Source: Lactobacillales bacterium (GTDB lineage: Bacteria; Bacillota; Bacilli; Lactobacillales; Streptococcaceae). Taken from it: a stretch of DNA of 42,893 nt. Positions within the stretch are counted from its first letter, which is position 1; the number at the start of each line of letters is the position of its first letter. The DNA lies in contig JAIRWP010000051.1 of NCBI GenBank assembly GCA_031268845.1, positions 1-42,893 of the forward strand, given 5' to 3'. The translations under genes and the position numbers were made by a program. A model generated the notes under the pieces. The model was not told the origin of the DNA. It did not search any database and was given only the letters and a program-made list of their open reading frames with translations. Positions 1-42,893 of this stretch are shown here, piece by piece.

Positions 1-1
1 C

Positions 2-112
2 AAAAATAAAATTGAAAAACTATGGGCAAATTTAAAAAATTGGTTGCGTTTGAATTCTAAAAATTACTTAACAATTCAGGATGCTATCGCAGCTTATTTT
101 AAATCGGAATAG
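2..112 (+). pseudogene. IS630-type transposase, C-terminal fragment at window edge
   Basis: An open frame running in from the window edge encodes 36 residues and a TAG stop at 110-112. It contains IEKLWANLKNWLR, the typical C-terminal signature of IS630/Tc1-mariner-type DDE transposases, where it follows the catalytic Glu region. Only the last part of the protein is inside the window, so it could be an intact element cut by the window edge or a remnant. Its stop lies immediately beside the stop codon of yggT (113-115), so the element end abuts the division cluster. A related but non-identical transposase end lies at the other edge of the window. Confidence 0.75.
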
Positions 113-367
113 CTATATAAAGGCAAGACCTCTTTGCGCAAACCAAATGATACCTCCCAAGGCCAAAATTGAAAAATCCATCCCCGCAAATTGCAAAGGT
201 AACCTTCGAATATACGATAACAAGGGTTCGATCATCATCGCTAATATGCGATATAATTTTGTTTGTGTTGCATTATAAAACCAACTCATTAAAGCATAGA
301 TAAATAAAATCATTAAATAAAGATCTAATGCCTTGATAAGCAATAATAAAATATTAGAAATGAGCAT
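113..367 (-). CDS. YggT/YlmG family membrane protein
   Basis: Small 84-residue integral membrane protein of the YggT/YlmG family, normally encoded just after sepF in Gram-positive division clusters. Two hydrophobic segments are visible (about residues 5-25 and 62-80) around a short basic loop containing IEPLLSYIRRLP, a family hallmark. The family is linked to membrane and envelope organisation, but its biochemical role is not settled. The ATG at 367 has a good ribosome site (CGGAG, 8 nt upstream) and lies 13 bp after sepF, so the two are likely cotranscribed. The stop codon TAG falls at the junction with the IS630-type fragment, so the last residues may have been altered by that insertion. 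The usual next genes, ylmH and divIVA, are missing. Confidence 0.85.
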   Translation of the reverse strand: MLISNILLLLIKALDLYLMILFIYALMSWFYNATQTKLYRILAMMIEPLLSYIRRLPLQFAGMDFSILALGGIIWFAQRGLAFI

Positions 368-380
368 TCTTTGTCTCCGA

Positions 381-1136
381 TCAATTAACGTTTGCTTGAT
401 TTAATAAACTACGAGCAACATCGCTACTAATTTCCATATTATTAGGTGTTACCAAAAAAATTTCATTGTCAACACGCTGAATATCGCCATCTAATGCAAA
501 AACCATGCCCGTTAAAAAATCAATCACTCGCGCTGCGGAAAATTCTTCCATTAAATGAAAATTAACTAAAACAGCTTCTTTAACAAGCAAAAGATTAGCT
601 ACATCCAAAGCTTCTGAATACACTCGAGGCTCTTTAATAGCAATTTTAAAAGGTGCCACCTCTTGCTGTGCTTTAGGCTGCATTTTACGTGAAGGACTCA
701 TCCGACTTTGCTTTGCATAAGAGGCAGCGCCACTATGCACTTTTTGTGCTGCTTGTTTCATCAATACTACATTGCTACCTTCAAGATGCGATGAAGAAGC
801 TTTTTGTGGATCTGATGAAGCAACAGGACGAGGTCCCACTTTTGTATAGCCATTGTTTTGAACTTTCGGTGTTCCACCATTAGAACGACGGCCTGTTAAA
901 GAAGAATTATTAACCTCTGACTTCGTTTTATACCCACTACTTCTTGTTAGTTTCTCTTTAATTTGCGTACGATAAGAAGGTTCGATTTTTGTTGTAGCCT
1001 TAAGTATCTGCGAGTTTTTCTTTCGCGTAATACTTTCATGCCCATCCTCATCAATATCAGACTCAAAATCATCAAACTCCGATTCATCATCCAAACCGAA
1101 AAATTTTGATATCTTACTTAAAAATGACGGTGCCAT
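381..1136 (-). CDS. sepF: Cell division protein SepF
   Basis: SepF polymerises under the membrane and links FtsZ filaments to the septal membrane. The first 18 residues (MAPSFLSKISKFFGLDDE) form the expected amphipathic membrane-binding helix, followed by an acidic stretch. The conserved globular SepF domain is at about residues 160-245 (pattern ARVIDFLTGMVFALDGDIQRV, here broken as ARVIDFLTG and ALDGDIQRV). Between them is an unusually long, low-complexity Ser/Lys/Gln-rich linker of about 130 residues, which makes the protein 251 residues against roughly 140-200 in most relatives. The start is fixed by GGAGG ten bases upstream. The gene lies 23 bp after ftsZ on the same strand. Confidence 0.92.
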   Translation of the reverse strand: MAPSFLSKISKFFGLDDESEFDDFESDIDEDGHESITRKKNSQILKATTKIEPSYRTQIKEKLTRSSGYKTKSEVNNSSLTGRRSNGGTPKVQNNGYTKVGPRPVASSDPQKASSSHLEGSNVVLMKQAAQKVHSGAASYAKQSRMSPSRKMQPKAQQEVAPFKIAIKEPRVYSEALDVANLLLVKEAVLVNFHLMEEFSAARVIDFLTGMVFALDGDIQRVDNEIFLVTPNNMEISSDVARSLLNQANVN

Positions 1137-1159
1137 ATTTTCTTACCTCCAAGTTTTAA

Positions 1160-2419
1160 TTAACGACGACGACGATAAAATGCTGGCGTATTCTCCTCAT
1201 CATCTATCTTGGCCTTCTCTTTTTTTTGGAAAGTTTCGATCTCTTTTTTTTCAAGCGAATCAAATGCAACATTGTCAATATTTTGTCTTACATTAGCATC
1301 GCGACGAATGTCCCAGTTGCCAAATGGAGACTCTTCTTTTGCACCAATTGTTGAAGAAGATGGTTTAACACTATCTAAAATTGGGCTTTTGGTAACTGCA
1401 GTATTCGTTCGATGCAAGGGAAATTCTTTATGATTACTACCACTAGAACGATTTTCCTTGCGTGAATCATCAATACCTGTTGCCACAACCGTTACCCGAA
1501 TTTCATCGCCTAGACTTTCATCAATCGAAGTTCCTAATAAAATATTAACATCGTTTCCTGCAGCAGCAGCAACAATCTCTGAGGCGTCTTTGGCTTCAAG
1601 TAAACCAAGATCCAAACCACCTGTAACATTAAGCAAAACATTTTGAGCGCCAGAAATCGAAACTTCTAGCAATGGGGACTGAATAGCACGCTTTGTTGCT
1701 TCAATCACCCGCTCTTCTCCAGAAGCATAGCCAATTCCCATCAAAGCACTACCTTGGTCCGTCATTACTGTTTTAACATCGGCAAAATCTAGATTAATAA
1801 AACCAGGAGCTGTGATTAAATCAGAAATACCCTGCACCCCTTGACGCAAAACATTATCTGCTTCACGCAAAGCTTCTAACATTGTCGTCTTTTTATCAAC
1901 AATCTCTAATAAACGATTATTGGAAATAATCAACAAAGTATCGACAAACTCTTTAAACTCAGCAATTCCTTCTGCCGCAAATAAACTACGTTTTGGTCCT
2001 TCAAAGCCAAATGGGCGCGTCACAACCCCCACTGTTAATGCACCTAAATCTTTAGCAAGACGAGCTACCACCGGAGCTGCTCCGGTACCTGTTCCACCGC
2101 CCATACCAGTAGTGATAAAAACCATATGCGCGTCCGACAACATATCCTTAATCTCTGCTTCTGACTCTTCAGCTGCTTTTTTGCCAATTTCTGGATTAGC
2201 ACCTGCTCCTAAACCATTAGTTAACTTTGGTCCTAGTTGAATATGATTTTCTGCTTTATTACGATCCAAAGCCTGCTTATCCGTATTGGCCGCGATAAAC
2301 TCAACGCCTTCAACGCCAGCATCAATCATGTTATTGATGGCATTACCACCGCCACCACCAACACCTACTACTTTAATAATCGCTCCATCTTTTACTTTCA
2401 TATCTAATGAAATATCCAT
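1160..2419 (-). CDS. ftsZ: Cell division GTPase FtsZ
   Basis: Tubulin-like GTPase that assembles the Z ring and recruits the divisome. The glycine-rich nucleotide loop GVGGGGGNA is near residue 20 and the tubulin signature GGGTGTG near residue 105. The T7-loop region [10 protein letters not shown] follows. A Ser/Asn-rich linker leads to a basic tail TPAFYRRRR, which matches the C-terminal peptide that binds FtsA and SepF. An ATG eight codons upstream is in frame, but the start at 2419 is preferred because GGGAGAAG lies just before it and the protein then begins MDISLDMK like enterococcal FtsZ. The gene lies between ftsA and sepF, 51 bp after ftsA. Confidence 0.95.
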
Positions 2420-2470
2420 GAAATACTTCTCCCTTTCTAACATATCTAATTTAAATCATCTATAAAATTC

Positions 2471-3805
2471 TCAATCAAACATCTTGCTCCATTTATTTTT
2501 AACCCATTGAACAAGATCTTTCCCTTTTTCAAAACTTTTTTCCTCATGGTAATCATCAGAATAATCCTGAACGTAAGTACTTGGCTCCAATTCGTTTTTT
2601 ACAGGTTGCACAACATAGTTATTTGTCGGCGGTACAATCCGCTCACCGGCTCTAGCACTTTCAACAATATAGTTAATCTCTGTTAAATTAGCTGCATATT
2701 CCACCAAAGCTATAACATTAGAAAAAACAGGATTTCTTAAGCCCATATGATTTGGCACATAAAGCTTAACACCAACATTAAAAACTTCTTGAGCCAATTC
2801 CACAATTCCTGGAAGACTAGCAGCTCCACCTGTTACAACAACTCCGCCAGGTAAATCAAGAATATTTAAAGACGTTAAAGCTTCTTTTGCTTGCAATAAA
2901 ATTTCTTCTAAACGCGCTTCGATAATCTCTGATAAATATCGCTCATTCACCTTAACAGGTTCATTTTTACCAATAACATCCACCGGAAAAGTCTCATCCT
3001 CAGAAGTGCGTTCAGAAAATGCATCTCCGTAATTAACCTTTAAAGCTTCCGCACTACTATGAGAAGTATTTAAAACAACGGAAATATCCTTGGTAATGTT
3101 CTCGCCGCCTTCTTGATCAACCACTGAAAATTTTAACTCTTTATCATACATTACCGCAGTCGTCGTTTGGCCACCACCAAGATCAAGCAAGATCGTGCCA
3201 AACTCTTTTTCTCCATCAGTAAAAACTGTTCTCGCTAAAGCAAGTGGCGAAATAATTAAGCTATCTACATGAAGATTTGCTTTTTGGGCAGTGGCTTGAA
3301 CATTATGAACAATGGTTTTGGGACCAATAAATAAAATCCCTGACATCTCTAAACGTACCCCGATCATACCACGAGGATCCTTAATACCTTCAATACCATC
3401 TACGGTAAATTCTTGCGGAAGTAAGGAAATAATTTGTCTCTCAGGAGGAATCGAACGCACCATTGCCGCCATCGCTACATTAAAAACATCTTCATCGGTA
3501 ATTTCTTTTGAATTCGTACTTACGGCAATCATTCCACTACAGCGCTCCATTTGCAAAGAAGTCGCTGGTAAACCAACATAAGCACTATTAATTTTAATTC
3601 CTGCTTTTTCTTCCGCTTGGGCGGTAGCACGCTTAATTGAATCAACGGTCTTATCGATATCAACAATAATCCCACGATTTAAGCCTTCTGACTTTGCATT
3701 TCCCACGCCTATAATATTCATTTGCCCATCAATATACTTAGCCACAACAACCTTAACAGATGTTGTTCCAATATCAAGGCCTGTATACAATCCTGTTTTA
3801 GCCAT
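2471..3805 (-). CDS. ftsA: Cell division protein FtsA
   Basis: Actin-like ATPase that anchors FtsZ filaments to the membrane. The N-terminus TGLDIGTTSVKVVVAK is the phosphate-1 loop of the actin/Hsp70 superfamily, LLDLGGGQTTTAV is the phosphate-2 loop, and VVTGGAASLPGIVEL is the adenosine motif. The C-terminal LVQWVKNKWSKMF is the amphipathic membrane-targeting helix. Length (444 residues) is normal. A strong AGGAGG-like site (GTGGAGG) lies 12 nt before the ATG. A 159-bp gap separates it from divIB and holds a candidate promoter, so ftsA-ftsZ-sepF-yggT may be transcribed separately as well as from upstream. Confidence 0.95.
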   Translation of the reverse strand: MAKTGLYTGLDIGTTSVKVVVAKYIDGQMNIIGVGNAKSEGLNRGIIVDIDKTVDSIKRATAQAEEKAGIKINSAYVGLPATSLQMERCSGMIAVSTNSKEITDEDVFNVAMAAMVRSIPPERQIISLLPQEFTVDGIEGIKDPRGMIGVRLEMSGILFIGPKTIVHNVQATAQKANLHVDSLIISPLALARTVFTDGEKEFGTILLDLGGGQTTTAVMYDKELKFSVVDQEGGENITKDISVVLNTSHSSAEALKVNYGDAFSERTSEDETFPVDVIGKNEPVKVNERYLSEIIEARLEEILLQAKEALTSLNILDLPGGVVVTGGAASLPGIVELAQEVFNVGVKLYVPNHMGLRNPVFSNVIALVEYAANLTEINYIVESARAGERIVPPTNNYVVQPVKNELEPSTYVQDYSDDYHEEKSFEKGKDLVQWVKNKWSKMFD

Positions 3806-3887
3806 TAAATTAGGAGACCTCCACTTCTGCTTGTTTTATATTTAATCAAATAAATTCACCTAATTTGACCATTCTTCATACCAATGC

Positions 3888-3896
3888 ATTCTATCA
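3888..3896 (-). promoter_or_regulatory. Candidate extended -10 promoter for ftsAZ
   Basis: On the minus strand the gap between divIB and ftsA contains TGATAGAAT, an extended -10 element. A CTTTTTGA block sits about 17 bases upstream in the -35 region, the same arrangement seen upstream of the coiled-coil gene at 10556-10564. It would give ftsA a leader of about 75 nt. This is based on motif inspection only. Confidence 0.35.
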
Positions 3897-3964
3897 TAAC
3901 TTAGTACTTTCAAAAAGTTGTTTTATTTAAAATCCTTATGAAAAAATTCTCAGTTTAACAGGCT

Positions 3965-5020
3965 TTAAGCAATATCATCCTCTTCTGTTTTACGCTTTAA
4001 TTCTTTATCGTTAATATCTGAATTTTTTCCTCTTTTCTCTTCATCCTTCTTTTTCGAAAATGGATATGAATAAGCTCCTACTTCCATATTCACAATTCCT
4101 TTTTCTTTCATTTCTTTAACAATTTTAGGATAAAAGTTTAATCTAGAGCTAATATCCTCAGAAGAAATTTTGATTTCATTACCATCTTTCATCGAAAGAA
4201 CAACTAAAGTCGGATTAGATGGTATTGGTGTTAAAGTGATCCCTGTAATTAATAAGCGCAAAGAATCCTCTAATTTTAAGCATTCTTTCATTACTGATGT
4301 AATTCTTTTCTCGCTGCTATTGAAATTTTTTAATTTTGGAATGTCCCCTTTAGGCCTTTTTTTCAGTTCATTCATTAATTTACCGGTGCTTAAAAACGGT
4401 CGATATTTTTTACTTTTTTTATCCACTTCATATGCAATTTCGCGATATTCTTCTAATTTAATTACAAAATGATTAATTCCAGAGAACTTTATCTCTGCAG
4501 AAGAGATGCGCGGACTAAATTTTTTAATATTTTTTTCGTAAACACTTTTTCTTAAAAATTGCCTTAAAATTCCTCGATTTTCTGCAAGTTTTGCTGCTTT
4601 AATAATCTCTGATTTCGGCAAATTAATCGCGCCTAAAACTTCTACTTTTTCCAATTTACTAAAAGGAGAAATAAAATACAGCATAATAAAAATCGAAAAA
4701 GCAGAAACACTAAAAATCAATAAAAGTTGCTTAATCAATTTTTTATTACGTTGTTTTTTTAATTTTGGTAACTTCTCTTGAAATGATTTGTAATGAATAA
4801 CTTTATCATTTTTAATTTTTTCAGACTTTTCTTCATTTTGTTTTGATGTATCCTTGCTCTGAAGCTCCTTTTGCTTTTCTTCTTGTTCTAATTGCCACGA
4901 AGTCTTCTCGCCTTGCGTATTCATAAACTCCTGATGTTTCTTTTGCCAGGGCGTTAATGAGGAAGAGGAAGCTTCCATTTGTGAATTCACTATTTTATTT
5001 TCTTTATTTTTATCACTCAC
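3965..5020 (-). CDS. divIB: Cell division protein DivIB/FtsQ
   Basis: Bitopic septum protein that stabilises FtsL and DivIC and links them to septal peptidoglycan synthesis. The first 95 or so residues are highly charged and cytoplasmic. One membrane segment follows (about residues 97-118, LLLIFSVSAFSIFIMLYFI), then a POTRA domain beginning LEKVEVLGAINLPKSEII and the beta domain. A Lys/Glu-rich tail ends the protein. The start is taken as GTG at 5020, 9 nt after AAGGAGG; a TTG one codon earlier is also possible. Order murG-divIB-ftsA is typical, but a 159-bp repeat element lies between murG and this gene. Confidence 0.9.
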   Translation of the reverse strand: MSDKNKENKIVNSQMEASSSSLTPWQKKHQEFMNTQGEKTSWQLEQEEKQKELQSKDTSKQNEEKSEKIKNDKVIHYKSFQEKLPKLKKQRNKKLIKQLLLIFSVSAFSIFIMLYFISPFSKLEKVEVLGAINLPKSEIIKAAKLAENRGILRQFLRKSVYEKNIKKFSPRISSAEIKFSGINHFVIKLEEYREIAYEVDKKSKKYRPFLSTGKLMNELKKRPKGDIPKLKNFNSSEKRITSVMKECLKLEDSLRLLITGITLTPIPSNPTLVVLSMKDGNEIKISSEDISSRLNFYPKIVKEMKEKGIVNMEVGAYSYPFSKKKDEEKRGKNSDINDKELKRKTEEDDIA

Positions 5021-5038
5021 CAAAGCTCCTCCTTCTTA

Positions 5039-5197
5039 GAATCTGTCTACTATCTCCATAATAGCGAAATTTTCGGCAATTTTTCGCCCTTCGTCGTTAA
5101 AAATCCTCGATTTGGATCACCAAATCTGCGTTTTTTGCCTAGAATTGCATAAAAATTCTCCTAAAATTTCATCTATAGAGAGATAGTAGACAGATTC
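5039..5197. repeat. MITE-like palindromic repeat, short copy (murG-divIB)
   Basis: Non-coding element of 159 bp with exact 18-bp terminal inverted repeats (GAATCTGTCTACTATCTC at the left, its complement at the right), flanked on both sides by TTA (5036-5038 and 5198-5200). It shares the TTAAAAA-CCTCGATTT...CGTTTTTTGCC core with the copy at 39176-39335. The internal hairpin is GATTTGG-ATCA-CCAAATC (5109-5126). Its right end is 5 bp from the murG stop, so it splits the murG-divIB junction of the division operon. Confidence 0.85.
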
Positions 5198-5202
5198 TTA
5201 TT

Positions 5203-6297
5203 TTACTTTACAAGCTTTTCAACAATATCTAATAATCGCTGGGCTGCATCAGGAACCCCTTCACCTTTTGATGCTGCAGCCATTTGCTTACAAAGTTTTG
5301 AATTTAGTAAAATACCATCAATTGCTGCCACCAAACTTTCGCCATTTAAATCTTGATCAGCAATTTTTTTGACCGCACCAACATTTACCAAACTTTGAGC
5401 ATTTTTCGTTTGATGATCACTAGTTACAAAGGGACTTGGAATCAGAATGCCTGGCAAACCAAGAGAAGTCATTTCAGCTATTGAAGTAGCTCCAGCGCGG
5501 CCAACCATTAAATCAACATTTGCCAATACTTCAGCCATTTGCTTTATATAAGGAACAATGCGAATATTTTTCATCTGCATTTCTGCTTGTTGAAACTTTT
5601 CTTGGAACTCTTCGTAATAACGCTCCCCTGAAACATATAATACCTGATAATTTTTTTCAGCAAATCTAGGCAAAGCCTCAACCAACGCCTGATTGATCTT
5701 CAAAGCTCCACGACTACCACCAAAAATCACAACTGTTAAACACCTTGGATCTAAATCATACATTTTTAAAATATCAGATTTGCCGATATCAGCAACCTCT
5801 TGGGCTCTAGGATTGCCAGTAAAAACAACCTTACCCTTAGAAAAACTGCGCTCTACACAGCGAAAAGAAATAGCAACTTTATCTACATAATAGTTTAAAA
5901 CTTTATTAGTTATCCCCGGAACACTATTTTGCTCATGAATTACCGTTGGAACATTTAACTTTACCGCAGCATAAAGAACAGATCCCGCAACATAACCTCC
6001 CATTCCTAAAACAATATCTGGCTTAAAATTTTTTATTAATATTTTAGATTGCTTAACACTTTCTAAAAATAAATAAATCGTTTGCAAATTTTTCCAAGTA
6101 AGCGAACGTCTAAAACCTTGGACTTTAATCGTTTTAAAAGGAACGCCCGCCTCTGGAACAATTTTAGACTCTAAACCTTTCTTTGTTCCTACATATAGAG
6201 CTTGGGTTTTAGGTTTTAACTTTTGTACAAATTTAAGGAACGAAAGAGCAGGATAAATATGTCCGCCTGTCCCTCCACCTGCTATCATAATCTTCAT
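5203..6297 (-). CDS. murG: UDP-GlcNAc:lipid I N-acetylglucosaminyltransferase MurG
   Basis: Peripheral membrane GT28 glycosyltransferase that converts lipid I to lipid II by adding GlcNAc. The N-terminal loop GGGTGGH is at residues 7-13, MGGYVAGSV and HEQNSVPG mark the N-domain, and GGSRGA and [10 protein letters not shown] form the UDP-GlcNAc site in the C-domain. Length (364 residues) is normal. The ATG overlaps the murD stop by four bases (ATGA), indicating translational coupling. A repeat element begins 5 bp after the stop codon, where divIB would normally follow directly. Confidence 0.95.
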
Positions 6298-7664
6298 TCG
6301 ATATATTCCTTTAATTCTCTTACCTTTTCCATGAATTTTTCACCACGGACTTCAAAATTTTGATATAGATCCCATGAAGCATTAGCGGGGGATAATAAAA
6401 TGCTATCACCTTGCTTAGAGAGATTATAAGCTAGTAAAACTGCTGATTCCACCTTTTCCGTTTTTTGAATGTGCGCAACTTTTGCTGCTTTACCTGCAGC
6501 TATTAACTTTTCAGCTGTCTCTCCAAAAACAATCAAAACTTTTAAATTTCTTAATTCAGGAATTAATTCATTAAAATCATTCCCGCGATCAAGCCCGCCA
6601 GCAAGTAAAATTGTTTTCTCATTATCAAAACCACTTAAAGCCATTTTCGTTGCCAAAATATTTGTCGCTTTTGAATCATTATAAAATTTACGACCATTAA
6701 CTTCCACTACAAACTGCATTCGATGAGAAACTCCATGAAACTGTTTTAGCTCCTTGCAAATAATATCATTACTTACTCCTTTTAACTTTGCTACGGCAAT
6801 AGCTGCTAAAGCATTTTCGATATTATGACGTCCCGGCGTACCAAGCTCCAAAGCAGACATTATTTTTTCTTTCTTATAAAAGAGACTACCATCTAAAAAA
6901 TATGCTCCATCAACTTCTTTTTTTAGCGAAAAGGGAACCATCGTAGCTTTTGTCGTAGCCGCCAAAGCTAGCAACTCATCTTGATCGGCATTAATTACTA
7001 AAAAGTTTTCCGACGTCATATTTTTTTGAATCTGCCACTTAGCATTTACATACTTATCACGCGTTTGATGATAATCCAAATGAGCAGCGTAAAGATTCGT
7101 AATCACGGCAATCTCTGGTTGAAACTTTCTAATCCCCATTAATTGAAAGCTTGAAAGTTCCATCACTAGTTCATCGTCAGATGTTGTTTTTTGGACCACC
7201 GCACTTGCCGGAAAGCCAATATTGCCAGACAATAAAGCTTGCCCACTTTGACGCTGAGCATTTAATAAACTAGCAATCATTATCGTTGTTGTTGTCTTGC
7301 CATTAGTTCCCGTAATACCAATAATTGGTGCATCTGAGACTTCATATGCTAACTCAACTTCAGTAATAATCGGCATTCTTCTTTCCAATGCCTGCATAAC
7401 CATTGAATTAGAATATGGAATGCCTGGATTTTTAACAACTAACTCAAAACCCTCTTCCATTAGTTCAACTGGATGACTGCCAGCGATAACACGAATGCCG
7501 CTTTCCACCAATTTTTGCGCTTCAAGATTTTCTTCAATCGGCTTAACATCATTAACCGTCACGATTGCACCCAAGTCATTTAACAAAGAAGCTGCACTAA
7601 CTCCACTACGTGCAAGCCCCAAAACTAAAACTTTTTTACTCTTATATATTGAGATTTTTTTCAT
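6294..7664 (-). CDS. murD: UDP-N-acetylmuramoylalanine--D-glutamate ligase MurD
   Basis: Cytoplasmic Mur ligase that adds D-Glu to UDP-MurNAc-L-Ala. Domain 1 carries [10 protein letters not shown], the central ATPase domain has the P-loop [11 protein letters not shown] and ELSSFQL, and the C-terminal ligase domain includes HGVSHRMQF and NDSKATN. The start at 7664 gives 456 residues and begins [11 protein letters not shown]. It is preceded by AAGGTGAGTAGG; the open frame extends another 23 codons upstream with no good ribosome site and no family match. mraY, normally just upstream, is absent, so the cluster begins here. Confidence 0.94.
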
Positions 7665-8191
7665 CCTACTCACCTTTAAATATTTTAGCTTTTTATAAAC
7701 TCTTTTCAAGAAAGAGCAATAATAGCTGCACAAAAGTCAATGAAGTGAGACTCAATTTAGACCCTCGTATATTATTAATAGTCAGCTTCACATCTAATCA
7801 TAATTAATATTTATCCCACTTTAATTATCTTAAACTTTTTGTAAGCAGATAGAGGTCATAGCTTAGAGCCTGTTAATATTATTTTCGCTGTTTGGACGAG
7901 TAATAAGCATTACAAAGTGCATTTGGCTTGATATTGAAGTTATTTTTTGGATAATTCATATAAACAAATTCCTGTGTCATGGAAAGTGGTAGAATAATTA
8001 TGCCTTTACTGAGATATTTTCGGAAAATTAAATGTTGACTATTTTATAGTTAGCTGTTAACTTGTCTCAAAGCGATGAATAGTTTTGGCTATTTTTTCAC
8101 ACTTTTTCGTTAAAAAATTTGTCGGGTTATTACAAATTGTATAACGTGATTCACTTCGCTAGAGATCGTTAACAAGTTCTAAGCGTAGAAA
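7665..8191. other. Intergenic region between divergent murD and cggR
   Basis: About 530 bp between murD (minus) and cggR (plus). It must hold the murD promoter, for which I see no convincing pair of boxes. It also holds an incomplete repeat copy (about 8053-8179) whose right end lies 12 bp before the cggR -35 box. TTAGAGCCTGTTAA at 7863-7876 resembles a repeat end but nothing follows it. Between about 7877 and 8040 I see no recognisable gene. Confidence 0.6.
8053..8179. repeat. MITE-like palindromic repeat, degenerate short copy (upstream of cggR)
   Basis: The right end GAGATCGTTAACAAGTTC is a standard end of the family. The left end is degenerate (GCTGTTAACTTGTCTC), followed by AGCGATGAATAGTTTTGG, which closely matches the left part of the copy at 39176. 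Its interior also has TCGGGTTATTACAA and GTATAACG, shared with the long copies, so this copy looks like a mosaic of the long and short forms. Flanking triplets are TTA and TAA and therefore do not match. Confidence 0.65.
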
Positions 8192-8220
8192 TTGTTAGCG
8201 CGAAGTTTGTTTTGTACTTT
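8192..8220 (+). promoter_or_regulatory. Candidate promoter of cggR-gapA
   Basis: TTGTTA (8192-8197) and TACTTT (8215-8220) are separated by 17 bp. Transcription would begin around 8227, inside the CggR-type operator, as expected for repression by blocking elongation or initiation. The -10 box is weak, so confidence is moderate. Confidence 0.45.
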
Positions 8221-8223
8221 TTG

Positions 8224-8260
8224 TGGGGCATTAAATGTCACGATGGGCCGTTTTTAGTCC
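8224..8260 (+). promoter_or_regulatory. CggR-type operator
   Basis: Two tandem half-sites: TGGGGC-N6-TGTCA (8224-8240) and TGGGCC-N6-AGTCC (8244-8260), separated by three bases. This matches the architecture of the Bacillus subtilis CggR operator (CGGGAC-N6-TGTC, three-base gap, CGGGAC-N6-TGTCC), including the spacer lengths. It lies 25 bp upstream of the cggR ATG, so autoregulation of cggR-gapA by fructose-1,6-bisphosphate-sensitive CggR is expected. Confidence 0.75.
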
Positions 8261-8285
8261 TTTTGAAGGAAAGGATGTTGTCTAA

Positions 8286-9320
8286 ATGCAACTTGATTTA
8301 TCTGTATTAGAAACAGTCGCTCCTGATGTTTTAGATGTTTTACAACAGCGTTTTCTTATTTTGCGAAATATTTACTGGATGCAGCCTGTTGGCCGAAGAT
8401 TACTTGCTGAAAAAATTGGTTTGACTGAGCGAGTATTGCGTTCGCAAACAGATATTTTAAGAAATTTACAATTACTACATATTTCTAAATCGGGAATGAT
8501 ATTAACAAAAGCAGGGGTAAATTCTGTTCAAAATCTGGAAAAAATGATGGATGTTCTTCAAGGTTTTCATTTAATGGAGAATAAACTAAAAGGCTATTTT
8601 GGTATACGAAAGGTAACCATTGTTGCTGGTGATAGTGATGTACAAAAGAAAATTCTTGAAGAATTTGGTTCTGTTGTTACACAAATTTTAGATGATTTAT
8701 TGCCTGATGGAGAAAATATTATTGCGACAATGGGCGGCACTACAATGTCAGTAGTAGCAGCTAACCTCTCTAAGCTGGAAACAAAAATGCGACATAATAT
8801 TTTTGTTCCTGCACGTGGCGGAATTGGTGAAGCTATTTCTGTGCAAGCTAACTCAGTTAGTGAGAAAATGGCTCAACACGCTGGTGGCAAGCATCATACC
8901 TTATATGTTCCGGAGCATGTTCGGCAAGAAACATATGAATTATTAATTGAAGAACCAGCAATTCAAGAGGTCCTTCAGCTAGTAAAGCAAGCCAACTGTG
9001 TAATTCATAGCATTGGTTTAGCACTTCATATGGCAGCTAGACGTAAAATGACGGAAGAGGAAATTATTAAAATAAAACAATTTGGAGCGGTTGCAGAAAG
9101 CTTTGGCTATTTTTTTAATAAAGAAGGCATGGTTGTTTACAAATTGCCAAGAATTGGGCTAAAATTGAGCCAGTTAGAGACTATTCCTGTTATTTTGGCA
9201 GTAGCTAGCGGTAAAAGTAAAGCTCAAGCAATTCATGCATATATGAAAAATGCACCAAAAAAAACGTGGTTTATTACCGATGAAGCTGCAGCTTGCGAAA
9301 TTTTAAAAATGATAGGGTAG
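8286..9320 (+). CDS. cggR: Central glycolytic genes regulator CggR (SorC family)
   Basis: Transcriptional repressor of gapA and itself; in relatives fructose-1,6-bisphosphate relieves repression. The N-terminal part (about residues 1-70) contains a helix-turn-helix (RRLLAEKIGLTERVLRSQTD), and the rest is a SorC/DeoR-type sugar-phosphate-binding domain (GDSDVQKK, MGGTTMSVVA, FVPARGGIGE). Length of 344 residues is normal. The ATG is preceded by AAGGAAAGGA. It lies directly upstream of gapA and downstream of a matching operator. Confidence 0.92.
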   Translation: MQLDLSVLETVAPDVLDVLQQRFLILRNIYWMQPVGRRLLAEKIGLTERVLRSQTDILRNLQLLHISKSGMILTKAGVNSVQNLEKMMDVLQGFHLMENKLKGYFGIRKVTIVAGDSDVQKKILEEFGSVVTQILDDLLPDGENIIATMGGTTMSVVAANLSKLETKMRHNIFVPARGGIGEAISVQANSVSEKMAQHAGGKHHTLYVPEHVRQETYELLIEEPAIQEVLQLVKQANCVIHSIGLALHMAARRKMTEEEIIKIKQFGAVAESFGYFFNKEGMVVYKLPRIGLKLSQLETIPVILAVASGKSKAQAIHAYMKNAPKKTWFITDEAAACEILKMIG

Positions 9321-9376
9321 TAAAATGATTTTTAATTTGGTTCTAATATTGATTTTCATAAGGAGGAAATCTGCAA

Positions 9377-10387
9377 ATGATAGTAAAAGTAGGAATTAAT
9401 GGTTTTGGACGTATCGGACGCTTAGCATTTCGCCGGATTCAAAATGTTGAGGGCGTAGAAGTTGTTGCTATCAACGATTTAACAGACTCTCGTATGTTGG
9501 CTCATTTATTAAAATACGATACAACACAAGGACGTTTTGATGGAACAGTTGAAATTCAAGAAGATGCTTTTGTTGTAAATGGTAAAAAGGTTGCAATTTC
9601 TAAAAATTCTGATCCAGCAAAAATTGGATGGAATAAATGGGATGTGGACGTTGTTCTTGAAGCAACTGGTTTTTTTGCTTCAAAAGAAAAGGCTGAACTA
9701 CATATTAAAGGCGGAGCGAAAAAAGTGGTAATTACTGCTCCTGGTGGTGCTGATGTTAAAACAATTGTTTATAACACTAACCACAATACTTTAGACGGTT
9801 TAGAAACAGTAATTTCTGCTGGTTCATGTACGACTAACTGTTTAGCACCAATGGCAGATGCTTTGCATAGACACTTTGGCATTAAAGTAGGAACAATGAC
9901 TACTGTTCATGGTTATACGGGAGATCAAATGACACTTGACGGTCCTCACCGTGGTGGAGATTTACGTCGTGCGCGCGCAGCTGCAGAAAATATTGTTCCT
10001 AATTCAACAGGCGCAGCTAAAGCCATCGGTTTAGTTATTCCTGAGTTAAATGGTAAACTTTCTGGTCATGCTCAACGTGTTCCGATTCCAACTGGTTCAT
10101 TAACTGAGTTAGTAACTATTTTAGGTAAAAAAGTTAACGTTGATGAAGTAAATTCAGCTATGAAAGCTGAGGAAACTGAATCTTATGGTTATAATACCGA
10201 TGAAATTGTATCTTCTGACATTGTTGGTATGACTTTTGGTTCATTGTTTGATGCAACACAAACAGAAATTATGCATGGGGATGATGATACGCAATTAGTT
10301 AAAACAGTATCTTGGTACGACAATGAAATGTCTTATACAGCTCAGTTGGTACGTACGCTAGCTTACTTTGCAAGTTTAATAAAATAA
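9377..10387 (+). CDS. gapA: Glyceraldehyde-3-phosphate dehydrogenase, NAD type
   Basis: Glycolytic enzyme converting glyceraldehyde-3-phosphate to 1,3-bisphosphoglycerate. The N-terminus [15 protein letters not shown] is the Rossmann nucleotide loop, [12 protein letters not shown] contains the catalytic Cys at about residue 151, and [15 protein letters not shown] is the conserved C-terminal segment. Length (336 residues) is normal. A consensus AAGGAGG site precedes the ATG and the gap to cggR is 56 bp. Unlike many Firmicutes, no pgk, tpiA, pgm or eno follow; a terminator comes next, so the operon ends here. Confidence 0.96.
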
Positions 10388-10433
10388 AAGCAATACGTAA
10401 ACAGCAGATTCTTAAATAAGATTAAATAAACAT

Positions 10434-10469
10434 AAAAAAGTGGAGCAATATAATTTGCTTCGCTTTTTT
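10434..10469 (+). terminator. Terminator of cggR-gapA
   Basis: Stem AAGTGGAGCAA pairing (with one G-U and one mismatch-tolerant pair) with TTGCTTCGCTT around a six-base loop, preceded by A6 and followed by T6. It is placed 46 bp after the gapA stop and would end the cggR-gapA transcript. Confidence 0.75.
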
Positions 10470-10555
10470 GCTTTTTCAAATAAAATTTTTAATATTTTGC
10501 ACCTCATTTAAAAATGGTTTATTAGTATTAAAAACTTTTTGATTATTAATCTCAA

Positions 10556-10564
10556 TGATATAAT
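10556..10564 (+). promoter_or_regulatory. Candidate extended -10 promoter of the coiled-coil/membrane pair
   Basis: TGATATAAT is a perfect extended -10 element. A CTTTTTGATT block lies about 17 bases upstream. It is 72 bp before the ATG at 10636 and follows the gapA terminator, so the two downstream genes appear to have their own promoter. Confidence 0.55.
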
Positions 10565-10635
10565 GCAAATAACATAAGCTAATAATTATATAAAGCAGCA
10601 AATATGTTTCTACATTATACTGGAGGGGAACATCT

Positions 10636-11469
10636 ATGAGCGAAGCAGCTTCAAATTATGAATTAGAGTTAGAAGAGTTAGAAAAAGTTATGGGGAAATT
10701 GGAAAAATCACTGATTTCAACCAAACAGGAATTAAAAGAAGAAACTGAAAAAAATGTTACATTAACTGAGAATCTTAATAAATTGAAACAAACATTTAAA
10801 AATAATTTACCTGCAACAAAAAGTATGAAACAAATAGAAGATCAATTGAAATTTACTTTAAAAAAATTAGATTCTACGCAAGAGCAAGCTCTTTTGTTAA
10901 AGAAAAAATTAGCTAAAATGCAAGAAATATTAAATCAGAAAATAGCTGAAAATCAAAAACTAAGTATTGATAATGAGATTTTAAAGCAAGAAATGACCAA
11001 CTTAACAGCAAAATTCCAAGAAAATGTACACTCCTCCAAAGTCAAAACACCACAAACAGATATGACTCCTTCAATAAATAAGACTAATGATTATAAAGAT
11101 CAATTACAGAAATTACAGAGTGATTTAGCTACTAGCAAGCAAATTTTGCTTCAACAAAAAAAAGAAAATCAAAAATTAAAAGAGCAATTAATCTCTGTAA
11201 AGCAACAAATGTTTTCTAAAGAAGAAATGGCTGATATGTTTGTACAAGCCAAAAAATTAGCTAGAGAAAAAGTTTTAAAAGATCAAGCTCAAATCCAGGC
11301 ACACGAAGAAGAAAAATATTTAAATACTATAAGTGAAGAAAGAAATAAATTGTATGATGAGTTATTAAAAATGGCACAGATAAATCAAAAATTTATTACT
11401 CGCTTAGCTGATTTAAAAGATAAAGAACGTCATTTAACAGAAAGGAAAGGCATCGAGAAAAATGAATAA
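10636..11469 (+). CDS. Unrecognised cytoplasmic coiled-coil protein
   Basis: I do not recognise this family. The 277-residue product has no signal peptide or membrane segment and is nearly all predicted coiled coil: long runs rich in Lys, Glu, Gln and Leu with heptad-like spacing (for example LEELEKVMGKLEKSL and LLLKKKLAKMQEIL). A break around residues 135-155 is rich in Thr, Ser and Pro. The segment MFSKEEMADMFVQAKKLAREKV faintly recalls the tail of DivIVA/SepIVA-type proteins, but this is not enough for assignment. Start has AGGGGAAC upstream. The stop overlaps the ATG of the next gene by eight bases, so translation is coupled and the two products probably act together. A scaffold or cytoskeletal role is possible but only inferred. 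Confidence 0.8.
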   Translation: MSEAASNYELELEELEKVMGKLEKSLISTKQELKEETEKNVTLTENLNKLKQTFKNNLPATKSMKQIEDQLKFTLKKLDSTQEQALLLKKKLAKMQEILNQKIAENQKLSIDNEILKQEMTNLTAKFQENVHSSKVKTPQTDMTPSINKTNDYKDQLQKLQSDLATSKQILLQQKKENQKLKEQLISVKQQMFSKEEMADMFVQAKKLAREKVLKDQAQIQAHEEEKYLNTISEERNKLYDELLKMAQINQKFITRLADLKDKERHLTERKGIEKNE

Positions 11470-12451
11470 GCGGTTTCGTTCAACAATATTAATAAGCTTA
11501 TTATTTTTTTCTTTAATATTCATAAATGGAATGAAAGTTTTAGCTGATTTTTCTACTTCAACACAAGCTGAAAATACAAGTAGTTCTGCAAGTGTCTCAA
11601 AAGTACAACCGAATGATTTATTAGGCGTAAGGTTAGATTTTGTTTATGATACGCAAGATGATGTAAAAAATACTCTAAAGGTTGTTGTTTATCTTATTCA
11701 AGAAGAAAAAGAGGTTTTTACACCTCTTTATAAAGCAGATAATTCACAATATAAAGTTACTGTAAAAGTAAATTTTTATGTTGGAGATAAACTGGTCCAT
11801 ACTCAAAATTATTCAACAAATAAAACAGGAGAGTTAAGCGTTGATTTAGACGAAATTTCTGCACTATCCAGTTATAAAGAAGGACAAGTGCGAGTTGAGT
11901 TAGATCCATTAACGGTTGGTGGAGTTGATTTAGATCAAAAAAAATATCATGATAAAGCTTTTCGTGAATTTACTTTGCCTATTCCAAAACGTTCTGAAAA
12001 GAGTTCTGTTGATGATGAAAAGCAGGAAGATGATGAAGGAAGAACAATGATGAGTATTTTAATAGAAGCAATTGTGGTAGGAAGTGCTGCATTAATCTTG
12101 GGCTATCTAATTGGCAGACTTCACGCCAAACGCAGATTCAAGAAAAAAGCTTTGCAGCAAGAAAAAAATAAAAAATTTGAAACAGTTCCAACATTAGATT
12201 CAAACGCTGTATCTTCCACTCAAGTAACGGAACAAAATATAAGCACTTCTTATGTAAAAGATGAGCGCGAAATTGAACCTCTTATTACTTCTAAAAAAGA
12301 TCCTGAACAAATTTTGGTAAACGCTGAAGGAAATGTCAAAGAAGATGCGACAAATCATGAAAATTTATCAGCTTCAGATGATAATGCAGATCCTTTGGAT
12401 CAAATAAAAGCATTGCGAAAACATGCGCAACAGTTACTAAAAGAAGTATAA
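11462..12451 (+). CDS. Unrecognised single-pass membrane protein with extracellular domain
   Basis: I do not recognise this family. The 329-residue product starts with a signal-peptide-like segment (STILISLLFFSLIFINGMKVLA), followed by a Ser/Thr-rich stretch and a probably beta-rich extracellular domain (about residues 50-185, with KVTVKVNFYVGDKLVHTQNY and LDPLTVGG). A second hydrophobic span at about residues 197-220 (ILIEAIVVGSAALILGYLIG) is followed by basic residues (HAKRRFKKK), so the remaining 105-residue charged tail should be cytoplasmic. It overlaps the upstream coiled-coil gene by eight bases. The layout suggests an envelope receptor or anchor whose tail meets a coiled-coil partner; function is unknown. 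Confidence 0.8.
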   Translation: MNKRFRSTILISLLFFSLIFINGMKVLADFSTSTQAENTSSSASVSKVQPNDLLGVRLDFVYDTQDDVKNTLKVVVYLIQEEKEVFTPLYKADNSQYKVTVKVNFYVGDKLVHTQNYSTNKTGELSVDLDEISALSSYKEGQVRVELDPLTVGGVDLDQKKYHDKAFREFTLPIPKRSEKSSVDDEKQEDDEGRTMMSILIEAIVVGSAALILGYLIGRLHAKRRFKKKALQQEKNKKFETVPTLDSNAVSSTQVTEQNISTSYVKDEREIEPLITSKKDPEQILVNAEGNVKEDATNHENLSASDDNADPLDQIKALRKHAQQLLKEV

Positions 12452-12468
12452 AAAAGATTGTAAAGCAG

Positions 12469-12520
12469 ACTGTGTAGTTAGTCTTGCCTAAGTTGGGGCA
12501 TCTACACAGTTTGTTTTTTT
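12469..12520 (+). terminator. Terminator after the coiled-coil/membrane pair
   Basis: Perfect 9-bp stem ACTGTGTAG (12469-12477) and CTACACAGT (12502-12510), then TTTGTTTTTTT. An outer AGATTGTAAA/TTTACAATCT pair (12456-12526) extends the structure. It lies 17 bp after the stop of the membrane protein gene. Confidence 0.8.
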
Positions 12521-12549
12521 ACAATCTCTAAAATTAGAAAAACTATCAA

Positions 12550-12696
12550 TTACACAAACCAAGCAATATCTTCATCTTGCCATCCAACAGCAACAGCTGC
12601 GTTAATTTCTTCTTTATTTAATGTCCAAACATGTTCACCATTTCCTGGGTTATACATACGATATACAGGAGTCGATCCATATTTATATCTTTCTTT
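12550..12696 (-). pseudogene. Remnant of a surface-protein repeat (PF18885/DUF5648-like)
   Basis: On the minus strand an open stretch of 48 codons lacking a start encodes TPVYRMYNPGNGEHVWTLN followed by AAVAVGWQDEDIAWFV and a stop. This is the repeat motif (PVYRxYNPxxGEHxxT ... GWxxExxAW) common at the C-termini of secreted Lactobacillales cell-wall hydrolases and surface proteins. A TAG stop interrupts the frame just upstream, so only the last repeat of a lost gene remains. It sits between the terminator and the L,D-transpeptidase gene, in opposite orientation. Confidence 0.65.
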
Positions 12697-12767
12697 CTAG
12701 TAAGCGGTAAAATTACGAAATATGTTAAAATTATTAATGAAATTGCTTATTAGGGAGGACTATCAAT

Positions 12768-14174
12768 TTGAAGTTATTGAAGAGAAAAGCTTTTTTATTT
12801 ACAGGAGTAGCAGTGCTTGCTTTTTTATCAATTGGAGGATATCAGATTTATCGTAAGTCGCATTTTGCTTGGGGAGCAACAGTGCTTGGAAAATCACTTT
12901 CTCTTAAGTCAGTGAATGAAGCGTATGATATCTTGCAAAAGGCTAATCAACCTTTAAAAATGGAAATTGTCGAAAGAAATGAAACATATACAGTAAAGAT
13001 TCCGGCTAAATATAGATTAACAAAGGAGCTTTTAAGGAAACAGTTACCTAATAAAACAGTTGAATTGACCAAAAATTCGGAATTTGCAAAAGAGGTAGAA
13101 AAATCTCTTAGCAAATTAGACTTTAAAGAATATCCTGGCGAAAATGCCAAATTAAACTTTACGGGTAATGCTTGGGAGATTGTTCCGGAAGTAAAGAGCA
13201 CCAAAATAGATCATAAAAAACTTAAAGCAACTCTTACAAAAGATGCTTTTGCTGGAGAAGTAAAAATTCTTAAACTTTCGCAATTTTTTATTCCTGTAAA
13301 AGTGACAGCAAATGATCCAACTTTAAAAAAGAATTTAAAAAATGCCAATAAGTTAACGCAAAAACAAGTGATTTTAAGTGTTAATGATCAAAAAGTTGAG
13401 TTAACCAAAGATACTTTGGCATCATTTTTAAATATTGAAGGAAATTTGCGTGTAGAAAAAATTGCTGCCTATTTGACAGACAAGTTAAATCCAAAAGTTT
13501 CGACTTTTGATAAAGATGTTCTGTGGACAAATCCTAGTGATGGCAGAATTTATAAATTTTTAAATAATCATGCTTGGGGTTGGGATATTAAAATCAAAGA
13601 AGCTGCTATGCTTTTACAAAAAGATTTAGTCAATGAGACAAAACAAACGATTGATTTGCCAATTGATGGTGATCCTAAACAAGATACAAAGATTACTGGT
13701 GATTTTATTTGGATTAATTTATTAGACCAAACCATGTATGTTTATCGTAATGGTAGTAAAGTAGTTTCAACCCGCATTATCTCCGGACGAAATAATAAAG
13801 GAACGGCAACGGTTCCGGGTTTTCATACCATAGGTTATAAGAAAACAGATACAAAATTAGAAGGCGAAATGCTGGATGGCAGTAAGTACTCTGTTCCCGT
13901 AAAATATTTTGAACCTTTACAAAGTCGCGGAGCAAATGGCAAATTTTATTACACTGGAATCGGCATTCATGATTCAGATAAAAACTATAGTTTAGTCGAT
14001 GCTTGGATGACCAACGCTGGCTCAAATGGCTGTATCAATACGCCACCAGATGCAATGGAGCAAGTTTGGGCGCAAACTTATGATGGCATACCGGTGATAA
14101 TCACCGGCGATTTATATGCAAACTCACCAGGAAATTATGACAAACCGGTGGATCTTGGAGAATTGGTTAGTTAA
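12768..14174 (+). CDS. Membrane-anchored L,D-transpeptidase (YkuD domain)
   Basis: Wall cross-linking enzyme that forms or edits 3-3 peptide links and can bypass penicillin-binding proteins. One N-terminal membrane segment (about residues 8-26) is followed by a large region resembling the peptidoglycan-binding (PG_binding_4) domain of enterococcal Ldt enzymes. The YkuD domain is at about residues 310-455, with GIGIHDSD (His about 401) and the catalytic motif SNGCINTP (Cys about 422), where Asn replaces the commoner His of SHGC. The start is TTG, fixed by AGGGAGGA eight bases upstream. Length of 468 residues matches the enterococcal Ldt type. Confidence 0.9.
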   Translation: MKLLKRKAFLFTGVAVLAFLSIGGYQIYRKSHFAWGATVLGKSLSLKSVNEAYDILQKANQPLKMEIVERNETYTVKIPAKYRLTKELLRKQLPNKTVELTKNSEFAKEVEKSLSKLDFKEYPGENAKLNFTGNAWEIVPEVKSTKIDHKKLKATLTKDAFAGEVKILKLSQFFIPVKVTANDPTLKKNLKNANKLTQKQVILSVNDQKVELTKDTLASFLNIEGNLRVEKIAAYLTDKLNPKVSTFDKDVLWTNPSDGRIYKFLNNHAWGWDIKIKEAAMLLQKDLVNETKQTIDLPIDGDPKQDTKITGDFIWINLLDQTMYVYRNGSKVVSTRIISGRNNKGTATVPGFHTIGYKKTDTKLEGEMLDGSKYSVPVKYFEPLQSRGANGKFYYTGIGIHDSDKNYSLVDAWMTNAGSNGCINTPPDAMEQVWAQTYDGIPVIITGDLYANSPGNYDKPVDLGELVS

Positions 14175-14194
14175 ATACGATTGGAAAGGTTAAG

Positions 14195-14899
14195 ATGATT
14201 CAAAAGAAAGCCCTGATTGTTCATGATGGCACAAAAATTTATTATGAAATCATTGGCACAGGTTTTCCTTTGGTTATGTTACATGGCAATAGCAGCAGCG
14301 GTCGAACTTTTAATAATCAAGTTGCCTTTTTCAAAGATTACTATACCTGCATTGTGGTAGATAGCAGAGGACATGGCAGATCAAATAATGCTTCGAAAAC
14401 ACTAGAGTTTAAACAAATGAGCAATGATCTGCGTGAAATTTTGGATGCTGAAAAAATTGCTAAAGCGCATTTGTTAGGTTTTAGTGATGGCGGAAATATT
14501 GCTGCCCGCTTTGTAGTTGATTATCCAGAGTATGTTGAAAAATTAATTTTAAATGCTGCCAACCTTGAAGTAAGTGGTTTATACCTTCACTTCCGCTTTT
14601 TATCAAAATTAGAAATATGGCTGGCGAATTTACTGAAACATAACGTTTCTGTTAAAAAATTGATGTTAAAAGAAACCAAAATAACGATTCAAGATTTACA
14701 AAAAATAAAACAGCTGACCTTGATTTTAGTAGGACAATTTGATGTAGTGAAAAGTGTTCACTCAAAAAATTTAGCCAAACATATTCCTAATGCGATACTG
14801 AAAATCGTTCCACATGCTAAACACTCGTTTTTACAAAAATCTCCAACAAGCTATAACAAAATCGTTCTAGCCTTTTTGCAAGAAACTAGGAGAAAATAA
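14195..14899 (+). CDS. Alpha/beta hydrolase
   Basis: Cytoplasmic alpha/beta-hydrolase fold enzyme of 234 residues, substrate unknown. Visible features are the oxyanion loop MLHGNSSSG, the acidic turn VDSRGHGRS, the nucleophile elbow GFSDGG (Ser about residue 97), the late-strand Asp in LVGQFDVV and the catalytic His in PHAKHSF. It starts 20 bp after the L,D-transpeptidase and its stop overlaps the mprF ATG by one base (TAATG), so it is cotranslated with mprF. A lipase/esterase or hydrolase acting on lipid or acyl substrates would fit the context, but that is inference. Confidence 0.85.
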   Translation: MIQKKALIVHDGTKIYYEIIGTGFPLVMLHGNSSSGRTFNNQVAFFKDYYTCIVVDSRGHGRSNNASKTLEFKQMSNDLREILDAEKIAKAHLLGFSDGGNIAARFVVDYPEYVEKLILNAANLEVSGLYLHFRFLSKLEIWLANLLKHNVSVKKLMLKETKITIQDLQKIKQLTLILVGQFDVVKSVHSKNLAKHIPNAILKIVPHAKHSFLQKSPTSYNKIVLAFLQETRRK

Positions 14900-17457
14900 T
14901 GAAAACCGTCCTTGAATACTTAAAAAAACGGATGAAAAAAATCAAATTTATCTTTATAGCCACCGTTTTCTTTGTTTTAAGTTTAGAGTTAATAAAAATG
15001 TCAAAACATTTAAATAGCGAACGCTTTAAAGAGGTAATAGCTGATATGCCTCTTAGCCATTTTATAAGTATTTTAATTGTTGGTTTAGTCTCTATTTTAC
15101 CAATGATTGGCTATGACTTTATTTTAAAAAAGTTATTGAACAATAAATATGAAAATATTTACGTTTTTGAAACTAGTTGGTTGATTAACACCATGAACAA
15201 TATAATCGGATTTGGCGGTTTTTTTAGTTTAGGTCTTCGATCCCAGTTTTATGGTCAGAATAAGAATCCCAAAGAAATTTTAAACGGTACTTCAAAGATT
15301 TTTTTATTTACTATGTCTGGCTTATCAATTTATAGCCTTTTAACGTTAATTGTTGTTGCTTTAGGTGCAGTTAACCCATTTTTAAAAGAGTATTGGATCT
15401 GGCTTTTGGGTGGCGCATTATATTTTCCGATTGTCTTGATTACCACAACGATGAAGAAAAAAGGTCTTTTTGGCGGGCTATCCAAAAAGATCAGTTTTGC
15501 CTTGCTTGTAGTTTCTTTTTTAGAGTGGTCAGGAGTAGCACTGACCTTTATTGTAGTCGGCAAAATGATAAATGTTCATCTACCACTGCTTGAAGTGATA
15601 ACTTTATTTATGGCTGCAATGGTTATCGGAATGGTTTCCATGGTTCCAGGCGGCCTTGGCAGTTTTGATATCATGGTGCTTTTTGGCTTGCGGCACTTGG
15701 GAGTTCCTCAAGAAGTAGTGTTTGCGTGGCTTTTACTGTATCGCATAGCTTATTATTTTGTGCCTTTTTTAATTGGCGTTGTTTTTTTCGTACATCACCT
15801 TGGCGGTCGCTTTAATAAACGCTTTTCTAATATGCCCAAAGCCTTATTGATTGAAATGGCTCATAAAGTATTAAAATTTATGTCTTATTTTTCGGGTTTT
15901 CGTTTAATTTTATTGTCATCACCAACACCCTTAACTTTTTCGTGGCTAGCAAAAATAAACCCCTGGCTGGAAAGTTTTGTTATGCAATTACCCAAAATTA
16001 TTCTTGGCTTTTTATTGATTGTTATGGGACGAGCTATTGCTGAAAGAGTCAAACATGCGTATATTCCTTCGATATTTGTAATATCTTTAACATTAACTTA
16101 TGCATTACTTCAAGAATATGATCCAGTTGCCGTGCTTTCAATGGTTATCATGCTTTGTTTAGCTGTCTTTGCTAAATCAGAGCTTTATCGTGAACAGTTG
16201 GTGCTAAGCTTTGAAAGTATGCTTAAAGATGGCATATTTGTTACGGTTTCAATTTTGACTTGTTTAATTTTTGATGTTTATTCTCGTCCTTTACAAACCT
16301 ATGAGCCAAAACGCGTAACAGATTTTTTGTTTTTTCCGCATGAGAACCTTTGGGTGGCCGGCCTTCTTACAGTGTCCTTTGTATCATTAGCGATGTTATT
16401 GTTTGTGCGCTATCTAGAAGGAAATAAAAAGAAAATTGGTTTAACTTTAACATCAAAAGTGGAAAAAAGAATTTCCCATGTATTGACAAACTATGGTGGC
16501 AATACGGAAAGTCAACTCGTTTTTCTAGGAGATAAAGATATTTTCTTTTACACCAATAATGATGGGGAAGATACGGCTTTTTTACAGTTTAGTTATTTTC
16601 GTGATAAAGCTATTGTGATGGGATCTCCTTCAGGGAAATCTCAAGATTATCCTGAATTATTAGCACATTTTATTAAAGAATGTGATCTTTTAGGCTACTC
16701 TCCTATCTTTTATGAAGTAACAGAGGATATAACATTAATCCTTCATGGATTTGGCTATAATATGATTAAAATGGGTGAAGAAGGTCACGTTGATTTGCTA
16801 AACTTTACGATTAGTGGAAAAAAACAACGTGGTAATCGAGCAACGATGAATCGAATGCAAAAAGAAGGCGTTTATCTAAAAATTTTAAAACCACCTTTTG
16901 CTAAGGAAGACATGAAACAAATGCGTAATATTTCTAACGAATGGCTAGGAAGTCGCAAAGAACGTGGATTTTCAATGGGCTTTTTTGCACCGGATTATAT
17001 TGAACGTGCCCCCGTTGCGATAGTAAAAAACAATGAAGATAAAATTATTGCTTTTGCTAATATTATGCCAACTTATACAGAGCAAATGGTGTCAATTGAC
17101 TTAATGCGCTATAACTCTACTGCCCCTCAAAGTATTATGGACTTTCTTTTTATTTCGTTATTTAATTATTACAAAGATAAGGGAATTCAAACGTTTAATC
17201 TTGGAATGGCGCCGCTGAGCAATGTTGGAACTTCACGTAAAAGTTTTGTACAAGAGCGCATTGCAAATTTAATTTATCAACTTGGTTCGCGTTTTTATTC
17301 CTTTCAAGGACTACGCGAATATAAAAATAAATATGCCACTTCTTGGCGTTCACGTTATATGATGTACTCACGTGATGATATGATTTTATTTGTGATCTGG
17401 GCGCTGCTGCGTGTGGATAATCGGGAAGTTAAAATGCGAAATCGGAGAGTTTTCTAA
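14899..17457 (+). CDS. mprF: Phosphatidylglycerol lysyltransferase MprF
   Basis: Bifunctional membrane protein that transfers lysine (or another amino acid) from aminoacyl-tRNA to phosphatidylglycerol and flips the product outward, reducing sensitivity to cationic peptides. The N-terminal half (about residues 1-500) has some 14 hydrophobic segments, with the UPF0104 flippase signature MVSMVPGGLGSFDIMVL. The C-terminal cytoplasmic synthase domain (about residues 530-850) includes GDKDIFFYTNN, EVTEDITLILHGFGY, SNEWLGSRKERGFSMG and FNLGMAPLSNVG. Length of 852 residues is typical. It overlaps the gene before it and ruvA after it by one base each. Confidence 0.94.
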   Translation: MKTVLEYLKKRMKKIKFIFIATVFFVLSLELIKMSKHLNSERFKEVIADMPLSHFISILIVGLVSILPMIGYDFILKKLLNNKYENIYVFETSWLINTMNNIIGFGGFFSLGLRSQFYGQNKNPKEILNGTSKIFLFTMSGLSIYSLLTLIVVALGAVNPFLKEYWIWLLGGALYFPIVLITTTMKKKGLFGGLSKKISFALLVVSFLEWSGVALTFIVVGKMINVHLPLLEVITLFMAAMVIGMVSMVPGGLGSFDIMVLFGLRHLGVPQEVVFAWLLLYRIAYYFVPFLIGVVFFVHHLGGRFNKRFSNMPKALLIEMAHKVLKFMSYFSGFRLILLSSPTPLTFSWLAKINPWLESFVMQLPKIILGFLLIVMGRAIAERVKHAYIPSIFVISLTLTYALLQEYDPVAVLSMVIMLCLAVFAKSELYREQLVLSFESMLKDGIFVTVSILTCLIFDVYSRPLQTYEPKRVTDFLFFPHENLWVAGLLTVSFVSLAMLLFVRYLEGNKKKIGLTLTSKVEKRISHVLTNYGGNTESQLVFLGDKDIFFYTNNDGEDTAFLQFSYFRDKAIVMGSPSGKSQDYPELLAHFIKECDLLGYSPIFYEVTEDITLILHGFGYNMIKMGEEGHVDLLNFTISGKKQRGNRATMNRMQKEGVYLKILKPPFAKEDMKQMRNISNEWLGSRKERGFSMGFFAPDYIERAPVAIVKNNEDKIIAFANIMPTYTEQMVSIDLMRYNSTAPQSIMDFLFISLFNYYKDKGIQTFNLGMAPLSNVGTSRKSFVQERIANLIYQLGSRFYSFQGLREYKNKYATSWRSRYMMYSRDDMILFVIWALLRVDNREVKMRNRRVF

Positions 17458-18062
17458 TGTATGAATATCTAAGCGGTAAAATTAAAGAAATTACTCCTTA
17501 TTATGTGGTTATTGAAGTAGCAGGTATTGGTTTTAGACTTTCAACACCAAATCCATATGCTTTTGCTGGAAAGATTACTCAAAACGTTAAAGTACATGTT
17601 AAGCAAGTGATTCGTGAGGATGCGCATACACTTTATGGTTTTAAAACAAAAATGGAAAAAGCTTTATTTTTAAAACTCATTTCTGTTTCCGGAATTGGTC
17701 CCAAGTCGGCACTAGCTATTTTGGCTAGTGAAGATTATGCAGGGATTGTTCAGGCAATTAATCAAGCTGATGCTAAGTATTTAACTAAGTTTCCTGGTGT
17801 GGGTAAAAAAACTGCTTCGCAGATGATTCTTGATTTGCAAGGAAGATTAGAAGAATTGGCAAAAAATTTTGTTTCAACCGGAGATGCCCCTTCTAAGATA
17901 GTATCTGCAAATAAAGTTTCTCAGGAATTAACTGAGGCCTTAGAAGCTTTAAGCGCTTTAGGTTATGCAAATAAAGATATTCAAAAAGTTGAAAAAGAAT
18001 TGGCAAAAACCTCCTGCAAAACTACTGATCAATATTTAAGACAAGCATTAAAATTGTTGTAA
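17457..18062 (+). CDS. ruvA: Holliday junction helicase subunit RuvA
   Basis: Tetrameric protein that binds four-way junctions and loads RuvB. Domain I (about residues 1-62) is the OB fold, domain II contains the helix-hairpin-helix motifs VSGIGPKSALAIL and FPGVGKKTASQMI, and domain III (about 150-201) is the RuvB-contacting three-helix unit. Length of 201 residues is normal. The ATG overlaps the mprF stop by one base. ruvB is normally immediately downstream but here is 5.2 kb away, beyond a toxin-antitoxin locus, a hydrolase and a two-component system. Confidence 0.95.
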   Translation: MYEYLSGKIKEITPYYVVIEVAGIGFRLSTPNPYAFAGKITQNVKVHVKQVIREDAHTLYGFKTKMEKALFLKLISVSGIGPKSALAILASEDYAGIVQAINQADAKYLTKFPGVGKKTASQMILDLQGRLEELAKNFVSTGDAPSKIVSANKVSQELTEALEALSALGYANKDIQKVEKELAKTSCKTTDQYLRQALKLL

Positions 18063-18095
18063 TTTAATGAGTTTTTTGAAAGGGAGAGGGATAAA

Positions 18096-18422
18096 ATGAG
18101 TATTGTAAAAACTCGTAAACAAGGGGACGCAGTTACTGTGACAATTCCCAAAAGCTTAGATGTATCTGTGGGTGTTGAGCTAGAACCAATGCTTACAGAT
18201 GAGGGAATTTTGCTTCGCTTTGTAAAACAAACCAAAAAAGATGATTTTGATGAGTATATTTTGCGTGATTTATTTAAAGAAGGTTATCAGGGAGAAGATC
18301 TGATTGCTGAATTTGAACGACGTAAATCAAATATTCCAAAAGCGCTTTATAAAATAGCAGATGAAACAAAAAATGAAGCTGCTATTTCAAGAGAGGAGCT
18401 TATGCGTGAAGTTGATTTATGA
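18096..18422 (+). CDS. AbrB/MazE-like antitoxin
   Basis: A 108-residue protein whose first 45 residues have the swapped-hairpin AbrB/MazE DNA-binding pattern (KTRKQGDAVTVTIPKSLDVSVG). The C-terminal half is charged and helical, as in antitoxins that wrap the toxin. A strong AAGGGAGAGGG site precedes the ATG and the gap to ruvA is 33 bp, so it may be read with mprF-ruvA. The toxin-like frame begins inside its last codons. Pairing of an AbrB-type antitoxin with a RelE/ParE-type toxin is known among Lactobacillales but less common than RelB or MazF pairings. It may now guard a broken toxin. Confidence 0.8.
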   Translation: MSIVKTRKQGDAVTVTIPKSLDVSVGVELEPMLTDEGILLRFVKQTKKDDFDEYILRDLFKEGYQGEDLIAEFERRKSNIPKALYKIADETKNEAAISREELMREVDL

Positions 18423-18704
18423 GATTCGCCTTTCTTCGAATACAAAAAAATTATTAAAAAATTAAAAGATCAAAAATTAAAGCAGTTGATTATTGACAGA
18501 ATTTATCTTGAGATTGCTAACAAGCCTTATAAATGGGGAATTGAAAAACAAGGTGATTTAGCTGGGATATGGGTTAGTGGTTTAAGGTATAACAAAGTTG
18601 AGTATCGAATTGCTTATATGATTGAAGATAATTTGTTAGTTCCAATTTTATTAAGCGACACTCATGAAGGTTTTTACAAACAGTTAAAAAGATTAATTAA
18701 ATAG
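18406..18704 (+). pseudogene. RelE/ParE-type toxin, frameshifted at an A tract
   Basis: Two overlapping frames together give one RelE/YoeB-like ribonuclease toxin. The first begins GTG at 18406 inside the antitoxin gene and encodes KLIYEIRLSSNTKKLLKN before a TAA at 18463. The second is the -1 frame and continues KLKDQKLKQLIIDRIYLEI to QLKRLIK at 18704, including the family pattern GIWVSGLRYNKVEYRIAYM. The switch falls exactly at A-AAA-AAT (18456-18462), a classical -1 slippery heptamer followed at once by the stop. Either a single base was lost from an A run, giving a dead toxin, or the full toxin of about 99 residues is made by -1 frameshifting. From sequence alone both are possible; loss is the default reading. 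Confidence 0.7.
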
Positions 18705-18790
18705 CCACATACATTATTGTTTCTCTCATTTTCTCCTTTGCACAAATTTTGCATATTTCTTTTTTATCTTCATTTTAGGAGGATTTTATA

Positions 18791-21143
18791 ATGAAGATAA
18801 AAATTTTAGTTTCCACTTTTATTGTTTTTACCTGTTTTTGTTCAAAAGCGCATGCTGATGTAGAAGAAAAGTTTACAAATATTTCGCAAGAAGAATTATT
18901 AGAAAGAGATCAAAAATATTGCATTAAAGATTTTGATGTAAAGATTAATTCCGAAAACTTTTCTTTAAATTTTATTACTAAATCTACTGGTAGAATTGTT
19001 GCTGCTGGCAAGCAGAAAAGGCGTAGAGTAGAAAATTTTAAGCAAGATCACAAAAAGACAAGCTGGGATTATCCTGAAGAAAATGTTCATATTGATACTT
19101 TTAAAGACAATGATCACTATAATGTACAGCTTTCCAAACTTAAAAATGAAGCAAAAGATTCTTCTTTTTCATTTCCCAAACTTCAAGCAGCAGAGTATTT
19201 TTTCCCGATAGGTGAGGGAAAGAGAATTTTAAGTCAGGATAAAGACCAGCTAAATTACTTTAAAAATGAAAAGTTGTCTTTAAATGAAAGCTTTTCAATG
19301 TCATTTGCTGCGGTTAGTAATCAAAAATTGGCAGCGATTTTTATTAGTGATAATAATTATGATAGATATCTGCAAGGGAAGGATCAGCAAAAGAAGCTAA
19401 ACTTTGAGGTGATAAATCGTTTTATTGCTTTTAATCCAAAGCAAGCATTTAGTTATCGGATTTATCTTACGCAAAATAATCCTTTAGCAATTGCCAAGAT
19501 CTATCAGATGGATCGTATTAAACATGGTCAATTTACAACTTTACAAGAAAAGGCTGAAAAAAATCCTAATATTAATAAATTAATCGGAGCTTCACATTTT
19601 TATTTTTGGCAGCAAAATATTCTAGATAAAAAGGATCTTAATTGGGAGAAGCTCATTAATAAAAAGACTAAGCCATTACTTAAGCACATTGGACAACTTT
19701 TAAAAAAGCATAGCGAAGATGGACACAAAGAATATGATCATGCGCTTACATGTCTAGCTAGGGGTAAAGCTTATGACTATGAAAAAAGAGTCATCTTAAA
19801 AGCTATAACTAGCGTTTTGGCATTGACTGATTTTTACGATTCTAATTACTTTCCTAAACCAGATCAAAAAGCACAAGCGTTGTTGAATAAAGGAACTAAT
19901 CATTTAACAACAGCTGAAATATTTGCTTTAAATAAGCATTTACTGGCAAGTTTTTTACAAAAAGTAATGGCACCTTTAGATAAATTAGGGCAAAACTCTT
20001 CTACTAAGATTATCCAGGAAATGAATGATAATGGAATTAAACACGCTTGGCTTGGTTTGCCAAATTGGAATTATGGTTTAAGCAATCCTCAGTTTGTACA
20101 AGTTGCTACACAACAAAGCTATCTAGTGGGTTCATACGATAGTTATAACAGTATTCATGAAAAAGCTGATTCTGATTGGATTACAGGAAACTTTGCTCAT
20201 AATTCAAAGATTTATAAAAAGGATACAATTCAAAAAGAAAATGGGGAATTTCAAACAGGCTTTTTAGGTAGAGGACGCGCACCCAATCAAACGTTGATCA
20301 CAGAAGCTGTAACTTCAAGGATGCAAAAATTAATAGATCCTTGTGTGCCATTTAATTCTTGGTTTTTAGATTGCGATGCTGCCGGTCAGATCTATAATGA
20401 TTATCATCCATTGCATCAAACAACGATTGCAGAAGATATCTCTGCGCGTTTACAGCGAGCACATTTGTTTAATGAAAAGGCAATGGTGGTTGGCTCAGAG
20501 GGCGGCAATGATTATTTTAATCAGGAGATGGCTTTTGCGCACGGACTTGATACAAATGTTAGTGCATGGGGCGATAAAGAAATGTATAAAAATAAAAAAA
20601 GTACGTACTATATTAGAGCATACTATAGTATGGATGGCGAGATTCCTGGTCGCTATCATAAACCAGTTCCACTGAAAAAACGATATCAAAAACTCTTTAT
20701 TGATCCGAAGTACAGTGTGCCATTATATAAGTTGGTCTATAATGAATCGGTGATTACCACACATCACTGGGAATGGGACAGTTACAAGCTAAAAGATTTA
20801 GTTGGTTTACGTCGTTTAAAAGAATATTTATATAACACTCCTCCATTGGTGCACCTAGATGCGAAAGTTTGGCAAGAAAAAAAAACAAGATTTGATTGCA
20901 AATAGTAAGAAATGGCAAGATTTTCAAAAATATGCTTTGCAAGAAGAAATGACTGATTTTCGCTATTTAACAAAAGATAGATTGGTGCAAGAAACGCGCT
21001 TTGGAGATAAACTGTCAGTAATTGTCAATTTTGCTAACTCTACCAAAATGATCAAGCATCAAAAACTAGCTCCATTAACTGCAAAAATTAATAATAATGG
21101 CAAAAGCGTGGTGGTATCGGTAAGTCAAAAGATTGGTGATTAA
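18791..21143 (+). pseudogene. Secreted glycoside hydrolase (GH101/GH129-like), frameshifted at A9
   Basis: Starts with a signal peptide (KILVSTFIVFTCFCSKAHA, cleavage expected before DVEEK) behind AGGAGG. The first frame runs 704 codons to 20905. At the A9 run 20877-20885 a shift to the +1 frame restores a sensible C-terminus (DLIANSKKWQDFQKYALQEE... ending VSVSQKIGD at 21143), giving about 783 residues. Core motifs are WFLDCDAAGQ (Asp about 527), DYHPLH and VVGSEGGNDYF (Glu about 570), resembling the catalytic region of GH129 and GH101 alpha-N-acetylgalactosaminidases. The 43-residue Asp-Glu spacing agrees with GH129 as I remember it. Substrate is therefore likely a host or environmental glycan. 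The frameshift may inactivate it, since the first product lacks the last 80 or so residues, or be corrected by slippage on A9. Confidence 0.65.
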
Positions 21144-21213
21144 AAATTATGTTAAGATTTAATCGAATTACTAAGATCGTTAATACGTTCTCAAAGAAAG
21201 GTTTGCAATTAAG

Positions 21214-21858
21214 ATGAAAATTTTATTAGTTGAAGACGATCCTGATTTGCAAAAAATAATTGCTGCCTTTTTAATCAATGCTGGTTATCAAGTAAAATGT
21301 GCTAGTGATGGCGAGGAAGCACTTAGCTATTTTTATGAAGAAATTTTTGCTTTAGCGATTTTAGACTGGATGTTACCTTACATAAACGGTATTCAGTTGA
21401 TTCAAAAAATGCAGCAAGAGTTGCCTATTAAAATTTTAATGTTAACCTCAAAAAATCAAGCACAAGATGAAGTTAATGCTTTTAAAGCAGGTGCAGATGA
21501 TTACTTGGCAAAACCTTTCCATGCAAAAGTACTTTTAATGCGAGTGGCTAAATTATTGGGAGTGCTCACAACTAAAAACAAACGGATAATGATTTCTTCG
21601 CAAAAAAATGCAGCATTAGTAGATAATCACCCCATATCTTTAACAAAAACAGAATTTGAATTACTTTTATTTTTTGTTCGGAATGAAGGGAGCGTTTTAA
21701 GTCGTGAACAGTTGAGTTTAGCTGTTTATGGCTGGGGAGATCACGATGAGAAAAATTTACGTACAATTGATAGCTATGTGCGCCTATTAAGGAAAAAATT
21801 GCCTAAAGAAGTTATTAAGACGGTGCATGGAGTGGGATATCGCTTTGAAAATTTTTAG
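21214..21858 (+). CDS. OmpR-family response regulator
   Basis: Two-component response regulator of 214 residues. The receiver domain has the acidic pair DD at residues 8-9, phospho-acceptor Asp in AILDWMLP (about residue 51), the Thr in MLTSKN and Lys in LAKPF (about 100). A linker leads to an OmpR/PhoB winged-helix DNA-binding domain (about residues 120-214, with LTKTEFELLLFF and TIDSYVRLLRKKL and VHGVGYRFE). AAAGG lies upstream of the ATG. The kinase gene overlaps its 3' end. It follows the secreted hydrolase in the same direction. The regulated genes are unknown. Confidence 0.92.
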   Translation: MKILLVEDDPDLQKIIAAFLINAGYQVKCASDGEEALSYFYEEIFALAILDWMLPYINGIQLIQKMQQELPIKILMLTSKNQAQDEVNAFKAGADDYLAKPFHAKVLLMRVAKLLGVLTTKNKRIMISSQKNAALVDNHPISLTKTEFELLLFFVRNEGSVLSREQLSLAVYGWGDHDEKNLRTIDSYVRLLRKKLPKEVIKTVHGVGYRFENF

Positions 21859-23188
21859 AAAAAATTTAAATACTCTTTTAATTACACGTATTAGCGTTAT
21901 TTTTTCTTTAACTTTCATTCTAGTTTGGCTTTTTCATTTTTTTGTTTTGCCTTATTACTACTATTGGGAGATGGAAAAACCGGTAAAACAAGGAAGGGAG
22001 CGTTTAACAAAAAATATTAAAATTAGCAAAATTGAAAAAAAGCAAGGGATCATTATTATTGAGGTTAAAAATTATCAGGAATATAACGAAAATAGCTTTA
22101 ATCAAGAACTGCAATGGCAAATAGCGAAAAAGGGAATTAAGCTTAATGATTTTTGGGTTGATCAAAAGACAATTGCTAATTTAAAAAGGAATAAAAAAAC
22201 GCAAAGATTATATCAACAAAAACAGCAAAAAATAAGCTTTTATACGATTATGCATGTGTCTAATAAGCGATTTTATTTATTAGGAACAAGCATTGTTCGT
22301 TATCAAGATGTTATTGCGGTGATACTGCCGCTTTATCTTGGAGTATTATTGTTGCTTTTTTTATTGATAGCCTGGGTAATGTACTATTTAATTCGCAAAC
22401 AGTTTATTTATCCTATTCAACGTTTAGATAAATTCTTAAGTGAAATTACCTACTTAAACTTTGAAGGAGAAGATACATTAATTGAAAATGAACTGGGAAT
22501 TTTAATGGACCGTATCCGACAAATGCGTATGGCGTTAAAAGAGTATCAGCATGAATGGTTAACATACAATAAACAGCTAAAAAATTTCGCTTCCACTTTG
22601 TCTCATGAATTAAAAACGCCTTTATCTATTATGCAGTTAGCCATAGATGGTCAAAAAATGGGACTGGACACTGATACTTTGCCTGATTTATCTTTACAAA
22701 TAGAAAAAATGAATCATTTAATAGACCAAATGCTTACTGTGAGTTATGAATTAAGAAAAGATGCAATAAAGGAAAAAGTTGAGTTAGAAAAAAAGTTTGA
22801 GCAGTTTATCTTGCAATATCAATTAATTGATCCGGCATTCAAGTTTAAATTGGACTTGGAAAAAATTAATTTGTTCACAGATAAACATACATTATCTTTG
22901 GTACTTAATAATCTAATCAGCAATGCTTTAAAATATTCTGGTGACCAACAGCTAAATGTCACTGGAAAAAAATCAGGCGAAAATTATGTTTTAACTTTTT
23001 CAAACGCAATAAATTCGTCATTAAAGCCTTTAAAACAAGTAGAAAAAACTGCAAAACAAAAAATAACAGCTTCACACTTAGGGCTAATCATTGCACAAGA
23101 AGCTGCTGAAAAGCTAGGCGGAAAATTAAATCTTAAACAAGAGAGGCAAAACTTTATTGTTAAATTTACAATACCGATTGAACGATAG
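21827..23188 (+). CDS. Sensor histidine kinase
   Basis: Membrane sensor kinase partner of the preceding regulator. Two membrane spans (about residues 19-42 and 164-190) enclose an extracellular sensor of about 120 residues rich in Lys and Gln. A HAMP-like segment follows, then the dimerisation domain with FASTLSHELKTPLS (His about 260) and the ATPase domain with N box LVLNNLISNALKYSG. The usual DxGxG G1 box is not visible: FSNAINSS stands in its place, although a later G2-like ASHLGLIIAQEAAEKLGG is present. The ATG at 21827 overlaps the regulator by 32 bp; a TTG at 21845 (starting KIFRKNLNTLL) is an alternative. Confidence 0.88.
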   Translation: MEWDIALKIFRKNLNTLLITRISVIFSLTFILVWLFHFFVLPYYYYWEMEKPVKQGRERLTKNIKISKIEKKQGIIIIEVKNYQEYNENSFNQELQWQIAKKGIKLNDFWVDQKTIANLKRNKKTQRLYQQKQQKISFYTIMHVSNKRFYLLGTSIVRYQDVIAVILPLYLGVLLLLFLLIAWVMYYLIRKQFIYPIQRLDKFLSEITYLNFEGEDTLIENELGILMDRIRQMRMALKEYQHEWLTYNKQLKNFASTLSHELKTPLSIMQLAIDGQKMGLDTDTLPDLSLQIEKMNHLIDQMLTVSYELRKDAIKEKVELEKKFEQFILQYQLIDPAFKFKLDLEKINLFTDKHTLSLVLNNLISNALKYSGDQQLNVTGKKSGENYVLTFSNAINSSLKPLKQVEKTAKQKITASHLGLIIAQEAAEKLGGKLNLKQERQNFIVKFTIPIER

Positions 23189-23214
23189 AAAAAACATAAA
23201 AAGACGAGGACTTG

Positions 23215-23243
23215 TTGACTGAGGGCGCTTATCTCATTACAAT
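23215..23243 (+). promoter_or_regulatory. Promoter of ruvB-pbp2b
   Basis: TTGACT (23215-23220) and TACAAT (23238-23243) are separated by exactly 17 bp, a near-consensus sigma-A promoter 54 bp upstream of the ruvB ATG. It gives ruvB its own start of transcription now that it is separated from ruvA. Confidence 0.7.
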
Positions 23244-23296
23244 TGCTTATGTTTGGTGAGACTTATAAAGGTAATCAAAAGAGGTGTATAACTTAA

Positions 23297-24295
23297 ATGG
23301 AAGAAAAGCGATTTGTTGATCCAAATGCAATGCAGACTCCAGAAGAAGCAATCGAAAAATCTTTGCGCCCCCAAAGACTTGCTCAATATATTGGACAAGA
23401 AACTGTTAAAGAGCAGCTTGCCATTTATATTAAAGCAGCGCAGGCTCGTGAAGAAGCACTTGATCACGTTCTTTTATTTGGCCCGCCAGGTTTAGGGAAG
23501 ACGACCATGGCTTTTGTGATTGCTAATGAGCTTGAGGTCAACTTGCGTCAGACATCCGGCCCAGCAATCGAAAAACCAGGCGATTTGGTCGCCGTTTTAA
23601 ATGAGCTAGAAGCAGGGGATGTTTTATTTATTGATGAAATTCATCGTTTACCGCGAGTGGCCGAAGAGTTGCTTTATTCAGCAATGGAAGATTTTTATGT
23701 TGATATTATGGTGGGCCAAGGCGAAAGCGCTCATCCTGTACATTTTCCGCTGCCACCCTTTACCTTAATTGGTGCCACAACCCGTGCTGGTATGCTGTCA
23801 GAGCCGCTGCGCGCGCGCTTTGGTATTATTAATCATATGGAATACTACACAAATGATGAATTGCAAGAAGTCGTAAAACGCTCAGCCGAAATTTTTAATG
23901 TTGAAATTGAAGAAAGCGGAGCTTTTGAGATTGCTAGACGTTCACGAGGCACACCGCGAATTGCCAATCGTTTATTAAAAAGGGTTCGCGATTTTGCGCA
24001 AATAAAAAGTGATGGAGTCATTCGACAAAAACAAGCTGATGAAGCTTTAACGATGTTGCAAGTAGATCGAATGGGACTGGATTATGTTGATCAAAAGTTG
24101 ATAAGAACACTAATTAAAATGTATCAAGGTGGTCCGGTCGGTATTGGAGTACTGGCTGTAAATATTTCTGAAGATAGGGAAACCGTTGAAGATATGTATG
24201 AGCCATATTTAATTCAGATTGGCTTTATTAGGCGTACACTCAGAGGACGTGAGGCAACTGCTGCTGCATATCAACATTTTGGCTATGAAAGGTAA
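23297..24295 (+). CDS. ruvB: Holliday junction branch migration ATPase RuvB
   Basis: AAA+ motor that, with RuvA, drives branch migration. Walker [10 protein letters not shown] is near residue 62, Walker B is LFIDEIHRL, sensor 1 is GATTRAGML and the arginine finger region [10 protein letters not shown]-terminal winged helix completes 332 residues, the usual length. AGAGGTG lies upstream of the ATG. The start of pbp2b follows 12 bp after the stop, suggesting one transcript. Confidence 0.96.
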
Positions 24296-24307
24296 GTTAA
24301 ATACTAA

Positions 24308-26377
24308 ATGAAAAATTTTAAAATTGGTAAAGTTTTTTCTAAAAAACAAAAATCACATATTGTTTTTCGACTAAATTTATTATTTTTTATTATTTTTGTA
24401 CTATTTGTCATTTTAGTTGCACGACTTGGATATATACAAATTATTGATAATAAAAAGTATCAAAAATATATTAATGCTTCTAATTCCCAAATAATACAAA
24501 CACCTGCATTGCGCGGGCAGATTTACGATGCTAAAGGAGTTGTTTTAGCTAAAAATACAGGAAAACCTGCTATTGTCTATACACGCAATAAAGGAACTAC
24601 TGCACCACAAATGCGTAAAACAGCTTTTAAGTTACTTGATTTGATAGATATTCCTTACGATCCGCAGTTAACTGAGCGTGATAAAAAAGATTTCTGGCTT
24701 TCAGATGAAAAAAATTTAAAGCAAATACAAAAAAAACTAACGCACAAAGAAAAGTTTGATAAAGATGATGTTCCCCTTCCGGAAGCTAAAATTTGGGAAA
24801 CAATTGTTAGCAAGGTAAATACAAATAAATTAAACTACGATGAGCGAATATCATCAGCTGCCACTGTTTTTAAGCGGATGAATGCTGCTTGTGAATTGGA
24901 CACAGTAACAATCGTTAATGATAATTTAACTGAAGACACGATTGCAAGAGTTGCTGAGCATGAAGCAGAACTTTCGGGTATTTCTACATCTACCGATTGG
25001 GAGCCTGAATTTGACAAGTCTTCCCTTTCTGCCGTTTTGGGAAGTATTTCTTCAAAAAAATCAGGCTTGCCAAAGGAAAAACTTAATAAATATTTAGCGA
25101 AAGGTTATGTTCGCAATGATCGCGTAGGAACTTCTTGGTTGGAAGAACAGTATGAGTCTGTTTTGCAAGGCGAAAAACAAAAAACAAAGATTATTGTAAA
25201 TAATAAAGGAGAAATTGTTCGCCAAAAAGTTATTCAAGAAAGCAAAAGAGGAGATAATTTAAAACTTACAATTGACAAAGGGTTTCAAGAACAAGTCCAA
25301 GATATTTTAAGAAAAAAATTTGAAATTCTTAAATCTGGACAAGCAAGATACTCTCCAGGTGCATATGCTGTTGCTATAAACCCTAAAACAGGCGGAATTT
25401 ATGCCGTTGCAGGAGTAAGTCATGATATAAATACTGGGGAAATGGAAGATAATATTTTAGGCGCAGTCAATAATGCTTATATTCCAGGATCTGTCATTAA
25501 AGGTGGAACTCTTACTGCTGGATATGAAACAAATGTTATCTCAGGAAATGAAACCTTTACCGATATTCCCATTCAAATTAAAGGAACGCCTGTCAAACAA
25601 TCCGTTTTTTATAATCGCTTCCCTAATAAAACCCTCACTGTAGCAGAAGCTCTAGAAAACTCTTCCAACTCATATATGATGCAGTTAACATTAAAAATGT
25701 TAGGAATCAATTATACGCCAAATATGGGACTGCCTGAAAAGAATAAAGAAAAAGTTTATAAAGAATTACGAACAGCTTTTAATCAATATGGCTTAGGAAC
25801 TAAAACAGGAATTGATCTACCAAAAGAAGCTGCTGGTTTTGAAGGTAAAATTACAGGAAATGATGCTATGGGTAAACTGCTCGATTTATCTTTTGGTCAG
25901 TATGATATGTATACGCCTATGCAACTGGCACAATATGCTGCAACCGTGGCTAACGGTGGTCATAGAATTGCCCCTCATTTTGCTGAAGGAGTTTATGGCA
26001 GCGATCTAAATGGTAATTTAGGAGAAAGCAAGCAAAAAATTGAACCAAAAGTATTAAATGATATTCCGATTTCTAAAGCCCAAATGGATATTATTCGAAC
26101 AGGTTTTTACAATGTTGTACATGGACACAGCTTTTATACAACAGCAACACCTCTGCGTAATACACCAATACCCGTTAGCGCTAAAACGGGTACAGCAGAA
26201 ACTGGCACTGGCAGAATTAATCTAAGTATTGTTGCTTATGGACCAAGTGATGATCCTGAAATTGTTGTAGCTGTAATGCTTCCAGAATTAGTTCCTAAAG
26301 ACAATGTTTACCCTAATCAGGAAATTGTTAAAAGTATTTTTGATTTGTACCATCAAATGTATATAAACGGGAGATAA
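24308..26377 (+). CDS. pbp2b: Class B penicillin-binding protein, PBP2b type
   Basis: Membrane-anchored D,D-transpeptidase. A short cytoplasmic tail and one membrane segment (about residues 20-42) precede the dimerisation domain (RGQIYDAKGVVLAKN) and the transpeptidase domain. Active-site motifs are S395-V-I-K in PGSVIKGGT, S452-S-N in SSNSYM and K626-T-G in SAKTGTAET. The sequence follows Streptococcus pneumoniae PBP2b along its length, including VGTSWLEEQYE and FGQYDMYTPMQLAQYAATVANGG, and its 689 residues match. In cocci and ovococci PBP2b serves peripheral (elongation) wall growth. The ribosome site AAAGG overlaps the ruvB end. Confidence 0.92.
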   Translation: MKNFKIGKVFSKKQKSHIVFRLNLLFFIIFVLFVILVARLGYIQIIDNKKYQKYINASNSQIIQTPALRGQIYDAKGVVLAKNTGKPAIVYTRNKGTTAPQMRKTAFKLLDLIDIPYDPQLTERDKKDFWLSDEKNLKQIQKKLTHKEKFDKDDVPLPEAKIWETIVSKVNTNKLNYDERISSAATVFKRMNAACELDTVTIVNDNLTEDTIARVAEHEAELSGISTSTDWEPEFDKSSLSAVLGSISSKKSGLPKEKLNKYLAKGYVRNDRVGTSWLEEQYESVLQGEKQKTKIIVNNKGEIVRQKVIQESKRGDNLKLTIDKGFQEQVQDILRKKFEILKSGQARYSPGAYAVAINPKTGGIYAVAGVSHDINTGEMEDNILGAVNNAYIPGSVIKGGTLTAGYETNVISGNETFTDIPIQIKGTPVKQSVFYNRFPNKTLTVAEALENSSNSYMMQLTLKMLGINYTPNMGLPEKNKEKVYKELRTAFNQYGLGTKTGIDLPKEAAGFEGKITGNDAMGKLLDLSFGQYDMYTPMQLAQYAATVANGGHRIAPHFAEGVYGSDLNGNLGESKQKIEPKVLNDIPISKAQMDIIRTGFYNVVHGHSFYTTATPLRNTPIPVSAKTGTAETGTGRINLSIVAYGPSDDPEIVVAVMLPELVPKDNVYPNQEIVKSIFDLYHQMYINGR

Positions 26378-26399
26378 GGGGATATAGAATCAAATGACA

Positions 26400-26437
26400 A
26401 GTCGATTAACTTCAAAAACTTATCAAATTAATCGACT
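26400..26437. terminator. Hairpin between convergent pbp2b and comGG
   Basis: Perfect 10-bp stem AGTCGATTAA (26400-26409) and TTAATCGACT (26428-26437) around an 18-base loop. It lies between the pbp2b stop and the comGG stop. No T tract follows on either strand, so termination is plausible but weakly supported. Confidence 0.4.
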
Positions 26438-26768
26438 ATGCTGATCCGCAGTTGAGTATTCCATTTTTGCCTGATGATATTTGGAAAACTTGTTTATTAT
26501 TTAAAATAATTTTATAAATTGTTGTGTTGCCTTGATGATCCGTCAAAACTTTCCCTGTATTAAAATAAAAAGTTTGATTTTTCGTTGTCTCCAACCCATT
26601 TTCACGAAGAATAAAAATCATCATGCGCGCCGTCAATTGTTGTTCATTATTTTTTCGAAAAGAATGATATTGCTTATAATCTGAATATATGTAATTCCAT
26701 AAACTAGTGATTAGAAGCAATAGAAAAAGTGTTCCAAGTAAAATGTGTCCTTTTAAATCTTCTTTCAT
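26436..26768 (-). CDS. comGG: Competence pseudopilus protein ComGG
   Basis: Last gene of the comG operon, recognised mainly by position and layout: a short basic N-terminus, one hydrophobic helix (GHILLGTLFLLLLITSLW) and a small extracellular domain, about 110 residues. ComGG proteins are poorly conserved and lack a normal prepilin site, as here. The start at 26768 (MKEDLKG) is preferred because it follows the comGF stop by 4 bp; an in-frame ATG at 26825 would overlap comGF by 53 bp. It would act as a minor subunit of the DNA-uptake pseudopilus. Confidence 0.75.
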   Translation of the reverse strand: MKEDLKGHILLGTLFLLLLITSLWNYIYSDYKQYHSFRKNNEQQLTARMMIFILRENGLETTKNQTFYFNTGKVLTDHQGNTTIYKIILNNKQVFQISSGKNGILNCGSA

Positions 26769-26772
26769 GCCT

Positions 26773-27210
26773 TCATTCCTTAGCTGGTAGTAATAAGAGA
26801 TCAGAATACCTTCTATTATCATCAATAAAGCAAATATATATTTTTAGCATATCTTTTTCTTTTTGAAATGAGCAATTTGTAACATCACGTAAAAGTGGCT
26901 GATATCCACGACCATTCTTTTTAATCCTGATTTCTTTTGTTTTTGGAAAAAATTCTATAACTTTGAATTCTAATTCTTTTAAAATTATAAAATGATGTTC
27001 ATTTTGCCATCTCACTTCATTAGCATCAGCAATTTCTTTTTCTAACAAAGAAAGAGTACTGTAATAATCTACGTCTCGCGCATATAAGTACTTTGTCCCC
27101 CAGAGATTGATATTTTTAAATATTAGGAAAAATAACAAAAGAAATTGAGATAAAACGAACAACGAAAGCAGTGATTCAAAAATAGCAAAACCTTTGATTT
27201 TTTTATTCAA
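26773..27210 (-). CDS. comGF: Competence pseudopilin ComGF
   Basis: Minor pseudopilin of the DNA-uptake machine. The N-terminus MNKKIKGFAIFESLLSLFVL has the prepilin pattern: a short basic leader, the G-F-x4-E peptidase site and a hydrophobic helix. The globular part has LEKEIADANEVRW and the C-terminal Cys-containing strand KIYICFIDDNRRYSD typical of ComGF. It overlaps comGE by eight bases, and length of 145 residues is normal. Confidence 0.85.
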   Translation of the reverse strand: MNKKIKGFAIFESLLSLFVLSQFLLLFFLIFKNINLWGTKYLYARDVDYYSTLSLLEKEIADANEVRWQNEHHFIILKELEFKVIEFFPKTKEIRIKKNGRGYQPLLRDVTNCSFQKEKDMLKIYICFIDDNRRYSDLLLLPAKE

Positions 27211-27526
27211 GTAATTTCACTTCTTTGTCTGTAAAACGTACTCCAATAATTTTATCTTGTACATTTTTTAAAAGTTTCGCTTTACCTATATCCGTTTTTA
27301 ACATTAAGCTTTGTTTAGCATTTTGTACTTCGACTAAATTTTGATGCTCTTTTTCCATTAATGTTTCAATATGAGAAATCCATGAAATAAACGGCGTTAC
27401 CAAAAGAGTGATGATCAATAATGATACAAGTGTTTCAAACAAAGCAAAGCCTTTGAAAAACTGTTTAGCCTTTTTTCTAGATATAAAGCCATTAAAAAAT
27501 TTTAGATAAATTTTAATATTTTTCAT
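27203..27526 (-). CDS. comGE: Competence pseudopilin ComGE
   Basis: Small pseudopilin: basic leader, prepilin site KGFALFETLVSLLIITLLV at about residues 26-44 of this reading, then a short globular domain, 107 residues in all. The start at 27526 (MKNIKIYLKF) is preferred since GGGAGG lies about 13 nt upstream; the frame is open eight codons further. It overlaps the 3' end of comGD by 14 bp and the start of comGF by eight. Confidence 0.8.
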   Translation of the reverse strand: MKNIKIYLKFFNGFISRKKAKQFFKGFALFETLVSLLIITLLVTPFISWISHIETLMEKEHQNLVEVQNAKQSLMLKTDIGKAKLLKNVQDKIIGVRFTDKEVKLLE

Positions 27527-27962
27527 GATTTTTCCATAACCTCCCACCAATTAACAGTGAGTAACTTTGATATTTATGAATGGCTGAATTGTGAAAATGA
27601 ATTTTAAAAAGATAAGAAAAATGACCTCGCTCATTAAATTGCAGCAATTGTTTTCCTTCAGCCGTATACTTTATTTCTTTGGGTAATTGACAATGGCCAA
27701 TTTCGACTTTTTTAGTTAGAAAAAACGCTTTAAAGCAATTTTCTGTGGAAATAAACTGAATTTTGATAGTTTGATTTGAACTAACAGCTTTTTCTTGCCA
27801 ACTAATCATGCTTTTTTCAAATGAATAAAGAGATCTTTGCCATTCTAAATATTGCCTATACTTTGTTAAGCCACTGATAGTGAAACAAATAATAGGTATG
27901 GTAATCGACAAAGCAATAAGCAACTCCAGTAAAGTAAATCCAGCTAATTCTTTTCTTCTCAT
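27513..27962 (-). CDS. comGD: Competence pseudopilin ComGD
   Basis: Pseudopilin with leader MRRKELAGFTLLELLIALSI, which matches the G-FTLLE prepilin peptidase site. The rest (149 residues) has ComGD-like features including KSMISWQEKAVSSNQTIKI. It begins two bases after the comGC stop, consistent with coupled translation. Confidence 0.88.
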   Translation of the reverse strand: MRRKELAGFTLLELLIALSITIPIICFTISGLTKYRQYLEWQRSLYSFEKSMISWQEKAVSSNQTIKIQFISTENCFKAFFLTKKVEIGHCQLPKEIKYTAEGKQLLQFNERGHFSYLFKIHFHNSAIHKYQSYSLLIGGRLWKNHEKY

Positions 27963-27964
27963 TT

Positions 27965-28258
27965 TTATTGCTCTTTTTTCATTATTCGTTTATATTTTTC
28001 TTTCTGATCTCTGGTGATAAAGCCATCATTTTCTAATTCTTCAAGAGACGGTTTTTCACTTTTAGCTTTTTCTAGTTCATACATCGTCATTTGTGACTCC
28101 ACTACATGGATAAGGGCCTCATCACTTTTTTTCTCAGCAAAATCCTTATGTTGCATTAAATTGGGAACCATAATAAGGATCAAAATAGATAGAATCAGCA
28201 AAACAATAAGTGTTTCCACCAAAGTAAAACCAGCCATTTCTTTTCGCCATTTTTTCAT
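27965..28258 (-). CDS. comGC: Major competence pseudopilin ComGC
   Basis: Main structural subunit of the DNA-uptake pilus. The mature N-terminus follows the prepilin site in KEMAGFTLVETLIVLLILSI, and the protein ends with a short, Lys/Glu-rich globular part, 97 residues in all. The start at 28258 is chosen because it gives a normal leader and overlaps the comGB stop by four bases (ATGA). The frame is open for 34 further codons, but that part would lie inside comGB and does not resemble a leader. Confidence 0.92.
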   Translation of the reverse strand: MKKWRKEMAGFTLVETLIVLLILSILILIMVPNLMQHKDFAEKKSDEALIHVVESQMTMYELEKAKSEKPSLEELENDGFITRDQKEKYKRIMKKEQ

Positions 28259-29271
28259 TTTGCAATTCCTCCTATATTCTGATACATCGGTAGTAACATC
28301 GATACGTAGACCAAAACGATCATCCCTCCTACAAATAAAAAGACGATTGGTTGTAGCCACTGCATTTTTTCTTCTATTTTTTTAAATAATCTTTCAGCGC
28401 AGTTATCCCCGTAGCGAATCAATTCTGTTCCTAAACTAAAATTTAACTCCGCTTGTCTGATCATCATGCTAAATTCTTCCATAACAAAATTGAATTGTTG
28501 AATTTGCAAAGCAAAACTTATTCCCTGCTGTAATCCGTTTTCTAACTTTTTTGCTAAATCTTTCATTAAGGAAGATTTTTCTAGTGACTGCATAACGGTT
28601 AAAATATTGTTTAACTCCATTCCTTGCTCAAAAAAACGTCCCCATTCACGACTTAGATAACTAGTTATTTGCAATATGTAAAATTCACCAATAAATGGAA
28701 GTTTGGCAAAAATCTCGGCCTTTTCTAGACTTGATTTTTTCAATAATTGTCGCTTGAAAAGCAAGCACCAACTAATACCGATTAACAAAACGAAAATAAC
28801 TACCAAAGGACCGTATTCCATTAAAAGTAAACCTGCATTTTTTTCGTAACCTAAACGTTTTTGCAATTCAGGCAATAAAAAACTTCGCATTGTAATCAAG
28901 ATTCCTACCAAAAAAAGTAGCAGCAAACATGGATAAGTTATGATTGAAATAAATTTTTCTTTCTCTTTTTCTAACTTCACTAAAGATTCATCAATTGACT
29001 TTAGAGTTGAAAGTAAATTGCCATGTGTTTGTGCAAATTTAACTTGTAAAATTATTTTTTGTGAATAGCCAAAATATTGCAAGACAGCTGCCAAGCCGTT
29101 CCCATTATTGATTTCTTTTTCCAAAACACCTCCAACTTTTCGCTCAAATTCATATGCTGAAGCTTTAAAGATTAACGTACAATCATATAGGCAAAAACCA
29201 TTTTTAAGCATGGTGATCAAAAGAGAGATCAACTTTCTTTGATCCGCCATATTGAGCTTATTAGTTTTCAT
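28255..29271 (-). CDS. comGB: Competence pilus membrane platform ComGB
   Basis: Polytopic inner platform protein of the GspF/PilC family that works with the ATPase ComGA to assemble the pseudopilus. Three hydrophobic segments are visible (about residues 115-140, 158-178 and 305-330). Family patterns include the N-terminal LLKNGFCLYDC region and FAQTHGNLLSTLKSIDESL. The start is uncertain: ATG at 29271 (MKTNKLNM) sits beside GGAAG and slightly overlaps comGA, while 29286 and 29250 are alternatives. Length is about 338 residues. Confidence 0.88.
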   Translation of the reverse strand: MKTNKLNMADQRKLISLLITMLKNGFCLYDCTLIFKASAYEFERKVGGVLEKEINNGNGLAAVLQYFGYSQKIILQVKFAQTHGNLLSTLKSIDESLVKLEKEKEKFISIITYPCLLLLFLVGILITMRSFLLPELQKRLGYEKNAGLLLMEYGPLVVIFVLLIGISWCLLFKRQLLKKSSLEKAEIFAKLPFIGEFYILQITSYLSREWGRFFEQGMELNNILTVMQSLEKSSLMKDLAKKLENGLQQGISFALQIQQFNFVMEEFSMMIRQAELNFSLGTELIRYGDNCAERLFKKIEEKMQWLQPIVFLFVGGMIVLVYVSMLLPMYQNIGGIAK

Positions 29272-30223
29272 CTTCCAATAATTCATCAAAAAGATCATTG
29301 TCGATTACTCCTTGTTCTAATATTCTTTGTAATTTTGCATTCCACTCACCTTTCCATTTATTTTGCTTAGTGACAACATCTAGCAAAACACAAGCCTCTT
29401 CATTGATATTTATAACTAATCGTTGAAAATAAATAGCGCTTAAACATTCAAGTAAATCGATCTTGCTTACCCCTAAATCAAATAAGCGCTTAAAAATCCC
29501 TTGAACACTGCCAGCGTGAATAGTAGAAAAAATTGTATGACCAGTTAAAGCAGCGCGAATTACAGCTTGGGCTGTTTTTTCATCACGAATTTCACCAACA
29601 ATCATGATATCTGGACGATGGCGTAAACAAAGTTTGATCAGCGCATCATAATCCATGTCGATCATTTCATTAATTTGAAACTGTAAGATATTTTCATCTA
29701 TCAATTCCACAGGATCCTCAATGGCAATGACTTGTTGTCTTTTTTTGCGAGCGTGACATAATTCGTACATTAAAGTCGTTTTGCCCGAACCAACCGGACC
29801 GCAAAATAAATGCAGTCCTCTTTTATGCGAAATAGCATGAGCTTTTTTAACTTCTTTTTGACTAAAAAAATTCAAACTATCCAAGCCACTTTTATGTAAG
29901 TAGCGAATTACTAAACTTTCCCGATGACAGTAATCTCCAGCTGTTGATAAGCGTAATCTGCGCTTTTCTGTAAGAATTTCAACGCTCATAGCTCCTAGTT
30001 GTGCTCGCCTTTTTTCGCTAACATTCATTCCACCATTGAACTTAAAATGAATAATTAAACGCTCGCCAATTTCTTTTGTTATTTTTTGTTTATGAAAAAA
30101 ACAGTTTCCTCGGCGAAAATCAATTTTATACCCATCAACATATGGCAAAATGTAAATATCATGAATTTTTTCATAAATACCTTTTTCTAAAATCTCTATC
30201 GCTAGCTCTTTAATATCAGTCAA
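29261..30223 (-). CDS. comGA: Competence traffic ATPase ComGA
   Basis: Cytoplasmic GspE/PilB-type ATPase that powers pseudopilus assembly. Walker A GPVGSGKTTLMYEL is at about residue 145 of this reading, the Asp box is AIEDPVE, Walker B is IMIVGEIRDEKTAQ and the His box TGHTIFSTIHAGS. The zinc-binding Cys cluster of Gram-negative homologues is absent, as usual for ComGA. Start is taken as TTG at 30223 (MTDIKELAIEIL), which aligns with Bacillus ComGA; the frame is open to 30280, but that extra 19-residue aromatic stretch looks like untranslated leader. It is the first gene of the operon. Confidence 0.9.
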   Translation of the reverse strand: MTDIKELAIEILEKGIYEKIHDIYILPYVDGYKIDFRRGNCFFHKQKITKEIGERLIIHFKFNGGMNVSEKRRAQLGAMSVEILTEKRRLRLSTAGDYCHRESLVIRYLHKSGLDSLNFFSQKEVKKAHAISHKRGLHLFCGPVGSGKTTLMYELCHARKKRQQVIAIEDPVELIDENILQFQINEMIDMDYDALIKLCLRHRPDIMIVGEIRDEKTAQAVIRAALTGHTIFSTIHAGSVQGIFKRLFDLGVSKIDLLECLSAIYFQRLVININEEACVLLDVVTKQNKWKGEWNAKLQRILEQGVIDNDLFDELLEDEN

Positions 30224-30286
30224 TTTTGCCCAACTACCTTTCTGTAAAATAAAGAACGTAAAAAAATAGAAAAAGTACAAAATTTT

Positions 30287-30315
30287 TTTATAAAAAATTT
30301 CTCGATTATTGTAAA
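30287..30315 (-). promoter_or_regulatory. Promoter of the comG operon
   Basis: On the minus strand TTTACA (30310-30315) and TATAAA (30287-30292) are spaced by 17 bp, about 64 bp before the comGA start. It looks like an ordinary sigma-A promoter. I see no streptococcal-type ComX box (TACGAATA) nearby on this strand. Confidence 0.55.
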
Positions 30316-30333
30316 TATAAAGCAGTCATTTGC

Positions 30334-30362
30334 TTGAAATTTAGAGTTGTTTTTACTAAAAT
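30334..30362 (+). promoter_or_regulatory. Promoter of gpsB
   Basis: TTGAAA (30334-30339) and TAAAAT (30357-30362) are spaced by exactly 17 bp, 40 bp before the gpsB ATG. It is divergent from the comG promoter, and the two -35 boxes lie only about 20 bp apart. Confidence 0.6.
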
Positions 30363-30401
30363 AAAGAAGAAATTTTAATGAATAATACGAGGTGCAAAGC
30401 G

Positions 30402-30821
30402 ATGGCTGAAGTTAATTACACAACTCAAGATATTTTAAACCAACAGTTTTCAATGAAAATGCGTGGATATGATCCAGAGCAAGTTGATGAATTTTTAGAT
30501 AGTGTTATTCGAGATTATGAAGCATATATGCATGAAAGCTTTGCTCTTCAAGAAGAAAATGCTCGTTTGCAGGCAAAGATTGCCAATATGGTAAAAGTGC
30601 AACAAGCTGTAGCTCCAGCTTCTAATAAACGAAGTACAAATCAAAGTTCTGCTGTAAGTAATTTTGATATTTTAAAACGTCTGTCCAATCTAGAGCGAGA
30701 AGTTTTTGGGAGCAAACTGGTACAAGAAGAACAATTAAAAGAAAATGCTGAAGCTCCAGATATTGAAGCTGAAATTTTTATAGAACCAGAGATTGATGAG
30801 CAAGCAACTCGCTTAGTTTGA
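30402..30821 (+). CDS. gpsB: Cell division and wall synthesis regulator GpsB
   Basis: Small DivIVA-related adaptor that docks penicillin-binding proteins and coordinates septal and peripheral wall growth. The N-terminal DivIVA domain (about residues 1-70) includes MKMRGYDPEQVDEFLDSVI and a coiled coil ending in LQEENARLQAKI. The C-terminal trimerisation helix is FDILKRLSNLEREVFG, followed by an acidic tail. The start at 30402 (MAEVNYTT) is set by GAGGTG nine bases upstream; an ATG eight codons earlier lacks a ribosome site. rnpB follows within about 15 bp. Confidence 0.93.
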   Translation: MAEVNYTTQDILNQQFSMKMRGYDPEQVDEFLDSVIRDYEAYMHESFALQEENARLQAKIANMVKVQQAVAPASNKRSTNQSSAVSNFDILKRLSNLEREVFGSKLVQEEQLKENAEAPDIEAEIFIEPEIDEQATRLV

Positions 30822-30833
30822 TTTCCAAATACT

Positions 30834-31281
30834 TTGCGTTATTCAGATAATCGCGGTTTACGAAAAAATGTAAGCTGAGGAAAGTCCATGCTCGCACAAG
30901 CTGCGATGCTTGTAGTGTTCGTGCTAGCTGAAAAAATAAGGCTAGGTATCTTTAAAGTCTAACTGTCAGGCTCTTAAGTGATTATAAAAAGATTTTTAGA
31001 TAACGGCAGGAAGACAATACTAAGGTTTTTAAACTATGTATCAGTATCCTTGAAAGTGCCACAGTGACGAAGCATTTAAAGAAATTTAAATGGTGGAACG
31101 CGGTAAACCCCTCGAGCGAGCAACCCAAACTTTATGGTGGGGGCATCTTTTAAAGCGGAAATGAACGCAAAAAAGAGTAGTTTTTGCGTTTAAAACAAAG
31201 AAACTACAGATAAATGATTATCGCTTATCTTTTGCTCTTGAAATTAGATAAGTACAGAACATGGCTTATAGAATAGCGCAT
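30834..31281 (+). ncRNA. rnpB: RNase P RNA, type B
   Basis: Catalytic RNA that removes 5' leaders from tRNA precursors. Conserved landmarks in order are GAGGAAAGTCCATGCTCGC (about 30877), GAAAGTGCCACAGTGACGAAG (shown here as GTGCCACAGTGACG), GGAACGCGGTAAACCCCTCG, GAGCAACCCAAA and the 3' ACATGGCTTATAGAA. P1 pairs TGCGTTATTC (30835-30844) with GAATAGCGCA (31271-31280), which sets the ends to within a few bases. At about 448 nt it is somewhat longer than the 401-nt Bacillus subtilis RNA. Position after gpsB is typical of Firmicutes. Confidence 0.95.
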
Positions 31282-31292
31282 TTTCAAGAATT

Positions 31293-31341
31293 AAAAAAGT
31301 GATTTTAAGATCTGAGTTTTGGATTTTAAAATCACTTTTAC
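31293..31341. terminator. Bidirectional terminator between rnpB and rnhA
   Basis: Perfect 14-bp stem AAAAGTGATTTTAA (31295-31308) and TTAAAATCACTTTT (31326-31339), with A/T tracts on both outer sides. It follows rnpB on the plus strand and overlaps the rnhA stop on the minus strand, so it can end both transcripts. Confidence 0.85.
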
Positions 31342-31823
31342 ATTTTATCCATCGTTTGCTTAAGCAACTTATCTACATAATTATTTCCATCACTATTAGC
31401 ATGCCCTTTTGTCCATGCAAATGTAATCTTTGGAAAATAAGGTAAAGCTTTATATATAGTTTCCCATAAGTTACGATTTTTCACTGCTTGCTTTGATGAA
31501 TTTATCCAATTATTTTTTGCCCAGTTATAAAGCCATCCCTTGTTAATAGAATCTAGCACATACTTGGAATCAGAAATTAGCAAAATATTTTCTTGATTGA
31601 GTTTCATACGGTAAAGCTTGCGTAAAGCTTCAAGCACTGCAGAAAGCTCCATTTGATTATTAGTGGCACCAAAAACGCCCTTACTTCCAGTTTTTTTCTT
31701 ACTTTCATATAAAATCAAATAAGCCCAGGCTGCTTTATCAGTAGAAAGCACATGCCCACCTTTAACATTTCCGGTATTTCTTGAACCACCATCTGTATAA
31801 ACGGTTACGGAATAAGAAGTCAT
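31338..31823 (-). CDS. rnhA: Ribonuclease HI family protein
   Basis: Type 1 RNase H of 161 residues that cleaves RNA in RNA-DNA hybrids. Catalytic residues visible are Asp in TVYTDGGSRNTG, Glu in NNQMELSAV, Asp in LISDSKYVLD and the final acidic residue in YVDKLLK, with the His of WTKGHANSDGN. It lacks an N-terminal hybrid-binding domain. The start at 31823 is fixed by AAAGGA eight bases upstream; fourteen additional open codons have no ribosome site. It is divergent from recR. Confidence 0.92.
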   Translation of the reverse strand: MTSYSVTVYTDGGSRNTGNVKGGHVLSTDKAAWAYLILYESKKKTGSKGVFGATNNQMELSAVLEALRKLYRMKLNQENILLISDSKYVLDSINKGWLYNWAKNNWINSSKQAVKNRNLWETIYKALPYFPKITFAWTKGHANSDGNNYVDKLLKQTMDKM

Positions 31824-31958
31824 TTTTATGTCCTTTCGTGTTGTAATATGAATGAATTTTACCATAAACGATAATGCGAAAAATTAGTTCAGGTGAATAT
31901 CAGCGTTTCCTATGGTATATTTTTCTTATTCAAGTTTGATTTTGCGAGGAAAAATAAT

Positions 31959-32558
31959 ATGCACTATCCAGAAAGTTTAGCTAAACTAATTGAAAGTTAT
32001 ATGAAATTGCCTGGTATTGGACAAAAAACAGCAGTGCGTTTAGCCTTTTTTACGATTAATATGAAAGAAGAAGAGGTGTCATCTTTTGCCAAGGCTTTGC
32101 TGTCTTCTAAACGAAATCTTACTTTTTGTACTATTTGCGGAAATTTAACAGAAGATGATCCTTGTGAAATCTGTTGTGATAAAAATCGGGATAATTCTGT
32201 TGTTTTAGTTGTTGAACATCCTAAAGATCTGATGGCGATGGAAAATATGCGTGAGTATAAGGGACTTTATCATGTTTTGCACGGCGTGCTTTCTCCTATG
32301 GAAGGAATTGGGCCAGATGATCTAAATGTTAGTGGTTTGATTAAACGCTTACAGGAGAATACAAATATTCAAGAGGTGATTATTGCAACTAACGCCACTA
32401 CTGAAGGAGAAGCTACAGCAATGTATCTTGCACGTTTGATCAAACCCGCTGCCATTAAAGTTACACGTTTAGCTCACGGCCTAGCAGTTGGCAGTGATAT
32501 CGACTATGCTGATGAAATCACTCTTTTAAAAGCAGTTGAAGGACGCAGAGAATTATAG
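31959..32558 (+). CDS. recR: Recombination mediator RecR
   Basis: DNA-binding ring protein that works with RecO and RecF to load RecA at gaps. The N-terminal helix-hairpin-helix is [15 protein letters not shown], the four-Cys zinc finger is [17 protein letters not shown], and the Toprim domain carries [13 protein letters not shown] and [19 protein letters not shown]. Length of 199 residues is normal. The start at 31959 is set by GAGGA nine bases upstream. dnaX and the YbaB gene, which usually precede recR, are not here; a terminator follows. Confidence 0.95.
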
Positions 32559-32582
32559 ATAAAAAATTTAAATTGAAGGTTT

Positions 32583-32622
32583 AAAAAAAGGTTGCTCCCA
32601 TTTTTTGGAACAACCTTTTTTT
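32583..32622. terminator. Bidirectional terminator between recR and secreted orphan
   Basis: A7-GGTTG...CAACC-T7 hairpin with an internal pairing TCC/GGA around a T-rich loop. It is 24 bp after the recR stop and 6 bp from the convergent gene's stop, so it probably serves both. Confidence 0.85.
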
Positions 32623-32627
32623 GATAT

Positions 32628-33269
32628 TTATTCGTCTACAAATTGAGTAAATAAGTCGTCCTCTGCTGCAACGTCGTATCTTCCAAAATAATTTCTTTCT
32701 AATAATATCAAGTTAGAAAATTTCTTATTATTCAATTCATCTTTGATACGATGGAATTCAGTTTTTGTTTCCTCGGCTTTGTTTAAAGTAGTAGTTAAGG
32801 TAGTTGTCTTTGTTTCTAGATCTGTTAATGAATATTTAAATTCATGTGAGCATATAGCGCTTAATCCGTCATAAACAATACTCATTGAATTTCTAATGAA
32901 GTCAGCCATAATATTTAATTCAGTCATAGCTCTTCGTTCTTGAAGTGCTCCAAATTTGACTTTAACTTCAAGCAATCCAGCGATGTCCAAAGATCGATAA
33001 CGATCACGATAGATATCTTGAGCTGATAACAAAGTATCCAATCTGTTATATTGATTTTTTAGATCTGAAATTCCTTGAACAACGGCAACTTTTCTATCAG
33101 TCGTTACTGTCCGATCAAATCTGCTAGTAGCATCCCACCATGTTAAATATAATTGTTCTGGGCTAACTGGAGCCACAGCTTCAAACCGTTTCGCTTTAGC
33201 TGGCACAGCACAAGCTAAAGGAGCTAGAAGTACTAAACCAAAAATTAATTTTTTAAACTTTTTATTCAT
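32628..33269 (-). CDS. Unrecognised secreted protein
   Basis: I do not recognise this family. The 213-residue product has a clear signal peptide (KKLIFGLVLLAPLACAVPAKA, cleavage likely before KRFEA) and no membrane anchor or sortase motif. The mature part is mostly helical, with a repeated charged heptad-like pattern and a Thr-rich stretch (LETKTTTLTTTLNKAEE), suggesting a secreted helical bundle. A good GGGG-rich ribosome site precedes the ATG. It is a single gene bounded by a terminator and a 335-bp intergenic region. Confidence 0.75.
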   Translation of the reverse strand: MNKKFKKLIFGLVLLAPLACAVPAKAKRFEAVAPVSPEQLYLTWWDATSRFDRTVTTDRKVAVVQGISDLKNQYNRLDTLLSAQDIYRDRYRSLDIAGLLEVKVKFGALQERRAMTELNIMADFIRNSMSIVYDGLSAICSHEFKYSLTDLETKTTTLTTTLNKAEETKTEFHRIKDELNNKKFSNLILLERNYFGRYDVAAEDDLFTQFVDE

Positions 33270-33397
33270 TTAATTTTCCCCCGTTTTCTTTAAATTATTA
33301 TTGGAATTTTTCATCCATCCCTTACGTAAATAAGTATATAGGATTTTAAATCGCTTAATGAGGATTTGAAAAAAATTACCCACTTTAAAAGTTAGCA

Positions 33398-33426
33398 ACT
33401 ATCATAAACAATCAAAAACCTGTCAA
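33398..33426 (-). promoter_or_regulatory. Candidate promoter of the secreted orphan gene
   Basis: On the minus strand a consensus TTGACA (33421-33426) lies 17 bp before GATAGT (33398-33403), which has an upstream TG. It would give a leader of about 120 nt to the gene starting at 33269. The -10 box is weak. Confidence 0.4.
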
Positions 33427-33524
33427 CAACGCCTTTTATTAAAATGTTCACAAACACTTATATCGAGCAAATGTATAAAATTTTCCCCATTTTTATCAAT
33501 ATTTCAAATTGCGCCACCAAAACA

Positions 33525-33593
33525 AAGAGTGCAAGATAAATTGTAAGTGACCAAATTTTAGGTAAGGTTACTATAAATTTACTTTGCACTCTT
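33525..33593 (-). terminator. Long hairpin ending the def-HAD operon
   Basis: Imperfect palindrome: AAGAGTGCAA (33525-33534) pairs with TTGCACTCTT (33584-33593), extended inward through ATAAATT/AATTTA and GTGACC/GGTTAC. Read on the minus strand it follows the HAD phosphatase stop by 11 bp and is followed by TTTGTTTTGG, so it fits a terminator. The rest of the 33270-33604 gap shows no gene. Confidence 0.6.
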
Positions 33594-33604
33594 AAATCAA
33601 ATTT

Positions 33605-34381
33605 TTAAAATTCCCATCCATCTAAACTTGCTAAAGCGTAAGTCGGTGCTACAGGAAGTGTTACTACTTCTTCAGGTTTAGTAAATCCGGTTGTTACTAA
33701 TAAAGTATTGATATCATTTTTTAATCCAGCCTGAATATCTGTTAAGTAATTATCGCCAACCATCAATACGTCTTCTCGTTTTAAGTCAAGCATTTCAACT
33801 GCTTTATTCATCATAATCGCTTTAGGTTTACCGATATAAATGGATTTTACCTGTGTTGTAGCTTCAATAAAACGAACTATTGAACCTGCTCCAGGCAGCA
33901 AGCCTTTTTCTGTTGGCAGATTTAAATCAGGATTAGTTCCAATAAACGCTGCCCCCCTTTGAATCGCTAGGGTTGCAAGCATTGCTTTTTCATAAGTTAA
34001 GTGCATATCTAGGCCAACTACTACATAATCTGGATCTTTCTCTTCCCACGTATAACCTCTAGATAAAATCTCATCTTTTAAACCATTTTCCCCAACTATA
34101 TACACTTTCTTACCACGATTTAACTCATCCATATAATCAACAGTAGCTAAACTAGCAGTATAAATTATCTTTTCTTCTACTTGAATGCCAAATTCTTTTT
34201 TCAAGCGCTGCTGCACTGTTTTGGGGGACTTGGTTGTATTATTTGTTACAAATAAAAACGGCAAATCACGCCGTTGCAATTCTTCTATAAAACGTTTTCC
34301 TGCTGGAATAATTTCACTACCCTTATAAATCGTGCCATCAAGATCAACTAAATATCCCTTGTATCGTTTCATTCTACTCAA
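33605..34381 (-). CDS. HAD-superfamily phosphatase, NagD/YutF type
   Basis: Cytoplasmic HAD phosphatase of the NagD/PNPase-like subgroup, about 258 residues. Motif I is DLDGTIYKG, motif [11 protein letters not shown], motif III Lys in YIGKPKAIM, and motif [14 protein letters not shown]. Substrate is not predictable; relatives act on nucleotides or sugar phosphates. Start is TTG at 34381 (GGAG nine bases upstream), overlapping def by eight bases; an ATG three codons later (34372) is equally possible. Confidence 0.9.
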
Positions 34382-34964
34382 GAATTTCTACTCCTTCTTT
34401 AACTGCCCATGGCTCTTTTTCATTAATGCGATCAAAAAATAAAATACCATTTAAATGATCCAATTCATGTTGCAAAACAATTGCTTGGTGATCTTTTAAT
34501 TTTATTGTCTTCTCTTCATTATCGTGATTAATGTACGTTACTGTTACCCGTTTATAGCGAGGCACAAAGCCTAAAACTTCACGCTCCACAGATAAGCATC
34601 CTTCACCACTTTTCAAACAAACTTCCTGAGCTGAATGCGCAATAATTTTTGGATTGTACATTATTTCTTCAAACTGTATATTTCCTTTTGCATCAGGAAT
34701 CAAAATAGCTATTACGCGCTTAGCAATATTAAGCTGTGGTGCTGCTAAGCCTACACCGCCACGCAATTCTAATTTTTCAACCATTTCTGGATTTTGCGAA
34801 TTTTTTAGAAAAGTCATCATCCGCTCACCTAGTGTTAATAACTCTGGCGTTACAGGCTTTTCAACTTCCTCAGCAACTAAGCGTAAAGTCTGATGCCCTT
34901 CGAAAATAACATCCTTCATCGTGATAACATAACTATCCTGAATAATTTTCTTTAATGCATCCAT
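34374..34964 (-). CDS. def: Peptide deformylase, type 2
   Basis: Metalloenzyme that removes the formyl group from nascent proteins. The three motifs are [14 protein letters not shown] (metal-ligand Cys) and QHELDHLNG (two His ligands and catalytic Glu). An insertion between the first motifs and the 196-residue length mark the Gram-positive type 2 enzyme. GGGGAAG precedes the ATG at 34964; a later ATG at residue 16 (MKDVIFEG) is possible. It overlaps the HAD gene and follows the ytpR stump by 22 bp. Confidence 0.95.
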
Positions 34965-34986
34965 AACTTCCCCCTATTATAAAAAT

Positions 34987-35094
34987 TCATGCAATATTTT
35001 CTTTGCGCTCTGTTTTAATTTCTTTATGGTCTGCACCAGCTACCTCCACCATTAAAACATCGCCAACATGCTCTTTATTATATGTAAAAATCAT
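34987..35094 (-). pseudogene. ytpR: ytpR, 5' stump only
   Basis: A 35-codon frame (MIFTYNKEHVGDVLMVEVAG, then ADHKEIKTERKENIA and TGA) matches the first residues of YtpR, a tRNA-binding-domain protein of about 200 residues that normally sits after the thioredoxin gene near pepA. The match stops where family members continue with R-V/I-F/Y, and the tRNA-binding domain is gone. A GTG four codons upstream could also start the frame and would overlap the stress-protein gene. The stump lies between uspA and def, so a deletion apparently fused the pepA-side cluster to def. Confidence 0.75.
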
Positions 35095-35102
35095 TTTTCC
35101 AT

Positions 35103-35564
35103 TCACTCTTTCTTTTCAGGATGAACAATTAACACATCACATGGTGCATGGCTAATAACATATTGACTTACTGAGCCTATCATAAAACGCTCAACTGCAT
35201 TTAAACCTGACTGTCCAATCATAATCAAATCAACATGATACTTCTTTGGCAAAGTATCGCCCAAAAGTTCTTTAGGATTCCCGTAAACAACTTGCGTTTC
35301 TAAATTAGTAAAATTGGCTTCATAAGCTATTTTTTGTAAGTCGTCTAATAAATCTTGATACTCTTTTTTAGCTTGATTTAAAAAATTCTCAGAAATATTG
35401 CCATACCCTAAAAAATCATACATATTATTTTGAACTGCAGCAACTACGATTATTTTTCCATCGTTGCGTTTTGCAACCTCAATTGCTGATCGATAAGCAT
35501 AATTTGCCTGTGCTGAACCATCTACGCCAACTAAAATTGTCTGATATCTTTGCTCCATTGCCAT
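35103..35564 (-). CDS. Universal stress protein UspA family
   Basis: Single-domain Usp of 153 residues. The N-terminal strand TILVGVDGSAQANYAY has the conserved Asp, and the ATP-binding motif G-2x-G-9x-G-S is visible as GQSGLNAVERFMIGSVS. Such proteins bind ATP and accumulate in stress. It lies 11 bp after the thioredoxin gene and before the ytpR stump, in the same operon. Presence of a usp gene in this spot is not the usual arrangement. Confidence 0.9.
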   Translation of the reverse strand: MAMEQRYQTILVGVDGSAQANYAYRSAIEVAKRNDGKIIVVAAVQNNMYDFLGYGNISENFLNQAKKEYQDLLDDLQKIAYEANFTNLETQVVYGNPKELLGDTLPKKYHVDLIMIGQSGLNAVERFMIGSVSQYVISHAPCDVLIVHPEKKE

Positions 35565-35575
35565 TTTTTCATCTC

Positions 35576-35887
35576 CTATAAACCGTCTATAAATGAATCG
35601 ATTTGCTCTTTGGTTTTACGAAATTTATCAATATAACGTCCAATCTCTTTTCCGTTTTCTATCGCTACAAAGCTAGGAATTCCCATAATGCCCCACTTAA
35701 TAGCTAAGTCTAAAAATTGATCACGATCAATCTCAACAAAAGTATATTCAGCATGCTTTCTTTCAATTTCCGACATTTTGGGTTTAATAAAATGACAATC
35801 TCCACACCAATCAGCTGTAAAAAAGAAAATATTTTTTCCAGTTTTTACATATTTTTCTAACTCTTCATAATCTGCTGGCTTGATCAC
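35576..35887 (-). CDS. Thioredoxin-like protein (YtpP type)
   Basis: Cytoplasmic thioredoxin-fold protein of 103 residues with active site ADWCGDCHFIKP and the cis-proline loop GIMGIPSFVAIENG. WCGDC instead of WCGPC is characteristic of the YtpP group. It overlaps the DUF4651-like gene by four bases and is followed by uspA, all on the minus strand. Confidence 0.92.
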   Translation of the reverse strand: MIKPADYEELEKYVKTGKNIFFFTADWCGDCHFIKPKMSEIERKHAEYTFVEIDRDQFLDLAIKWGIMGIPSFVAIENGKEIGRYIDKFRKTKEQIDSFIDGL

Positions 35888-36246
35888 TTAAACTCCTCTA
35901 TATTATCAACTTTTTTGCGATCAATCAAAATCACCACACCTGTATAAATATCTGCTAAAAATTCATAAACAACATAGCTTTCATCTTCTTTACGAATAAT
36001 TCCTCCACGACAGACTTTATAACTAATTGCAAAACGCGTTAATTTTTCTGGCTTTTCCTCAATGTAGGCAACTTCAATCGGTCCTTCTTCTAAAAAATGT
36101 TCTTTAATCATTTCTAATATTTCCTTGGTTGATAGGTGCTTTTTATCCTTATATATCGAAGTCGCAACTGCTCCTAAAGCTGCGCCTACCATTAAAGATG
36201 CTCCAATTCCAACTTTAGTCAATGATGAAAATTTTTTCTCACTCAT
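35884..36246 (-). CDS. DUF4651-like small membrane-anchored protein
   Basis: A 120-residue protein with one N-terminal glycine/alanine-rich membrane segment (about residues 12-30, GIGASLMVGAALGAVATS) and a globular domain containing TRFAISYKVCRGGIIRKEDE. It resembles the DUF4651 proteins encoded between pepA and thioredoxin in streptococci and enterococci; function unknown. It overlaps the thioredoxin gene by four bases and is divergent from pepA, with a 272-bp repeat element in between. Confidence 0.75.
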   Translation of the reverse strand: MSEKKFSSLTKVGIGASLMVGAALGAVATSIYKDKKHLSTKEILEMIKEHFLEEGPIEVAYIEEKPEKLTRFAISYKVCRGGIIRKEDESYVVYEFLADIYTGVVILIDRKKVDNIEEFK

Positions 36247-36305
36247 CTTTTTTCCTCACTCTATTCTTATGATGAACATATTTTATCATATCAAGGACTT
36301 TCTAA

Positions 36306-36577
36306 GAACCTGTTAACGATCTCTCTATTGATGAATCCCGTTATACAAGTTGTAATCAAGCAAAGCTTGAAACAACTTGTAATAACCCGACAGGTTTTTT
36401 TGAGAAATTTTTGTGCATTTTTAGGCTAAAAGCATAGCTTTTAGGTAACGGATAAAAGAAAACGAAGTTTTCTATCACCGTAAACGTAGAAATAGTGGTG
36501 CTAAATCGAGGCTTTTTGACGAAGAAAAGCAAAAAATTACCAAAAAAGTCGCAATTACGGAGATCGTTAACAGGTTC
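36306..36577. repeat. MITE-like palindromic repeat, long copy (upstream of pepA)
   Basis: 272-bp non-coding element with ends GAACCTGTTAACGATCTC and GAGATCGTTAACAGGTTC, flanked by TAA on both sides (36303-36305 and 36578-36580). Internal hairpins include ACAAGTTGTAATC...ACAACTTGT, AAAAGCATAGCTTTT and GAAAACGAAGTTTTC. It is almost identical to the reverse complement of the copy at 41809-42081. It separates the divergent DUF4651-like gene and pepA. Confidence 0.9.
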
Positions 36578-36651
36578 TAAAATAGAATTGAATACCGATC
36601 TAAGGTAAAATAAGCGATAGTTTAGAACTTGTACCAGAGAGGACTTAATAA

Positions 36652-37728
36652 ATGAACGAGAAACTATTTCAACGCATCAAAGAATTAACACAGCTGCAAG
36701 CAACCTCCGGAAATGAACAAAATGTCCGTAATTATCTGCGTAAACAAATCACACCTCTTGTTGATGAAGTTATAACAGATGGTTTAGGCGGTATTTTTGG
36801 TATACGTCATCATCAAGATTCAGATGCTCCACGTGTAATGGTTGTAGCTCATATGGACGAAGTTGGTTTTATGCTAACAAATATTAAGAAAAATGGATTA
36901 TTTAGAGTGCAACCCCTTGGTGGTTGGAATCCGATGGTCGTCCAAGCACAACGTTTTACTCTGACAACTCGTAAAGGAAATGCCATTCCTGTTATTTCTG
37001 GTTCCATTCCTCCTCATTTACTGCGCGAAGCTGATGGTAAACAAAACACTAAAGTGGAAGATATTTTATTTGATGGTGGGTTTGAATCAAAAGAAGAAGC
37101 CGAAAGTTTTGGCATTCAGCCAGGGGATACCATTGTGCCAGAAACGCAAACCATTTACACCGCAAATAAAAAAAATATTATCGCTAAAGCTTGGGATAAT
37201 CGTTACGGCTGCACAATGGTTTTAGAAGCACTGGAAACACTTAAGGACACAAGGCTAGATAATACCTTAATTGCTGGTGCTAATATTCAAGAAGAGGTTG
37301 GCCTACGCGGAGCACAAGTTTCAACAACACTACTTAAACCAGATATTTTCTTTGCTGTTGATTGCTCGGCTGCCAATGATATCAGTGGAAAAAAGGATGA
37401 ATTTGGATATTTAGGTAAAGGGACTTTAATTCGTATCTACGATCCTGGATTTATTATGCTGAAAAATATGCGCGAATTTTTATTAGATATGGCTCAAACG
37501 CACAAAATTCCCTATCAATACTATGTCTCTAAAGGCAATACTGATGCAAGTGTCGCTCATCTGAAAAATAACGGCGTCCCTTCTTCTGTTATTGGAGTTG
37601 TGGCGCGCTATATCCACTCACATCAAACACTCTTTAATATTGCTGACTTTGAAGCTGCAAGGGAGCTATTAGTACAAGTTATAAAACATCTAGATAAAAG
37701 TACTGTTAACACTATTTATGAAAGGTAA
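36652..37728 (+). CDS. pepA: Glutamyl aminopeptidase, M42 family
   Basis: Cytoplasmic metallo-aminopeptidase of the M42 family, lactococcal PepA type, which trims N-terminal Glu/Asp from peptides. Metal-site motifs are VVAHMDEVGFML, KAWDNRYGCTMVLEAL, IQEEVGLRGAQ and VDCSAAND. Length of 358 residues is normal. AGAGAGGAC lies upstream of the ATG. Divergent placement from the DUF4651-like and thioredoxin genes matches other Lactobacillales. Confidence 0.93.
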   Translation: MNEKLFQRIKELTQLQATSGNEQNVRNYLRKQITPLVDEVITDGLGGIFGIRHHQDSDAPRVMVVAHMDEVGFMLTNIKKNGLFRVQPLGGWNPMVVQAQRFTLTTRKGNAIPVISGSIPPHLLREADGKQNTKVEDILFDGGFESKEEAESFGIQPGDTIVPETQTIYTANKKNIIAKAWDNRYGCTMVLEALETLKDTRLDNTLIAGANIQEEVGLRGAQVSTTLLKPDIFFAVDCSAANDISGKKDEFGYLGKGTLIRIYDPGFIMLKNMREFLLDMAQTHKIPYQYYVSKGNTDASVAHLKNNGVPSSVIGVVARYIHSHQTLFNIADFEAARELLVQVIKHLDKSTVNTIYER

Positions 37729-37861
37729 AAATTTGATAAAAGCACTCTGATAGTAGACCTTGTATAATAAAGCAATGAAAATAATTGTATTTATAGTAAA
37801 ATCTATTATGATCCCAAATAAAATAATTTGGAGTAGTTATATAGAAAAATAAGGTGGATAA

Positions 37862-39148
37862 ATGCATAGAACATTAATCAAAGAACTAGAAAATTTTATA
37901 GATAAAGATGTGAATATCCAAGGTTGGATATATAGAATAAGAAAATTAAAAGCGATAACTTTTCTTATATTAAGAGATAGAACGGGATTAGTACAATGCG
38001 TTTTAGATAATTCTCAATATAGCGTAAAACTTACCTTAGAGTCAGTTATTTCGATTGATGGAATTGTAAAAGAAAGCAAAAATAAGTTAAATGATTATGA
38101 AATTCAAATCAATGCACTTGAATTATTAAACCCTGTCAAACAGGATCTTCCTATAGAAATTAATAAAGAAAATTTAGATGTAAGCTTAGATACGATGTTG
38201 AATAACAGAGTTCTTAGTTTAAGGCATGAAAAGATTAGTTCAATTTTTAAAGTGCAAAACATAATTGTGAACAGCACAAGAAAGTATTTATTAGACAACA
38301 ACTTCACAGAAATTTTCACCCCTAAAATTGTATCAGAGGGGGCTGAAGGAGGCAGCGAAGTATTTAAGCTGAATTATTTTGAAAAACAAGCATATCTAGC
38401 TCAAAGTCCTCAATTTTATAAGCAAATGATGGTGGGGGCCGGCTTTGAAAGAGTATTTGAAATAGGACATGCTTATCGAGCTGAGGAACATAACACCTCT
38501 AGACATTTAAATGAATATATAAGTATCGATCTTGAAGTTGGCTTTATTAAAGATGAGTATGATTTGATGAAGATAGAAGAAGGATTACTTCGATATATCT
38601 TAGAAAAATTAAAACATGAAGGAGAAGAGGATTTAAAATTATTGGACATTAAACTTCCAAAATTACCAAATGAAATGCTCAAAATGGACTTTAATGAAAT
38701 TTTAAAAATTTTAAAAGATAAATTTAATAGAGATGATTTAGATAATGATTTGGATCCAGAAGCGGAAAAACAAATTTATCAATATTGTAAAAATGAATTC
38801 GCTTCTGAATTCATCTTTATTACAAATTATCCTAGGAAAAAAAGACCGTTGTATGCTATGCCACTAGGAGAAAATGGCACAAAGAGTTTCGATTTATTAT
38901 TTAGAGGAATTGAAATAACCACAGGTGGACAAAGAATACATGATTACAATATGTTGCTTGCAAATATGGAGTATAAAGGTGTAAATTACAAAGATTATCA
39001 ATCATACGTAGATATTTTTAAATATGGAATGCCTCCTCATGGAGGACTGGCAATAGGCTTAGAAAGACTTACTACAAGATTGTTGGGCTTAGATAACATT
39101 AGAGAGGCTTCTTTGATTCCAAGAGATAGAACAAGATTAACTCCTTGA
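37862..39148 (+). CDS. aspS2: Archaeal-type aspartyl-tRNA synthetase (probably non-discriminating)
   Basis: Class IIb synthetase of 428 residues. The N-terminal OB fold has VNIQGWIYRIRKLKAITFL, motif 2 is FEIGHAYRAEEHNTSRHLNE and motif 3 is HGGLAIGLERLTTRLLGL, ending with REASLIPRDRTRLTP. These forms and the short length match archaeal/eukaryotic AspRS, not the 580-600-residue bacterial AspRS, and differ from the usual Lactobacillales AsnRS. Such enzymes in bacteria often aspartylate both tRNA-Asp and tRNA-Asn, with GatCAB amidating the second. RBS AAGGTGG. No T-box is visible upstream. It ends in front of a repeat and faces xseA, suggesting an acquired gene. Confidence 0.85.
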   Translation: MHRTLIKELENFIDKDVNIQGWIYRIRKLKAITFLILRDRTGLVQCVLDNSQYSVKLTLESVISIDGIVKESKNKLNDYEIQINALELLNPVKQDLPIEINKENLDVSLDTMLNNRVLSLRHEKISSIFKVQNIIVNSTRKYLLDNNFTEIFTPKIVSEGAEGGSEVFKLNYFEKQAYLAQSPQFYKQMMVGAGFERVFEIGHAYRAEEHNTSRHLNEYISIDLEVGFIKDEYDLMKIEEGLLRYILEKLKHEGEEDLKLLDIKLPKLPNEMLKMDFNEILKILKDKFNRDDLDNDLDPEAEKQIYQYCKNEFASEFIFITNYPRKKRPLYAMPLGENGTKSFDLLFRGIEITTGGQRIHDYNMLLANMEYKGVNYKDYQSYVDIFKYGMPPHGGLAIGLERLTTRLLGLDNIREASLIPRDRTRLTP

Positions 39149-39175
39149 TGATTGAAATGAGTATACTAATTCTTA

Positions 39176-39335
39176 GAGTCTGTTAACGATCTCGGAGCGA
39201 TGAATGATTTTGGTTATTTTTCCGTATTTTTTCGTTAAAAAGCCTCGATTTAGCACCGCTAAACCTACGTTTTTTGCCTCAAACTACGAAAAAATAGCTC
39301 AAAAATTCATTTCACTAGAGATCGTTAACAAGCTC
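39176..39335. repeat. MITE-like palindromic repeat, short copy (aspS2-xseA)
   Basis: 160-bp element with ends GAGTCTGTTAACGATCTC and GAGATCGTTAACAAGCTC, flanked by TTA on both sides (39173-39175 and 39336-39338). The interior shares TTCGTTAAAAAGCCTCGA and CTACGTTTTTTGCC with the other copies and has the hairpin TTTAG-CACC-G-CTAAA (39249-39263). It separates the convergent aspS2 and xseA, and the last codons of xseA are inside it. Confidence 0.88.
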
Positions 39336-40681
39336 TTAGAAGTTGTTTCTAAAATCTTAGCTTTTGCAGTACCATCAACATAATGAAGTAAGAGTTCTTT
39401 GTCTTTTTTTAACGCTTTAACACTTTTTATTACAGTGTGCTCAGTGTTTGTTGTATAAGCAAAACCTCTACCCATGATTTTAAGCGGATTTAATAAATCT
39501 AGTGCTTGTATAGCATTTTGAGCTTTGGTTTCTTGAACTTTTAGATAACGCACTATGCTGTTTTGCAGAGTCTCCATTTGAAAAGCTAACTTTTGTTTTG
39601 AAAGAGTTAGTTGCTTTTCCGGAGTTTTTTCTTTTAAAACAAAGTAAAGCTGCAATACTTTTTTTTGCTCTTTTTGCAAACGCTCTTTAATCACCATAAT
39701 TAAGTGCTGAGTTATTTGATCTAATTGAATCGCATTTTTTTCATATAAGCGATGCGGTTGATGGAAAACATACGATTTTTTAATGCGCGTTAAGCGCTCC
39801 TGCTTTTGTTTTAAAAGATTTAAAGTATACGCAGATAAAAATTGCCTTTTTTGCTGCAAATCAAGCAGTAAATCCGTTAGCACAGGCGTGGCTAATTCAG
39901 CAGCAGCAGTTGGTGTTGCAGCCCGCACATCAGCTGCCAAATCTGCTAACGTCGTATCCGTTTCATGACCAACGGATGAAATAATTGGTGTTTTGGCTTC
40001 AAAAATTGCCCGCACAACACTTTCTTCATTGAAACTCCATAAATCCTCAATTAAGCCCCCGCCACGGCCAATAATCATGGTGTCAAAATTGCCTAACTCC
40101 TCAACCCGTTTAATATTAGCTACAATTGAAAGAGCAGATTCTTGTCCTTGCACAATTGTTGGGAATAAAATAATTTGGGTGCTCGGATAACGCCTGCGTA
40201 CAGTCGTAATAATATCGCGAATAACGGCACCACTAGAACTGGTTAAGACAGCAATCCGCTTGGGAAAACGTGGAATGGCCTGTTTATATTCTGACTTAAA
40301 CAAACCTTCTGCGCTTAACTTTTCTTGCAGTTGACGAAAAGCTTCATAAAGGGCGCCTTTACCATCTGGCTCCATATGTTCAATAATGATCGAATAGCTG
40401 CCACTAGGCTCATAAACGCTAACGCGTCCAATAGCTAAAACCTTCATCCCTTCTTCCGGTTGAAATTTTAACTTCGCAAAAACTCCCGCCCACATTGTTG
40501 CACCAATAACAGCTTTTTCATCTTTTAAACTAAAATACTGATGCTTGGGACGCAAACGAAAATTAGAAATTTCACCCGTTAAAAAAACGCGATCCAAATA
40601 AGGATCTTTATCGAATTTGGTTTTAATATATTTTGTCAACGCACTAACGGTTAAATATTTTTGCCTAGTCAAGAAATTCAC
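39299..40681 (-). CDS. xseA: Exodeoxyribonuclease VII large subunit, C-terminus altered by repeat
   Basis: Large subunit of the single-strand-specific exonuclease VII. The N-terminal OB fold (about residues 1-105) has FLTGEISNFRLRPKHQYFSLKD, the catalytic domain contains VLTSSSGAVIRDI, GRGGGLIEDLWSFNEE, VVRAIFEAKTPIISSVGHETD and DLAADVRAATPTAAAEL, followed by a long coiled coil. The last 13 or so residues (KSLLTISSEMNF) and the stop codon are encoded by the right end of the 160-bp repeat, so the natural C-terminus was replaced. Length is 460 residues. xseB and ispA, normally next, are missing here. Confidence 0.93.
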   Translation of the reverse strand: MNFLTRQKYLTVSALTKYIKTKFDKDPYLDRVFLTGEISNFRLRPKHQYFSLKDEKAVIGATMWAGVFAKLKFQPEEGMKVLAIGRVSVYEPSGSYSIIIEHMEPDGKGALYEAFRQLQEKLSAEGLFKSEYKQAIPRFPKRIAVLTSSSGAVIRDIITTVRRRYPSTQIILFPTIVQGQESALSIVANIKRVEELGNFDTMIIGRGGGLIEDLWSFNEESVVRAIFEAKTPIISSVGHETDTTLADLAADVRAATPTAAAELATPVLTDLLLDLQQKRQFLSAYTLNLLKQKQERLTRIKKSYVFHQPHRLYEKNAIQLDQITQHLIMVIKERLQKEQKKVLQLYFVLKEKTPEKQLTLSKQKLAFQMETLQNSIVRYLKVQETKAQNAIQALDLLNPLKIMGRGFAYTTNTEHTVIKSVKALKKDKELLLHYVDGTAKAKILETTSKSLLTISSEMNF

Positions 40682-40719
40682 CTATTCTTAAAATTTATAA
40701 AAAAACAATGCTGAAGAAA

Positions 40720-40767
40720 TGATTATTGGTACAAATTTTGCCATCATGGAGATAAGTTAACAGATTC
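40720..40767. repeat. Half copy of the MITE-like repeat
   Basis: Only the right end is present: GGAGAT-AAGTTAACAGATTC, followed by TAA (40768-40770). On the opposite strand the reading continues CCATGATGGC...AAATTTGTACC..., which resembles the left arm of the copy at 5039. The rest of the element is missing, so this looks like a deletion remnant between xseA and the ATPase stump. Confidence 0.6.
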
Positions 40768-40876
40768 TAAGCATCGTTATTTTTCCAACTTGGCGCGCTC
40801 CAGTGACCAATATCACTTTAAAAAAGCTATTCATTTTTAAAAATTTTCGTTTTAAATCACGTCTAATATATGTCAT
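40757..40876 (-). pseudogene. AAA-type ATPase (DUF4143-type) N-terminal stump
   Basis: A frame starting ATG at 40876 behind AGGTG encodes MTYIRRDLKRKFLKMNSFFK and then VILVTGARQVGKITML, which is the N-terminus and Walker A region of the archaeal-type ATPases carrying a C-terminal DUF4143. The frame runs into the end of the repeat and stops after 39 codons (RIC and TAA). The Walker Thr is changed to Ile (GKI for GKT). It is a truncated remnant in the folD-xseA gap. Confidence 0.65.
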
Positions 40877-40941
40877 TAATATCACCTAATTTATGATAAA
40901 GTAAAACGCACTTTATCTTATCATAAGTTTCAGATGCGTTA

Positions 40942-41787
40942 TTACCTCTTTTGCTCTGCAGCAATTACAGTTTGCTCCATTAACATAGCACGGGTCATCG
41001 GTCCTACCCCACCTGGAATGCGAGTGATGAAACTTGCGACTTGAGCCACTTCTTCTGTTTTCACATCTCCGACAAACTTGCCATTTTCTAAACGATTCAT
41101 CCCGACATCAATGACAACCGCTCCTTCTTTAATAAAATCTTTTGTCACAAAATGAGCACGTCCAATCGCTACAACCAAAATATCAGCTCGCTTAGCAATT
41201 GCTGGTAAATTCTGTGTTCTTGAATGTGCCACCGTGACAGTAGCATTAGCCATCGTTAAAAGAGTAGCCACCGGCTTGCCAACAATATTAGAACGACCAA
41301 TCACCACCGCTTCTTTTCCTGCTAGATCAATCTTATACTCTTCAAACATGCGCATAATCCCAAAAGGTGTACAAGGAATCATCAATGGATCTCCCATAAA
41401 TAAACGCCCCATATTAACCGGATGAAAACCATCGACATCTTTTTGAGGATCAATGGCTAGTGTTATTACCTCTTCATCAATATGTTTAGGCAAAGGCAGT
41501 TGCACCAATAATCCATGAATTTTTTCATCTTTGTTATAAGACTCAACTTTTTTTAATAGCTCAGTTTGGGAGATGCTTACGGGAACACGATCAATAATAA
41601 AATAAAATCCTAAAGATTTTGCATCTTGTTCTTTACCGCGAACATAGATTTGACTGGCTGGATTTTCTCCTACTAAAATCACTGCCAAACCAGGTATTAT
41701 CTTTTTAGCTTTTAAATCCTCAATTCGTTGTTTAAGTGCTTCTTTTGTCTTTGTAGCTAAAGCTTTACCGTCAATTATTGTAGTCAA
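40942..41787 (-). CDS. folD: Bifunctional methylenetetrahydrofolate dehydrogenase/cyclohydrolase FolD
   Basis: Interconverts methylene-, methenyl- and formyl-tetrahydrofolate. Visible motifs are [17 protein letters not shown] (with the catalytic Lys), [30 protein letters not shown] and [16 protein letters not shown]. The start is TTG at 41787 ([12 protein letters not shown]), set by AAAGGAAC eight bases upstream, giving 281 residues, the usual size. The frame stays open upstream into the repeat element, but that part does not belong to the family. The element ends only 22 bp before the start, so it probably carries or replaced the promoter. xseA follows after a 260-bp gap. Confidence 0.93.
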
Positions 41788-41808
41788 TTTTTTGTTCCTT
41801 TCTTTTAA

Positions 41809-42081
41809 TAGCTTGTTAACGATCTCCATAATTGCGCCTTTTTTGGTAATTTTTGTGCCTTTTGTCGTCAAAAAGCCTCGAAATAGCACCACTATTTCTA
41901 CGTTTACGGTGATAGAAAACTTCGTTTTCTTTTATCCGTTACCTAAAAGCTATGCTTTTAGCCTAAAAATGCACAAAAATTTCTCAAAAAGACCTGTCGG
42001 ATTATTACAAGTTGTTTCAAGCTTTGCTTGATTACAACTTGTATAACGGGATTCATCAATAGAGAGATCGTTAACAAGCTC
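41809..42081. repeat. MITE-like palindromic repeat, long copy (folD-relE)
   Basis: 273-bp element, nearly identical to the reverse complement of 36306-36577. The right end is GAGATCGTTAACAAGCTC, the left TAGCTTGTTAACGATCTC, and TAA flanks both sides (41806-41808 and 42082-42084). It has the perfect internal hairpin GAAATAG-CACCA-CTATTTC (41880-41898) and the same secondary hairpins as the other long copy. It lies between the relE stop and the folD ribosome site. Confidence 0.9.
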
Positions 42082-42095
42082 TAAGAAATTTTAAA

Positions 42096-42362
42096 TTAAT
42101 AAATATCTTTTCTGTGTCTAATCGCAATCACTAAAATAATGAGAGTTTCATCTTGAATGTCAGCAATTAAACGGTAAATACCAATACGATATCTCCATTT
42201 ATGTGAATAATTACCTGATAGACCTTTTCCGTGAAGTCTAGGATTATCAGTATTTTCTAAATGTTTGTTTAACCATTTTAGGATAAGCGTTGCCTGATAC
42301 TTATCCATTTTTTCAAGTGCTTTCTTTGCACTTTCTTTTAATTTAACTTTGTATCGTTTCAT
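42096..42362 (-). CDS. relE: RelE/ParE-family toxin
   Basis: An 88-residue toxin of the RelE superfamily with the pattern KLKESAKKALEKMDK, RLHGKGLSGNYSHKWRYRIGIYRLI and IRHRKDIY. The Arg/Lys-rich segment and final Tyr fit the ribosome-dependent mRNA interferase site of RelE-type enzymes. It overlaps the antitoxin gene by four bases (ATGA) and is followed by a repeat element 14 bp after its stop. Confidence 0.9.
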   Translation of the reverse strand: MKRYKVKLKESAKKALEKMDKYQATLILKWLNKHLENTDNPRLHGKGLSGNYSHKWRYRIGIYRLIADIQDETLIILVIAIRHRKDIY

Positions 42363-42571
42363 AACTTAATGCCTAGATCATTAGCAACATCATTTATGTC
42401 ATACGACTTTTCATCACGTTTTTTTGCCTCTTGATACAATTTCAGATCATATTCATCTTCTATTTTTTCCATTACTGCTTGTTTTAATAATGAAGAAACA
42501 GATAATCCTTGAAAAGAAGCGAATTTTTTAATTAATTCCTCTTCTTCTTTGGTTGTTCTGACAGATAGCAT
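42359..42571 (-). CDS. relB: RelB-like ribbon-helix-helix antitoxin
   Basis: A 70-residue antitoxin with an N-terminal ribbon-helix-helix (LSVRTTKEEEELIKKFASFQG, then LSVSSLLKQAV) and an acidic C-terminal tail expected to wrap the toxin. The start at 42571 is chosen because AAAGGAG is nine bases upstream; the ATG three codons earlier directly abuts that site and is unlikely. It is the first gene of the pair and should repress its own promoter. Confidence 0.88.
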   Translation of the reverse strand: MLSVRTTKEEEELIKKFASFQGLSVSSLLKQAVMEKIEDEYDLKLYQEAKKRDEKSYDINDVANDLGIKL

Positions 42572-42595
42572 TGCCTTCATCTCCTTTATATGACA

Positions 42596-42624
42596 ATTGT
42601 ATGATTTGAAATTGGCATTGTCAA
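42596..42624 (-). promoter_or_regulatory. Promoter of the relBE-type pair
   Basis: Consensus TTGACA (42619-42624) and TACAAT (42596-42601) with a 17-bp spacer on the minus strand, 25 bp before the antitoxin start. An overlapping inverted repeat-like arrangement (GACAATTGTATG and CATTGTC) could be the antitoxin operator. Confidence 0.75.
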
Positions 42625-42752
42625 TTTGCTAATTTATAGATTTATAAATTATGTCACTGAAAAGTAAAAATGTCCCAAAAACTTTTAATACCTCATTTTT
42701 CACCTCCTTGCTAATGAGTGTTCGTGTGATAATTGCAATTAGCAATGTGGAG

Positions 42753-42872
42753 CCTTATTCTCCGGACCTCAACCCCATTGAACATCTTTGGGCAAATATG
42801 AAAAAATGGCTTAAAAAACATAGCTGTGAATTTGAAGAAATCAGTAAAGCAATCTTAAATTTTTTAGTTTGA
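42753..42872 (+). pseudogene. IS630-type transposase, C-terminal fragment
   Basis: Encodes PYSPDLNPIEHLWANMKKWLK, the conserved block around the catalytic acid of IS630-type DDE transposases, then 19 residues to a TGA stop. No DDE domain precedes it: the upstream codons (from 42651) do not resemble a transposase. So this is a 40-residue remnant, followed by TTGATTGACTATA, which may be the element end. It is related to but different from the fragment at the start of the window. Confidence 0.7.
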
Positions 42873-42893
42873 TTTTTAAGTTGATTGACTATA

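Follow-up and report, generated by a model that had tools for sequence, protein, structure and literature searches.

A genus-restricted pair of overlapping genes in Streptococcaceae lacking MapZ: a candidate trans-envelope scaffold

What do two overlapping genes encode when neither product belongs to a recognised family, and do they form a unit? We addressed this question in a window of 42,893 nucleotides, the whole stretch of DNA analyzed here, which is a single contig of a 1.2-Mb Streptococcaceae assembly in 97 contigs (G000). The genus is represented by five genomes. Four of them (G000, G002, G003, and G004) carry a readable pair; the fifth (G001) ends mid-gene at a contig edge and retains only the C-terminal 62 residues of protein 2. 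An initial annotation had placed two genes with an eight-base overlap at this locus, and the reading frames fall exactly where it put them. The genes and their expression signals are as follows.

10636 to 11469, + strand: gene 1, predicted to encode a soluble helical/coiled-coil protein of 277 amino acids without a transmembrane segment (protein 1; pI 8.9)
11462 to 12451, + strand: gene 2, predicted to encode a type I single-pass envelope protein of 329 amino acids (protein 2)
11462 to 11469, + strand: 8-bp overlap ATGAATAA (gene 2 start/gene 1 stop), of equal length in four genomes
10536 to 10564, + strand: promoter of the pair, TTTTTG, 17 nucleotides, TATAAT, with an extended -10 TG; called from conservation in four genomes
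10622 to 10628, + strand: gene 1 ribosome-binding site GGAGGGG, called from the sequence
11441 to 11450, + strand: gene 2 ribosome-binding site AAAGGAAAGG, lying within gene 1; called from the sequence and near-identical in G002 and G003
12455 to 12527, + strand: intrinsic terminator of the pair, a stem-loop followed by a T run (-32.8 kcal/mol, z -6.8)

Both open reading frames are real genes, and the observation of a gene pair is confirmed. Relatives in the three other species are 79, 63, and 39% identical to the window's protein 1 and 86, 68, and 42% identical to its protein 2, with the lowest values in the most distant species, G004. Both genes are under purifying selection, with dN/dS values of 0.18 to 0.39. 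The overlap measures 8 bp in all four genomes with a readable pair, reading ATGAATAA, but ATGATTAA in G004.

The promoter and terminator that the initial annotation had assigned to the pair also hold. The -10 element TATAAT lies at 10559 to 10564 with its TG at 10556 to 10557, and the extended -10, either TGNTATAAT or a sequence very like it, stands upstream of the pair in G000, G002, G003, and G004 (TGATATAAT twice, TGATATACT, and TGTTACAAT). A pattern scan for promoters performs at chance level (23 matches versus 23.4 in shuffled sequence), so the promoter call rests instead on this conservation. A G-rich GGAGG or GAGG is likewise found upstream of gene 1 in the other three genomes. In G004, repeated GC-richer units AGATTGCGGCGCTCAGTGCAGCAGAGCTTAGGCA... 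occur shortly upstream of the pair's promoter (L004:330-480).

Upstream, the pair is preceded by the terminator of gapA (10433 to 10470, z -5.4). The usual glycolytic operon runs cggR-gapA-pgk; here gapA (9377 to 10387) lies behind cggR with no pgk, tpi, or eno after it. Elsewhere the window encodes a secreted 704-residue GH129 (GH101-related) glycosidase that may target mucin-type glycans (18791 to 20905), in what is a very small genome, as well as a ComG-type competence pilus operon, recognised by inspection, that this 1.2-Mb genome has retained (26436 to 30280, - strand).

To ask what surrounds the pair in its relatives, we compared its flanks across the genus. In the window these are gapA and an L,D-transpeptidase gene; elsewhere they are leuS and a gene for a DUF5648 protein (G003), a DUF5648 protein gene (G002), mscS (G004), and an M42 peptidase gene (G001). 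The flanks differ in every genome, indicating that the pair itself is the unit held together by selection. Indeed, the two genes occur together in all four readable genomes, always adjacent and with an equal overlap despite the scrambled flanks, as the coupling proposed in the initial annotation predicts. Its argument from envelope-gene context fares differently: none of these envelope genes, the L,D-transpeptidase gene and mprF included, adjoins the pair in other species, and since neighbours are not conserved, this context carries no weight. The DUF5648 proteins of G003 and G002 are secreted-type proteins with the domain at the C terminus, encoded downstream of the pair and convergent to it (L003:254-1453 and L002:2177-3538, the latter on the - strand). 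They otherwise look unlike each other, and none is encoded beside the pair in the window.

Sharing an operon does not require physical contact between the products, and the two proteins could act separately, as is common in bacteria. Set against this, the 8-bp overlap has been held down to 39% identity while every other neighbour changed, and we regard separate action as very improbable.

Protein 1 is highly helical. Its hydrophobic residues show a heptad periodicity over the whole chain that exceeds all 2,000 shuffles, with breaks near P59 and at residues 130 to 152. Over the last third the helix continues but the heptad pattern is no longer clear, so that the earlier description of 277 residues as nearly all coiled coil is slightly too strong. 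The highest hydropathy over 19 residues is 0.15, giving no sign of a transmembrane segment. Invariant residues concentrate at positions 1 to 52, 191 to 215, and 235 to 264, which are 42 to 47% identical in all four species versus 9 to 24% elsewhere in the chain. The second and third of these blocks map as follows.

11206 to 11280, + strand: protein 1 residues 191 to 215, conserved around FSKEEMADMFVQAKKLARE; 44% of positions invariant across the four species
11338 to 11427, + strand: protein 1 residues 235 to 264, a conserved helical block near the C terminus; 47% of positions invariant across the four species

Protein 2 has hydrophobic segments at about residues 4 to 31 and 194 to 222. The following features can be assigned to it.

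11462 to 11548, + strand: signal peptide, residues 1 to 29, with cleavage motif V-L-A↓D; from hydropathy and the conserved motif
11612 to 11989, + strand: predicted extracellular seven-strand beta-sandwich, residues 51 to 176; AlphaFold2 model, 44% identical in all four species
12044 to 12124, + strand: transmembrane helix, about residues 195 to 221, followed by KRRFKKK; from hydropathy and a helix in the model
12392 to 12445, + strand: C-terminal amphipathic tail helix, residues 311 to 328, DQ(I/L)KALRKHAQQLL, a putative docking motif; from conservation and the model

A cleavage motif of the form V/I-x-A↓D lies at residues 26 to 29 and reads (V/I)(L/I)AD in all four genomes. Together with the single transmembrane segment and the basic residues on its inner side, the signal peptide places protein 2, as judged from its sequence, among the type I membrane proteins (N-out/C-in). 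Folded alone by AlphaFold2, the ectodomain gives a fairly confident model with seven strands (pLDDT 79, pTM 0.76). The tail of about 107 residues is modelled as disordered as far as the C-terminal helix. Its last 17 residues, the best conserved of all, are 59% identical in all four genomes versus 12% for the remainder, and the sequence of the helix is retained also in the G001 fragment, the fifth genome. Hydropathy, the conserved cleavage motif, and the modelled sandwich thus agree with the earlier description of a signal peptide, a beta-rich outer domain, one span, and a cytoplasmic tail. The nearest solved structures to the outer domain are unspecific C2, Ig, and FN3 sandwiches. Fold matches in the PDB to T-cell receptors, C2 and FN3 domains, and MtrC have E values above 0.001 and TM-scores below 0.5, and we set them aside as generic sandwiches. 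No wall-binding motif was recognised in the domain.

How might the two proteins work together? Our preferred reading, to which we assign a probability of roughly 40%, is that the pair encodes a genus-restricted, translationally coupled, two-protein scaffold across the envelope; we infer the complex, its docking site, its outer ligand, and its cellular role. After cleavage of the signal peptide, the small beta-sandwich of protein 2 would sit just outside the membrane in the zone of the wall, one helix would span the membrane, and the flexible tail would hang into the cytoplasm. Protein 1 would be a soluble helical rod. A conserved helix in an otherwise free tail, and three conserved blocks in the rod, are the pattern expected of docking sites with spacers. 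The amphipathic helix at the end of the tail is the likeliest dock for one conserved end of the rod, and the outer-domain anchor would thereby be tied to a cytoplasmic coiled-coil body. The sandwich may hold something near the membrane, with the wall, a surface polysaccharide, or another envelope protein as candidate ligands. Protein 1 may, as the initial annotation suggested, assemble into a filament, and within our proposal it would bind protein 2; attachment of the outer domain to the wall is a further conjecture. Adjacency with the 8-bp overlap in four species, the shared promoter and terminator, and purifying selection speak for a scaffold, as do the membrane-topology signals of protein 2 and its confidently modelled sandwich. 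The generic fold matches of the outer domain and its lack of a recognised wall-binding motif speak against it.

The same architecture could instead be that of an adhesin or receptor at the cell surface, served by an adaptor in the cytoplasm. Here the outer domain would contact the host gut surface, food particles, or neighbouring cells, and the coiled coil would gather or relay, with no role in division or wall shape. A small Ig/C2-like sandwich is a common ligand-binding fold, the lineage consists of small-genome metagenome-assembled genomes (MAGs) whose source we infer to be probably the gut, and lineage-specific genes are frequent among adhesins. Against this stands the position of the outer domain at the membrane: the linkers on either side are only about 20 residues long, and with these it would hardly cross a Gram-positive wall. 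Further, adhesins tend to diversify on the outside, and the outer domain is the slowest-evolving soluble part of protein 2 in the comparison with G003 (dN/dS 0.15). Protein 2 also has no sortase motif or repeat. We find an adhesin doubtful, though it deserves consideration.

Is the pair peculiar to this genus? With a four-sequence profile of protein 2, no match at an E value of 0.001 or below turned up beyond the genus among the 297 genomes searched in the family and the 346 in the order, and nothing acceptable among 399 genomes of the class. Searches of genome, viral, and plasmid collections returned no relatives beyond three members of the genus, the MAGs Streptococcaceae bacterium Nc350_bin42, Lactobacillales bacterium Cd354_bin51, and Lactobacillales bacterium Roe453_bin115, all of which probably come from termite guts. 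Origin from a prophage or plasmid was dismissed, as no relative lies in viral contigs or plasmids. Neighbouring genera of the family include Streptococcus- and Lactococcus-type genomes, as judged by gene order and content. For both proteins, Pfam, NCBIfam, PHROGs, and PADLOC gave sub-threshold matches alone, of which those to YabA, SMC, dystroglycan, and spanin are noise from coiled-coil or transmembrane composition. A sequence search of the PDB yielded nothing for protein 2 and coiled-coil noise for protein 1. A class-level match in G767 (E 3e-4) has an internal stop and covers the transmembrane segment and tail only, and it was rejected. The initial annotation had recognised neither family, and profile searches likewise gave no characterised system; the spread across Lactobacillales that it had raised gives way to one genus of Streptococcaceae. 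We regard the two genes as a new and unannotated pair of gene families, well supported, under purifying selection, clear in architecture though of a familiar kind, and seen in this one genus.

Could this restriction be a failure of detection, with a diverged form of the pair present in other Streptococcaceae beyond sequence recognition? Proteins 1 and 2 change faster than the products of neighbouring genes: between G000 and G003 they are 63 and 68% identical, versus 81% for GpsB, 84% for RNase HI, and 89% for the M42 peptidase. GpsB, at 72% between G000 and G004, itself falls to 41 to 50% in comparisons with other genera, so proteins 1 and 2 could drop below detection there, and their absence elsewhere may partly reflect this limit. 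Nevertheless, the profile found no match across the family and order genomes even for the outer domain, 44% of which is invariant. Marginal matches in Streptococcus (E 0.002 to 0.5) align over about 50 to 130 residues, mostly contain internal stops, and were rejected. We consider a diverged form that escapes recognition unlikely.

The gene content of the genus raises a further question, that of division. For ovoid cocci without Min or Noc, placement of the division ring is understood for essentially one system, MapZ. A search for the MapZ_EC1 domain detects MapZ in 142 of the 149 genomes of Streptococcaceae. Seven lack it: all five from the pair-bearing genus, and two that are fragmentary (82% and 59% complete). 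With the count restricted to genomes of at least 90% completeness, 133 of 135 have MapZ, and G000 and G003 are the two exceptions. Within the genus, MapZ_EC1 (PF18041) matches none of the five genomes, and neither MapZ_C2 (PF18708) nor a full-length MapZ profile finds anything there. The pair-bearing genus is thus the only well-sampled genus of the family without MapZ. In four other genera the usual order is gpsB, rlmL, mapZ, and the corresponding locus of the window is as follows.

30378 to 30821, + strand: gpsB (NCBIfam NF010725), which opens the locus where other genera of Streptococcaceae have rlmL-mapZ
30839 to 31273, + strand: rnpB, the RNase P RNA (Rfam RF00011), after which the expected rlmL-mapZ is missing and rnhA and recR follow instead

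Along with mapZ, rlmL too is absent from its customary place in the gpsB-rnpB-rlmL-mapZ locus (30378 to 31273; L048, L049, L053, and L054). The division ring is otherwise retained. FtsZ, FtsA, SepF, a PBP2b-like transpeptidase, and GpsB are encoded in the window, and EzrA (G000:C8), DivIVA, and a PASTA kinase elsewhere in the genome. The absence of MapZ from the pair-bearing genus, with these components kept, is new here. MapZ is retained in G102, an equally small Streptococcaceae genome (1.2 Mb, 99% complete); its loss is thus not dictated by a small genome alone.

In ovococci, MapZ is a single-pass link between the equatorial wall and FtsZ (PMC4931243, PMC7055233, PMC12203958). The pair could be a functional stand-in for it, placing or anchoring the division ring through two proteins, with opposite topology, where MapZ acts as one. 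The equatorial wall would be sensed by protein 2, and its disordered tail, the coiled coil, or both would recruit FtsZ or another ring component. The absence of MapZ throughout the genus and its presence in nearly all of the family fit such a role, as do the kept gpsB-rnpB locus without rlmL-mapZ, the retention of the rest of the ring, and MapZ in the equally small G102; moreover, MapZ too crosses the membrane once, binds the wall with its outer domain, and is disordered on the inside, where short segments are conserved (PMC7055233). Weighing against it, a loss and a gain that share one branch count as a single event, and genome reduction has removed many genes, seemingly including rlmL from the same locus. 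Further, pneumococcus can do without mapZ and shows only minor defects, since new sites are still reached by EzrA and FtsZ (PMC8687745), and Aerococcus, another member of the Lactobacillales, is without MapZ (PMC12203958), so no substitute is required. Protein 2 has no similarity to MapZ (hhalign probability 0.1%), and its topology is reversed. We judge a stand-in distinctly unlikely. Slightly less probable still is the stronger version, in which the pair would be a two-component division-site marker replacing MapZ, an independently evolved positive system of Z-ring positioning. In either case, a genus that lacks MapZ, otherwise keeps its ring, and is the sole carrier of the pair offers a candidate for a replacement system or for division free of MapZ.

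The scaffold proposal can finally be set beside known systems. Among surface proteins and phage lysis proteins there is little likeness: Pfam and NCBIfam find no LPXTG-type signal or adhesin domain in protein 2, whose chain ends in a cytoplasmic-type tail, and a match to an Rz-like spanin (PHROG 1026, E 0.053) was discarded because it covers the transmembrane region only and has no relative on a viral contig. YabA (PF06156) shows a weak coiled-coil similarity to the middle of protein 1 (E 0.0035 to 0.081 over three members), of the sort any coiled coil would give; the window protein scores 14 bits where the curated cut-off is 30, and this assignment was rejected. YabA has a C-terminal zinc-binding domain, which is unmatched in protein 1. 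DivIVA and GpsB (PF05103) resemble protein 1 as soluble coiled-coil scaffolds at the membrane. The block around FSKEEMADMFVQAKKLARE prompted us to consider protein 1 as a degenerate DivIVA; this lacks profile support, true DivIVA and GpsB are present, and protein 1 has no match to the N-terminal DivIVA domain, the sole match on the contig being gpsB (30417 to 30608). EzrA (PF06160) is similarly a membrane-linked helical/coiled-coil part of ovococcal division, but it is one protein with its own N-terminal transmembrane segment and spectrin-like repeats. Protein 1 has no PF06160 match and no such segment, and a true EzrA lies at G000:C8.

MapZ/LocZ is the remaining comparison. It is N-in/C-out and carries a four-helix bundle and a C-terminal wall-binding domain (PMC4931243), whereas protein 2 has a signal peptide, an N-out/C-in topology, a single beta-sandwich, and a separate coiled-coil partner. 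The MapZ gene follows gpsB-rnpB-rlmL, whereas the pair sits elsewhere. Protein 2 is thus not MapZ itself, failing on both domains, topology, gene order, and sequence. What the two share is a general plan, a single transmembrane segment between an outer domain and a disordered cytoplasmic part in which short segments are conserved (PMC7055233), and within Streptococcaceae their distributions are complementary.
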